A stretch of 64,000 bases of DNA from Emydura subglobosa (Eukaryota; Chordata; Testudines; Chelidae): assembly GCA_007922225.1 (NCBI GenBank), contig ML680086.1:8497472-8561471 (forward strand), read 5' to 3'. The notes below the pieces were generated by a model. The model saw nothing but the letters and a program-made list of their open reading frames with translations, searched no databases and was not told the origin of the DNA. Both the position numbers and the translations under genes were made by a program. Below are positions 1 to 64,000 of the stretch, one piece after another (the first letter of the stretch is position 1; each line of letters begins with the position of its first letter).

Positions 1-324
1 CATAATTGAAATATATTCTGAAATGGTAAAAAGCAGGCTCCCCCATGAGATTAGCAACATTTCTCTTCAGTTATATTTGCAGAGCAGACTTACATTTGCA
101 TAGAAATGGACCTGAATTCGGGGTAAGCCTTTCTACTTTTTTACCTGTTAAAAAATCTTCCAATTCCAAAGGAATGTATTTTTATATTCAAAGTTAAAAG
201 GCAAGATTAGTTGACTGCAAGCGCAGCTGAAGTACTTACTGGTGTAGAGAACATTGCAAGGGAAACTACTGAGAAGAGGTAACACATAAGAGTCAGCGGC
301 TAGGGCACTGAGTTGGGAAATTAG

Positions 325-480
325 AGTTCTGTTCTTGGCTCTGCTGTAAGGCCATGAGCAAGCCACTCTATGACTCTGTTTCCCTCCCTACCTTTTTTCT
401 ATTTAGATTACAAAGGCTTTGTGACATGGACTGTCCCTCACTATATGTTTGTACAGTGCCTAGCACAATGATCACAGCTG
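325..480 (+). repeat. MIR-like ancient SINE/LINE tail
   Basis: The stretch has the layout of an amniote MIR-type tail: a 'gctctgctgtaaggcc' block, a C/T-rich 'tctgtttccctccct' block and the ending 'acagtgcctagcacaatg'. It is diverged. An L2/L3 LINE tail would look similar, so the family is tentative. Confidence 0.35.
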
Positions 481-483
481 GAA

Positions 484-2530
484 TCTCTAGGTCAGAGGCC
501 TTCAATGTGTGTGGTGCGCCCCCCTGGGGGGACATGGGAGCCCCTGTCACTCCAGGGCTCCCAGCGAGGAAGCCTCAGGGCTGAGAGTGGGAAAGCCCTT
601 GCTGCCCTGCCACAGCCCTTGGGCCCGACTGTGGCCCTGCTCCTAGCCCTAGTTTGAGAAGGGGGAGACGGGGGCACGGACAGGAGTAAGGAGATGCATG
701 GGGTAAAAAGTTTAGGACCACTGCTCTAGGTTCTACTATAATACAAATCATAATAACAGAAGCAGCACAAGTGTGTTTCTGAGCTGAGGAGTATGTGAGC
801 TGTGTAGCTGCTTCCACTCTGTTCCCTGTAGGATGCACAATTACTTTTCTATGGTGTTTGCCTTCCTTCAGGGAAGCCGTCATTTTCTGGAAGTAGAGAT
901 GATAAAACCTGTACAGAGGGGAGTTTCATTTTGGCACTATCTAAAATAATTCCTATTCAGAGTATATGTTTCAACCTGGGAGAGAAGAGCAGATATATTC
1001 CTCTCCTCAAAGGCAAAAGCTTCAATCCTCTCCAGTGCCAAACCTTCAGTCCATCTCCACCCAGGCTTTGCAGAGCATGGTCCCACCTCCCAGCTTCCTG
1101 AAGAACTAGCTGCAGCCCCCTCTCCAGGAGGCTTCTATGTGTCTGTTACACGTGTAATCTGAAATTCTGCAGCCCTTTGAAAACTGACCATTGGTTTACA
1201 GTGTCATCCAAATGCATTGCACAAGTGCTGCTGCACTGCTGGTATTATTAGTTTTCCTGTCAAATCCAATGAAAACCTTCCTTTCTGAATTTACTGGAAA
1301 CTGGCACAGACTTTCCAGTCTGCTCCAGAATCCAGCCCAGGAGTGCTGCCATTAAAAGCAAGTGTCCCCCTACTGAATTATGTCCAGCTTGCTGCAGAGT
1401 GTTCCCGAATAATACCAGGAAATGCACTTGAATGTTATCATCAGATTCTAGAATATTCCCATCCGGTGTGTGGTATCTCTTCACTAAAGGCATTGAGATT
1501 GAGAAGTTACAGGGGTAAGCCTCTGAAAAGGAAGACATGCATCCTGAGATGAATCCAAAGCACAATAAAAGGAAGTCAGAAACAGGAAGAAAGCCAAAGA
1601 AGGAGAATTTTTGACAAAAGAATGAATTGGTACAGCAGATAGGCATAGAGTCTTGAAATGATTTGGTATAGGAAATCACGTCTGCAGTTGCTCAAAACAA
1701 GATCTTTTCCTCTCCCAAGTCAAATCAACTGCTGATGGTGCTTCAGAAGAAAGAGATCCAGAACCACCCTGGCCCTGTAGCTTTGGGAGGGAGTATGGAT
1801 TGAGCAACTGTATGTTCTTGTGCCACGGAAGTCAAGCAACTTTCAGTAACATATCCAGGAAGAAATCCGCATGAGTACAGGTCAATATGGATGTGTGCAC
1901 TTGCTTCTGATACTTCAAATGTATGTAAATAGAAAATGGTAGAGTGGTTAAAAAAATTCATTAGTTTAAAAAATCTGCCTATCTTAGGGGTTTATCCTAC
2001 CACCCTCACTGTGATATCTGAGCATCTTCCAGGTAAAATCAATAGCAACACTGCAGCCCCTAGTGGACTTGATGGAATCTCTAGCACTTCTTCTTTTACA
2101 GGGTCAGAACTCTGCTTGGGGTAGGGTTTTGGGTTTTGTTTTGGGGATTTTTAAGGGTTTAGAAGTATAAGGGGGTTTCGTTGTGCAAATAGAGTGTGGG
2201 AGGCAGGCATTCTTGCCCAAACACTATTCTGTTGAGCTATCGACTGGATGTTAGGACTTGTCGCTCCACATGTTGGAAACAAGGTTGGTCAAGAAGTGTT
2301 TAGCGACCAAGATTATGCTGACAGGTAGCAGGACTAGATGAACCACTAACCTAATGCAATGTGGCAGCCTCTATATATTGATAATTAGTAACTGATAATC
2401 AATAACTTGTCAATAGTCAATGACCAATTGACAGATAACCAATAATTGATAAAAATTGTAATTGATTGAGAGGGCTTCTCTCGAGTCTGGATTAGTTCAA
2501 TAGCAGCAAACCTCAGATGCATCAGCTTTG
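484..2530. other. Non-coding stretch, no recognised gene
   Basis: I see no convincing gene. The longest open frame is on the minus strand at about 1260-1679 (139 codons). It is rich in Phe, Cys and Ser, matches no family I recognise and is probably a chance frame. Positions 2375-2470 hold an irregular AT-rich array built on a 'taactgataatcaata'-like unit. Confidence 0.5.
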
Positions 2531-2652
2531 CCTGGTGTAGGAAGCCACTGTGGCCTCCCACGGAGACAGAGCCTGAGGAAGGGCACGAGAGCCCTGATTG
2601 GCCCAACTCACACCCTGCCCCGGAGTCTGCCCGGCAACAAGGGACCCGCGCC

Positions 2653-3270
2653 ATGATAGGACCACCCGGCCAGGCCAATTGGCAGCCGTGGGGCGGAGCC
2701 CCAACAGGAAGGGGAAGGATAAAAGCCTGGCCCCTGAGCTCAGTAGGGCCTAGATTGCTGCCAGAGGCAGACGTGCTGACCCGCCAGCAGAGGCTGAGGC
2801 CAGAGCCTAGCCGCCGCCAAACCCCGGCCCCACCTGGGCCTGGGGATTGGATAGAGCCCTCAAGGAGCTGGACTAGGCAGGACAACTGGGCTGAGTTACC
2901 CCGACCTCGAGCTCGGGGCTGTGCTTGGGAACTGCCAGACTGGGCCGAGACCCCAGAGCCGCCCGAGTGGCGGGCACCCCCGGAGGCCGGACCAGATTTG
3001 GAGGAACTGCCGGCTGCCGAGCCCCTCCCCGCAGCGGGGCAGGACTTGGAGGAGCTGCCCGAGGCTGAGCCGCTTGCACCAACCTACAACGACCTGGAGG
3101 AGTTGCCCCCTGAAGAGGAGTTTCCTGCCTTACCCCCGGTCGACGAGGAAGGACTAGCAGCGCTCACAAAGGTGGACTATCCTTGGGACACGGAGGAGAC
3201 AGGTACCAGGGTCAGTGGGGAGGAAGTAGCCCAGGGACAGCCACGGCCTGTGGCTGAAACCGCCTTATAA
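2653..3270 (+). CDS. Open frame in LTR-1: acidic, DLEELP-repeat protein (hypothetical)
   Basis: This is a 205-codon uninterrupted frame from ATG. The N-terminal ~110 residues are Pro/Arg/Trp-rich. The C-terminal half is acidic, with DLEELP repeated three times about 15 codons apart (about 2995, 3045 and 3090). There is no signal peptide or membrane segment. It lies downstream of the LTR's TATA box, so it would sit in the LTR transcript leader. The related LTR at 22.2 kb shows the same motif in one frame on both sides of a TAG, and the LTR at 15.8 kb shows related ELP repeats on the minus strand. It may be a real LTR-encoded peptide, or a GC-rich tandem repeat that happens to be open. I know no family for it. 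Confidence 0.35.
   Translation: MIGPPGQANWQPWGGAPTGRGRIKAWPLSSVGPRLLPEADVLTRQQRLRPEPSRRQTPAPPGPGDWIEPSRSWTRQDNWAELPRPRARGCAWELPDWAETPEPPEWRAPPEAGPDLEELPAAEPLPAAGQDLEELPEAEPLAPTYNDLEELPPEEEFPALPPVDEEGLAALTKVDYPWDTEETGTRVSGEEVAQGQPRPVAETAL
2718..2744 (+). promoter_or_regulatory. LTR-1 core promoter (TATA plus start-region motif)
   Basis: GATAAAAG (2718-2725) is followed 11 bases later by GAGCTCAGT (2736-2744). The LTR on the minus strand at 16.0 kb has TATAAAAGG followed by CAGCTCAGT, and the solo LTR at 22.2 kb has GAGCTCAGT at 22339-22347. Conservation in three diverged copies supports a promoter and start region. Confidence 0.5.
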
Positions 3271-3430
3271 CCGGTGTGTTGCGGCGGGAGCCCCGCCGGC
3301 ACAGTGGCAGCCGCTTCTGCCACTGCTAGGGCCCTGGGCTGGGACGCAGTGGAGACGGGTGGGCCTGCGTCCCCCTCCCCTTCCCCTTGTCCCTAGTCAC
3401 CCCAGGAGAATTGCTCTCCTGACCCCGCCT

Positions 3431-3645
3431 GAGCGATTAACTGCTGCTCACTCCTGCCTAGGGGTTGGAGCAACTGACTCTGTGCTTGCTCGCCCTGCCT
3501 GAGGGCCTGAGCGATTAACTGCTGCTCACTCCTGCCTAGGGATTGGAGCCCTGGACTCCTGTTTGCTCGCCCTGCCTGAGGGCCTGAGCAAGTAACTGCT
3601 GCTCACCCTGCCCAAGGGTGGACTATTAGGACTATTCACTCGCCA
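3431..3645 (+). repeat. 77-78 bp minisatellite in LTR-1
   Basis: About 2.7 copies of a unit start at 3431, 3509 and 3586, each with 'taactgctgctcac' and 'ctcgccctgcctgagggc'. It occupies the downstream (R-U5) part of the LTR, the same relative place as tandem repeats in the related LTRs. Confidence 0.8.
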
Positions 3646-3958
3646 AGCGCGAGCTATTCCCTGTTTGTAGGAAGCCGCTGTGGCCTCCCTCGGACCAACA
3701 CGCCTACACCTGGATTTATTGATTTAACAGTTAGCAGAAACAGCACAGAGAGATGTAGAGGCAGCTCATGGATGATATCCTGAACCAGAATGCCATCCTG
3801 CAAAACATGCTTCTTTCCTTGGCCAGCAGATCCTGCAGTCCCGTAATTTAGGACCCAGCCACATCCTTCAGTCCCTGGACAACGCTGGCTACTGGGACCA
3901 ACAGCAACTCCTAACCTCTGCATCCTCACAGCAGTGCTCCCAGTATCTCCCCCCTCAG

Positions 3959-4063
3959 TGTGCTAGCTGACTCACCCTCTACTTGCCCTCAAACACAGGC
4001 TTCTGGGGTTTAAGTGTGAACAATAGGGGGTTATGGCATAGCCACGTGCATGGACACATGCAG
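3959..4063 (+). repeat. 105-bp perfect direct repeat, copy 1
   Basis: This is identical by eye to 4709-4813, starting TGTGCTAGCTGACTC and ending GGACACATGCAG. Sequence just upstream of both copies is also loosely similar (C-rich, ending ccctcag). Confidence 0.9.
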
Positions 4064-4708
4064 ACCCCTCAGATCCAAACTCTGGGCACAGAGAACACTT
4101 GCACCTGGGCGTCCAGCTCTTTTGAACCCTGCAGTGCCCCCTGAGAATTCTGAGCCGAAGCACTCAATCCCAGAGCCAGGCATGCAGACAAGAAGAGCCA
4201 GAGGCAAGGCATATACTCCCCTTTAATCCTCCCCATCCTCCTTCCCTCCACACACCCTCCACATGTCATTGTATTTGAAATGTTCTTACTATTGCACTGT
4301 CCACTTGCTCCAGCCTCTGAGATTTCCCAGAAGAGGTGTCTGTTCCTGCTGCTCTGGGAGAAGTCGTGGTGGATAGCTCAGTCTGTTCCCACACTGATCG
4401 ATTCCTGGGTGTGATTGATGGGCCAGGTGGCTGATCTCAGAGCAGGATCTGGGTTCTCCTATATTGATATAAAGAATGCAATGAAAAACTATTCTGATGT
4501 GGCCAGAGCAGCTTGCTACCACCAGTAATGAAAATGAGGGGAAAGGGATCTTTGTAGTTTGAACTCCTTTCTTCCTGACCTTTACCTAGTGCATTGTGGG
4601 AATGGAGGTGGAGGACTATTGAAACTTGAGGCCTGGTACACACCCCCATCCACACTGCAGACTTCGTGTCACAACCCGAGGCAGGAATACACCCACCCCT
4701 CCCTCAGG

Positions 4709-4813
4709 TGTGCTAGCTGACTCACCCTCTACTTGCCCTCAAACACAGGCTTCTGGGGTTTAAGTGTGAACAATAGGGGGTTATGGCATAGCCACGTGCA
4801 TGGACACATGCAG
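4709..4813 (+). repeat. 105-bp perfect direct repeat, copy 2
   Basis: This is the second copy, offset by exactly 750 bp. Full identity contrasts with the decayed neighbours. It may be a short-LTR non-autonomous element, a recent duplication or an assembly artefact. Confidence 0.9.
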
Positions 4814-7296
4814 TCACCAGCATAGATGTATCCACAGATGAGGAACTCCACATTTCAGGGTATGCAATGAAGGCATGGGAGTACAGCTTGCAGAAACAGC
4901 AACACAGCATAGCTTTGCACTGAGAGCTAAAGGAACATCAACAGCTGAGGGAAATGACCAAGTCAGTGACCCACAGAGTAGACCCCAAAACTGTTTTGCT
5001 TCCAGGGAGCCCCACCAACTTTAAGGCGGCTTCAGCTCCACAACTAAAAACATCAGCACTGGAGACATAAAGGGGAAGATGGTGAATCAGCCTAAGGATA
5101 CAGAAACCCCGTCCAATCTGAGGCCAGATTCCCTAGGGACAATGGAGAATTGTAACTGGCCTAAAGCTGCAGTTCCAACTCTGACAGAGAGCAGGAGAGA
5201 CTGAAACAGAATGTTCTTGAAAGAGCACAGAGGTAGTTGGCCCCACTAAGAAGCTGGCCTGCCTGTGTTGTGGGGGTGTCTGGCCTGTGTGGGGTCAGGG
5301 ACCTGAGACCCAACTGTAGGAATCCATTCACTGTGGTACCTTCAGAGAAATGGTGCCCAACTGGTGGCCCTTGAAGGTGACTGCATTGAGAACTCGAATG
5401 TATTCCCTGTGCCACATCCGTTTTCCTGAAGAGCTATGGGAGCCCTAGGGAAAGCAGGAAAAGAGTTTGACTAGCTCTGCTGAACCTAGGACATTGTTTG
5501 GTGAAGATGGCTCCCCTCTCCCACACAGCACTGCTCAGGAGAAGCTGAGAACCTAATCTCCCTGATTCTCTATCCCAGCCCACATTAGAGCAATCTCGGG
5601 GCTGCTCTAACATGTGCTGGCTGGCTATGATCTCCAAGGGACCGTATGCCAACTGGGGAATGCTGGAGCACATCAAACTCAGCTAATCTTCCTCTCCACC
5701 CCCTGCCTTAGGGGGCTGTGAAGAGAAAGGCATAGGAACTAGCTATGCTGGCTCTATGCTGCTAGGGATTCCTCGCATTTTTCACACACCGAGATTCTCC
5801 TCTGTACAGACTTCAAGGCACTGATCTAGACCAAAGGGACTGATTCTGGAAACACATAAGTTACTTAGATGTGCAATGTTGGCAGGATCAGGCCCAAAGG
5901 CAGCAAAAATAATTCTGCTATAAAACAAAGAACTGTGGGGCTGTAGAGCAGGCAAGTCTGGGAAAGGGGGGGAACATGGTGTTTCTGCTCTATATAGAAA
6001 TACCGGACTTCTGGAGTGAGCAAAGTTGTACCTTGATTTCCAAGAGACCAGAAAGTAATCGATAAGGCCTGTGAATTTCACTGCAAATTAGAACCAGGAA
6101 AAAGACACTAAACTTTTGGTTTCTTTTGCATTCTATGACTACATAGAGCTTGCATTAGGGGAGAGAGAACTTTAAAGATGATCTTGTGCTGATGCATTCA
6201 AGGTGTTGGCTTCATCATTTTTTTTTTTTTTTTTTACTATTGTATTACTACATTAGATTTGAGTCTTTCTTTTAATTGGAAATTGATGCCAGATTTCTCT
6301 TGCTGTCAAACTTCCTCTTTAAGAAGTTGTAAAGCTAATCCTGCTAAACTAGAGAGAATGTGAGGTTTTTCAAAATAGGATAAATAGAGCTGCTTTCTTT
6401 TCAGGTAGGAACAGAGCTTGTCACATATATTCTTATCTCGGAACAAAATATTAAAGAGTTCTTTTCTCTGTCCCCTTCCCAATTTGATAACTCTATATCC
6501 TTCCCTCCAGATTCCTTGGCAATATTACGGAATATGTTGTCTTCTTTTAACGTTACAAGTGACTGTATTTGTTTTGCTCTTTTTATTTTCATTTCCAATT
6601 GTATATGTAATAAGTTGGAAACCATTTTCTAATGGCAAATAGCTATTTGTGATATGTCAGATGTATAGGAGTCTAGTTTACGCAGCATTACTAAAAGGAG
6701 CAGTACAAATTACAGCCGGATATTTGGTTGGTTGGCTAAATCTGAGTTGCCACTGCTGATGATATGTATCATTCATAAGAGTTTTTAAAAAGAGCATTCA
6801 TTTTGTTGCAAATTGCTGTGATTTTTGGAAATGAAAAGACATGGAACAAAAAATGCACTAGACTAATATGGCAAGGCAAATACCTATATATGTTCAAGAA
6901 ATTGTTTTACTACTTTGGCTTCATATTGAAATATTTAAGAGGAATTTTTGAAATACTGAAGACAACCATTTTCTATTAGCTGAAAAAGATTTACTTTTTT
7001 TTCTTTACAATGTAGAGAGAAATTCTATTTTTAAAATACAAAAGTTGTTTTGGAGTATAATATCTGTAGGTATATATTTTGTGTGTGCACATACACAAAA
7101 GTGTGTATACATTTTGAGCATAGTTAGTGACCTGGAGGTTAAATTCTCTCTTTGCAATGAACACCTTTACTGGACATTGTTTTTGAAAATAACACACAAT
7201 GCTTTTATATTTAAGTTTGGCTGTGTAATAAATTAGTACACAACATGACTCACAGTAACGTAAAAATCTCTCTTTGGTTAACTATTAAATTCACAG

Positions 7297-7298
<2 letters not shown>

Positions 7299-7349
<51 letters not shown>

Positions 7350-7350
7350 A
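7299..7350. repeat. (AT)n(AG)n compound microsatellite
   Basis: An uninterrupted run of AT dinucleotides passes directly into AG dinucleotides. Confidence 0.97.
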
Positions 7351-7705
7351 CTCCAGCTGATAGAAATACATAGAAGCAGGGTCATTACAATGCATTGTCA
7401 TGTTTTAACTTTCATTTTAATATGTAGTCTTTTTCAATGACTTTTTATATTTTTGCATTTTGAAGGATAGCCTCTTTTACACTTTTCTTTCTTTAGATTG
7501 ATTAAGGCAGGGGTTTTTTGTTTTGTGGTTTGGGTTTTTTAATTAACCAAACACATGCAGGGCTTTTTACAGAGCTAAAAATACAGTCAGGACAAACCCG
7601 AGGGATATTTTTAATTAAACATATTGTCTGGAAAAAAATTAGTCTTGGTTCTGATTTTTTTCAACAGTTGTTTAGGCATTTCATAATAACTACTTTATTC
7701 ACAGG

Positions 7706-7954
7706 TAGGGTTGGCAACATCGTATTTCAAAAATAAGGGACTCTTTTCTTACCACCCGCACCTCACCCCTCCTCCTGATATTATTATCATTATTATTAAT
7801 TAATAATAATAATGAATAAATAATCAGTACTCACCTACATTCACCAGGGGCATTTCTTGCTGCCTTTTGCAGCACTCAGCAACTTCCGATTTACTGTACA
7901 GAGATGAATAAATAAGGGAAGTCCCTTCTAATAAGGGACTATTGGTAACCCTAT
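7706..7954. mobile_element. Small non-autonomous DNA transposon (MITE-like)
   Basis: The left end TAGGGTTGGCAAC and the right end (reverse complement AATAGGGTTACCAATAG) form imperfect terminal inverted repeats. Beside them, 'aataagggact' occurs near both ends in the same orientation. There is no coding capacity. The superfamily is uncertain and a TA target duplication is possible. Confidence 0.4.
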
Positions 7955-9204
7955 TCATGTTTCTTCATTGTTCAATGAAGCAGAAACATTTCCCATATGG
8001 AAAATGGGCCCCATTCTCTTTGTTTTAATATATTTCAATTTATATATGCACATTAATGAAAAAAAATCATATGAGACAGGGAGTGAACAATATCTGTATT
8101 TAATAAATGTCAAAAAACATTTAGGGATAGTAACAAAACACACACTTCTTTAAAGCTGTCTGTAGCATACCATAACTCAGGAAAGGGGATCACTGGCACA
8201 TTTTAAAAATGTCTAGCTTGTCCTTAACTAACACTATGTTGTTGCTTTAATACAAATTCAATAATATTTCATAAAGGACTAATAAATGTAAGGTAATACA
8301 TTTTATGGAAAAAATGACATCTTAGAAGTCAGACTTCCTTAAAGCACTCTGCTAATAAACACTTACTGTGCATTGGAGAGACACTGGCAATTGGTTGTGC
8401 AGATTATAAAAGTGCAGATTAGCAAAGTCCTATTTATGTGTAAATATCTATATATTCGCAGAGCTCTTTAAGAATGGATCTTAAGGAAAAATGCTTTCAT
8501 TTTCTTGGGACACATATATGCCATACACATCTTATATATAGATATAGATAAAATAGTGCATTCATGGCTGCACTATTTTCACATTTTGAAAATAAATCGG
8601 TCTGACATTTACACACCTTTTAAGCGTGTCCCATAAAAGTATGTGCCACTTTACAAATTTCCTTAGGAATACCTAGATGTCTAATGTCTAGATGTTCAAT
8701 GTATCTTGATTTTATTCATGTCATGTTCCAAATATATAGTCTCATATAGGAGGCTAATTTGTGATTAAAGGCAGTGTCCCAGAACATTATTTTAAAAAAC
8801 TTTGAGACCCTCTTAACAATTAATTTGGTAATTTTTTTTTCTTCTTAAGTAAAGCCTGAGAATACATGCTGGGTATATTAATCCATGTAAATACCTTAGT
8901 CTAACAAATGGATTGTTAGAAGGCAGTTATAGTTCTGATTTATGTTTACAAGTGCACTTTATAAGATTTTTTTTTTACTTTGTTTTACATAATGACAAAG
9001 ATTTCATAGCAGTAAATATCAACTCTTCATAATTAAGGAAAGGTTCAAGCTGACTGTAGACCTTTTAACAGACTGTTTTCAATTTCCAGCTATCTTTGGG
9101 TGATTTGTATTTTGGATAACATTGTTTTGTGTTTAGCAACATATTAATATTATAGATATTACACAAACAATTTGTATTAGTTATTCATATAATAGGGTGC
9201 AACA

Positions 9205-9410
9205 TTTTATTAAAGATTTCAGCAACAGTAGGTGACCATCCCAAAAATACCTCCCACCAACTGTGCTTTGTATTTTCTTTTACTTGTTCCACAATTTGTT
9301 TAATTTCATTAGCTGGGTGGTGGAAAGTGACCATAACTTTACATGCATTTTCCTGAGCCTTTTGTAAGTGGTTTGCACAATGGAATGAGCTAACAATTGT
9401 TTAATTAAAC
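9205..9410 (-). pseudogene. Endogenous retrovirus Env TM-like fragment
   Basis: Reading the minus strand gives an open stretch with an amphipathic helix followed by SWWEVFLGWSPTVAEI, a tryptophan-rich membrane-proximal pattern seen in retroviral transmembrane envelope subunits. Only this segment is legible. The protease- and integrase-like pieces at 10.6-11.9 kb are on the same strand and upstream. It is a dead fragment, and Env identity rests on pattern alone. Confidence 0.4.
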
Positions 9411-10594
9411 TTATATCTATTCTCAGTGGCACGAGGTTACCATTCTTATACATTTTATGTTGAACTTCAATTTTTTTTATATTTAACTTCAGTTGATGTG
9501 AAGTTAAAAATCACACCCACCTACAGAAACTATAATTCATAAACATTGGTTTTCATTAGGATTATGGCTTATATTAAACAAATAAAACTGTTTACACCAA
9601 CTTCTAATAAATACACATTTATTTCCTATACACACAACCACAGACCCATTGTTCAGAAAAGAATTTAGTTGATAATGGCATTTCCCCTTTTTTTAATTTC
9701 ATTTAAACAAATATCAGAGTAATATAATAAATAAACTCCTTTCTCTCTTGGTACACTTTGATTTCTATACCACAAGGGATATTTTTAAGTATACCACTAA
9801 CATTTTAAATTGCATGGATGCAATTTTTATCATTTTATTCTTTGTTCCTTTAACAGTTACATTTAATGATTTTCCCCCACTCTTTCCATGGCCACTTCAT
9901 TGATGGAGGTTGCTTTGAACTTCTTTTAACTTTTTGCTAGCTATATAGTTGTCCCAAAATATTATTAAAAGCATTATACATTACAAGGTGGGTTTCTTGG
10001 GTTTTGTTTGTAGAAGGGACACTCTTCAGATTCACATCAATACAGCAGGAGCTAGTAAGCACAAATCTCAAAGCCAGCCAAAACAAATACAACTTCATTT
10101 TTTAACATTTGGATCCTCTCTTTTCTGCAAAACAAAAAGCAAACACTCTTTCCTCGCTTTATGGTGAGGAGTTTTCATTTTATATTATAATATTAAAAAA
10201 TGCCAACAAACTTTACTTATTTGTAATAAAATATTTTTATTTTGACAGAACAAAAATAGATTTTAACAAACGATTTCAAACTTTTATAACAATAACACTT
10301 TTCTTAAGATAAACCGCAGAAACATGCAAAGAAACTAGCATTATAACAACAATCCCATCCTTAGCAGTCTTAATCCATATCCCACAAAACTTTGTTAAAA
10401 AATGTGGGTATTTCTGCTGCTCTCGCCATTTTCCTCTACCCTCTTTGGTGTTTCCTATACATGTATTAAAGAAATATAACTAAAGTTACCTATTGCCCTA
10501 AGTTTTCCTTAATAATAATAAAACAAAACAAAAATTACTCCTTAAACTACCTTAAATCTACTTCTTAATTTATTTACACAAAAGCTGAAATCAG

Positions 10595-11045
10595 TTAATT
10601 AAAATTAAAAGAAAAGATCTTATTTTCCAAGAGCACATCATACACAGTATGAACTGAGCAATGCAGTTCATTGATTATGTCCATTCCAAAGACTCCATGC
10701 TTTCCCATTTCAAGAAAACCAAATTGAGCCTTTAGCTCTGTCTTCCCTATTTTAATATCCACATAAGAATGTACAAGGATTATACTTGACACCTGATTGA
10801 TTCCAACTATTTCCCTTATTTGTGGAGTATAATAAGGTAATATGAGAATTTGCTGTAAATTAGCAAGATTTAAAACAGAGCAAGTAGGTCCTGTATCAAT
10901 ATACGTAGTTTGCTGGAATAATTCCTTGAAAAAAAATCACAGGAACCAAAGGCCGGCCCCATTCATCTTTCATTAACTTTGCTATAATATTTGGATGCAA
11001 TTCCAAAGGTAGAAGTTCCTTAGATATTGCATGATCCATGGAAGG
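10595..11045 (-). pseudogene. Endogenous retroviral aspartic protease fragment
   Basis: On the minus strand the active-site motif YIDTGPTCS lies at about 10883-10908, and HGVFGMDIINEL about 80 codons further matches the C-terminal region of retropepsins. Between them lies a beta-rich segment of the right length. A frameshift separates the motif from an upstream open part starting MDHAISKELL near 11038. Upstream again (11.05-11.34 kb) is a Pro/Leu-rich repetitive stretch. In a living retrovirus this enzyme matures Gag-Pol. Its place here, downstream of an integrase tail, is odd. Confidence 0.6.
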
Positions 11046-11564
11046 GAACTCAAATACTGTGGGTTTCAGAGGAGGAAGTTCAGGTGATAAGGATTCAAGG
11101 GAAGACAGTTCAGGTGGTAAGGGTTCAGGGGAAGGGGAGTTTAGTAGCGAGAAACCAGGAAGAAGAGACTGATGTAGTGAGGTTCACAAGGAGAAAATTC
11201 AGACAATGAAGAGTTAATAGGGGAGAATGGATCACACTTAGGATATGGTTCCAATAAAGCAAGTGATTAGAAGAATGAGAGTTCTAAGGGAGTAAATGTT
11301 CGCTCTTTATTCTGTTCCTGAATCTCCTGCATCTCCTCCCCTGATATTTTTCCTCTTTCACTGTCTTTTCTCTTTCTTATCTACATTTAAAATTTAGAAG
11401 ACTATACTTACCACTACTTGTTATACTAACATTACAATTCCCTATTTCTAAGTTATAATGCATGCCTAACTTAAATATATATTTTATTCCTTAAGGTTTT
11501 TTTTCAGAATTTCCCTTCCAGCGCTTTCCCTGAGAAAAATTAAACCACTTTGACACCTTTCTTT

Positions 11565-11910
11565 TTTCCCTGATGAATGTTCAATTGATATACAGTGGGA
11601 CTAGCTTTATTTACAATTTTATAGGTCCTAGCCACACTGCGCTGAGGACATGGACTTTTTCTTTTGTATATTTATACATCACCACGTCTCCTATTTGCCA
11701 CTCCTGTGGGTGCAGGATTGGTCCCATCTTTTTATTCATTTGCTTAACATTTGCTTTAAGTGTTACAGCTACTTGCCTGTGCGTATTTGCTATGGATTTT
11801 AATAGCTGCTGCAGCCACTGATTTGTTAATACTTTAGGCTGCAATGCATCTGTAGGCACCCCAGTCACCCAGCACTGTTCAGGCAGTTGCATATCTCTTT
11901 CCTTCATATT
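11565..11910 (-). pseudogene. Endogenous retroviral integrase C-terminal fragment
   Basis: The minus strand encodes about 115 residues: a Gln/Leu-rich linker (NQWLQQLLKSIA), then QEWQIGDVVMYKY and SAVWLGPIKLVNKASP. This fits the SH3-like DNA-binding tail of retroviral integrases (GDxV...W.GP...P..Y.L). The catalytic core is not visible upstream (12 kb). It is probably the same insertion as the protease and Env pieces, or a second overlapping copy. Confidence 0.5.
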
Positions 11911-13104
11911 TCATGTAACAGCTTTGACTAACTGTATTCTACAAACATATATAATAATATTCAGATAGGATTGCATAACATTTAATCCACTGAACAAAAC
12001 ACCATATCTGATCCTACTTGATGATACATCAGGCCAATGCAGTTTCATATTTTCCATTTTTCATGCTGAGGAAATGGAATCCATAATTACTTCCATGAAC
12101 TACACATTTTTGCTATTTGGTGTGAGTTGAAAAAATTGCTTGCATTCTCAAATAATTTTTTGATAATTCTATAATTATAAGTAAGAGTTATAACATATAT
12201 TCTTATACAATTTTCATTGATATATATCATTCTTATTTCCTTTAGACATTTTGTGTGGCATTAATGCTAGTGGGTACATGTTTTGTGGATTTAACTCTGT
12301 ATTGAAAATGTAGGTATAGGACAATAGGGAACAAATCTAAACTACATACTGAGTGGAACGTTGCTACACTTTTGTTCCTTATGACCAAGTAAGAATTGCT
12401 TATACCAAATTAGAACCTAGTGCATATTATATCATGCATCATTAAAATAACATTTCAACATAGATTGAATAACTTGTCATATGTATTGCTTAGTGCCTCT
12501 AATTCATACTATTGTTCATGCTTTGGCTGTACAAGAAATGCAAAATTTGGGCCTGGCATGCTCTGAATAATAAACTATCTTGTACAAGAGAGAACTGACT
12601 ATGATGACACTAATGAGATTAATAGTGTCCTTTGTATACTTCCAACATTTAAAAACACCTTACCTTTCCTCAGCTGCTGCTAATACGATCAGAAGGACTA
12701 GATTGTTAGAAACTGTTTGTAGACTCTTTGCCCTGGAGCTTCTGAGATGCAGATTGTTTCTTTCACACTAATATACAAAACAACTATTTTAGCTTTAAAT
12801 AAATCTCAGTTCAAGTGAAATTTTATTTTCTCGTCTAAGCATATAGTTTCAACACATATGATTCACAGAGATCCTTTTAACAGACAAAAATTATGAACCT
12901 CATCGGAGTGTGCTACAACCTGGTAATTCATGGCATTAATCTCTGGTAGAGTTACCATAATCACCTTCAATTACAGTGATTGATTTATACTTCATACTCT
13001 GCCTGTTAAGGTTACACATTAGTGCGTTTAGAAACAGCATCTGTTCTGAACACCCTTTTCTGTAAGAGATTGAAACCCCTAAATTACTTGAAATTTGCTG
13101 TTGT
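11911..13104. other. Non-coding stretch, no recognised gene
   Basis: AT-rich DNA. The missing integrase core of the adjacent minus-strand retroviral fragment would be expected here but is unreadable. A 63-codon plus-strand frame at 12580-12771 has no recognisable feature. Confidence 0.45.
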
Positions 13105-13197
13105 TGCTACTATGTTGGTCCCAGGATATTAGAGAAACAAGGTGGGTGAAATAATATCTTCTATTGGACCAACTTCTGTTGGTGAGAGACAAATTTG
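13105..13197 (-). repeat. Penelope-type repeat tail (truncated)
   Basis: The segment contains 'aggtgggtgaaataatatc' and 'ggaccaacttctgttggtg', a block I recognise as a very common amniote repeat tail, here reversed. A second relic of it starts near 60665. It stops before the part that in full copies would form a hammerhead-like fold. The Penelope assignment is from memory of the family and is tentative. Confidence 0.45.
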
Positions 13198-13594
13198 ATC
13201 CCAGCCTACCATAGGCATGCGCAGCACATTTGATTAGGGTGTGTACATTTCATTAGGGTGTGCACACATTACCTATGGAATTTTACCTGAATCTTACCTG
13301 CCGCCGTAAAAAGTACCAGCGTCCTGTTGTTTGGCGGCAACTCGCATCGCGCGCCAGGTCCTTCTCCACCGCCAGAAAAACTGCCGCCGGGTATTTCAAG
13401 CCCTGAATTAGGGTGTGCCTGGGCACACCTGGCACACCCCGTGCGCACGCCTATGCAGCCTAGTGAATGTTTCTGATGTCCTTCGGTACTTTCAATGTAC
13501 AAGAACCATTGCTAAGAAAGACTGCAAAGAAAGGAACAGGAAGGGAAGGGATTAACATCAGATTTCACTGTCCAAGTCTTCCTCGGGCAAATCA

Positions 13595-13735
13595 ATTTAT
13601 CCTATCAGTAAAATGGGTGAAATATTTACCATTTCCGCCTCACAGGGGTGTTGTGAGGCTTAATTCATAAATGCTTGTAAAGTGCTTAGAACTCTGCTAG
13701 TGACAGATGATATACAAATGCTAAGTATATTGGCC
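13595..13735 (+). repeat. MIR-like SINE tail
   Basis: 'aaaatgggtgaaatattta', 'cctcacaggggtgttgtga', 'ggcttaattcataaatg' and 'gtaaagtgctta' follow in the order of the MIR/L2 3' core. Confidence 0.6.
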
Positions 13736-13875
13736 CTGATCCTGTAACAGGATCCATTTGGATGAAACCCCATTGAAGTCATTGGGGTTTTGCATTGCAG
13801 AGATCTGTCTGAACAGATCTAATTGTGGGAGTGAGCCTGGAAATCTAAATGATATCAACGAAGGTCCTGATCCTG

Positions 13876-13985
13876 CAAAGCCTTAGACACGTGCTTAATT
13901 TTATGCAATCTGAATAATCTCACTGACAACAATTAATTGACTTGCAGTATGTAAATTTAAACACGTGCATAAGTCTTTGTAGCAA
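13876..13985. repeat. Palindromic (foldback) repeat
   Basis: The left arm 'gcaaagccttagacacgtgc' pairs imperfectly with the right arm 'aacacgtgcataagtctttg'. Both arms carry CACGTG. The type is widespread in sauropsid genomes. A related relic lies near 21.35-21.45 kb. Confidence 0.5.
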
Positions 13986-14049
13986 CCAGGTTTAAAATAG
14001 TTGAGTTACACATTCCATTGAGATCAGTCCACACTAAGATCAGAATCAG

Positions 14050-15108
14050 ACCCTCCCTAACAAATGCAGTTACTACTAACAGAATCGTAGCATGGTTTCC
14101 CAGATCAACACAGACAAGGATTTTTTTAAGGTGAGCTGTGTTAGAAAACTTTGCTTAGGGCAACAATATCATCTATAACAAGGTTTCATTAGCACACTTC
14201 ACAGAACAAATTCCTGCCTACACCAGCCTGGGAAACGAGGCTAAAATTCTGATAAGTGCCAACCCGGTTTAATCTTAACTGAAGTCAGCATGGTGCTGAT
14301 CACAGTGTGGAGAGGATGTGTTTTATGTGTACAGTGATAAATGTGGGCTTTGTAAAAATGAAAGCATTGAGAGAAAGGGAGAGGGAATCTTTGTGCATCT
14401 TGCAATGAAAGCAAGCGATCTGAACCAGAAAGATACAACAATTTGGGGAATGTGATGGAAATTTCACTACATTGTTCTCTTTTTAATAAAAAAATTTGTC
14501 TTTTCCCCTTGATGAGGGTTTGAACTTTATAGATACAGTCTGTGCTGCTGGGAATAAATGGGAGAAGTTTTCTGCTCCAAAGGAAATAATTCCGAACCTT
14601 TTGATTCATTTTCCATGGTGCATTTCTCAGGACACCAAATAATAATTATAGAAACATGTTACATATGTGTATTTGTATCATGAATGTGTGCATTGTTTTA
14701 AATTTTCTCTCTCTTTCTTTTAATTTGGATTCTTGGAACATAAGTTTATTGTTGCAAAGATGGCTGGGTTTGGGGTGGAAACTGTTCTGGTGTCTATAAG
14801 CTTATGGAATCTCAAACCTACAGCAATAATAAAGTTAATGGACATTTGTGGCTTTACAGTTCTTTACAAGATCATCAAGTATCTCATCATTGCTGCCAGA
14901 ATTTGCTGTTGGTACTGAAATCCCCAGGTCTATCTGTGTTTCCTGTGAGAAGGCCCAGTCCTGCATGGCTGAGGCCTGAGAGCAGCAGCACTGAACTTCC
15001 TGTCGAGCTGCTTTAATTTGTGCTTTTTTAGTCCTGATGCAGTATGGTGGAGTGAAGTGAGAGGAGAGGCATTGCTAGCTGGTGGGTCAGCATGAGGCAT
15101 TGAGCAAC
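14050..15108. other. Non-coding stretch left of the Gmr1-like element
   Basis: No gene is recognised. A 122-codon minus-strand frame at 14241-14609 is open, but its composition is unremarkable and it matches no family I know. Confidence 0.4.
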
Positions 15109-16100
15109 TGTAAAGATCCCCTGGTGTGGGTGGGGCTAGCGGCCCTCCCTCACCATCAATCTCCAAGGAAGGATGCACCTGCCAATGCCTGAGCCCTGGG
15201 GGGAGTTCTAGCAAAAGGGGGAAGTTTTTAGCCCTCAGTAAGTCAAGCAAATAGTTTAGGGCCACAGCCCTTAGGCAGGGCAGGCCAGGCAAATGGAGAC
15301 AGTCTGTAGCCCTTTGTAGAGTGAGCACACAGTTCAAGGTCCTAGCCCTTAGGCAGGATGGGGCAGGTAGCAGGGAACAATCTCTGGCCTTCAGCAGGGC
15401 GATCACCCCTAGGTCGGGGTAGGAAGGGAGGAGAGGGACACAAGCCCACCCAACTCTATTGCTTCCCAGCCCAGGGCCCTGGCAGTGACAGGTTGTCCCA
15501 TCACTGGGTCAGCGGGGCTCCAGCTGAAACTTGCTGACTTGGCTACAAGCCATAATGCAGCCAGCTGGATGACTGGCTCCCCTGGGCTCCTTCCTTCACC
15601 CCTTTCCCTAGAATACCTTGTTCCTCAAGTCGCTCCCCATTTCCTCGGGTAACACAGTGCCCAAGGGAAGTTCCAGAATCCTTCAGCCTCGTCGCTTAAC
15701 GGCAGGTCCAGGAACACTTCGGAGCCGTCCGCGGAGGGCAGCTCCCTCTAGGTCAGAAGGTTCAGGGGTCTCCTCTGGCTCACCGGAGGTTGGCAGCTCA
15801 AGCAGTTCCTACAGGTCGCAAGGTCCAGGGGTCTCCTCCAGCTCGCCAGGCTCAGGTAGCTCTGGCAGGTCCTCGGAGCCCCAGGCAGTTGGCAGCTCCA
15901 GCAGCCTCTCCTCAGTGTAACAGTCTGGTCCAGACCCAGGCCATATCACCAAGGAAGAGATGTCCTTCTCCCTCGGCTGCCTTCCCCTCACTGAGCTGGA
16001 AGGCCTGCCTTTTATACTTCCTGTCCTGCCTTTCTGCTCCCGGTCAGAGTGGGTTTGGCTCTCCCTCACCATCAATCTCCACAACCCCTGGCTACACACA
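15109..16100 (-). mobile_element. 3' LTR of Gmr1-like Ty3/Gypsy element (LTR-3)
   Basis: Read on the minus strand, the LTR begins TGTGTGTAGCC directly after a polypurine tract and ends ...TTTACA near 15109. The left end is inferred from architecture because the other LTR is missing. It has TATAAAAGG (16008-16016) followed by CAGCTCAGT, then ELP-rich repeats (about 15.7-15.9 kb), then imperfect tandem repeats (about 15.18-15.41 kb). 'ctccctcaccatcaatctcc' occurs near both ends (about 15148 and 16060) as a short terminal direct repeat. Solo LTR-1 and LTR-2 share all these features. Confidence 0.65.
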
Positions 16101-16108
16101 CCCCCCTC
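16101..16108 (-). other. Polypurine tract (plus-strand priming site)
   Basis: On the minus strand GAGGGGGG sits between the end of the RNase H frame and the LTR start. The stop codon of that frame overlaps the tract (TTGAGGGG). This is the position of the primer for second-strand synthesis in LTR elements. Confidence 0.6.
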
Positions 16109-16694
16109 AAGTCCAGCTCCCGGTTTTCACGGCTGGTCTGGTCTGCTTCTCCAAGCACAACAGCGCGTCTGTATTCGCGTGCTGCTGACCGGCCCAGTGC
16201 CACACCATAAAGGCAAATGTTTTCAATGCCAGATACCAGCGCATTAGGCAGGCATTTATGTCCTTCGTCTGGTGTAGCCATTTTAAGGCCATGTGATCAG
16301 TCACCACCATGAATGGGCTTCAGAGGAAGTAGTAGCGAAGTGCCTCCACCACCCACTTCACGGCCAGTGCCTCCTTTTCAACTACTGAATATTTTTGCTC
16401 TCTCGGGAATAACTTCCAGCTGATGTACAGCCTGGGGTGTTCCTCCCTGTTGATGTCCTGGGATAGAATCATGCCCAGGCCCACGGTGGAAGCATCCATT
16501 TGGATGATGAAGCCCTGATTGAAGTCCAGGCTGTACAGTACGGGCTCCTGACAGAGCATGTCTTTCAGGGCTCGAAAAGCCCTCTTGCGTGGAGGGGTCC
16601 ACTGTACATGCATCAGCTGGGTTTTGGTTAAAAGGTTCATCAGGGGGGCAGCGATGGTGGTAAAGTTGCAGATGAACTGCCGATAGTATCCCAC
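16107..16694 (-). pseudogene. Ty3/Gypsy RNase H domain (Gmr1-like pol C-terminus)
   Basis: The frame 16694-16320 starts at the RT connection (MGYYRQFI) and carries the first RNase H carboxylates, QMDASTVGLGMILSQ and EKEALAVKW. After a frameshift the reading continues at 16310-16107 with VVTDHMALKWLHQT and NTDALL, typical of the C-terminal end. It degrades the RNA strand during reverse transcription. No integrase follows: the frame stops in the polypurine tract. So the polyprotein ends with RNase H, unlike ordinary Gypsy elements. Confidence 0.85.
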
Positions 16695-17515
16695 CAGCCC
16701 TAGGAATTGCCTGACTTGTCACTTTGTGGCCAGGGCGGGTTGTTCCTGGATAGCCTGAACCTTTCTGATGAGGGGTCATACCACTCCTCATCCCAGGGTG
16801 TAACTGAGGCACTTCTTAGGATTTGCCGTCAGGTTGGCTTCCCGAAGGGCTGTCAGTATGGCCGCGACATGGTTGAGGTGGTCCTCCCAGCAACAACTGT
16901 AGATGACCACATTATCCAGATAGGCAGCCGCATATTCACATGGGGCTGCAGGAGTCGGTCCATCAGCCACTGAAAGGTTGCAGGGGCCTCGTGTAGACTG
17001 AAGGGCACCCGGGTAAATTGAGAGAGCCCTTTGTGGGTGGCAAAGGCCATCTTCTCCTTGGACCCCGGTTCCATGGGGATATGCCAGTAATCCTTTGTTA
17101 AGTTGAGGGTCGAGATATACTGGGCCTCCCTGAGGTCATCAGGGAGCTCGTCGACCCAGGGCATGGGGTAGGCATCAAACCTGGATATCAGGTAGACCCT
17201 CCAAAAATCGATGCAGAATCGGCAGGACTCATCTGGCTTGGGGACCAAGAACACTGCACCACTCACTTGTGGAGGGCTTAGTCACCCCAAGGTTCAGCAT
17301 CGTTTGGACTTTCTGGTTGATGGCCTCCCACAGGTGCCGCATGAGGGGTCAGGTCAGTGTATGGACCACCTCCCCGGGGTTAGTCTGGATCCGATGGTGT
17401 ACTAGGGTGGTCTGACCCAGAATCACAGTGAAGGTCTTGGGAAAGGCCTCCAGAAGGTGTCAGGCCTGCTTCAGTTGTCTCTCGGTGAGACTGTCATCGA
17501 GTAGCGGTTTCTAGA
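16695..17515 (-). pseudogene. Ty3/Gypsy reverse transcriptase (Gmr1-like)
   Basis: The lead-in SLTERQLKQA near 17.5 kb is followed by an open 137-codon part (17266-16853) with SAVFLVPK-type fingers, RFCIDFWRVYLISRFDAYPM and the palm motif LNLTKDYWHIPM. After a frameshift, 16970-16788 carries YLDNVVIYS in place of the usual YxDD box. The second active-site Asp has become Asn, so the copy is dead even without its frameshifts. The order and spacing of blocks are those of Ty3/Gypsy RT. It follows the integrase tail directly, with no gap. Confidence 0.88.
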
Positions 17516-17534
17516 GATTGTCTGGGTCTGGGAG

Positions 17535-18590
17535 TCATGGCCCTAATTCCAATTTGGGGGTGTAGGGCATGATCATCAAGGCTTCCCATTCATGCCAAGG
17601 TTTCAGTAAGTTTACATGGTATATGTCTGTGCTTCCAGTGATGGGGTTGGTCGATCTCATAAGTGACGGGGCCCATCTGTCGGATGACTTCATACGGGCC
17701 TTGCCACTTGGCCAGTAGCTTGGACTCCTCAGTGGGGAGAAGCACGAGAACCCAGTTGCCGAGACAGAAAGCCCTGGTGCGTGCTCTGTGGTTGTACATT
17801 CGGGCTTTGGTTCTCTGGGCTTCTCAGAGATTCTCCCAGGCAATCTCCCCAGCCTGGATCAGTCGGTCCCCAGAGTAAGGACGTACTGGAGTAGTCCCTG
17901 AGACCGGGATGGGGCCCGCTCCCAGATCTGCTTCACGAGGTCCAATATACCCTGTGCCTGACGCCCGTACAATAGTTCAAAGGGAAAAAACCTTGTTGAC
18001 TCCTGCAGCGCTTCCCAAATGGTCAGGAGTACGGGAGGGAGTAGCTGGTCCCAGTGGTGTAGTTCTTAATTCCCAAGATGCTGCACACTTCCTGGAGTAG
18101 GCGGGAGGTGAAGTTGGTTTCCTGGTCAGAGAGGATTTCCCAGGGTAGCCCTACCCTGGCGAAGATTTTCAGCAGCTCAGCGGTGATGGTTCGGGCTGTG
18201 GCGTTCCTCAGGGGGATGGTCTCAGGAAAGCAGGTGGCATAGTCCATGACGACCAAGATGCAGCGGAACCCAGTCGCGCTTTTGGTGAGGGGTCCCACGA
18301 GGTCCATCGTGACCTCTCGAAGGGGTTCCGACCAGGAGGAAAGGCACTAGGGGGGCTCTTGGCATGCTTGGGGGTGCCACTATTTGGCACTCTGGGCATG
18401 ATGCACAGTAGTCTTTCACCTTCTGGTGGATCTTTGACCAGTAAAAGCAGGTCAAGACCCAGGCCAGGGTCTTCTCTAGTGCAGGTGGCCAGTGGCAGGG
18501 ATGTCATGGGCCAATTTCAGGATGGCCCAATGGTGGGCCCGGGGTACCACCAATTGAGACCGGAACTGGCTATGATGGCTCCATTCCCCT
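17535..18590 (-). pseudogene. Integrase located upstream of RT (Gmr1-like order)
   Basis: From 5' to 3' on the minus strand: a zinc-binding region (about 18.45-18.56 kb) with KDYCASCPECQIVAPP; the catalytic core at 18307-18023 with MDLVGPLTKSATGFRCILVV (first Asp), AILVVMDYAT-like strands and LSDQETNFTSRL (second Asp); the C-terminal tail at 17843-17535 with NWVLVLLPTEES, WQGPYEVIRQMGPVTYEI and YHVNLLKPWHE. It cuts target DNA and joins the element ends. Several frameshifts and stops break it. Gag, protease and the 5' LTR are missing beyond 18.6 kb, so the copy is 5'-truncated. Confidence 0.88.
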
Positions 18591-18599
18591 CAATGAATA

Positions 18600-19299
18600 C
18601 CCTATGCCATAGGAATCCCCATGTAGCAGAACAAAATGGCTTTGAGGCTGCTTTGCATCGCAGCCTTAACCAGTTCTTTACAATATCTAGCCCAGAGTGT
18701 ATGGGCCATAATTGCCATTAAAAAAAATCCAAATAATGAAATTAGGATGGGCAGCCATCACAACAAATCACCTATGGGCTTTGTTAGTAGAGCAAGGGAT
18801 GTGATACTCATGCTGATCAGAGACTGATAAAGCTTGTCAAAAAATTTCAATTAAACTTTTTTCTGGAGAAAAACACTTTCATCTAAACAAAAATTTTTCG
18901 TGGAAATATACATTAGGAAGGTTTTTCAGGTTCACACTGGCATTTAGACAGACCTTCTGTACCCAGAGATGTTAGAGCTCCAGGCTGTGAGAGACCTAGT
19001 TTCAACTCCCTGCTCTACCTATTTCAGGGAAGTCTTTCATCCTCAATCACTTGAAATCATGCAGAGGAAGGATGTGAGCCTGAGTCTCCTACAGTCCAGG
19101 CCGTGACCCAAATTACAAGGCTATAGAGCGTCTCTCTGCTGGAAAGATTTCCAAAGGTCTCATTTGTGTTCTGATGTGGAATGAAACAAACACTGAAGCC
19201 TCCGAATGTTTCGTAAAACAGAATTGTTGTTTTCTGGGCACCTCATGACTCTGCTAAGGAAACCTAACACCTAGGCACTAGATATTCCTGTCCATTATT
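18600..19299. other. Non-coding stretch with A/T-rich and SINE-like patches
   Basis: No gene is recognised. Around 18830-18900 is an A/T-rich 'aaaaatttc' patch of a type seen again near 57.5-57.8 kb. Around 19000-19135 the minus strand vaguely resembles a tRNA-derived SINE head (box A-like and box B-like blocks), but it is too diverged to call. Confidence 0.35.
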
Positions 19300-20905
19300 T
19301 TTAAAAGGGGGAACCCTTATTTCTTGAAGGGGGTGAGTAATTGAAACAGCTTGAGGGAAGAACTCCAGATGGATTCCATCTAATCTGTAACCCAGTGAAT
19401 TCCTGAAGAGAAATCAGAGCAGGTAGAGGAGAGCCAGGGTATGAAAAGGAAACTGACAGGAAGACAGCTTTCATCATGCTTTCCCCCTTTTCAGCCTTAT
19501 ATACACTCAGTCCCTGGCTGGTAGTAGCTAGTTGCAGGATATAGGGTTTATCTTTCCGAGGATAAGCCAGAGTTGGTGCCAATGGCAGGGCTTGTTTTAA
19601 CTTCACAGATGAAGTGCTCTGCTCCTCTCCCCATTGCCATTCCTTTCCTTTTTTTTAGGAGCTGATAGCGTGGCCTTGCCAGTTCCATGTAGTATTCTAT
19701 AAAATCGTGGGAGAATCCCATTAAGCCCAAAAGGAACGCAGAGCCGTAATGTGTTGTGGCTCTGGGAGCTTACAAATAAGCTCAACACGTTGAGTGTCTG
19801 GATGACGTCCATCTACTCCCATTTCTACACCGAGATACGTGACTTTTTGTTTTGCTATCTGTGCTTTTACTAGATTGATCAGGAATCCTCTCATATTTAT
19901 CCTTTCCAACACAATCTCAAGCATTTTCAAATTCTCTTCCCTAGTTGGTGTAGCTATTAACACGTCATCTACATAGGCGAGTACATTTTCCTTATAGGGT
20001 ATTCCATCTCACATTCCTGATACCTACTTATAACATATTGATGGGCATTGAGGAATCCCCTGGGGTACCCTGGTGAACATGTATTGATGATTACAAAATG
20101 TAAAAGCGAACTTATACCAAGATTATTCATACAAAGGGATGGAGAAAAATGCATTTGAAATGTCAAGCACTGAAAACCATTTGGCTTCTGCACTTACAAT
20201 AGTCATTAGCTCATGGAATTTAGCCATGACTGGTGTTAGTCTCGGGGTTACTCTGTATAACTCCCAATAATCAGTGGTGAGATGCCATGTCATCTGGTCC
20301 ACCTTAAGGACCAGTCAAATCAGTGAGTTACAGACACTCATGGTCTTAATCAAAACACTTTGTCTTTATGGGGAAGTAATAGTTTCCCAAAGTCCTTCTT
20401 CTGCCTTAGCTGGATATTTGTACTGTTTCTGTGGTTTTGGGTCTGGACCATATACCGTTACCTGTTCTTTGCGTTGCATTACATTGCAACTTATTTTTAG
20501 CAAAAACAGCTCTATGCCTCTCAACTATTACCATAAAGTCCTGATCCCAGGTAAGTAAGCTGAGATCTTGCAGTGCCTTGATAGCTGCCACTCTGTGCAT
20601 AGCGGATATCACATATCCACTTTCAGGCTTAGCATCCATCATTAATAAAATCCTATTCGGCAGATCAACCACTGCTTCCAGTTCTTTCAAGGCATATATG
20701 TTTAAAATAGCATCACCCTCAAGTTTTGTAAACCAAAGGTATAATAACCTTCTTAGACCCGATGATACATCCTATAGTTCTTGTAAAGGGAACAACACTA
20801 GTTTTTCCATTATATCCCCCTACCTCCCTAACTTTTTCTACAGGCATTTCCTGAATGCAGATAACTGGTAGAATATAATTCATGTACATGAATATGTGCT
20901 GCTAA
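19300..20905 (-). pseudogene. Endogenous retrovirus protease end and reverse transcriptase
   Basis: On the minus strand a retropepsin-like C-terminus (about 20.87-20.63 kb; GDAILNIYALKELEAVVDLP after a frameshift) leads into RT. RT fingers and palm lie at about 20.45-20.0 kb (WFSVLDISNAFFSIPL). The active-site box YVDDVLIATPT is at about 19943-19975, QKVTYLGVEM follows, and a connection segment ALPLAPTLAYPRKDKPYIL lies near 19.55 kb. YVDD with intact aspartates is preserved, but stops and frameshifts run through the gene. RNase H is at most started before the fragment ends near 19.3 kb. This is an orthoretrovirus-like type, distinct from the Gypsy element next to it. Confidence 0.8.
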
Positions 20906-21985
20906 TAGTTTTTTACATAGTGGCCATATAAAAATGGCTTTTTTTATTGGTGTTGCACTAAAATATTAAAAAGTTCAAGGAAAAGTTAAACTGTATTTTC
21001 TTTCCAGTGCCATGCTGTGTATTTTTGTATTAAGACAAACAGAGCACAGGCCACATGCTGAGACACTAACTTATCATCATTTTGTCTTTTACTTGTACCA
21101 AAAGCTCTGGTTTGGTGCATATGGAATCCACTGATAACCATGTGTTACATTTCCCCCTCCTATGCATAGTCCACAGAGAATAATAACCCTTAGAGCCTGT
21201 CTCTTTAGAGTTAGATATAGGGATGCTTTCTTTCTAGGTCTGGAGGTCCCTGGTGTCAACTAAGCGATGGCAGCTGTAACCCATACTCATTTTCTCCATG
21301 AAAGGTGGAATTTGCATTTTCCCTGTGAGTGCCCCATAGGCCAGGGCAGGCCTGACTCTGATTTAACTTTATTCATATGAGTAATCCCACTGACTTCGGT
21401 GGTATGAATAAACACATGGATAAGTGTTTGCAGGATTGAAGTCTAAAACTGTTCCTGGGACTTGTCTTCACTACCACAGATTTAGTTCACCTCATGGAGT
21501 AACTCCTAGCTCATGTGAGAGAGACCACACTGTGAAACAACCCTGGAGCTACACAGCGTGATAGGAACTGATGAGATGTTGCATCCCCACTGCATTACAA
21601 ATTCCAGTGTCAGCAGCTCTCAAGCTTCACACACCCCCATTGACAGGCCAGCTAGCTTGAATTTAAAGCATTGCTTAACTCAAGATAGAGATTTTTGTGT
21701 TGGACGGGAGCTAGGTTAGGAGCAAAACTTGAATTGTATCTCAAGTTAACACTGCAATGAAGACAAGTCTATGGATACACTGGAGTGAGCTGAATTATCA
21801 GAGATAAGTGGCTAAATTAAAAAATATTGTTCCATACTTTTTCCCAATCCTTTATTTATGTGCTGTCTATTTAAATTGTAAGGTTTGGGGAGAAAGACTA
21901 CTGATTTCAAGGGGACAATGCACATGGTTAAAGTAAACATGCATTTAAGTTCTTTACTGGATTGAGTTCAGAATGCAGGTTAGAT
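20906..21985. other. Non-coding stretch
   Basis: No gene is seen. Around 21345-21450 lies a diverged palindromic repeat relic containing 'cccactgacttcggtggta', related in style to the one at 13.88 kb. Confidence 0.45.
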
Positions 21986-23315
21986 ACTCAAGATCTTTTA
22001 GTCCTCAGAAGAGAAGAATGAGGGGAGATTTGATAGCAGCCTTTAACTACCTGAAAGGGGGTTCCAGGGAGGATGGAGCTAGGCTGTTCTCAGTGGTGGC
22101 AGATGACAGAACAAGGAGCAAATTGCAGTGGGAGACATCTAGGTTGGACTTTAGGAAAAAGTTTTTCACTAGGAGGGTGGTGAAGCACTGGAATGGGTTA
22201 CTGTAGTGAGGGGGTGAAGCCTCCCTCCCAGACTGCCAGGGAGAACCAGACCGGGCCCGTGGGGGCAGAGCTAGAGCTTGCCTGTCTACCAACCCGAAAG
22301 CGAGGGGGCGGGGCGGGAAGTACAAAGGAGAGGCCCAGGAGCTCAGTTGGCATCTGGCTCCCAGAGGGTACCGGCGGCCTGGTACCCAGGTGAGCCCAGC
22401 GAGACCAGGTACCCAGGGAAGCGGACCAGGGCCAGCATCCTGGAGCAGGCGAAGGAGCAGCACGAGGCTTGGGGCCCCGCGGTACCCCCAGATCTCCCCA
22501 CCCCATCAGACCAGGGGATTGTGAGGGGCGAGGACCTGGAGGAGTTGCCTGACGCCGATGTGGAGTAGGTGGCCCTATGGGGGCCCAACCTGGAGGAGCT
22601 ACCCCCTGCTGATGGCCCCGAAGAGCTGCCCGACCTGCCACCCCCCCAACGAGATAGAGGGGTTCTACAATCTGCCTCTGGGCACCTACCCCGTTGAGGG
22701 TGACTGGACACCAGAACCCCAGATACCTGAGGGACAGGGGGAAGGAAGTAGCCCAGGGGAGGGGCCACATGGTCTGGTTACCGGGGAGCCGGACGGTGAG
22801 TCAGCGTGTTGCGGTTGGGACCCCGCTGACCCCGCGGCATACACCTCAGCTACAGCTAGGGACCTGGGCTGGAACGCAGTGGAGTCGGGTGGGCTTGCGT
22901 CCCCCTCCCCCTTCCCCGACCACACTGGTGACCCTTAGAGTGCTTGCTACCCCGCTGGGGCCTTTGAACTGTGTGCTACCCCGCCTGGGGAGCTAGATTG
23001 CTTACCGCTCCACTGGGGGACTTGAACTAAGTAAAGCTCGGGGGCTGTTCCCCCAGCCCCCAAGCTGGGACTACCCCTGCTGAGGCAGGGTAGTGAGGGG
23101 GTGAGGCCTCCCTCCCAGACTGCGAGGGGGGGGCCGACAAAACCCTCTACAGTTACCTAGAGAGGTGGTGGAATCTCCATCTTTAGAGGTTTTTAAGATG
23201 CAGCTTGACAAAACCCTTGCTGGGATTATTTAGCTGAGGTTAATCCTGCTTTGAGCAGGGAGTTGGACTAGATGACCTCCTGAGGTCCCTTCCAACTCTA
23301 TGATTCTATGATCTT
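21986..23315 (+). mobile_element. CR1 LINE 3' end, split by LTR-2
   Basis: The left part (21986-22201) holds the end of the CR1 reverse transcriptase frame and the start of its tail, ending 'tgaagcactggaatgggtta'. The right part (23152-23315) resumes with 'gagaggtggtggaatctcc', then 'ttggactagatgacctcct', and ends in the CR1-type terminal octamer repeats 'attctatgat'. Removing the LTR and one target duplication restores continuity, so CR1 is the older insertion. Confidence 0.9.
22202..23151 (+). mobile_element. Solo LTR, Gmr1-like Ty3/Gypsy family (LTR-2)
   Basis: It starts TGTAG and ends CTACA, with perfect 5-bp target duplications GTTAC (22197-22201 and 23152-23156), inside a CR1. It has the family's GAGCTCAGT start-region motif (22339-22347). 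A DLEELP motif at about 22531 is followed by a TAG and then, in the same frame, NLEELPPADGPEELPDL. Short tandem repeats around 'taccccgcctgggg' lie near the 3' end. The first ~34 bp recur at 23090-23123. It is diverged from LTR-1 but has the same layout. Confidence 0.88.
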
Positions 23316-26300
23316 GGTTAGTTGCATACATTACATGGTGTTTCTCTTCACCGGGAGCATAGTCCAAAGCCCATTGAAGTCAATGGAAAAATGGCTTGGG
23401 ATCCTCAAGCAGAGCCCTTGGCTCATCAGGTCTTCAGAAGACAGTGTGGGTAGTGCTCCAACCACACCGAGATCTTGAGACAGAAAGTCTCTGCCCCTCC
23501 ATATCACCCCCAAAACCCCTCCACATCCCATACTTGCAACATGGCTCACTCAGAAAGGGGGTGAAGGTATTGGAATCAGTAGCATTAAATCCAGTTTGCA
23601 ATGTTAGTCACTTCATGACTGCCAGGCAATGATGGTGCATAGGGCGGCTGATCCCAGCCACGCTCCACCACACACTACTCGACTGGCCACTCCTCACCAA
23701 AGCTTAAGGAGCAACAACCTCTTGTGTTTAAACTAGGGATGGCTGTGAGCCTGGGGATAGACGGCCTTGCTGCCTGTTTGCCTCCGCTCCCTTCTTCCCA
23801 CACATACAAGTCCAGGTATTCAGTGCATGATTGTGTGACTCCCTAGTGTCTATCTCCCCATCCAGCTGATACCACAAAGTGAGCGTGCTAGCTGAGGTTT
23901 GGATATGTTTGCACGAGCCAGCAGGGCAGTCAAGTTGGGGGTTGGAAATGGGGCCAATATGGAAAAAAAAAAAAGGAGACGACAACGACAAACAGGGACA
24001 ATAGCAGGAGGTTATTTCCTAATGACTTTGGCAAGGAGCAATGCAGTAATATGAGCAATTGCCAGGCTGTCCCTCCATGCCACCAGGGTTAGTTCTCTCC
24101 CTCTGCCTTCCCACCTTTAATCAGTGCATCTAGCTGGCATCAGCATTGTTTGTTCAGATGCTAAATACCATTCACACAGTATTCCTTTTCCCCGGACAGC
24201 AGCAACGTTCTGTTTAGGTAGTTCTTTCTGAAGGAATAGCTGGAGCATGATGCCATGCATGGTGTTCTCTACCTCAGCCGCAGGGACCACAGAAATGATT
24301 CTCACTCTTTGACTGTATGTAGCACAGTCTGGCGGTTTTCTGAGCCTTCAGCTTAAAAATCACATCTTGCAGCCAGTTTGCCTTTGTGGATGTGTTTGCC
24401 AAAGGGAAAGTATGTCAGAACGCTGTTCCGTACAACTGTGGTTTTTTTTTTAGTCTCTGATGTTGCCGTAGAGTTCCCAGAAGAACTGGTTCATCTTCCT
24501 TTGTGAAATTGGACAGGGGTAGATAGCAGTACAGATGTATTCCAAAACCCTTTACCTGAACTGGACAGCTCAAGGTTACATTGCTAGAACAGGCAGACAT
24601 TCATCTCAGGGAGGTTGTGAGAATGTTCTATTTAGAGTACACTCAGTGTAATCTTTAACTGCATAGTGCTTCAATATCACAGTGCTAGGCACCTTAGAAA
24701 TACAGCTAGATGGTTAAAATCTACCACTGATTGGTTAGAACTGAAGGCTGCAACTGCTTGAAGGTTGTGTAGTGGTAGAACTGGGTGAACACATAAAAAA
24801 AGTTGCCCAAACATCCACATCAACAAAAATCTGACTTTGCTTTGCGCAAATATGTTAGGAAATGAGCAGGACTGTTAACAGATATAAAGAAATCCTGTGA
24901 AGAATATTTTCAGAAAACTCATTTCAGACTTAACATTGCAAGCATTCACACAGGTAACATGATTCTAAGAATTATGTTTTCCTGGTCAGGGAACAAAACA
25001 GTATTATGTGACTAGTATGGCCACAGTCAAAACAGAGCAAGGCAGCTAGAGTTTGGTTATTGAATGTTTGCAAAAAACTGCTTGTAAAAAGTCTGCAGTC
25101 CAAGAATTAGTTCCAGGATGGTTTGGTGAACATCAATCTTAAGTAAATGGTACATTTATGGACTCATGGACAATTTGCAAACAGAAAAAGAAACTGCATT
25201 AATCAAGTTATTTGCTATAAAATTTTCCTCAGCTCTATGCCAAGGGAGTCAGTTGATTCCAGCTTTCAGAAGAAGCCATTGACATCAATGGGAGTCTTTC
25301 CATTGACTGTAGCAGGCCCTGGATCGTTATCTACATGCTTTTCTATGGCCAGGGTGTGTATCATTTTATGTCCATCACATACCTTCGGAGCAATCACCTC
25401 ATGGAAGATATGGAACTTTGATGGCTTTTCTAGCCTTGAATTTACTGAAACAGAGGTTCTCTAGGTGTGGTCTGCTGAATACAGGGTGCAGTGAGCACCT
25501 GAGGCTTCCCCCAGTATGGGACTTCCCATAGAGACAGCATAGGCTTCACTATACCACCCCCTTATGGTACCCGAGTGTAGGCGGCATACTGGGGATGTGC
25601 CAGCAGTAAAAGGTGGCATGGCCAGAACAGCTGTGAAATAGCCTCTAGGGAACCAGTACAGTCAACTATAATTTAAATCAGCCCCACAGTCAGTTCAGTT
25701 ACAGTGGAAATCATGTATGGTCTTAGAGTTCGTGCATTCATCCCTCTCTCCAGTAGCATTTCAGCATCTCAGATATGGCATCCTTGCTTTGTCAAGGAAC
25801 GCACTCAATTATACTTCCATTGTCCTTTGATATTTAGCTGAGGTCACCCTAGCTGCTAACAGAGAGGTTGTATGGTGGGTGCTAGAGAGAGTCTCTCTGC
25901 CAGTGTAATCAGTGCTGGCTGGAAATCTGCTTCACTGCATGGACAGTTTGTTTTTTATCTCCCGTCATTAATCATACTTCACCGCAAAGGCTCTTTTAAA
26001 CCTGAATATGAATTATGTAAAGACACAACATTTCTTCGTACAACTTGGCTCTTCCCATGTCCCAGGAGCTCTTTGCTGGAAGTATCAAGAGGGAAGGCAG
26101 TTCCCTTTCAGTCACACCTTTAAAGTTATCATATTTCTCACATGCATACATACCCCAATCCCCATCCTGCCCTGTCCACCTCAATATGGGCAAAAGAAAG
26201 TGCTCTGACAACCCTCCGCATCTTGACCCATGGCCAAAGTTTAACTCCATCCATGAAATTCTATATGTGCCTATGTAAAACAAAATGTAAATCAATCTGG

Positions 26301-27480
26301 TAATCCTCACTACTTGTGAGTCACCGAGATGTGTTACACAGCTCATAATTCAATGGACTATCTGAACAGCATAGGAAGTGGCTTAGAGGACATTTCTTTA
26401 CATAATGGGCTTCACCCACAGGAAGTGCATCTCCTTATGGCTAGGTCTAGGAATGAGCTTTCACTTCATCTAGCACCTCCTGTTGTCAGTTGCTTGCACT
26501 ATGGTCCCTCTTTCTTTTCACAATTTGAAGAATTCCCTCTTTGCGACTCAGCCCTCCACTAGATCACTATAACAGTCCCCCCTTCTGTGGTATCAAAGTC
26601 CCACTGGACAGGCTGTCCGGATGCCACCTCAGACAGTCTTCTATTCCACCTCTAGGTCTTGTGTCATTGGTTGGTAGGAGAACCCAGCCCTTCCTGTTAC
26701 TCATGTCTGGGAACTGAGGGGGTAGGAGAGCCCTAACATAGGCTGTAATCTCTAGCAGATAATTCCCTTGGCACAGGAGAACTCCCTGCCTTCACTTCTG
26801 TCCCACCCCTTCCATCATCGGGGGTGTGATTTTTGGCAGGAGGGGGTATGTCAAGGGTAGGAAGAGGATGTGGAAGAGTTCCAAATTACTACATCAGTCC
26901 TTCACTAACGTAGCTTTTTCCTCTGGCATTGGCCAAATGGAGCTGTGGTGTAGGAGAGAATCTGTCCTATTTTCTGCTTATTTTTAAAATGAGAATCCCA
27001 GGTTTTATCTCATCTTTTTTTCCCTAAAAGTCCCTATGGATGACTGGAGAACTAGCAGGTTTATGACATCAGAGACACCAAGGAATTGTCACCTGATTCA
27101 CTGAGAAAGGGAATTATTTTTCTTCAAGCTGTTTACTTTTTGTTTGTTTGGCCAGTGCAACTCTCTGTGCAGAAACAGCCTGAGACAGCCTGAAACAGTA
27201 ACTTGGAGCGGCGTAAACTGAGTGTCTCCTTTGTTAACTCAGAAGTCCAATGAAGATGATTTCAAATGTCAACATTGTTAACTGTTTCACTGCTAACCAA
27301 ATCATGGAGAAAAGGAGAGCGAAGGCCATTTTATGAAGAGCTGCGCAATCTGCTCACAGTGACTGCTTATTGTGCCACAAGTGAATGGTGCTTAGGTCAT
27401 TTGCTATTTTCTCCGATCAAGGCATCAGCTTGAAGGAGATTAGTAGAGTCCAGCAGGATGTCTGAGCTCACTGACAGGGA
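23316..27480. other. Non-coding stretch, no recognised gene
   Basis: No convincing coding frame, RNA gene or intact element. A poly-A patch lies at 23959-23970. Around 25255-25325, 'cattgacatcaatgggagt' and 'ccattgactgtagcaggcc' belong to a common dyad-type repeat. A minus-strand 116-codon frame (25996-26346) overlaps plus-strand frames of similar length, none with recognisable domains. Confidence 0.45.
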
Positions 27481-27539
27481 GCTGAGGCCCAGGAGGGGCC
27501 CAAAAGCCCAATCAAGCCCCTTCAAGGGAGCAAGGAGAA

Positions 27540-29275
27540 ATTTATAGCCGGTACAGTTAAGGCCAATAAGCAGAAGTGTTCAAAGTATATCAGAAATAGA
27601 AGAAATCCTAGCTATGGTATTGGTCCATTGGAAGTGGTAGAATTGTCAATAATAATGCAGAAAAGGCAGTGCTCAATAAATATTTCTGTTATGAATTTAG
27701 GAAGAAGCCAGGTGATGTAGGCATATCAAATGATGATGAAATATATTGTATTCCAACAGTCTGTAAGGAGGATATTAAACAGCAGCTACATAAACCAGAC
27801 ATTTTGAAATCAGCAAGTCCAGATAACTCGCATCAATGAGTTTTTAAAAAGCTGGCCAAAGAGCTCTCTGTACTACTAATGCTTATTTTCAGGTCGTCTT
27901 GGAAATTCTAGAAGACTGAAAAAAATATTGTGCCAATATTTTGAAAGGGTAAATGGGATGACCTGAATAATCACAAGCCTGTCAGCCTGACTTCAATCCT
28001 GGGCAAAATAATATAATATCTGATACAGGACTTGATCAATAATGAGTTAAAGAGAGCAATATAATTATTACCAATCAATATGGAGTTATGGAAAATAGAT
28101 ATTGTCAAACTAACTTGATATCTGTTTTTGATGAGATTACATATTTGGTTGATAAAATAGTATTAATGTAATATACTTAGACTTCTGTAAGACATTTGAG
28201 TTGGTACTGCACAACATTTTGATGAAGAAACTAGAACAATATAAAATTAACATGACACATATTAAATGGATTAAAAACTGGCTAGCTGATATGTCTCAAA
28301 ATGTAATTGTAAATGAGGAACAAGTGAGTGTCTAGTGGAGTTCCACAGAGATTCTTGGCGCCATGCTATTTAACATTTTTTTCAGTAACCTAAAAGAAAA
28401 CATAAAATCATTACTTATGAAACTGCAGGTGACACAAAGACTGGGGGAGTGGTAAATAATGAAGAAAACGGTCAAAGATACAGAGTGATCTGGATCATAT
28501 GATAAGCCAGGCTCAATCAAACATTATGAGTTTCAATACAACTAAATGTAAGTTATAAATCTAGCAAAAAAAGAATGTAGGCCATACCTACAGGACTCTA
28601 CCCTAGGAAGCAGTGACTCTGAAAAATATTTGGGAGTCATGGTGGATAAACATGAGCTGTGGTCAAAAGGGCTAATGCAATCTTTGGATGTATAAACAAG
28701 AGAATCTGGAGTCGGAGTAAGAAGTTATTTTACCTCTGTATAGGCACTGGTGTAACTGCTACTGTCTGAAATATTAGGTGTCCACAGTTCAAAAGGATAT
28801 TGATCAATTGGAAAGGGTTCAGAGAAGAGCCATGAGAATGATTAAAGGATTAGAAAACTTGCCTTATAGTGATAGACTCAAGGAGCTCAATCTATTTAGC
28901 TTAACAAAGAGAGGGTTAAGGGTGATTTAATGACAGTCTATAAATATCAACACTGGAAACACAAGTTTGATAAGAGAGGGTTTTGCAGTGTAGCAGAAAA
29001 ATATATAATACAATTCAATGGCTGGAAGTTGAAGCTAGACAAATTCAGATTAGAAATAAGGTGTACATTTTTAACAGTGAGGGTAATTAACCATTGGACC
29101 CATTTATTGAGGGTTGTGGTTGATTCTACATCACTATACATTTTTTAATCAAGGTTGGGTGTTTTTCTAAAATATTTGCTCTAATTCAAACAGAGCTATT
29201 GGACTTGAAGCAGGAATGAATTCAGGGAAGTCCTATGGCCTGTGAGGTGCAGGAGGTCAGACTAGATGATCACGG
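27540..29275 (+). mobile_element. CR1-like LINE, RT region to 3' end
   Basis: Plus-strand CR1 open reading frame 2 relics are seen in order: an endonuclease-RT linker, RT blocks near 27.95-28.45 kb, and the C-terminal part ([13 protein letters not shown] near 28.87 kb). The tail ends '...gtcagactagatgatcacg'. Stops are frequent and there is no active site to speak of. It is an old copy. Confidence 0.8.
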
Positions 29276-29784
29276 TGAATGGAAAGCCAAGCCCAAGCAC
29301 AGTATGCAGGGCCACTGACACAATCTCCTGAGAACAGAGTCTCCTTGTAGGGGGTCAAAAGTGCAGAGCTTATTCTATGGGTGAAGTATGGAAAAGAACC
29401 ACTGCCTTTTCTTTTCCTATTCACACCAGCAGTGAACACTTCTGCTTGTGTAATACTTCGGTGGCTCTATATATCTATGCAAAGGGCTCCCGCTTCCCAA
29501 CAGAAAATGACAATCTGTCTATCTGGAAAAACCAGAACCTTAATGAGTGCACAGACTTTTATAGCAAATCTTGTGGTCATGGAGTGAAATTGGAATGACA
29601 TGAGCATATGGAATTGAAAAGGGAGGTCTTCTTCAGTCACTAATGAAAGCTAAGAGCTCAGTCATGTCTCAGTTACTGACAGATGATCAACAGTCTTTTA
29701 ATGTTGCCATGAAGGTGGGGCAAAGAAGAGAATAAGTGACAAACCTTCCAAGATGATGAGATCAGATCCATGATGAGTATAACA

Positions 29785-30312
29785 TTATAAGTTGTCAAAT
29801 TGGGAGGACATATTTCAGGGAGGGTCCTGCAGAGGTCTGTCTTGGGTCCAGTACTAGTTAATATTTTCACTAATGACTTGTATGATATAGTGCAGAGTAT
29901 GCTTATAAAATTAGTGGATGACATCAAGCTGGGGGTTTTTGCAAGTACTTTGGAGGACAGGATTAGAATTCAGAATTATCTTGATAAATTGGAGGATTGG
30001 TTTGAAATCAGTAAGATGACATTCAATAAAGACAATAAAGACAATAAATTACTACACTTAGGAGAAAAAAAATCAAATGCAAAAATACAAAATGGGGAAT
30101 AACTGGTTGGGCATCAGAACTGCAGAAAAGGATCTGAGGCTTATATCACAAACTGAATATGGGTGAACAGTGTGATGCTACTGCAAAAAAAGGCAAACGT
30201 CATTCTGGGATATATTACCAGTAGTGTCAAATGTAAAACACGGGAAGTCACTTTTCCACTCTACTTGGTTCTGGTGAGGCCTCAGCTGGAGTGTTGCGTC
30301 CAGTATTGGGCT
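29785..30312 (+). mobile_element. CR1-like LINE fragment (RT palm and thumb)
   Basis: An open 100-codon frame at 29800-30102 reads SVLGPVLVNIFTNDLYDI, then LVDDIKLGV (the RT active-site box, with Val before DD), then a thumb region. It is followed by CR1-type sequence ending near 'tccagtattgggc'. The copy is truncated at both ends. Confidence 0.85.
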
Positions 30313-31220
30313 AAACTTCTGCCTTTCTGACTTTGTCTTTTTATATACCAAGGGGATTTAAACAAAATAAATCAATTGATAAGCACAACTGTCTCTGACC
30401 TTCCCCAGCAGAAGGCAGACTCCCATACTAGGGAGCCAAATGAAAATGTAGCTCTCCCACAAGCTTCTGGAGGAGCCACTAGTCAGCACCACTCAGTCTT
30501 CAAAGGCAGAAGAGGAACTGACAGCAAACAACTGGAACACTCCATTTTTTCTCCACCCACAATCCCTGGGTTGCAACTGCATGTCTTCCAGCGGCTCTCA
30601 TTTCCTTAAGCTTGCTAGCCAAGTTACTCCAGTATCTCAAGGCCTGAGGCTAGGACCCAAGAGTGGGGATCTATTACAAATACCTTATGTTTTCCATTGT
30701 GCTTGTTGCAGCTGTGTTCATTATGACACACACAGCTGCGTTTGCTAGAGAGGTCATGAACAGAAGGTGTTCACTTTAATTTTGCATTCATTCTTCTCTC
30801 CATTGTAGAGCTTAATATAGCCTCTTCATGAGAACATTAAAACCAGAATCATAGCTGCCCTGGTGTCAAGAGCCCCTCCAACATAGGGGAAGGAAGGAAG
30901 TGACTGACAGACACAGTTATGACCCCAGAATTAATCTTGCCTGTTAGGAGTCCTTACTGGATTTAATAGATGATATTTTGAGGCCCATACAGATGTTTCA
31001 TATATTGCTGCAAAAGATGTTTCCAAGGTGACAGCAAGGATTCCACAAGCAAGAGATTCCACAAGCAAGGGCCTTTATTTAAGACAGATGTGTCTGAAAA
31101 AGCCTTTTTTTCCTTCCTTGTATGCCAGGAGATATTTGCTAATAGCAGTCATGTATAGGCCATATGCCATTATAGGCAATCTCGTCATACCATCCCCATA
31201 AATTTATCAAGCTCAGTGTA
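30313..31220. other. Non-coding stretch
   Basis: No gene or known repeat is recognised. 'gattccacaagcaag' occurs twice in tandem near 31040. Confidence 0.45.
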
Positions 31221-31224
31221 AGCT

Positions 31225-31790
31225 GGTGGCACGGTCCGGCCGGACCATTGCGACCCTCCCTTGGGCCCAGGCTCCGAGGAAGGCCACAGCACCTTCTTTT
31301 AGAAGTTTACAAGTCTTTAACCCTGGCCCCCAACGGCGTGGGCTAGCAAGCTGTCTGGTGCCCCCGACCCTCAGGCAAGGTGGGGCAGGCAAAGCAGTCT
31401 ATTGTCCTTGGCCTTCCCACAGGTGGGGTTAGTACAGCAGTCTGGTGCCCCCGGCCCTCTGACAGGGCAGGGCAGGCAAAGCAGTCTATTGTCCTTGGCC
31501 TTCCCACAGGTGGGGTTAGTACAGCAGTCTGGTGCCCCCGGCCCTCTGACAGGGCAGGGCAGGCAAGCAGTCTACAGTCCCTGGCCTTCCCACAGGTGGG
31601 GCTGGTAACACAATCTGATGCCCCCAGTCCTGAGGCAGGGCAGGGCAGGCAAGCAGTTTACGGTCCCTGGCCCGCAAGCCAGGCAGGGCTAGTGGGGCAG
31701 TCAATAGCCCCTGGCCCTCCCACAGGTGGGGCTAGCAAAAATATCCTGAGGCCCCCAGCCTCATAGGCAGGAGGGGCCAGTAGAGCTTGG
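31225..31790 (-). mobile_element. Probable LTR fragment with minisatellite (Gmr1-like family)
   Basis: This is a GC-rich block in an AT-rich setting. Its 'ggcagggcaggcaagcagt' repeat resembles the tandem repeats in LTR-3 (15.2-15.4 kb) in the same relative orientation, so I infer a minus-strand LTR remnant. No ends or target duplication are visible. Confidence 0.4.
31340..31770. repeat. 86-87 bp minisatellite, about 4.5 copies
   Basis: 'caggcaaagcagt' or 'caggcaagcagt' recurs at 31386, 31473, 31560 and 31646 (spacings 87, 87, 86). The first copies are nearly identical and the later ones drift. Long open frames across it merely reflect the repeat. Confidence 0.95.
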
Positions 31791-31821
31791 TATCCTCTGG
31801 TTAGCCAATGCAGAGGATCAA

Positions 31822-33690
31822 GACTAGAACTGCACATGGTCTTCCAGATGAGGTCTCACCAGTGCTTTGTATAGTGATAATAACACTTCCCTATCTCTAG
31901 TGGAAATACTTCGCTTGATGAATCCTAGGATTGCTTTAGTCTTTTTTATGGCCACATCACATTGGGGGCTTATAGTCATCCTGTGATTGACCAATACACC
32001 CAGGTCTTTTTCGTCCTCTGTCACTTCCAACAGATACATCCCCAGATAACTCATTGTAGTCTCCCCTTTAACCAGTTTCTTACCCAACATTTTCAATTCT
32101 CATATCAATCCCCAGCGTCTCCCATTTTAACTAATAATTTCCCATGTGGATCTATTTCCAATGCTTTACTGAAATCCAGGTAGATTAGATTACTGCATTC
32201 CTTTGTCTAGAAAATAGCTTATCTTCTCAAAGAAAGAGATCAGTTTGTACTGGCATGATCTACTTTTATAAACCTACGTTGTATTTTATCCCAATAACCA
32301 TTTAACTCTATGTCTTTAATTACTCTCTCTTTTAAAATGTGTTATAAGGCATTGCATACAACTGAGGTCAAAGTAACGGGTCTGTAATTCACTTTGTTCT
32401 CCTTTCTTAAATATAGGTACTATATTTGCAATTCTCTAGTCATAGTGTACGACCTCCAAATTTATGGATTCATTAAAAATCCTTGCTACTGGTCTTGTAA
32501 TTGTATGTATCAGTTCCTTTAATATTCTAGGATGGAGATTATCTGGGCCTCCCTATGAATTTTTTCCCCTTGTTTGGGATGCAGGCTTCAGATAGTTCCT
32601 GCAACTTTGATTTACACTAAATCCAAGCCTTCTCCATATTTTTTGAGTTCTTCAGCCCAGTCCACTTCTCTAACTTATTACCTTAATTTTTTTAAGTTTG
32701 CCCTTATGAAATCAAGGACTCTAGTTGCACTTATTTTTGTTTATCTTTCCCTTTAGTTTAAGCTGAATTAACTCATGATCACTCAAAGAAAGGTTGTCAT
32801 CTATAACCGGTTCTGTGAGTTCTTCACAACTTACCAGTGCTAAATCTAAAATGGCATCACCTCTTGTTGGTTCAGTGACTGTTTGATCAAGACATCTGTT
32901 AGCTATCACATTCAGGAATATATAGGCTCTCCCATTATTAGTAGCACTTATCCTTCAATCTATATCTGAGAAATTTAAATCTCTCATAACAACACAGTTC
33001 CCAGTAGTATTTATTTCATTCAAAATATTAAAGAGGTTTCTTTCCATATCCTAATCATATCCTGGAGGTCTGTAGCAGACCCCAAGGTCTGTCCCAGTGG
33101 TGCCTCTGTTACCTTTCTTCCACAAAGTGATTTTCACCCAAACAAATTCCATTTTATCCATTCCATCACCTCTAATAGCCTACTTCATCATTAATATACG
33201 ATGCTACTTATCACCTTTATCTTTATTTGTCTTTCCTGAACAGTTTATATCCTTCAGTACCTGAAGTCCAGTCATAAATATTACTCTACCATATTTCTGT
33301 TATCCCTGTAATATATGGTTTCACTTCCAGAACCAATAGTTCTAGTTCCTCCATTTTATTACACAGGCTCCTAGCAGTGGTGTAAAGATATCTTAATTGT
33401 TTCTGCTTGGCTTCACCCAGATTCCTCACCTAATTAGGTACAGTCATTTTACAACCAATATTGCCTACCTGACTGTTTCTCTCACTGCCACTGTCTTTCC
33501 TCTTGTTGTCCATTCTCTTACCCTCCGTTGCTCCTTTTTCCATTGCTGTATTTTCTTTTTACATGATTTTCCTCCTGCTCAATATTAGAATCAGGTATGG
33601 AGATGACATGAGCCTCTCCCAATCATCTCCCCGAAATTCCTAATTTAAAGCTATCTCCCTGCTCAAGTGGAGTCCATTAAGAATCCTCTA
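31822..33690 (-). mobile_element. CR1 LINE, endonuclease to RT region
   Basis: The minus strand reads from the 5' side (33.69 kb) to truncated 3' sequence at 31.82 kb. The endonuclease C-terminus is legible at 32909-32721 (EPTRGDAILDLALVS, SLSDHELIQLKL). The RT C-terminal part is legible at 32096-31824 (EVTEDEKDLGVLVN, LLSLYKALVRPHLE). Stops are frequent. Confidence 0.88.
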
Positions 33691-34429
33691 GCCCCACCAC
33701 CTGCCGCAGGGCAGAAGTTTTGAGCTCCCCAGTCCAATCTGGTAGGTGGAGAAAGGGGGAAGAAAGGGGGCTCCATGAGCTGCACTTAAACTGTAAAACA
33801 GATGCATGTCACTCACAAGCCACAGTTTGGCCACCCCAGCACGGAGTTAACTGAGCCACGGCCAAGTTGTGAGCATAAAAGAATTATGTGGCCTACTGTA
33901 TGTGTTTCAGTCCTTAATCACTGTCTTAGGGAGAAGCTTTTTGAAGATTATAGACATGCCAGGCCATTGGCATTATGCTCCGGGTCCTGTGTGCTGACCT
34001 GTGTTTGGAAAGCTTATTAAACTCGGTTATTGCCATAGGTTATTAAATGCAATGTCTGTGCTTAACCCAAAATTTAGCACAAAGGGTGACCATGGTAAAT
34101 GCTGTGCAAAGCAGTCAACACTCTAACAGCGTTTTAAACAAAATTACCAAACCAAAGGACACCAATTTAGTACATTATATTGGCCACTTGATCTGTGTGA
34201 AACGTTACAGAACCCAGCTTAGGAAAAAAACTATTTGTAAGAAATCTAAAAGGATTAAGTTAGAGAATGGTGAGGAGACAAATGTGATAATAAAATATAA
34301 TAAAACTTGGTATCTATACTTATAAACATCCGTTGAAAAGGTCTTTGTGACTGTGTTTCTGTTACAAGGTCTATGTGGTACATAAATACGATCAAAGTTT
34401 TGATGGGCATCTCTGTTTGTTTTCAAGGG

Positions 34430-34845
34430 CTGTATGTCTTTTTACTAAAAATAGTTTGGGTGACCCCAAACTATTGTGTCTTTAAGAAAAGAGACCTATT
34501 TACAGCAAAAAGCTGAAATACATATAGTAGAATCCAGGGGAAATAAAAAGACAAAAACGTGTTTAAAATAAAGCAAAAAGCTCCTATATTTATTGTATAA
34601 AACATGAATGTGAGAGACAGGTGCTTGAGTACAATAGAATTATTGGACCTTGTTGGGGTTGGAAAATTGTCAGTAATTAGGTTTGATGGGCATTTGCCCA
34701 CAGAAAGGGGGGATGGTGAGCTCTGATTAATATTGAATTAAATGAAACCTCAGGAGTTTGTAGTATGCTATTTGTCAGTCTTTCCAGCAACTCAGAGTCA
34801 TTAAAAGTTTTTAAATAATATATTTTCAAAAGTAAACACCAGTCT
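34430..34845 (+). repeat. Diverged direct duplication, copy A
   Basis: It shares 'ctattgtgtctttaagaaaa', 'cagtaattaggtttgatggg' and 'aaacctcagga' in order with copy B, which starts 624 bp later. By eye the copies are roughly four-fifths identical. Confidence 0.8.
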
Positions 34846-35053
34846 AAGCCATAACACACAAAGAGCACCCAACCTTAAAAGGGCAGAATTTCAAACAACA
34901 TGTAAAGCATTGGGCACAGACATCAAATAATAAAAATGTATAAAATTAATTATTGAAAATAAAAGGATAACTGGGGAAAAGGCTATAGCTATGGCTCACT
35001 AACAAGTCTAAGTGTGGATTTAATTAAAATGGGGTTTGAAGGATATGTGAGGG

Positions 35054-35605
35054 GTTGTGTGTCTTTTACATAAAAATAGATGGTGAGAACCCAGCTATTG
35101 TGTCTTTAAGAAAAGAGATCTATTTACAGCACACACACAAAAACTGTAATGCATGTACTAAAATCCACAGGAAATAAAAAAAACCCATTTGTTCAAAATA
35201 AAAGCAAAAAATTCCTATATTTTGCACACAAAAAAATGTGGATGTTTGAGACGTACTTGAGTACAACAGAGCTGACTCAACCTATTGAACTATATCAGTT
35301 TAACCAGAACCTACTGAAAAAATAGGGTTGTGTGGAACTATTATCTTCAGATGTAACCACACACCCATGTTTCCTTAATGTTTCATCAGGGTTAAAGATA
35401 TTAGATCCTGTTGATGTGGGAAAAATTATCAGTAATTAGGTTTGATGGGTGTTCACCTACAGACGGAGTGGGGGGAGGTGAGTGCTGATTAAAATAAAAC
35501 CTCAGGAATTTCTAGAACACCATGGGTAGGTCTTTCTAGCAACTCAAAGTAATTAAAAGTGTAAAAATAACATATTTTCAAAAACAAACAAGCCATTTAA
35601 CCCAA
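35054..35605 (+). repeat. Diverged direct duplication, copy B
   Basis: This is the same block as copy A, with about 130 extra bases at about 35270-35395. The shared order of landmarks shows a segmental duplication rather than two unrelated AT-rich runs. Confidence 0.8.
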
Positions 35606-37397
35606 AACTGAAATGTTGCAAGGGTTCACAAACCTCTATCATATTTACAAAATCAGAATATGCTGTAAGAACAATCATTTAAAAGCTGTGGATGTTTGGA
35701 GAGGGGATTACTATGGTTGTGCTATGTTCATTTTTATTTAAAAGCAAACCACAACTTTAAGCACAAAAGAAATGTGTTTAAAATGAAAAAAATCAAACAC
35801 ATTACTTGATATCTGGATGGCCCTCACTCAAGAGAGATTACTGTAATATTAAGGTTGTTGTATATGCTGCTTTACTGTTTAATACTGTAAGAAGGCTCTG
35901 AAGTGCTGTTTTTAATTGAAACAGAAAAATATATATTAACTAACAATTAGCCAAAAGCAGCCCTGTTGTTTAGCCAATTTACTTCTCACCAGAGATCACA
36001 AAAGGCAATGTTTGGGAAGGGGTGCATAAATGAATCATGTATCTATTAATTAAGAGCTGTAGTGATCAAATCAACCTGATAACTATAGACATTCAAGCCT
36101 GTTTGAAACGAAGAGGAAGGTTGGTACAGAAACCTGAGCTTTTTTAGAGTCTGCCTTCCTACAACAGAAACCATCATGGGCAGAATGGCTGCTGGTGAAC
36201 AGCAAGACAAAGTAAGTTGCTTGTTTTATAACTCTGAAAATATATATTCTTACGCTTTGTACATGCTGTCCTTACTAATTATGATATTATATATGTCTTT
36301 ATTGCAGTTTGATCGGTTTAGTATGGAAACAGCAACCACAAGCTGTATTTTACCAGGACAAAGTAAAACCCTATTTTAACCATAGCTATGTATAATATTG
36401 TTTTTAAAAAAAAAACCAAAAAACTGCTATTAAATAGGTTGTATGGGAAGGGTTGTACATTTGGGGAATAATACTCACTAAAATTTTGCTTGTTCTTTAA
36501 GCAAAAGGCCCAAATACATGTGTGGGAAACCATTTGCCCGCACTCCTTTACCCTGTGCTGACAGTAAATTTCTGAAACTTGCTTTTCACTGTGTGTTTTT
36601 TAAAATGCGAGGAGCGGGGAGGATTTTTAAAAAAAAAAGTTAATTTTGATGTTTCAGTTGTTTTTTGTGATTTAGGAACATATGTCATGCCTTTTTTTCT
36701 ATGAGAAAATGTGTGTGTCCTCTCAGGAAAGCAGGGCATATAAAGTTGTGGTTTTTAAAAGTGTTTTGCTGGTTTTGGGCGCTTACATCACTGGGCTTTT
36801 TACTCTATGCAAAATGTGTTTTGCATGTGTTTTAAAATGGTTTAAAAAGTTGGATTTAATGTTTAAATTGTTGCTTGTGATTTAAGGGCATATGCAAGAG
36901 GTATGTGTGGATTTTTTTAACTTAATTTTTATTGTTTTTATATATAACATAAACACATAACAAAACAAAACATATATCAATACATGTGCAAGATGGAAAT
37001 AGCATATAAATAACAAAATTCAACATTCATCATTTGCAAAACCTGGAAAAAAAACAAAACAAAAAAACAAATAAACAACCAAAAACCCTGAATCCATAGA
37101 GGTCATGCAAGACATCAATTATTAAAGTGACTAAATAGATAAATGAGAACATAATCTGAGTATTGAGGACTAATATATATTCTATGCAATAGTTTCATGT
37201 GTGACCAGACATCCTCATATTTTTTCCAAGTGTTTCCATTGTTACCTAGCAGCTCTGTGTTCTTGGGGAACCAGGGCGCAAAACCCCAACTCTCTCTCTC
37301 TGTGGCTCACCTGAATTACCCCCCTACCAGCCCATGCTTGAACCAGAAACCAAAGGCTGCTTGAACCAGAAACCAAAGGCATTTCAATATGAAAAGG

Positions 37398-37552
37398 CAG
37401 GGGACACAACTGAAACCCTCCCATCAAGGGTGAGGCAACTCCCCATGCCTCATACAAGAGACACAATTGGAACCCTCCCATCAAAGGTGAGACAACTCCC
37501 CAGGACACAATTGGAACCCTCCCATCAAGTGTGAGACAACTCCCCATGCCTC
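37398..37552 (+). repeat. ~50-60 bp minisatellite, 3 copies
   Basis: Repeats of 'gacacaattggaaccctccc' followed by 'tgagacaactcccca'; the middle unit boundary lacks 'atgcctcata'. Confidence 0.85.
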
Positions 37553-38464
37553 ATAAGCATCTCAGTTAGCACATGAATGAAGAACAGAAGCCTCATCTAC
37601 ATCGAAGATGGAACACGCACTGAACTCTGGGATTGCTGAAGCAGGGAAGCACTGCATTTTGGGAAATCTCTGCTCTCGATGTAACTGAACTCACACCTGT
37701 ACACACCCAGCTCCGCAGTTATCAGACCATTCTAGTTATTGGTATGCAAAACACTGAAACCTGGTTGCATTGTGAGCCCTCTCTCAAGAAAGGACGCCCT
37801 TCCAGGAATGATCAGCTCCTTTTGTCCAGATATTGTTTATCCATAAACAAACCTGGCATCTACAAATTCCCTATCAAAGCTCAAACCTCTGTTCTGATGC
37901 TTGGATCCAAACTCTGCATCAGTTCCACTGTAACCTGTCTTCTCTTCCTGACTGATCGTGTTGGGGGCTCTGCCAGACTCAAAGCCCTCCAGACCCTGAA
38001 CTGACAAGCCTCTTCCTGGGAACCTCTGAACTGCATGGAGTGGTGAGATCAACCCCCCCTTTTCCCCCAACACAACTTATCTCTCCCTCTCTCTCTCTCC
38101 CTCTCTTAGTCCAGGTATAACTTTCTACTTTTGTAATCAAACCTGGGATAGCTTTCTCCAATACCCCCAACTGTAATTGTGTAGTACTGTAAGTGTTTGA
38201 TTGTTTTTCTCTCCTGGTATGGTATTACTATTAGTATCATAAGTTTTATATACCTATCAATAAATAACTGTTATACTCAAGTTGGTTGCCACTTTCTTTC
38301 TCCCTCTCTCTCTCTCTCCAAACTGCATGTGCTCTTTTGTGTTGTTGGTCCCTATCTTGCTCTGTAGCAACGCTTCTTTTATCTAAGCCAAAGATCCCTG
38401 GAGTGCCCAAAAATCCTATGGGGTTTGCTCATCAAGGGGGTTATTGCTAGAACAATTGTGGTGT

Positions 38465-38765
38465 AAAGGGGCATATGAAGGGGACAGCCAGGAAGTGCTA
38501 CTCTGCCTAGCCTATGGGGTCCAGGGGCAAATGAGGGTGCAGCTCAAGTGCTGTTTGACCCAGCCTGATTGATTCCAAGGGGCAATTAAGGGGAGTAGCC
38601 AAAAAGGTGCTGTTTGGACCCAGCCTGCTCTATTCTGGTGTGTTGCAAAGGGGCATATAAGGGTAGCCACTGAGAGTGTGGTGTCACCCAGCCTGCTGAG
38701 TTCAGGGACATATAAGGGGTCAGCTGAGAGTGCTGATAGCCCGGTCTGCTCAGACGCACTAAGTT
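38465..38765 (+). repeat. ~60 bp minisatellite, about 5 diverged copies
   Basis: Units contain 'aaggggcatataaggg' variants followed by 'gtgctgtttgacccagcctg' variants. Confidence 0.8.
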
Positions 38766-39640
38766 GAGCTGAACTGTGTATGTGTGTGTGTGCGTATCCG
38801 TGGGGGGTTGTGCTGGAGGAACCCAGCCCTGAAAACCTTAGGTCCTGCAGGATACCTCCATTGGGAGGGGGCTTGTAGCCCTATGAACACACAAGTAACA
38901 CAAGCAGTACATTAGTAGAATCACACCCCTAGAATCACACCCCCCTTCCAGGAAGGTAACCCTAATAAATGAGCATACCCCAAGGAGAAGGGCAAATCTG
39001 GTAACACCATTAGACAGAGTCATTTTTTTTCCCTATTATTGCAGTAGTAGAAAGCTCCCTAAGCCAATCTGTGTATGAAAGGGAATTGCAGATTTCCATT
39101 CTCTCAAAAATAACTCTTTTGGCCACTAAAGTTACTGCAGTCCATTTCTTAATGCTAACTGGTAATATCAACTAATCCAGTATACCTAAAGTATACAAGA
39201 AGAAGAAGAAGAAGGAAAGACAGTGACACAAAGTTTTTTGAGAGCTCATGGAATTTGGTGTTCCAGAACGCATGCAATTTTTGACAGGTATAGAGAATGT
39301 GTGAAAGGTTGTCATGTGGCTATTTGAATCTCCAGCCTTCTCTGTGTGTTGCCAATCTACTCTTAAACATTTTGTAGTCCAGTAGTACCTGTTTAATATC
39401 TTGTTCTGGAAGAATTGCAAGGATAAAGAACTTGAAGTATCTTTCACATTAAGCCAGATATCCTCCTAGGTTGTTGTGATAGTCAAGCTAAGTTCTTTTT
39501 CGCATTTTTCACAGAGCCTGAGACTGAAAGGGTAATGCAAATCATGAAGCCACCTTCAACTAACTCCTACAAAGTGATTTTTGTCTCCATATTTCTTAAC
39601 ATGTTCTTCTAGAGGTGAGAAATTTTAAATAGACCAATTG

Positions 39641-40374
39641 TCCCCTAATCTTTGCATGAATCTTTGAGCATAGCCACTGAAAGAAGGAACTGTGAGATAA
39701 CGGTAGCTGATATTTGATGTTGGGGGGAGGAAGTTAAAACTATTTTGTTGCATAATGTTTGGTTTGGGTGCAGTGGGGAACATGGGTTTGTATAAAAAAT
39801 GTCTGTGTTTTGGAGAAAGACTAGTTGTAGACACAAACTGTGGGGGGTATTGTGTGCTGCTGTTTGTTTTGCAGTTCAAAATGAATTTTGTAAAGCAGTG
39901 ACTTTTATATGACTTAAGTGGAAGAAAAACATGCTAAATTAAAAGACTGTTTCATGTGTTTTGTAATAACATTGCCTTTCCCTCTGCCCCCCTCCCCAAG
40001 TCAAAACAAGAAAGACCCTTCTACTGTGAAGTAAAATCAAGCACAAAAGAAAAAAAGAAAGAGACAGCTAAAAAATTTCCACAATATCAATAGCTGACAA
40101 ACCATTGAACCCTAGGAAATATATTTTGCATATTTGTTTAAACGGTTTTTTTTTTAAGCAAATACATAGGGGTGGGTGGGTTTTGATGGGAAAAAGATAT
40201 TATAGATTTCATTTTTTGTGAATTTTATAAATTGTTTATTTAAAAATAAATTGGAATGAGAAGCCAGCAATGGGAACTACTTAGATTTAGGGACCCGGTG
40301 TACTGTGAGGTATTTCGTTTTCTCAATCTTGAGTGAATAAATTCAAGCAGGCAGGTTTTGGAAGTTTGTGTGAC
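39641..40374. other. Unrecognised AT-rich segment
   Basis: No gene. In base composition it resembles 33.7-36.9 kb, of which it may be the continuation on the other side of the L1-like insertion. Confidence 0.35.
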
Positions 40375-42145
40375 ACTGTTGACTCAACTCAACATGGTTG
40401 ACTCATATTTAGCTTATGATCCACTATGACCCCCCCAGATCCCTTTCTGCAGTACTCTTTCCTAGTGAGTCATTTCCAATTTTGTATGCATACAACTGAT
40501 TGTTCCTTCTTAAGTGGAGTAATTTGCATTTGTCCTTATTGAATTTCATCCTATTTACTTCAGACCATTAAGTTTGTCCAGATCATTTTAAATTTTTAAA
40601 CCTATTCTCCAAAGCACTTGCAATTCTTCCAGCTTGGTATCATCTGCAAACTTTATAAGTATACTCTCTATGCCATTATCTAAATCACTGATGAAGATAT
40701 TGAACAGAATCGGACCTAAAACTGATCTCTGTGGGACCCCACTCAAAATTCCCTTTCAGCTTGACTGTGAACCACTTATAACTACCCTATGGGAATATAT
40801 TTCTAGCCAGTTATGCACCCACCTGATAGTAGATCCCTGTAGGTTATATTTTTCTAATTTGTTTATGAGAAGATCATGCGAGACAGAATCAAAAGCTTTA
40901 CTAAAGTCAAAATATACCACATCTACCCCTTATTCACAAGACTTGTTACCCTGTCAAAGAAAGCTATCAGGTTGGTCTGACATGGTTTGTTCTTGACAAA
41001 TCCATGCTGACTATTACTTATCACCCTATTATCTTCTGGGTGTTTGCAAATTGATTGCTTAATTATTTGCTCCTTTATCTTTCCTGGTACTGAAGTTAAA
41101 CTGACTGGTCTGTAATTCCCTAGATTGTTTGTTTTTATGTCTCTTGTTTATAGATTGGCACTATATTTGCCCTTTTCCAATCATCTGGAATCTCTCCTGT
41201 CTTCCATGACTTTTCAAACATAATCCCTAATCCATCAGATATCTCCTCAGTCAGCTTCTAGGATGTATTTCATCGGGCCCTGGTGACCAGAAGACATCTA
41301 ACTTGTCTAAGTAATTTTTAACTTGTTCTTTTTAGATTCATATCCTACCTCATTTTCACTGACATTCATTATGTTAGACATCCAATTGCTACTAATCTTT
41401 TCGGTTAAAAATTAAAGAAAAAAGTCATTTAGTCCTTCTGCCATTTCCACATTTTCTGTTCTTGTTTTCCCCCCCTCATAGAGTAACAGGCCTGCCTGCC
41501 CTTGGTCTTCCTCTTGCTTCTAATGTATTTGTAGATTATTTTCTTGTTACCCTTTATATCTTTATCTAGTTTAATCTCTTTCTGTGCCTTTCTAATTTTG
41601 TCCCTACATACTTCTTGTATTTTATATTCATCCTTTCTAATTTGACCTAATTTCCATTTTTTTTTCCTCTTTTTTTCTGATCATTGAAGATCTCCTGGTT
41701 AAGCCAGGATGGTCTCTTGTCATACTGCTTATATTTCTTTTGCAGTGGGATAGTTTCCTCTTGTGCCTGTAATAATGTCTCTCTGAAAAACTGCCAAGTC
41801 TCTTGAACTGTTTTTCTTCTTAGCTTTGCTTCCCATGGGATCTTACCTACCACTCCATGAGTTTGCCAACATCTGCCTTCTTGAAATCCATTATCTTTAC
41901 TATGCTCTCTTCCATCCTACTATTCCTTGGAATCATGATCTCTATCATTTCATGATGACTTTCCAACCTGCCTCCTACTTTCAAATTCTCAACCAGTTCC
42001 TCCCTATTTGTCAAGATTAAAACTAGAATGGCTCCTCCCCTAGTAGGTTTCTCCACCTTCTGAAATAAAAGGCAATCCCTTTGGGGATATAAGGAACAGG
42101 GGGAGACTCCATCTTCATCCTTCACCTTAGCAGACAAAGAAATCA
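40375..42145 (-). mobile_element. CR1 LINE, endonuclease to RT C-terminal part
   Basis: The minus strand reads an endonuclease C-terminal block at 42146-41847 ([19 protein letters not shown]), then the linker at 41853-41647, RT segments at 41.2-40.6 kb, and a truncated 3' part with typical CR1 phrases in reverse such as 'aattttgtatgcatacaac'. It is broken throughout. Confidence 0.88.
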
Positions 42146-42875
42146 AGCAATTTGATCTCTGTCAGGGGTCCTGGCTAAGCCAGCCAGAAAAAAGCTTGCA
42201 AGGAGACTGTGGGTGAGAGAAACCATCTAGAACAAAAACTAGATCTTGGTAGATTACATCTTAGACTTTTAGATGGATGTTTTCTCTTGTATTTGCATGT
42301 AACCATCTCTGCCTTCATCTCTTTTACTTGGTATCCTTTAATCCCTGCTCTTTTATTAATACACTTGTTTTACTTTTACTATAAACCAAGGCAGTGCTGT
42401 GTTTGAAGGGAAGGTTTTTTTTACTACTGTTAAATAATATGCTGTGATGTACTGACTCTTTAACAGAGCAGTGAACTTAACATCTTCTGTGACTGCACAG
42501 TGGTTGGGGCTGTGCATGGCAGAGATACATCTCTGAGGAGCTCGGGGGCTGGAGTTCACTAATTGTTACTAGCCAGGCAAGGTTTGGGCTGGGAGAGCCT
42601 TGTGGAGTTTGCTGGTGAGGAAAACAGACTGGTGTGGCAGGGAGTTGACACAGTCTAGTCGCCAGCAAAACCCACTCTTACTGTGGCAGAGAGGTAACAC
42701 AGTGGCTCCCAGCTCTGTGTATCCCCTGCAGTGTGTTATAGCACCCCACTGCTACCTGCCTTTAGCATGAAATGGTCTCGTCTGTGCCTACTGCAGTTCA
42801 GCTCTCTGAAATCAATAGCCACCCAAGCCCTGCCATCCAGGTTACCATAGACCTCACTCTCTCTGTTCAGGCTAG
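42146..42875. other. LTR-like or unassigned sequence
   Basis: The patch at about 42150-42400 looks like an LTR end region (pyrimidine-rich, with 'cttttattaatacact'). I cannot fix its ends. The rest to 42871 is unassigned and is the target of the next LTR. Confidence 0.3.
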
Positions 42876-43473
42876 TGTGACAGGGTTAGACCTGATGGCT
42901 ACAGGAGGGTAGTAGAGGGGGTCTATATTAGCCCCAGAATGAGCAAATCCCTGTTCCCTGGGTGATCCAGCTGGGGCTACTCTGGGGCAGTTGGGCCAAT
43001 TAGGCCAGCTGAGGCCAATCAAGGAGCTTGCTCCCAGTAGTTAAAAGCCTCCCTGTCAGGCAGACAGGGGCAGCTGGAAGGGAGTTAGGAGAGGGAGCAT
43101 AGCTGAGCGGAGCTGCTACAGGATTTGGAGCAACCACTGCCACATAGTAAGGCCCCAAAGGTACCAGAGACGATCGGGGGGGGTACCTGTCTGGCTGCGG
43201 CCGGGGACCCAAGGCACAGGCCTGAGGGAGAACCCCTCCCCACCCAGTTCTGGGAAGCAGACGGCGAGCAGTGGGACCAAGGAGAGGCGACCCAGGGAAG
43301 GAGTAAGTCACGGACGTTTGAAGGCTACTCCACACAGGGTCCCTGGGTCGGGGCCTGGGGCAGAGGGTGGGACCAGGCCCCCCCCCCTGCTCCCCCTCCC
43401 CACGGTGCACCGTGGTCGTGGCCGAAGAGGGCACCGTACCCAAGAGAGGGCTAGACTAGCCGCCCCCGCTACA
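42876..43473 (+). mobile_element. Solo LTR (598 bp)
   Basis: It starts TGTGACAGGG and ends GCTACA, flanked by CTAG at 42872-42875 and 43474-43477 (4-bp target duplication). A TATA-like 'gttaaaagcc' lies at about 43040. It is GC-rich downstream. The ends resemble the Gmr1-like LTRs, but the 4-bp duplication differs, so the family is open. Confidence 0.7.
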
Positions 43474-43735
43474 CTAGTAACAGGCTCACACCAACCCTGG
43501 AGTCCGTGGAGCGTTCCCTCTGCAGTATCTAGCCCCTGTCACTGGGCACTCATAGAAGTTACCAGCTAAGGTGTCCCTGAAGGGACAGAGTACACACAGC
43601 TTGACTGCTACAACTCAGGATGAGACCCTTTATAACAACACAGCACTGTGATCTAGTTATCATGAAAACAAATAAGTTTATTTAAAAAAAGGTTAAGATT
43701 TTAAGAGAGAGTGCACAAGGATAATAAGAACAACA

Positions 43736-44035
43736 GGTTACAAATAAAACAAAACATAAAACGCAATCTAGGTCAATAATTACCTTTCCTATTTAATGGA
43801 GTTGAGTTCCTCCCTAGACTTCAGTCTTTGTCAAAGCTGCTGTTCTTCAGCCATAACCAGGATCCAAGGCTTTGGTCTTTGTCAAAGCTGCTGGTTACAA
43901 AGCTGCTGGTTACAAATAAAACAAAACATAAAATGTAATCTAGGTCAATAGTAACCTTTCCTATTTAATGGAGTTGAGTTCCTCCCAAGGCTTCAGTCTT
44001 TGTCAAAGCTGCTGGTCTTCAGCCATAACCAGGAT
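43736..44035. repeat. 172-bp tandem duplication
   Basis: 'ggttacaaataaaacaaaac' starts at 43736 and again at 43908. The following ~110 bases, including 'ttaatggagttgagttcctc', are nearly the same in both. Confidence 0.9.
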
Positions 44036-44599
44036 CCAAGTTTTCATGCAATACCCTATACCCTGAAAGGGGTTTCCTCAGTAAATGGATCACACAAGGG
44101 CCTTTTTTCACTTGCTTTTCCTTGCTTTTACACCCCAAAGTTTATGGTCTTTGCACCCCATAGACAAGACAATCCTCATCTCTCTTGTCTTGACTCCACA
44201 TCCTCATATTGATGTGGAATACAAATGTAGCTGCCATTATGCTTGGCTTTACATCCGAGATGTAGGCAGACAAGTGATTCCACATCCCTGTGGAACCCCT
44301 CCCCACCCAGGCAAAACTTCTTGTCAATGCTGCCTGGGACACAGATTCTAAAACATGTTTTCAGTACATACACACAACTCCTTAAATATCATTCATGCAT
44401 ACATCATGCAATGATTTTGAAGATCAGATGATATAAGCTTTTATCAGACAATGTACACAACTCTTTCTAGATCAATACCAATAAAGTAGTGTTAGATGTA
44501 GTGAGTTTGTCAGGCCTAGTTGGCATTGCTCTTTTAGAACAGTGTATCCTTCAGCAGTTGGCACTGAAGGGTTCTTAGGATCATGCCCCCCAAACCCTC

Positions 44600-44739
44600 A
44601 CTGCTACTCTAAACGATCTAAAACCAAAGAAGCTTTTGTAAAAGGTTATGAACATACATTTACCAATGAGATATTCATAGTGGATGAAGCCTTAACCAAG
44701 GGACAAAACCTGTATAGTAATTTAAAAAGTATAGGGTGA
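44600..44739 (+). pseudogene. Polinton integrase C-terminal-like segment
   Basis: A short plus-strand frame contains KEAFVKGYEHTFTNEIFIVD. Its pattern of basic turn, aromatic and NEIF strand resembles the chromo-like tail of Polinton-type retroviral-fold integrases. It sits 160 bp upstream of the penton-like gene, as expected for that order. The catalytic core is not present, so this call rests on one segment and its context. Confidence 0.4.
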
Positions 44740-44901
44740 GAGTCACTGGATCATTTTACCCTGAAGAATTATAAAAAGTAAATCCCAAACAGGAGAAGAT
44801 TTAGAGGATTTAGCTGAGAAAGGAAAAGTGAGGGGGAAAAAGTGGCTACTGGTAAAAAGGTTAGAGTCATCTGATAAATTTAATAGCTGGCTGGAAGCAA
44901 A

Positions 44902-45620
44902 AGTGACTTTTATATCACTTTGTCCACCTATGTCAGCTCTGAGTTTTTTTTCCTCAAAACACCCAATTGAACTTTACAATACAGCTTGTTAAGCCCTTGG
45001 CTTTCCTGGGGATCTGGCTGGCAGAGTTAGTGGAACTACAATACCCACACAGCTGGAACAGTATCAATGAAGACACACTGTTTGAAATCATCTTTGGAGC
45101 TAGGAAATAGAGTTCCACCCTGCATCGAGGCTATTACTCATCCATACCTGAATTACTGGATCATATGAACAACACTGTGGCTGGTCATCTGGGACTGCCA
45201 GAGGTGGTCATGAACTATGACCCTGTGGGTAGAAACATTAGACTTAAAACCTCCTATGTTGCTTATACATTTTCTACCAATAGGAAGATAGCTAATATTT
45301 GAGATTTGGGCCTCAATCGTAGTGTCAAAAACATCCCCTTCTTATCAGACGCTACAGGGAGTTTTAACTCTTTGTAGCTATATATGGATATCATAGAATA
45401 GCAGTTTGTGGGGGTCTTTTCTGTACTCCTGTTACATTGTTTCCCCATCTGAGGAAGGATCAATGAGTTTGTCACCGTCATGTATGATAAACTGCATTAT
45501 GTTCCTGTCAGTAAATATCACATTGACATCATCACCATTGAAATAAAGAGACAATAATATACCCGTCTTGTTTTGCTTCAGCAAGGTGGTGATCAAGCTG
45601 CTCCTGGAGAGGGGGGAATT
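44902..45620 (+). pseudogene. Polinton penton-like minor capsid protein
   Basis: The N-terminus reads SDFYITL, followed by a poorly readable stretch, then WLAELVELQYPHSWNSIN (about 45018-45071), RGYYSSIPELLDHMNN, NYDPVGRNIRLKTSY, a short variable region, then YDKLHYVPVSKYHIDIITIE and SKVVIKLLLE at the C-terminus. This series is characteristic of the single-jelly-roll vertex protein of Polintons and adintoviruses, which forms capsid fivefold vertices. I count at least four in-frame stops and two frameshifts. Length (~240 codons) is close to the family's. Confidence 0.75.
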
Positions 45621-45735
45621 TTTTTAAAAGCAAAACACTATGACAACCCTAAAAATTATGGGGATCCCAGCATCTGCAGAAACTATTACAAAGCCCAGGC
45701 TGGATATGCCCTTCCTGGATATCATGGGACCCCCA
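45621..45735 (+). pseudogene. Polinton small core/minor capsid protein, N-terminal part
   Basis: The frame reads YDNPKNYGDPSICRNYYKAQ and then AGYALPGYHGTP. The 'DP...YY..QAG...Y.G.P' layout is typical of the short protein that lies between the penton-like and major capsid genes. The sequence then breaks off into about 900 bp of unrelated DNA, including an LTR. Confidence 0.6.
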
Positions 45736-45861
45736 CTGATACCAGAAAAATTCCCCAGACTCCATTTTGTATCCCTAGCTTCCATTTTAAAAAAGCAAGA
45801 GTCATTCCACCATTAGATAGAAGCTACAGGTCAAGTAGCATAGCACTAAAAATACAATTGG

Positions 45862-46348
45862 TGCGGAAAAGGGCAGTGACAGCAGATCATAAGACTGAGG
45901 AAAACAACAGTTGTAGGCTAAAAATAGAATTGGCCGTTAGAAACAAGTTTAAAAATACAAATGACAGTTTGGAATTTTGGCATGAGTCCAAGAAAGATGT
46001 TAGCAGAAGTGCCTAGAAAGTTCTGACAGGACAGTATCAAGGTCAGTGTGTCAGTGGGCAGTGGTTGGTAGGAGAGAGGCAGCTGAGGTGAAGAGAGAGA
46101 GAACAGCAGAAGCACCAGCAGTGACTGATAAAACCGGCAGCAGAGGGATCCTGTCTCTGGAGCAGAGACAGTGCAACAGAGTCAGCAGACAGAGTAAGCT
46201 TGTCAGTTATAGCTATAGTATAGTATAGTGTGCATGTGTGTGTTGGGGGGAATTAATAAAGTATATGAATGTGTGTTAATTGTGAAAGGAATTTATCTAT
46301 ATAAAGTTTAATAAGAACTGCTGTCAGCGGCCTGTGACAGTCTGACCA
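45862..46348 (+). mobile_element. Solo LTR (487 bp) inside the Polinton-like element
   Basis: It starts TGCGG and ends GACCA, flanked by TTGG at 45858-45861 and 46349-46352. An AATAAA occurs at about 46255, consistent with plus orientation. Flanking DNA on both sides (45736-45861 and 46353-46645) is also foreign to the capsid genes, so the LTR may lie within an earlier insertion. Confidence 0.6.
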
Positions 46349-46647
46349 TTGGTAACAGTGCAGCCACTTAGAATCATTTCAACTGTATGTTATTGCAGTT
46401 TAGGAGCTCTTTTAACTTGCAAGGGATTTGTGATTTTGATTGTTATTGTATCAGGTATTGTTATTTGCATCCACATTTGCACAAAGTGCCTTGTTTTGGA
46501 GAGAATACTGCTTGCGTCAGTCATTTATTGGAAGTCTGTATCTGTGTCTTCCAGGTATTTCCTTCGCCACCCTAGGAGACCCAGACCTAACAAGAACAGA
46601 TTAGTTATGTTCTGGGATTATGCTAAATCTGTTTTCAGGGTAACACC

Positions 46648-46878
46648 ATGATGTATAAGGGTGGCATGGGCAGAATAGGCTGTAGTCTTTTTTAAAAAAA
46701 AGCCATATCGCTTTTGAGGAGGGGGTTAAAGATTATTAAACCGCACATAAAAACCGCCACTCAAAACATAGCCAGAGATGTGGTAGGCCACATCTGCAAA
46801 GGTGTTCTGGAAAGGGTGGGTAATCTGGCTACACAGGAGGGATCAGAGTTAATGTACACTAAAAGGAGGAAGCTTTAA
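46648..46878 (+). pseudogene. Polinton small basic core protein, C-terminal part
   Basis: The 77-codon stretch starts MMYKGGMGRIGCSLF, followed by an in-frame TAA. It then continues KKAISLLRRGLKIIKPHIKT, ARDVVGHICKGVLERVG and the basic end YTKRRKL. The pattern (Gly-rich start, amphipathic helix, basic nuclear-signal-like tail) fits adenovirus pVI/pX-like proteins of Polintons. It lies 134 bp before the first readable capsid sequence. Confidence 0.65.
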
Positions 46879-47011
46879 GAGAGAGAGAAATTCATCACAC
46901 CTGCACCATATGTGTTCCCCAAAACACTTTACAAGAAGGACTTTGACATGCAGGGCCTGCCAAAAGCAGACACTTTCCACCTGGCAAAAGAGAGAGATTT
47001 TAATCAATGTG

Positions 47012-47802
47012 ACTTTTGTTCTCTGTGGATCAGAAAAGTGCACCAAATCCGAATTGGACTAGTTCCAAACAGTCCCTTTGCAGACCCACATCAAGAAAAG
47101 CATCTACATCGAGGTACCGCCTTTATTGGCCATTACAGAGGCTGCCCCCTCAATTCTTTTATAGCAGGGAATGATGGATTATATGAATTTAAACAACACG
47201 GTATTGTACCTTCGTTGCAAGATTGTAAAAGAAGACTGAATCGCTCTCACTAGGGTGGCTGAGGTGGGCTGGATAATTACCTTGTGGCCTCTATTTTCAA
47301 AAAATCAGATGTCATGTTGGGTGACCACCTTATAAGCCAAAGCAGCATCTGTTACCTTTATAGGTCCTTTATAGAATCGGTGCTCATTTACAGCCATGAC
47401 ATCCTCCCCACATAATTTTCCACTGGCCTGTTTCACAAAGACATTCCCAAACAACACAAAGCAACAGAGCTGTATGATGAGACACAAAGGCTTATGAGAC
47501 GGGCAAACCTGATGACCCAGAGCAGGAAGATAGAGCTTCTGGATCAACTACACGGTGACAGATTTTTCTTGAAAAATCTTTCATTGAATGGTGCAAATAT
47601 GAAAATTACATTGACATGAGGTAAGCCTTCTGCTTAATGGGTGATGTGATCAAAGACTGTGAACTATATGTTATATCAGCGTCCCTTTTTGTGGCTGGCC
47701 TCGGAGATCCACCTGGGGCATGCGGAGGCTCTGCTTACCATTAATGCTAAATACCCTGCGAACAGTGTAGGAATGAAAATGTTTACCATCCCTGCAGACA
47801 GC
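47012..47802 (+). pseudogene. Polinton major capsid protein (double jelly-roll), 5' part
   Basis: Legible blocks in order, in shifting frames: SEKCTKSELD near 47028; THIKKSIYIEVPPLLAITEA near 47087; MDYMNLNNTVLYLRCKIVKE near 47177; GDHLISQSS near 47321; FHKDIP near 47430; FFLKNLSLNGANMKITLT near 47564; then ALLTINAKYPANSVGMKMF and TIPAD near 47790. These are hallmark stretches of the double jelly-roll hexon-like protein. The reading frame is broken by several frameshifts and stops. The assembly gap cuts it off about two-thirds of the way through. Confidence 0.82.
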
Positions 47803-47812
47803 NNNNNNNNNN
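47803..47812. other. Assembly gap (10 N)
   Basis: Ten N residues. To the left the capsid gene reads on the plus strand; to the right only minus-strand coding character is seen. The true gap size is unknown. Confidence 1.
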
Positions 47813-48740
47813 AGCAGGTGATTGGGTCCTGCATGTCAGACTGATTTTTTTTTTCTTTTGCAAAAGTTGGTAGGTCTATCATCTCATGTAGTGGGTCAGC
47901 AAAGATTTGGGGTGGAGGAGTTATTACCACATCATGTGAGTCCAAATGAGAGCCTTGAATTGCAAAGGAAAAAAACCCATGGGGAGGGATGGAGTTATTT
48001 AAAAATTTTCCTGAAGAGTAAGTCCCATGGGCCCTAAAGAAAGCTTGTTGGTTTGCTTACATGTGTCTGAGATGTGCCAATCAAGGAGCTACACAGAATT
48101 TGGCTGCTGTGGGTAGGGCTGTGTCAACCTTCCATTCTTCTGAGGCCCACACTCCAAGCTCCAGGTAGTTTACTGCATGTAAATATTTTGGATGAGACAA
48201 TATAATAGAAGGCCCTATCTATTCTGCCATTAGAGATCCCATACCACTCCCGATAAGAGTAGAGGTTTGCTCATTGGCCCATACCCCGCTCTGTCCCCAG
48301 TCCCATACAGTGTTGTGCAGAATGTCATAGGGTCTATGATGGACTAGGAAGCATGAAGGTTATTCTCTTGGAGTGTTAGGCTTCCTTCTCCATTTCCTTT
48401 TTGTTATGTGCAATTCACTGGAGAATGGTGCTTCCACAAGCAGAGACCATGGGATGGGATTTTTAAAAGCACTTACATTACTTAAGAGCACAAGCACCAG
48501 TGGCTTGGAGAGGGATCTGCGTGCCTATGTCATTTAGATCCTATTGGCAATTCCAGCCCATAAACCCCAGTGTCACCAGGTAATTCCTGGTGGCCTGGAA
48601 CAGTATAGGGAAAACAAGATGCTTGAAATGCTCCAATTTAACATTTAATCTTGTCTAAATCATCAGCTTTTTTATAACTACAAGCTATTTTATACGCAAG
48701 TGGGCCACTCGCTATGAAATGGGCATGTGTTTCAGCCCAA
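47813..48740 (-). pseudogene. Degenerate retroviral coding relic, possibly Env
   Basis: The minus strand is open over several stretches with protein-like composition: THAHFIASGPLAYKIACSYK (about 48.7 kb); DWGQSGVWANEQTSTLIGSG (about 48.3 kb); HAVNYLELGVWASEEWKVDT (about 48.15 kb); VITPPPQIFADPLHEMIDLP (about 47.9 kb). The Trp-rich, Cys-poor ectodomain style suggests a retroviral envelope, but I see no fusion peptide or membrane anchor, so the family is not established. Frames shift between blocks. Confidence 0.3.
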
Positions 48741-49780
48741 CCATTGATCAAAGCCAAAGCTTCTCAGAACTTGTCAGGACACAACTTTGCAACACAAATC
48801 CAATGGGTTCTTGACCCACTCTAGTTACTGCTGACCCCATCGTGTTAAAACCCTTAATACTAAAATGATGGGTTTCTGATAGGGAGACAGTCTTTAAAAG
48901 GACTCCCACTCTCAGGTTCTGTCCTTAACTATATGTATTCACCAGTGATGAACCCTCTTCTCTATGAAAAAGGATAGGGCAACAAATATAGTATGAATTA
49001 AGTGAATAATTCATTAGCGACATAATAGCTCAGTAGTTAATTAACACGTGGCATAAAGTCGGAAACCCAAACTAAACTAAGGTGGATAACAATAATAAAC
49101 TCATTAACAGATTAGGACATCACCATCTTTCACAACAATAGGGATGACAGACAGGACATAGGAACAGGATCTCCACCCAGACGACGACACCAATACAGGA
49201 CACCAGGAGCAGTGGGACAGGAACGATGACAAGAACTGGATCACAACAGGTAAGTCGTCTTCTTCTTCAGCAAACACAATGAGATTAAACGAACAGCACA
49301 CAACACAACTGCCTCCAGGGCAGGCAGCACAGAATGCTGTTTGCACAATGCTTAAATATCCTGCTGTTACTGGGCAGATTCTATTGATCATGTGACCTTT
49401 CCCACCTCCAAGCTTCCTGCCTTTGTCTCAAAAGAGCACCACAAGCAGAGAAGGGGAAGCAAAATGGAGGGCAAGCAACAACATGTATAAAAAAAATGGC
49501 TAAACAAAAACTTCCCTTACAATGGTCTGGCTCTAGAAGAGAGAAGCACAGCGGCCACCCAGGAAGAGATACAGCTCTGGATTTCTTTGATCCACCATGA
49601 TGAACCAGGGAGAGGTTTTCCAACCCAGGCAGGACAGACCAAAAAGAGGAGCCAGAACATAGAGGACTTAAGTTTTCCATGACCCAAAACACATATTGGC
49701 ACAAATGTGTCCCAGTTTTTGATTTTGAGAATGTGGTCAGCTTGCTGCCATAAATTAGGCTGTCCTAAATTAGGCTGTCA
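48741..49780. other. Non-coding or unreadable stretch
   Basis: No clear gene. Minus-strand frames at 49104-49391 (95 codons) and 49381-49704 (107 codons) overlap end to end and are open, Cys/Ser-rich and unrecognised. They may continue the retroviral relic to the left, but nothing diagnostic is visible. Confidence 0.35.
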
Positions 49781-49890
49781 TTCTACCTCTGCATCTGACA
49801 AAGTGAGCTGAGTCTCACGAAAGCTTATGCCTACAAAAATTAAATTTGTTAGTCTTTAAAGTGCCAAAGAACTCTCGTTGTTTTTGCTGT
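49781..49890 (+). repeat. Penelope-type repeat tail with hammerhead-like core
   Basis: This is a common sauropsid repeat tail: 'ttctacctctgcatctgac', 'cacgaaagcttatgcctac', 'tttgttagtctttaaagtgc'. Positions 49795-49822 have CTGACAA, a GTGAG/CTCAC hairpin stem (49803-49807 with 49814-49818) and GAAA. This is the hammerhead ribozyme core layout, with the invariant G of CUGANGA replaced by A, so it should be inactive. Confidence 0.5.
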
Positions 49891-49925
49891 CCTAAAAGAT
49901 ACTTGTTAGAAATAATCAAACAGGT

Positions 49926-50700
49926 TGTACCGGGGTCGGATTGGGGAGACAAAACCCTTTATTGCCTGCTCGTTCCACCTCGACGCCGCAAGTGAGCAAC
50001 GAAGGGGTTACTTTACAATTCTTTTATCCATAACAGTATGTAAATGTATACATTTTCAGCAACTCCCCATAGACCCTTTTTGGTTACACTGAGAACCTAT
50101 AAAATGAATATTAACAACTACATAATGAATATAATTATACCCAACCCTGTTTGTTGTTTACAGGATTACCATACAGAGGTCAGGCACATTACCTTGAAAC
50201 TTACTAATGTTCTTTAAAATATACTGTATGCAAGGGAGGGAAAGAAGATAATGCTATATTCCCACCAAAGACCTTGAACAGAAGGGAGAATAGTTATTTG
50301 TTAGTCTCATTCCTTGCGCAAATGGCTAGGAAGGGAAGGAAAGAAGAGAGATAACAGACTCTAGCTAAAATTCACACCAAGTAACAGAAACAAGGTTTTG
50401 CCTGTGCCATGACTCCATTCCCTATAGCTTAGGCCTGATTACTTGTCCAGCTTTTAACTCTTTACTCTCCTACAATACTCTTCAGTTTCTTTATATTTCC
50501 TGAGAGGCTAGGTGGGGAGGGATAACAAGATGCTGATCTGCATCTCTTAATACAGAGAAAATATCATTGGAACACATAAGTCAGAGCCCAGCTAGAATAC
50601 AGCTATGCATCATCGGTGCTGCAGTAGGAGGAATTACATCCAATTGATCAGCCCCATACCTGACCTACCTTTTCTTCTCCTTATACTTATTTCAGTGTAT
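49926..50700 (-). mobile_element. LTR-type element, minus orientation (right end uncertain)
   Basis: On the minus strand the sequence ends ...CCCGGTACA at 49926. 'gcaataaaggg' (AATAAA signal) lies about 30 bases inside, as at an R-U5 boundary. No second target duplication was found, so the right edge is a guess. No coding capacity. Confidence 0.4.
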
Positions 50701-50748
50701 TTTGAAAAAGAGGCTATTCAATACTAAGTATTCTCCAATGCTGTAGGC

Positions 50749-53472
50749 CAGTGATGCACCAGCTGTTCCAGTAGTGCCCCCCATTACCATTCACAGAATT
50801 TTTTTTGCATCATCCCTCCAATACTTGTAATCTGAAACTGGGATTTTTTTGGGCAAATTGGCGGAAGGAATGAAAATTAAATTTTTTATTACTAACTTTA
50901 AAAGACTAGGTAAAGGTTATTAGGCAGTACTAAACACAAAGTATTACAAACTACAAACATATTTTTAAAAAATTTCAAATAAAAAAAAATTAATCACTCA
51001 TTAACTGTTCCTCCTTCAGTGAGACAGATGGGCCTGCATTTCTGAGGCAATGACATCCATTCTCGGTTTTATCTCGGAAACTGCTACTCTGAGATTATTT
51101 TCCACCTGCAGTCATGAGCTCTGTTTGGTCTTGATTGCCACCATCTTGGAGAAGGTAATTTTACACAGGTATTTGGATACAAATGGCAAGAGCACTTCCA
51201 GGGCAGTTGCTGAGAGTCCTGGATACTCCTTTTTCACAGAGAGCCAAAAGCTTCCCAGCACTTTTCCTTTGAATTGCATTGACTGGATGTGATCACTTGA
51301 CAGTTCTGACAGCACTTCTTGTTCAGCAAGAGGGAGATGTGTAGCTGCAAAATCTGCACAAAAAGTATTTCTAATCCAATCAATCTCCTTTACTGGCAAT
51401 CCATTAAACTTCTCCAATAACTCTTGAAGGAGATTTTAAGGGTGATTGGAGACAACTTCCTCAATTTGTTTATGGTGAAGTTGATATTCTTTTGGGAATT
51501 CACTGAGCAATGGAAACTGTCTGCATTTCCTTCTTCATATTTCTCTCTCCACAGAGTGAGCTTCTTCAAGAATGCAGAAATCTTGTCACCAAGCAGCAAG
51601 ATGTTGCTATTCTTTCCTTGGAATGAAGTGTTGAGATCATTTAATTTCTCAAATTTGTCTACAAGATACCAAAGAATCAAGAGCTGTCTTTCATTGATTA
51701 AGTTTCAGCCATGCAGGGTTGTGTTCCGACAGGAAGAGATGGAATTCATTCTTGAGACTAACAACATAACAAAACACCTTCCCTTGGACAATCATCTATG
51801 TTCCATAGGAAGGAGGAGCTTGTCAGGCAAGGAGCCCATTTCATTGCATAGAATAGAAAATAGCGAACTTTTTAAAGCAGATGCTTTAACAAAATTCACA
51901 ATTTGCACTGCATCATTCAAAACCTTGTTTGCTTCAGGTGCCAGTTTTTTAGCAGCCAGAGCCTCACAGTGTATCATTCCAATGTATGAATTTAATGTGG
52001 GGTGCAATGTTGAGTACTTTCTCTCTGAAGCACTTGGGACCCCTCATCGCACGTCCACCATCAGTACACACACCAATGCAATGAGACCGTGACAGGCCAT
52101 GTGCTCTGCCAATCTTCACAAGATTGAAGATGTCTTCTCCCATAGTTTGCCCCTCAAGTGGTTTGCAGAACAGCATATCTTCCAGAATTTCACCCTCATC
52201 ACAACTACTGACAAACACAATGAGTTGAGCCAAATTTGCGATATCAGTGCTCTCATCAAGTTCCATAACAAACTTTGTGCTTCATTTAACTCTAGTCAAA
52301 AGTTTCTATTTTATAGCTTTAGAAAGTTATTGATCTGCTTATTCATAGTATCCTGTGACAGAGAAAAGTTTTCAAAGTTTCACCATATCTATCTTCATGC
52401 ATAATTTGAGCCATCTTTACCACAGCTGATAATACTAATGCCTCACCAACATAATGCTTCTTCATCGACTTAGCAATCAAGTATGCTACTTCAAGGGATG
52501 CTTTCAGAGCTTTTGACCGCACAGTCACTTGTTTTCCCACCATGTCTGTTTGACCGCCCGGTGACCTAGCATTTGGAAAAAATTAAAGTCTTTATTTGTG
52601 TGCTCAGAATGTTTCATAATCAACTGACATCCGAGCTTCAACAGTTTCATGCTGTCATTTGCTAATACTTCAGAACACCTAGCAGTCATTGCTCATGATT
52701 GACAAGAGTCCATGAGAATGCCAGTTTTAAATATTCATTCTGATATTTTTTTAATGTAAAACTTAAAGGTTCTTTGATATCACATTTCATAGCAGACTTA
52801 CTAGCCCCATCACTTGTTGAAGTTTCACATACAAGTTCAGCTGCAGTACCAGTCGTACAAGTGGGTTTTTTTACATTTATTGGAGTAACATTAGCTTCTG
52901 ATGAGGAATCAGAAACACTGCAACATTTTACCACACACAACCCAGTTATCCATTTTCTTTGAAAAAGATTGAACTAACCTTTAGAAAGGAATACAAACAC
53001 AGTGCACTCGATACTGACTGTAGTAGAGTCTTTGATTGGTGCTTTTTATGGTGTCATAATCTGTGCATTGCTGATTAGACTGTGCATGCCAGAGACTTGA
53101 AGGTCACACTTGAAGGTGGAGAGGAATACAGAGATGAGACCATTCATTCATTCATTCGGTTTAGTGTTAGAGCATCTGATTCACTCAGGAGGTCCCAGGC
53201 TCTCAATTATTATTATGTGTTGCCAGTTTATGTCTTTTAATATCATTTATCAATTATTAAATGGGTTTTAAAATTAATTTTAAAGGTATAGTAAGGCTAC
53301 TGTAGTTATGAAACTTATCAAATTGTTGAAAATAAGCCAGCCTGTGCTTTTATTTGTGTATTTGTTTTTTATAAAGAATGAAAGGCTGAAGTTTCTTCAC
53401 AACCCCTGACAACCTCTTGTGCCACCCCCGAGGGGTTTGCTGGCCCCCTCCCCCTGGGTTGGCGCACCACAG
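50749..53472 (-). mobile_element. hAT DNA transposon (ZBED5-like type), complete but inactive
   Basis: The left end CAGTGATGCACC and the reverse complement of the right end CTGTGGTGCGCC form imperfect terminal inverted repeats. They are flanked by 8-bp target duplications with one mismatch (CTGTAGGC at 50741-50748, CTCTAGGC at 53473-53480). Both the 8-bp length and the CAG-type ends are hAT hallmarks. The transposase relic lies inside on the minus strand. Confidence 0.8.
51050..52960 (-). pseudogene. hAT transposase, ZBED5/SCAND3-like, broken
   Basis: On the minus strand, order N to C: a Ser/Thr-rich N-terminus (52940); KYQNEYLKLAFSW; an alpha-helical AYLIAKSMKKHYVGEAL block (52.5 kb); the first catalytic Asp in MELDESTDIANLAQLIVF (52.26 kb); LFCKPLEGQTMGEDIF; the second in GVCTDGGRAM (52.08 kb); CEALAAKKL; and the C-terminal dimerisation region SFWLSVKKEYPGLSATALEV (51.22 kb) with the catalytic Glu region. 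It would excise and reinsert the element. At least five frameshifts or stops separate these blocks. Domesticated relatives (ZBED5, FAM200) exist in vertebrates, but this copy is not one. Confidence 0.85.
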
Positions 53473-53959
53473 CTCTAGGCACATAACTTATAATAAAAAA
53501 CAAAACATATCTAATAACTTCACTTGTCCTGCTGAGAACATTAAAAGTTTCCCTTATTTCTTTAGCCGGGCTATTGAAGTCTGATTGTGAGTTATTTTTA
53601 ATGAAAACAAATGTTCCAATGATCAAAAAGAGGTTTCTGCAAAACAACTAGTTCAAGCATTAAAAACAGTGAATGCCAGCAGCCCTCACAAACCTATGTA
53701 CACACTTCACTGCTGAAGAACTGCCTCCAACAAACCAGTGTGCAGAGCAACTCTACAATAAACAAACCAGGGCTCAAGCCTGCACCAGTGAAGTCCATGG
53801 GAGTTTGCTGTTGAATGATATGGGATCAGGAGCAGACCCCCAGTATTTACAGCCCAGCACTTATGAGCAGCCTGACAATAGCATATAACAGACCAGCACA
53901 TACAGCTTAGCAGAACAGCCAGCTCACTATTTACAGATAAAAAATAAAGAGAGAGGATT

Positions 53960-54190
53960 GGTCCACCAATGGCTATTAGCCAAGATGATCAGGGATGCAG
54001 CCCCATGCTCTGGGTGTCCCTAAGCCTTTGACTGACAGAAGCGTGGAGTTGATGACAGGATGGATCACATGATAATTGCTCTGTTCTGTTCATTTCCTCT
54101 GAAGCACTGGGCATTGGCCACCATTGGAAGACACAATACTGAGCTAGATAGACCATTGATCTGACCCAGTATGGCCATTCTTAAGAGTTG
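53960..54190 (+). mobile_element. CR1-type 3' tail fragment
   Basis: 'gatggatcacatgataattg', 'gggcattggccaccattgga', 'gctagatagaccattgatc' and 'cccagtatggccattctta' follow the common sauropsid CR1 3' end in order. Confidence 0.7.
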
Positions 54191-54624
54191 CTTAAGAAAA
54201 AGATGCCGCTTTGCTCTCTCAATTCTGCTCTATAGAGTGAGGGGGGAATAATATTTTTATGAACAACATGAAAATACTTTGTCTCTTTTAAGGCTGGGTT
54301 AGCAGCAAGTCAGTTATGAACCACCTTTAAGAGGTTCTCAAAGAGATACTTTCAAGGTTCTCAGCTCCAAAATTTAACTCCCCCTAAATACTGAGAGTGA
54401 GTAATATAAGCCCGCCAACATTAAGCCTGTTTAAACCAAGCTAATATATCCGGTACTTGGATTTTGTTTTTTGAAACACCATGCAAAGAGGAGATTTCCT
54501 CTTACATTGTAAGTCAGGACTTGTATTAGAAAAAAGTAGTTTCTTGGTAAAACCTGGGCATTTCAAGGGTCCATGCCTACAGTACTGATCAACAAGCGTA
54601 TGGGAAGCTAGCTAATGCATGAGA

Positions 54625-55095
54625 GGAAGGATGGCTGTGTGGCTAAGGCACTGGTTTAGAGTTTAACTTGCTGGTTCTTCCCCAACCTCCCCATGTGTGA
54701 TCCTGGGAAAACCATATATTGCCAATTTTTTCATTGCTCAGCATACAGATTTTCCTTAGAGGCATCCAAATAAGTGCCAGATTTTCAGATGTGCCCACAT
54801 GCCAGCTGATCCCATTGTGGTGCTGATGGTCACACTTTCAAAAAAACTCAGTTCCCAGTTTACACCCACTGTGCTGAGATCTTTTGTAAATCTAGCCACT
54901 TGTTTTGATCCCCCAATGAGAGCTCAGCTCTTTTGAAAATCTGATCTTCAGTCTCTCTGTGCCCACTCTGCCATCTGTAAATGGGGATAATGATAACTCC
55001 CTACCTCAGAGGGATACAATGAGATCATATTCATTATTACATATGTGGCACCCAAACACTCTGACGGTGGGGGGCATATAAGATCAGAGATCTTC
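54625..55095 (+). repeat. MIR-like SINE, interrupted
   Basis: The head near 54630 ('gtgtggctaaggcactgg', then 'ctggttc') looks like tRNA-type A and B boxes. The tail at 54950-55030 ('tgtgcccactctgcc', 'gtaaatggggataatgata', 'ctacctcagagggatacaat') is the MIR core end. About 200 bp of other repeat-like DNA separate them. Confidence 0.5.
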
Positions 55096-55659
55096 TTAGG
55101 GTATCCACAACATGTCTCAGGTGGCACATGACCAGGATACATCACTGAATTTGGTCCACTGGTTGGATCATTAGCTTCCCCAGCTTGGGCCAGGTACTGA
55201 CAGGGAGTGTGACGTGAATGCTAAAATCCATGCCCGCCCGGTCATAGATAAACAGAATGCTCACAAATACACAGAAGCCTGAAATTAATAACATTACCCT
55301 TCACTGCATTTGTAGAACAGAAATCAGACCCAGTTCAGTCATTCTGGACTGAAAAATATAAACCCTATAGCAGATAGAAACATGGTGGCTGAATAATTGT
55401 GGTTACAAAGTTGCAAAGTACCTCTTCAGCAATTGCATCCACAAGCCCACAATCACACATGCCAACTATGCTGTGCAGTCTTTAGATTTTTAGAGACCTT
55501 TTGATAATTTGGCCCATTAGGACTTATATTGGCCTCTTATCTACAAAGATTTTGCTCTTCAGCTCATCTTAAAGTTGTTGCATTACTGGATTGAATCTTG
55601 TTAAAAGAAAAACTCATAATTAGCGTTTCGGGGAGGGCAGAATGGAAAGCATCATATGT

Positions 55660-57130
55660 TCACAGAATCGTAGCACTGCAAGGGACCTCAGGAGGTCATC
55701 TAGTCCAGTCCCTGAACTCAAGGCAGGACTAAGTATTATCTAGACCATTCCTGACAGGTGCTTGTCTAACCTGCTCTTAAAACCTATGACGGTGATTCCA
55801 CAATGTCCCTGGGCAATTAATTCCAGTTCTTAACTGCCCTGACAGGAAGTTTTTCCTCACGTACAACCTAAACTGCCCGTGCTGCAATTTAAGCCCCATT
55901 GCCTCTTGTCCTATCCTCAGAGGTTAAAGAGAACAATTTTTCTTCCTCCTCCTTGAAACAACCTTTTATGTAATTGAAAACTGTTATGATGCCCCCCTCA
56001 GTCTTCTCTTCTCCAGACTAAACAAATCTAGATTTTTCAATCATGCCTTATAGGTCATGTTTTCTAGATCTTTAATCATTTTTGTTGCTTTCTCTGGACT
56101 TTCTCCCTTTTGTCCACATATTTCCTGAAATGTGGTGCCCAGAACAGGACACAATATTCCAGTTGAGGTCTAATCAGCGCAGATTAGAGCGAAGAATTAC
56201 TTCTTGTGTCTTGCTTACAACACTCCTGCTAATACACCCCAGACTGATGTTTGCTTTTTTTGCCACAGTGTTGCAAAATATTTTGACTCATATTTTAGCT
56301 TGCAGTCCACTATGCCGCCCTTTCTGCAGTACTCCTTTGTAGGCAGTCATTTTTCACTTTGTGTGTGTGCAATTGAATGTTTCTTCCTGAGTGGAGTACT
56401 TTGCATTTGTCCTTACTGAATGCCATCTTATTTACTTCAGACCATTTCTCCAGTTTGTCCAGATCATATTTAATTTTAATCCTATTGTCCAAACACTTGC
56501 AACCCCTCCCATCTTGGTATCATCCACAAACTTTTCAAGTTTTCCCTTTATGCCATTATCTAAATCATTGATGAAAATATTGAACAGAACTGAACCAGAA
56601 CTGATCTCTCCAAGACTCCAATTGATATGCCCTTCCAGCTTGTCTGTGAACCACTGATAACTACTCCCTGGGAATGGTTTTCCAATTAGTTACTCACCTA
56701 CCTTATAATAGCTCCATCTATGTTGTATTTTCCTTGTTTGTTTATGAGAAGTACATGCAAGACAATATCAAAAGCCTTACTAAAGTCACACCTCATCTAC
56801 CACTTCCCACTATCCACAAGTCTTGTTACCCTGTCAAAGAAAGCTATTAGGTTGGTTTGACATGATTTTCTCTTGACAATTCCATGCTGACTGTTACTTA
56901 CCAACTTATCTTCCAGATGTCTGCAAATTGATTGCTTAATTATTTGCTCCATTATCTTTCCAGGTACTGAAGTTAAGCTGTCTGGTTTGTAATTCCCTGG
57001 GTTGTTCTTATATTTGCTCTTTTTCTGTCTTTTGGAATCTCACCTGTCTTCCATGACTTTTTGAAGATAATCGCTAATGGCTCAAATTCCTCCTCAGTCA
57101 GCTCCTTAAGTATTCTAGCATGTATTTGTA
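55660..57130 (-). mobile_element. CR1 LINE, RT to 3' end
   Basis: Reading the minus strand, RT relics lie at 57.1-56.4 kb (ILKELTEEEFEPLAIIFKKS at the 5' side; LDKLEKWSEVNKMAFSKDKC at 56.43 kb). They are followed by the C-terminal part and the CR1 tail in reverse, ending 'cagaatcgtagcactgcaag' at 55.66 kb. 5'-truncated. Confidence 0.9.
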
Positions 57131-58690
57131 TGTGGGAAGAAGAGTCAGCTGAGTACTGTGAAAAACAGGTCAAAGGTTCAAGGTAACTGGTTCCTTACCC
57201 TCTGTAAGCAGTACTATCCATTGCACAGAGTGCTGTGCAGATGGCGAGGAGGAAAGAAACAGGAACTGTGGTGCGGGTGGTGCTTCAGGAGGAGGAAGGC
57301 TCAAATCTTCTCTTTCTTCACCTCAGCCCACTCCCTGGGACTCTCAGCAGCTGCCAGAGTTTGGGTGCATTTGCTGTGACCTCTGGCCACTCCTGATGAC
57401 CTGCCTTGGAGTCACAACTACAACTGGATGAATAACAGATTTTGTTGGGTTTTTTTGGCAATTTTGAAAACCCAGGAAAAAAGCTTGTTTCAGAGTGTAC
57501 CGAAAATGAACACACTTGAATTTTTTGGAAAATCAAAAAGTCGAAATAAAAATCACTTCAGGTTGAACAAAAGGGTTCATTGGACGCAAAATGTTACATT
57601 TCATTTTGAGCATTTTTAAATGCTTTTGATATTTTTGAAAATAACATTAAAAGGAGATTTTTGACACAATCATTACAAACAAAAAAAAACAAAAGATTTC
57701 AATTTTAGGAGAATTTTTTAAAGTTTAGAGAAAAAAAAAACTATCTGGCAAAATCTAAACAAAACATTTTGGTATTGCCAAATCTAAATTTTTGTCCAGA
57801 AAAAAAATGTTGGTTGAAAACTTTTGCCCAGCTCTAGTCCCACCCTCAGCATGAGAATCCTTAGTGGAGCAGTTCTATTAGCTTCTTGCTTCCTTGAGTA
57901 CAAGTTGTCAACTGTGCCCCCCCCAAAAAATAATATACTACACACATTTTAATTAAATTAGATAAATGCAGACCTGTGCTGCTTATCTGTACTTGACCTA
58001 GTCAGCTGCCATGGAGAACAGAACTGCACTAACCTATGCAAAGAGCTCCCTTCCCAACAGGCTCTCCCGATGCCTACACATGGGCACTCCAATGCTAATG
58101 ATAGAATAAAGGCTTGTCTACACAGGGAAGCTAATGCAAAATAAGCTAGGGTATGAATTTCAAATGCAATACCTATTCTGTTCTATCTCCCCATGTGTAC
58201 ACTCATTCCACACTAAGGATATGTCTACACTGCAGCCATAAGGTAGCGAGGATGGTGAATGGCATTTCATATAGACATACCCACGGTAGCTGTACTCTAG
58301 CTAGCTTATTAAAAATAGAGGTGACGATGTGGCAATCCAGGCACCACCACTGGCTCCACAAACGAGTATGTACCCAAGGAGATTGGCCAGACAAAGCACT
58401 TGTAGATTAGACACGCCCTAAAACTGAACACAAGTCTCCAGGATTCACTGGAACCAAGGAGCCTCTGAGTGTCAAGTGAAGCATGTCTAGACTGGGGTGA
58501 AGTGTTGTGCCCCTGTTCTGACATAAAAGGTCCCTCCATATGGAGAGTTGCTGGAGGGCCCGAATGGATATTTTTGTTAGGTTTCACAGAGCTAACATCC
58601 AGAACCAAAATCACTCTGAAGTTCCCCCCACCCATGGGAGGACACTGCCTTATAGTCACCTGAAGTGAAACATCCACAGGAACAACACTC
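57131..58690. other. Non-coding stretch with common sauropsid repeats
   Basis: 57.45-57.83 kb is an A/T-rich 'aaaaacttttgcccagctc' repeat. 58.1-58.42 kb contains 'gtctacactgcagccataag' and related blocks, the dyad type listed at 59973. The minus-strand 122-codon frame at 58309-58677 runs through these repeats and is probably meaningless. Confidence 0.4.
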
Positions 58691-58697
58691 GAAGAAG

Positions 58698-59032
58698 AAG
58701 AGAAAGTTACTCACCTTGTGCAGTAACTGAGGTTCTTCAAGATATGTGTCCCTGTGGGTGTTCCTCTACCCCTCCTTCACCCTTCTACTTCAGAGTTTGT
58801 AACTAAGACTTCACTGTGGAGAAGGATCTGAGAGGATCAGACTGCACGTGTGGGGGTTGAGGTACCAACGGCACAGCGAGACACCTACCACGCATGTGCG
58901 GCCCAGACAGGCACTGCTGCAGATATCTCCGATCAACGGTGTCGGGATGCACCAACACCTGAAGTGGAGCTCCCATAGGGATTCACATCTCGAAGAATCT
59001 CAGTTACTGCACAGGGTGCGTAACTTTCTCTT
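58698..59032. mobile_element. Foldback (MITE-like) element with ~75-bp inverted repeats
   Basis: 58698-58770 ('agaaagttactcaccttgtg', 'cagtaactgaggttcttcaa') pairs with 58955-59032 ('cgaagaatctcagttactgc', 'gcgtaactttctctt'). About 185 bp lie between the arms. No coding capacity. Confidence 0.75.
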
Positions 59033-59039
59033 ACTGTGT

Positions 59040-59930
59040 CTGTGCAAGGGGCACGTCGCAGAAAGATGTCCATCTGTGAATCTTTTTCTAAGAGAACCCG
59101 GAGAGACAGGGAGTCTTGTTTGAAAATGTTTCTTTTGGAATGATCAGTGTGTCCCTCCTCAGACCCTAGAATGCCAAGGGCAGAAATTTCTGAGCACTAC
59201 TCATCTAAAGGAGCTCTTTCTGGTTCCACTATTCATGGGGCCTGCTTCCAAAGATCCACCTTTTTAATCTGATAAAATGTCGGGTGATGGTGAGGAAAGA
59301 GCACCTCATGGGCAGATGAGATCTAGATCTCCTTCTCCTTCCACTATGAGCCTCAAATCCTCTCGAGACTCAGAGGTTAAGGGTAGCATAAGGTGCAAAA
59401 GGGTCCCACTAGCACACAGACAGGCAGTGGTCACAGTGCCTCGGAATTGACTTCTGGAGAACAGCAAAAATTACCTGGTAACAACCTTAGGATTGAGGTT
59501 CCTGGTACCATCTACCCGAGTACCAATGCCACCTAATCTTTAGTCTTTGCACCAATGTACTGGGTACTGAAATCTCCACTATCAACAGGGGTGAAGGTAC
59601 TTCTTCCTGTACAATGGCTGCCCAGGCACTGGAACCAAGTACATCAGCAGTACCAACCACAGCACATTCACCAACTGATACAACTCCTTTTCTTAGGGAG
59701 GTCTATTCATTTCCCTCCTCCAGCTCTCAGGGCACTAGGGAGGTGTCACTTGTTAGCTCTCTGGGCCAGGTATTTAGGCCAACGTTCACATGAGAAGGAG
59801 TCCAGAACTGTTTCATTATCCTAGACATAGAAGCTCAAAGAGACACACTACTCCCTGGATCTACCCTCCCTGAACAACTGCCCATCATGCCTATCAATAT
59901 CCCTGCAGTCCAAGCTCAGGGGTCCTCCCA
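59040..59930. other. Unassigned repeat-like stretch
   Basis: The text is full of 'ggtacc'-type words ('ttcctggtaccatctaccc', 'gagtaccaatgcc'), which suggests a degraded tandem or retroelement gag-like sequence. I cannot name the family. Confidence 0.3.
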
Positions 59931-59972
59931 CTTCACAGGGCCCTACAGTTTGGGCTCCAGCCCAAGCCTAAA

Positions 59973-60056
59973 TGTCTACACTGCAGTTAAACAGCCCCTT
60001 AGCCCAAGCACCGTGAGCCCTGCCAGCAGTGGGTGTTTAATTGCACTGTAGACATA
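59973..60056. repeat. Short inverted-repeat element
   Basis: TGTCTACACTGCAGTTAAAC (59973) pairs with GTTTAATTGCACTGTAGACA (ending 60054). The arms differ at two of 21 positions. This is a frequent sauropsid repeat type. Confidence 0.75.
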
Positions 60057-60059
60057 CAC

Positions 60060-61600
60060 TAATGTAAATGGGAATAATGGGTAACAGAAGGCTCTGGACC
60101 TAAAGTTTTAACTCATCATAACCCTGTTGGCCGGGCTTTGGAATGGCTAGTCTCATTTACTGTACCAGCAGGCTTAGGAACTGTAGTGGGATTTCATTTC
60201 AGGAAAACACCCCACACACTTTATTCTTCTTTAGTAAGAGGGAAACCTGAGGGATTTCAGACAATGACAAGAGGCCCATTTGTAGGGAATTATGGGACAC
60301 CAGAGAGTAACCTGCAAAGGAATCCACTTAGGGTTGGGCCTGAAGGTGCATGCTCAAGGAATGGTACTTTTAAACAGCGAATAGAATTTTCAGAAGGAAA
60401 AAAACAAATGACTAGAGTGTGTTTGGTTATTAGAGAGGTTTCATCTGATCTTCATGGGGCTGGTAACATACAATTGAAAATGGATACTCTCCAACACTAC
60501 AGGGGTTAAGCCCAGCATTTTTCAACTATCTTTACTACATTTCATTCTCTGCCTGATTAAACCTAATCCAAACATTTTGTCTGTATTATTAGTCATAATG
60601 GTATCACTGTAATGTCTAGTAATCCAGTCAGGAAGAATAACTTTATAAGGCAGATAGACAAGAATATTGGAAAGACAAGGTGGGTAAGGTAATATCTTTT
60701 AACCGACACAGCTACAACTACACTGCATACAGAATATTAGAAAAGCATTTCAGCTGCTATTGCACTAAATGGTTAAAAAAAATACTTTCACTTTGTTCAT
60801 CTTATAATTAAGTTTACAGCAGAGAAAATACTGGAAATGTTAATGCCACAAGACCTCAGGACTTGTATACAAACATGTTTGCAAACAAAAAAATGGGACA
60901 AATTCTGCTTTCAGCAAAACTGGATTTACAGCAATGCCATGTTGCTGAAGTCCTCAGAAGATATTCTCCTTTCACAGATATTATACAGATGATTTTTGCA
61001 GAAGGGGAATCTGGAGCATACTACCGCTAAATGTTTCTCCCATTCTGATGTGTGTTTAGTTTTCAGCTGTCATCTGAGAGCTGATGTTCCCTTGGTGCTA
61101 AATATTTTTTGGAAAAAAATAATTAAAAGCATGTGTTTCAGGCTCACTGAAAAAGAAACTTTATTTGTTTTCAGTTTGGTTTCAGTTTTGTAGCTTCCTG
61201 AGAGAAATTGAAAGATAGGAACAGAGATAGGCCATGACAGAGTGAGGGAGCATAGCGTAGGTATGCCAAGGTAAGGAGAGCTTGACAGCTGGGGAAGAGT
61301 CCAAGGGATTTAGCAATTAGAAAGACACCATGTCCCCAAGAAAAGTAACAGACATAATAATAGAACCCAGTATACATAACAAACATACCTTAAAGTTTAG
61401 GCTACATGAAAAAGCTCCAAGAGTAAAAATGCAGGCAGAATACCAGCAGCCACATGGGGGCTACCCAGTTAACTGAACTTAATACAGTATGTGTGATTAC
61501 CTGCCTCATAGACAGGTGATGTATGCATACATGTAGTGCAAACAACTTACAGCCCTCAGAGACAGACTATGTGTTCCTGGACCAGAGTGGCTGAACTCTT
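60060..61600. other. Non-coding stretch, no recognised gene
   Basis: A 123-codon plus-strand frame (60138-60509) is open with ordinary composition but no domain I know. At about 60665-60710 'acaaggtgggtaaggtaata' marks another Penelope-type tail relic. The rest is unassigned. Confidence 0.4.
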
Positions 61601-61839
61601 TAGAGAAACAAAGGGAGACAGAGATGTACATAAAGGAGACTGTAAAGAACAAAGAGTGGTCCCACTTCCTGTCTGGCAGTCCCTGCGCTGTTAAGGAAAA
61701 TGAAAGTCTCCAGGCAGGAGCATATCAAGCTGGGGTGAAGGGAAACAATCCCATAGTTGGGACCCACCATCCAGATGATGTTATGGTATCCTCTCGCACT
61801 GAGGATATCCATCAGTGGGCAGAGAACCCAATTTTTAGG

Positions 61840-62360
61840 AAGGGACGTAATAGTAGTGGGGGATTCAATTATTAGAAATACAGATATTAGAAATAGGTAG
61901 TTGGGTTTGTGATGACTGGAAGAACCACATGGTAAATTGACTGGTGGGTCCAAAGGTAGCTGATTTCATGAGACATCTAGATAGCCTTATAGGTAGATCT
62001 AAGGAGGAGCCAGTGGTCATAGTGCACATAGGTAGCAATGTCATAGGGAAAGGTAGAAGAAGTCCTGGAGGCCAAATTTAGGCTGCTGGGCAAGAGATTA
62101 AAATCCGAGACCTCTACGGTAACATTCACTGAAATGCTTCCAGTTCCACCCAAATGCCCAATAAGACAGACAGAACTACAAGGTCTCATGGGTGGATGAG
62201 ATGGCGTAGGGAGGAGAGGTTTAGGTTCATAAGAAACTGGGGAATCTCCTGAGGAAGGAGTGGACTACACAGGAGAGATGGGCTCCATCTTAACCAAAAT
62301 GAAACCAGGCTGATGACACGTAAAACTAAAAAGTTTGTAGAGAATTTTTTTAACTAAGGG
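61840..62360 (+). pseudogene. CR1 ORF1 esterase (SGNH hydrolase-like) domain
   Basis: DVIVVGDSIIRN (about 61846-61881) is the GDS nucleophile block. VVIVHIGSNVIGKGR (about 62011-62055) is the block around the G-x-N residues. Then a C-terminal RFRFIRNWGIS segment. CR1 ORF1 esterases are thought to help the element's particle or membrane interactions. Frames shift between blocks, so it is inactive. Confidence 0.7.
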
Positions 62361-62788
62361 TTGGGGGAGAAGCTGACAGGTGAAGAGGAGCATATAGTTC
62401 AGATGGAGACGTCCCTTAGGGATGTATTTATTAAGGAGGGAAATCTATATTCTAGTAAAGAGGATAGGGAAAGAATTAATATACAAATAAGAGGTAGTGA
62501 GGAACAGTCAAATGTAATGAGTCCTGTTTAAATACAACACATGAAGACAAGCAACTGAACATTGACCAAATGTTTTACAAGTGCTTGTATACAAATGCTA
62601 GATGTCTAAATACTAAGATGTCAGGCTCTCTAGTTCATCCATTAAATGAGGATACTGACAAGCTTCATAAAAATGTGGTAAAATTGGGATAATCAACAGG
62701 TAATACCATGGTATGAAATATTTAAGTATGACAGAGTAGGTCATGCTGATGAGGGAGTGGCATTATATGTTAAAGAAAGCATAGAGTC

Positions 62789-63437
62789 TGTGGAGTCAAA
62801 GAATTAATCATAGAATTGATTAATAGCATGCCTGGCCTGAAACTGATCATAGAAGGCCTCGCCTGAAGTTGTAGCCTGAAACTGAAATAGAAGCCCCAGG
62901 TTGAACCATTAACAGGATGCCCCAACTGAAACTAAGATAAAGATGCTAAAATCCCACAGGATGTCTCTGAAACTACATTCTAAATGCTAATTCTCTGTTC
63001 TGATAAGTATCAGTACGTGCCCCCCTGTCTTCCTGGCCCCATAGGAACTTACAAATTAGCATTTAGAACATGTATTGTTTAGCCACCCATCTTCGGGTGA
63101 TAGCCAGGGTACCTGATAACCACATTGTATAATCAAGTGGCTCTTTGGTCTTTCCTGTGAAAACATCTGGCATACCCCATTGTACATATAATTGTCTTTC
63201 CTGTTAAGTATAAACTGTTACTCAAATTCCACTATACGATCAACTTGTAAATGAACCTAAGCAACCCCTATATAAGTCTTTTGTATCTGGTAGCCAGGCG
63301 AAGTACCAATGATTAGCATCTAGATCTGCTGCTTGGGCTTCCCTTTAGCTAGAGTACTTTGTATATGTGCGTGGGTCACAATTAAAGCTGCACTCGATCC
63401 AACTCCAAAGTATAGCAGCGTGATTCTTTCCACGAGA
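62789..63437 (+). mobile_element. Solo LTR (~650 bp) inside CR1
   Basis: It interrupts the CR1 endonuclease frame. A TATA-like 'cctatataagt' lies near 63268 and ATTAAA near 63382, giving plus orientation. Two boundary readings are possible: TG start at 62789 with AGTC duplications (62785-62788 and 63438-63441), or 7-bp AGTCAAA repeats at 62794-62800 and 63438-63444. Confidence 0.6.
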
Positions 63438-63441
63438 AGTC

Positions 63442-64000
63442 AAATAAGGTAAAAATATTAAATGAAACAAAGTGTGCCATAGAACCTCTATGGATAGAAA
63501 TTCCAGGCTTGAATAAAAAGAATATAGCAGTAGAACTATACTACCAACCACCTGACTAGGATGGTGATTGTGATTATAAAATGCTAAGGGAGGTTAAAGA
63601 GGCTACAAGAACAGAAAACCCAATAATAATGGGGGATTTCAACTATCCTCATATTGACTGGGGAGATGTTATCTCAGGATGCAGAGAGAAAATTTCAAGA
63701 CACCATTAATGACTGCTTCTTGGAGCAGCTAGTCCTGGAACCTACAAGAGAAGAGGCAATTCTTCATTTAGCCCTAAGGGGCACCCAGGATCTGGCCCAA
63801 GAGGTGAATATAGTTGAAGTGCTTGGTAATTGCGACCATAATGTAATTAAATTTAATATCCTTTTAGGGAGGGGAATACCAAAGAAACTCATCACAGTAA
63901 CAAGGTGTACTACACAAAAATGAGGAAGCTAGTTAAATGGAAATCAACAGGAACAGTCACAAGGGTGAAATGCCTGAAAGCTGCATAGATACTATTAAAA
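63442..64000 (+). pseudogene. CR1 ORF2 endonuclease (APE-type), C-terminal part
   Basis: IIMGDFNYPHIDWGD (about 63621-63667) is the metal-binding GDFN block. It is followed by LVLEPTREEAILHLALRG and CDHNVIKFNI (the SDH-type block, Ser to Cys). The enzyme nicks target DNA for insertion. The N-terminal part lies before the LTR (KESIES at 62770). Frameshifts are present and the gene continues past the window. Confidence 0.8.

Follow-up and report, generated by a model that had tools for sequence, protein, structure and literature searches.

The left part of a degraded Maverick (Polinton) copy beside an assembly gap in the genome of the turtle Emydura subglobosa

The window analysed here is a stretch of 64,000 nucleotides from the genome assembly of Emydura subglobosa (GCA_007922225.1, contig ML680086.1, positions 8,497,472 to 8,561,471). 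Between positions 44613 and 47802, its plus strand carries a series of relics: the tail of an integrase, a penton, a small basic protein in two parts and about two-thirds of a major capsid protein. Mavericks (Polintons) are virus-like DNA elements that encode their own integrase, protein-primed polymerase and capsid. We are almost certain that this stretch represents the left portion of a vertebrate Maverick of the beta-adintovirus group, in a copy that was inherited through the germline and has degraded. An earlier note on this DNA had proposed penton-like, small basic and capsid relics with an integrase tail upstream, and all are present on the plus strand in the order that it gave. Its block, 44540..47850, was rightly located and has had its edges corrected to 44613, where homology to other copies in the genome starts, and 47802, where that homology reaches an assembly gap.

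The penton (minor capsid protein) relic occupies 44907..45615 (+), as delimited by homology to a turtle adintovirus penton and by a DNA match to sibling copies at 44907-45740; siblings are other copies of the element in the same genome. Its translation, taken as a single frame with X at stops, was searched against a database of 5.8 billion proteins, and 4 of the 385 candidates had E <= 1. The best of these was ‘TPA_asm: penton [Terrapene box turtle adintovirus]’ (E 8e-74, 64% identity, 99% of the query), and the other three were unnamed proteins at 41-48% identity. When the window was searched by tblastn, residues 19-218 of this penton matched positions 44949-45548 in one frame, over 200 codons without a gap, at 65% identity (E 1e-81); the best chance match in the reversed window had E 0.007. 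The matched stretch contains five in-frame stops, and about 75 bases are missing just upstream of the relic in comparison with a sibling.

The major capsid protein relic, at 47009..47802 (+), corresponds to residues 1 to ~271 of a turtle homologue of 418 residues. A search of the same database of 5.8 billion proteins gave just three matches with E <= 1 among 44 candidates, with E values from 4.6e-22 to 1.6e-16 and identities of 59-66%. All three are annotated as ‘uncharacterized protein F54H12.2-like’ and come from two turtles (Malaclemys terrapin and Caretta caretta) and a skink (Tiliqua scincoides). We take this label to denote Polinton capsid proteins, an identity that follows here from the gene neighbours of the siblings. 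With three references, tblastn found the relic in two frames (sum E 1.7e-52 to 1.7e-63), while the best match in the reversed window had E 0.94. The relic has seven in-frame stops and a frameshift, so that stops account for 12 of the 468 aligned codons of penton and capsid together. By sequence homology, it is a homologue of the major capsid protein. A double jelly-roll major capsid protein is described as a Polinton feature (PMC4028283); when the turtle homologue was modelled with AlphaFold, the mean pLDDT was 26.5, too poor for use of the fold. The earlier note had assigned 44902-45620 and 47012-47802 to Polinton or adintovirus capsid families and staked this assignment on significant matches there, and with the E values of 8e-74 and 4.6e-22 it stands.

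Upstream of the penton, at 44613..44898 (+), lies a relic of an integrase C-terminus with its chromodomain. It was recognised by DNA identity of 75-77% to five siblings and by tblastn with a sibling frame, which matched three segments between 44617 and 44899 (E 1e-15 and 4e-07). The sibling integrase frame itself matches Pfam Chromo (PF00385, 5.8e-07), a domain described as typical of adintovirus integrases (PMC11071296); a scan of two integrase pieces from siblings detected no rve domain. Homology of the window to the five siblings starts at 44613-44626, and the siblings' own sequence continues upstream. The front part of the integrase is missing here: when the upstream stretches of three siblings were compared with the window, they gave no match.

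The small basic protein is called PW here, after its position in the published map. Tblastn with a sibling frame places its N-terminal part at 45651..45740 (+; match at 45651-45734, 75% identity, E 2e-12) and its C-terminal part at 46646..46998 (+; match at 46633-46941, E 4e-27, with the sibling DNA match from 46646). Neither the PW nor the integrase-tail sibling frames matched the reversed window at E 0.05. The penton/PW match to five siblings ends at 45733-45740 and picks up again at 46646, 46648 or 46698. At the same junction in the siblings themselves, the two matches adjoin one another or overlap (within 7 bases) in L004, L005, L006 and L009 and lie 47 bases apart in L008; for L003 and L007 the fetched stretch shows the PW/capsid part alone. 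Since the siblings are near-contiguous across this site, about 905 bp (45741..46645) have been inserted into PW in the window copy; the sibling copies lack them. The block that had been described as consecutive thus keeps its order and is less continuous than it seemed.

Profile searches had been suggested as a check of this assignment, and with Pfam none of the window's own pieces reached the cutoff (10 pieces with best E 0.037, 10 with best E 0.043 and 5 with best E 0.29). PDB sequence searches, for which pieces of the window as well as the reference capsid and penton proteins served as queries, returned nothing convincing (best E 0.13). A protein search with a 67-residue piece of the window yielded no candidate; it probably considered only proteins of similar length. 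Scans of IMG/VR revealed no relatives of the window element, and the only DNA-pattern match (L001) was rejected as a relative because it encodes nothing capsid-like and looks like phage DNA.

The siblings come from a search of the genome (1.93 Gb in 1268 contigs). A 605-bp PW/capsid probe found at least 37 other matching places at 67-76% identity, except for one 65-base match at 86%. Its 41 matches were the window, two contigs that adjoin the assembly gap and 38 matches at 37 places, with 40 of 70 candidates scored. The penton probe found at least 39 other places, here with 40 of 77 candidates scored. The sibling on contig C25 carries a protein-primed polymerase, pPolB, in two frames (PF03175, DNA_pol_B_2 family, 4.7e-30 and 1.3e-09) on the strand opposite its capsid gene, followed by frames that we call ATPase, PM and PZ. 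Among these four frames, pPolB alone passed the Pfam cutoff, and the other three take their names from where they lie in the published map.

In the window, tblastn with references and sibling frames recovers the order int-mcp-PW-Mcp on one strand, which is that of the vertebrate Maverick map in PMC8097293. This agreement, together with the opposite-strand DNA_pol_B_2-family polymerase of a sibling, bears out the earlier Polinton reading. Because the siblings carry the polymerase, it is very unlikely that the named homologues are anything other than Maverick proteins.

The capsid relic breaks off at the only run of N in the window, ten in number, an assembly gap at 47803..47812. Homology to each of seven siblings stops at 47797-47802, directly before it. 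Two further contigs, C1094 (14,547 bases) and C1077 (14,545 bases), agree at 99.96% in a 5.0-kb comparison and overlap both sides of the gap in the correct order and strand, matching 47107-47802 at 99.7% (696 bases) and, with their other end, 47813-47859 at 47 of 47 bases. Contig C1094 carries the capsid protein onward to residue 417 and then, on the opposite strand, relics of PZ, PM, ATPase and pPolB in the same order as the four frames of the C25 sibling. It also contains a LINE repeat, CR1-like by eye, at contig positions 5905-7980. Two converging modules of this kind are the published layout of vertebrate Mavericks (PMC8097293).

The assembly is tangled at this point. The 47 bases at 47813..47859 form both ends of C1094 and C1077, and the same 47-mer stands at a contig end next to the base equal to window 47107. 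This misfits the left side of the window, and a tandem duplication could explain it: the copy would then have been truly cut inside the capsid gene by a deletion or insertion, and the two contigs would be a separate tandem or segmental duplicate. We think this unlikely, given that the end of the match coincides exactly with the only N run and that the contigs fit both sides of it. Other places in the genome reach merely the 67-76% given above (86% in the one short match), so that at 99.7% the contigs must be this very locus or a duplicate of very recent origin. A shared end of 47 bases would be the leftover of a graph assembler that works with 48-base words, so the gap contig was probably closed into a loop in the assembly graph.

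We therefore favour the reading in which the gap contigs belong at this locus. Provided that C1094 does belong here, the opposite-strand module of pPolB, ATPase, PM and PZ would be part of the window copy and, going by the contig overlap alone, the scaffold seems to have omitted about 13.75 kb at a gap written as ten N. An adenovirus-like protease gene would likewise be expected within the gap contig. In the window itself, the pPolB, ATPase, PM and PZ frames had no match at E 0.05. A minus-strand relic at 47813-48925 was considered as the second Maverick module and rejected, since the downstream stretches of three siblings did not match it.

Flanking terminal inverted repeats were another suggested check. 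No long inverted repeats were found around the window copy, an absence to be expected because its left end is lost; the copy is a truncated descendant rather than a complete element. The ends of siblings were examined in three for which stretches had been fetched on both sides. The sibling on contig C3 has a pair of ~300-bp inverted repeats with 86% identity, and one of their ends starts with AGTAGT; an (AGT)2 end motif has been published for vertebrate Mavericks (PMC8097293). The C25 sibling matches the C3 repeat on one side only, and the third shows no inverted repeat within the fetched stretch. Against the window, the C3 repeats gave matches of 17 and 19 bases only (E 0.007 and 0.30), and against the gap contig none. 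No clear 6-bp target duplication was seen in the flanks of the C3 sibling, the one with paired repeats.

The window copy is the most decayed of the eight compared. Its K2P distance from each of seven siblings is 0.27-0.31, while the siblings differ from one another by 0.04-0.19 (1.1 kb); these siblings, L003-L009, are 7 of the at least 37 places, picked because their DNA matched best, and so do not form a random sample. In a tree, the window copy groups with L003 (support 0.999) on a branch of 0.21 substitutions per site, the other branches measuring 0.01-0.074. The count of stops gives a divergence of 0.21-0.29 substitutions per site. At the rate reported for mammals, 0.0026 per site per My (PMC9683012), this corresponds to ~80-110 My. 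Slower evolution is generally attributed to turtles, so the copy may be older still.

Part of this divergence is older than the decay. In the penton relic, 25 of the 93 positions invariant among four reference pentons have changed as against 45 of the 107 variable ones (Fisher p 0.027), and the more frequent change at variable positions indicates that some of the divergence came first. For the capsid relic, the counts are 47 of 137 invariant reference positions and 70 of 127 others. These counts leave out gaps, X and everything past residue 271, and they treat a column with a gap in one reference as variable, which inflates that class. Much of the divergence thus seems to have accumulated by drift once the element was inserted, on top of some that is older.

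Several genes are still recognisable and in order, and conserved, possibly exapted Polinton pieces have been reported in human and other mammals (PMC9004415). One might therefore ask whether the host captured this viral gene cluster and has retained it for a function. We regard this as highly improbable: penton and capsid contain the stops counted above, the capsid frame is shifted, PW is interrupted, and more than a quarter of the invariant penton positions have changed. A decayed insertion is the better account, in which the element would have entered the germline by means of its own integrase, would then have been inactivated and drifted as neutral DNA, and later relatives would have kept inserting in the same lineage. 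The chances seem to us about even that a single Maverick lineage was active for a very long time in the ancestors of this turtle, with the window copy from an early wave and the siblings (0.01-0.07, some with long open frames) far younger. If so, the genome would preserve insertions of a single DNA virus lineage as a series that can be dated, and copies of different age within one genome would permit the dating of successive waves.

With this locus, the Maverick fossil record of reptiles gains an old copy that is well supported. The locus also suggests that about 14 kb of an endogenous viral element can be lost from view behind ten N in a scaffold and sit in separate contigs, so that surveys of scaffolds alone may wrongly call such copies truncated.

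The nearest named relative is the Terrapene box turtle adintovirus, GenBank BK010890.1 (PMC10812802), which serves as a reference for the Beta clade (PMC11071296) and is likely the same element as the intact Maverick reported from T. carolina. The window penton is 65% identical to its penton over the 200 gapless codons; by contrast, the window copy has broken genes, a lost left end and an insertion, and for PW and integrase the siblings served as the comparison instead. The F54H12.2-like proteins are annotated gene models of 383-423 residues, whereas the capsid relic of the window is a pseudogene. Vertebrate Mavericks have been described at 3,511 loci in 143 species, turtles included, with 96% of them eroded and the box turtle Terrapene carolina contributing 101 copies (PMC8097293; Nino Barreat and Katzourakis 2021). 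The window copy differs in preserving no ends and resembles those Mavericks in gene order and strands and in its degradation, and a sibling has the AGT repeat at one end. Mavericks in turtles are thus already published, and the window copy adds another member.

The Maverick relic ends at a gap of 10 Ns (47803-47812) in the assembly, which appears to hide ~13.75 kb of sequence. These ~13.75 kb would be represented in the same genome assembly by two near-identical separate contigs, C1094 and C1077, and a single 47-mer forms both ends of C1094, both ends of C1077 and the first bases past the gap in the window. Directly to the right of the gap, at 47813-48925 on the minus strand, we also observed a series of protein-like open pieces. 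The six pieces inside this interval gave no Pfam matches at an E-value of 10, and no match was found between it and the downstream stretches of three sibling Maverick copies from this genome.

Within the relic, the gene for PW, a small basic Maverick protein, is split by an insertion of ~905 bp (45741-46645). A target duplication is not evident in the junction sequences, and any exact repeat between the two border regions is at most 7 bases long.

The window also carries the remains of other elements. We read a minus-strand retroelement relic at 16323-18346 as Ty3/gypsy-like, its Pfam domains being RNase H-like (PF17919, E 1.4e-26), integrase core (PF00665, E 1.6e-10) and reverse transcriptase (E 1.9e-06, just below the cutoff); a further reverse transcriptase piece lies on the same strand at 19724-20008 (PF00078, E 6.6e-10). 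Two related LINE copies, at 40441-41259 and 56318-57106, share blocks that are 77-89% alike and contain minus-strand reverse transcriptase pieces (Pfam E 4e-06 to 9e-05, below the cutoff); we read both as CR1-like. Minus-strand pieces at 51115-52281 look like hAT transposase (Pfam Dimer_Tnp_hAT, E 0.043, below the cutoff), and a tandem array at 31349-31672 comprises 3.7 copies of an 87-bp unit with 89% matches.

Preserved ends are seen in a sibling Maverick on contig C3 of this genome (stretches L014 and L017), which retains inverted repeats of ~300 bp. At one end, this copy shares with published vertebrate Mavericks the terminus AGTAGT, their (AGT)2 end motif (PMC8097293).
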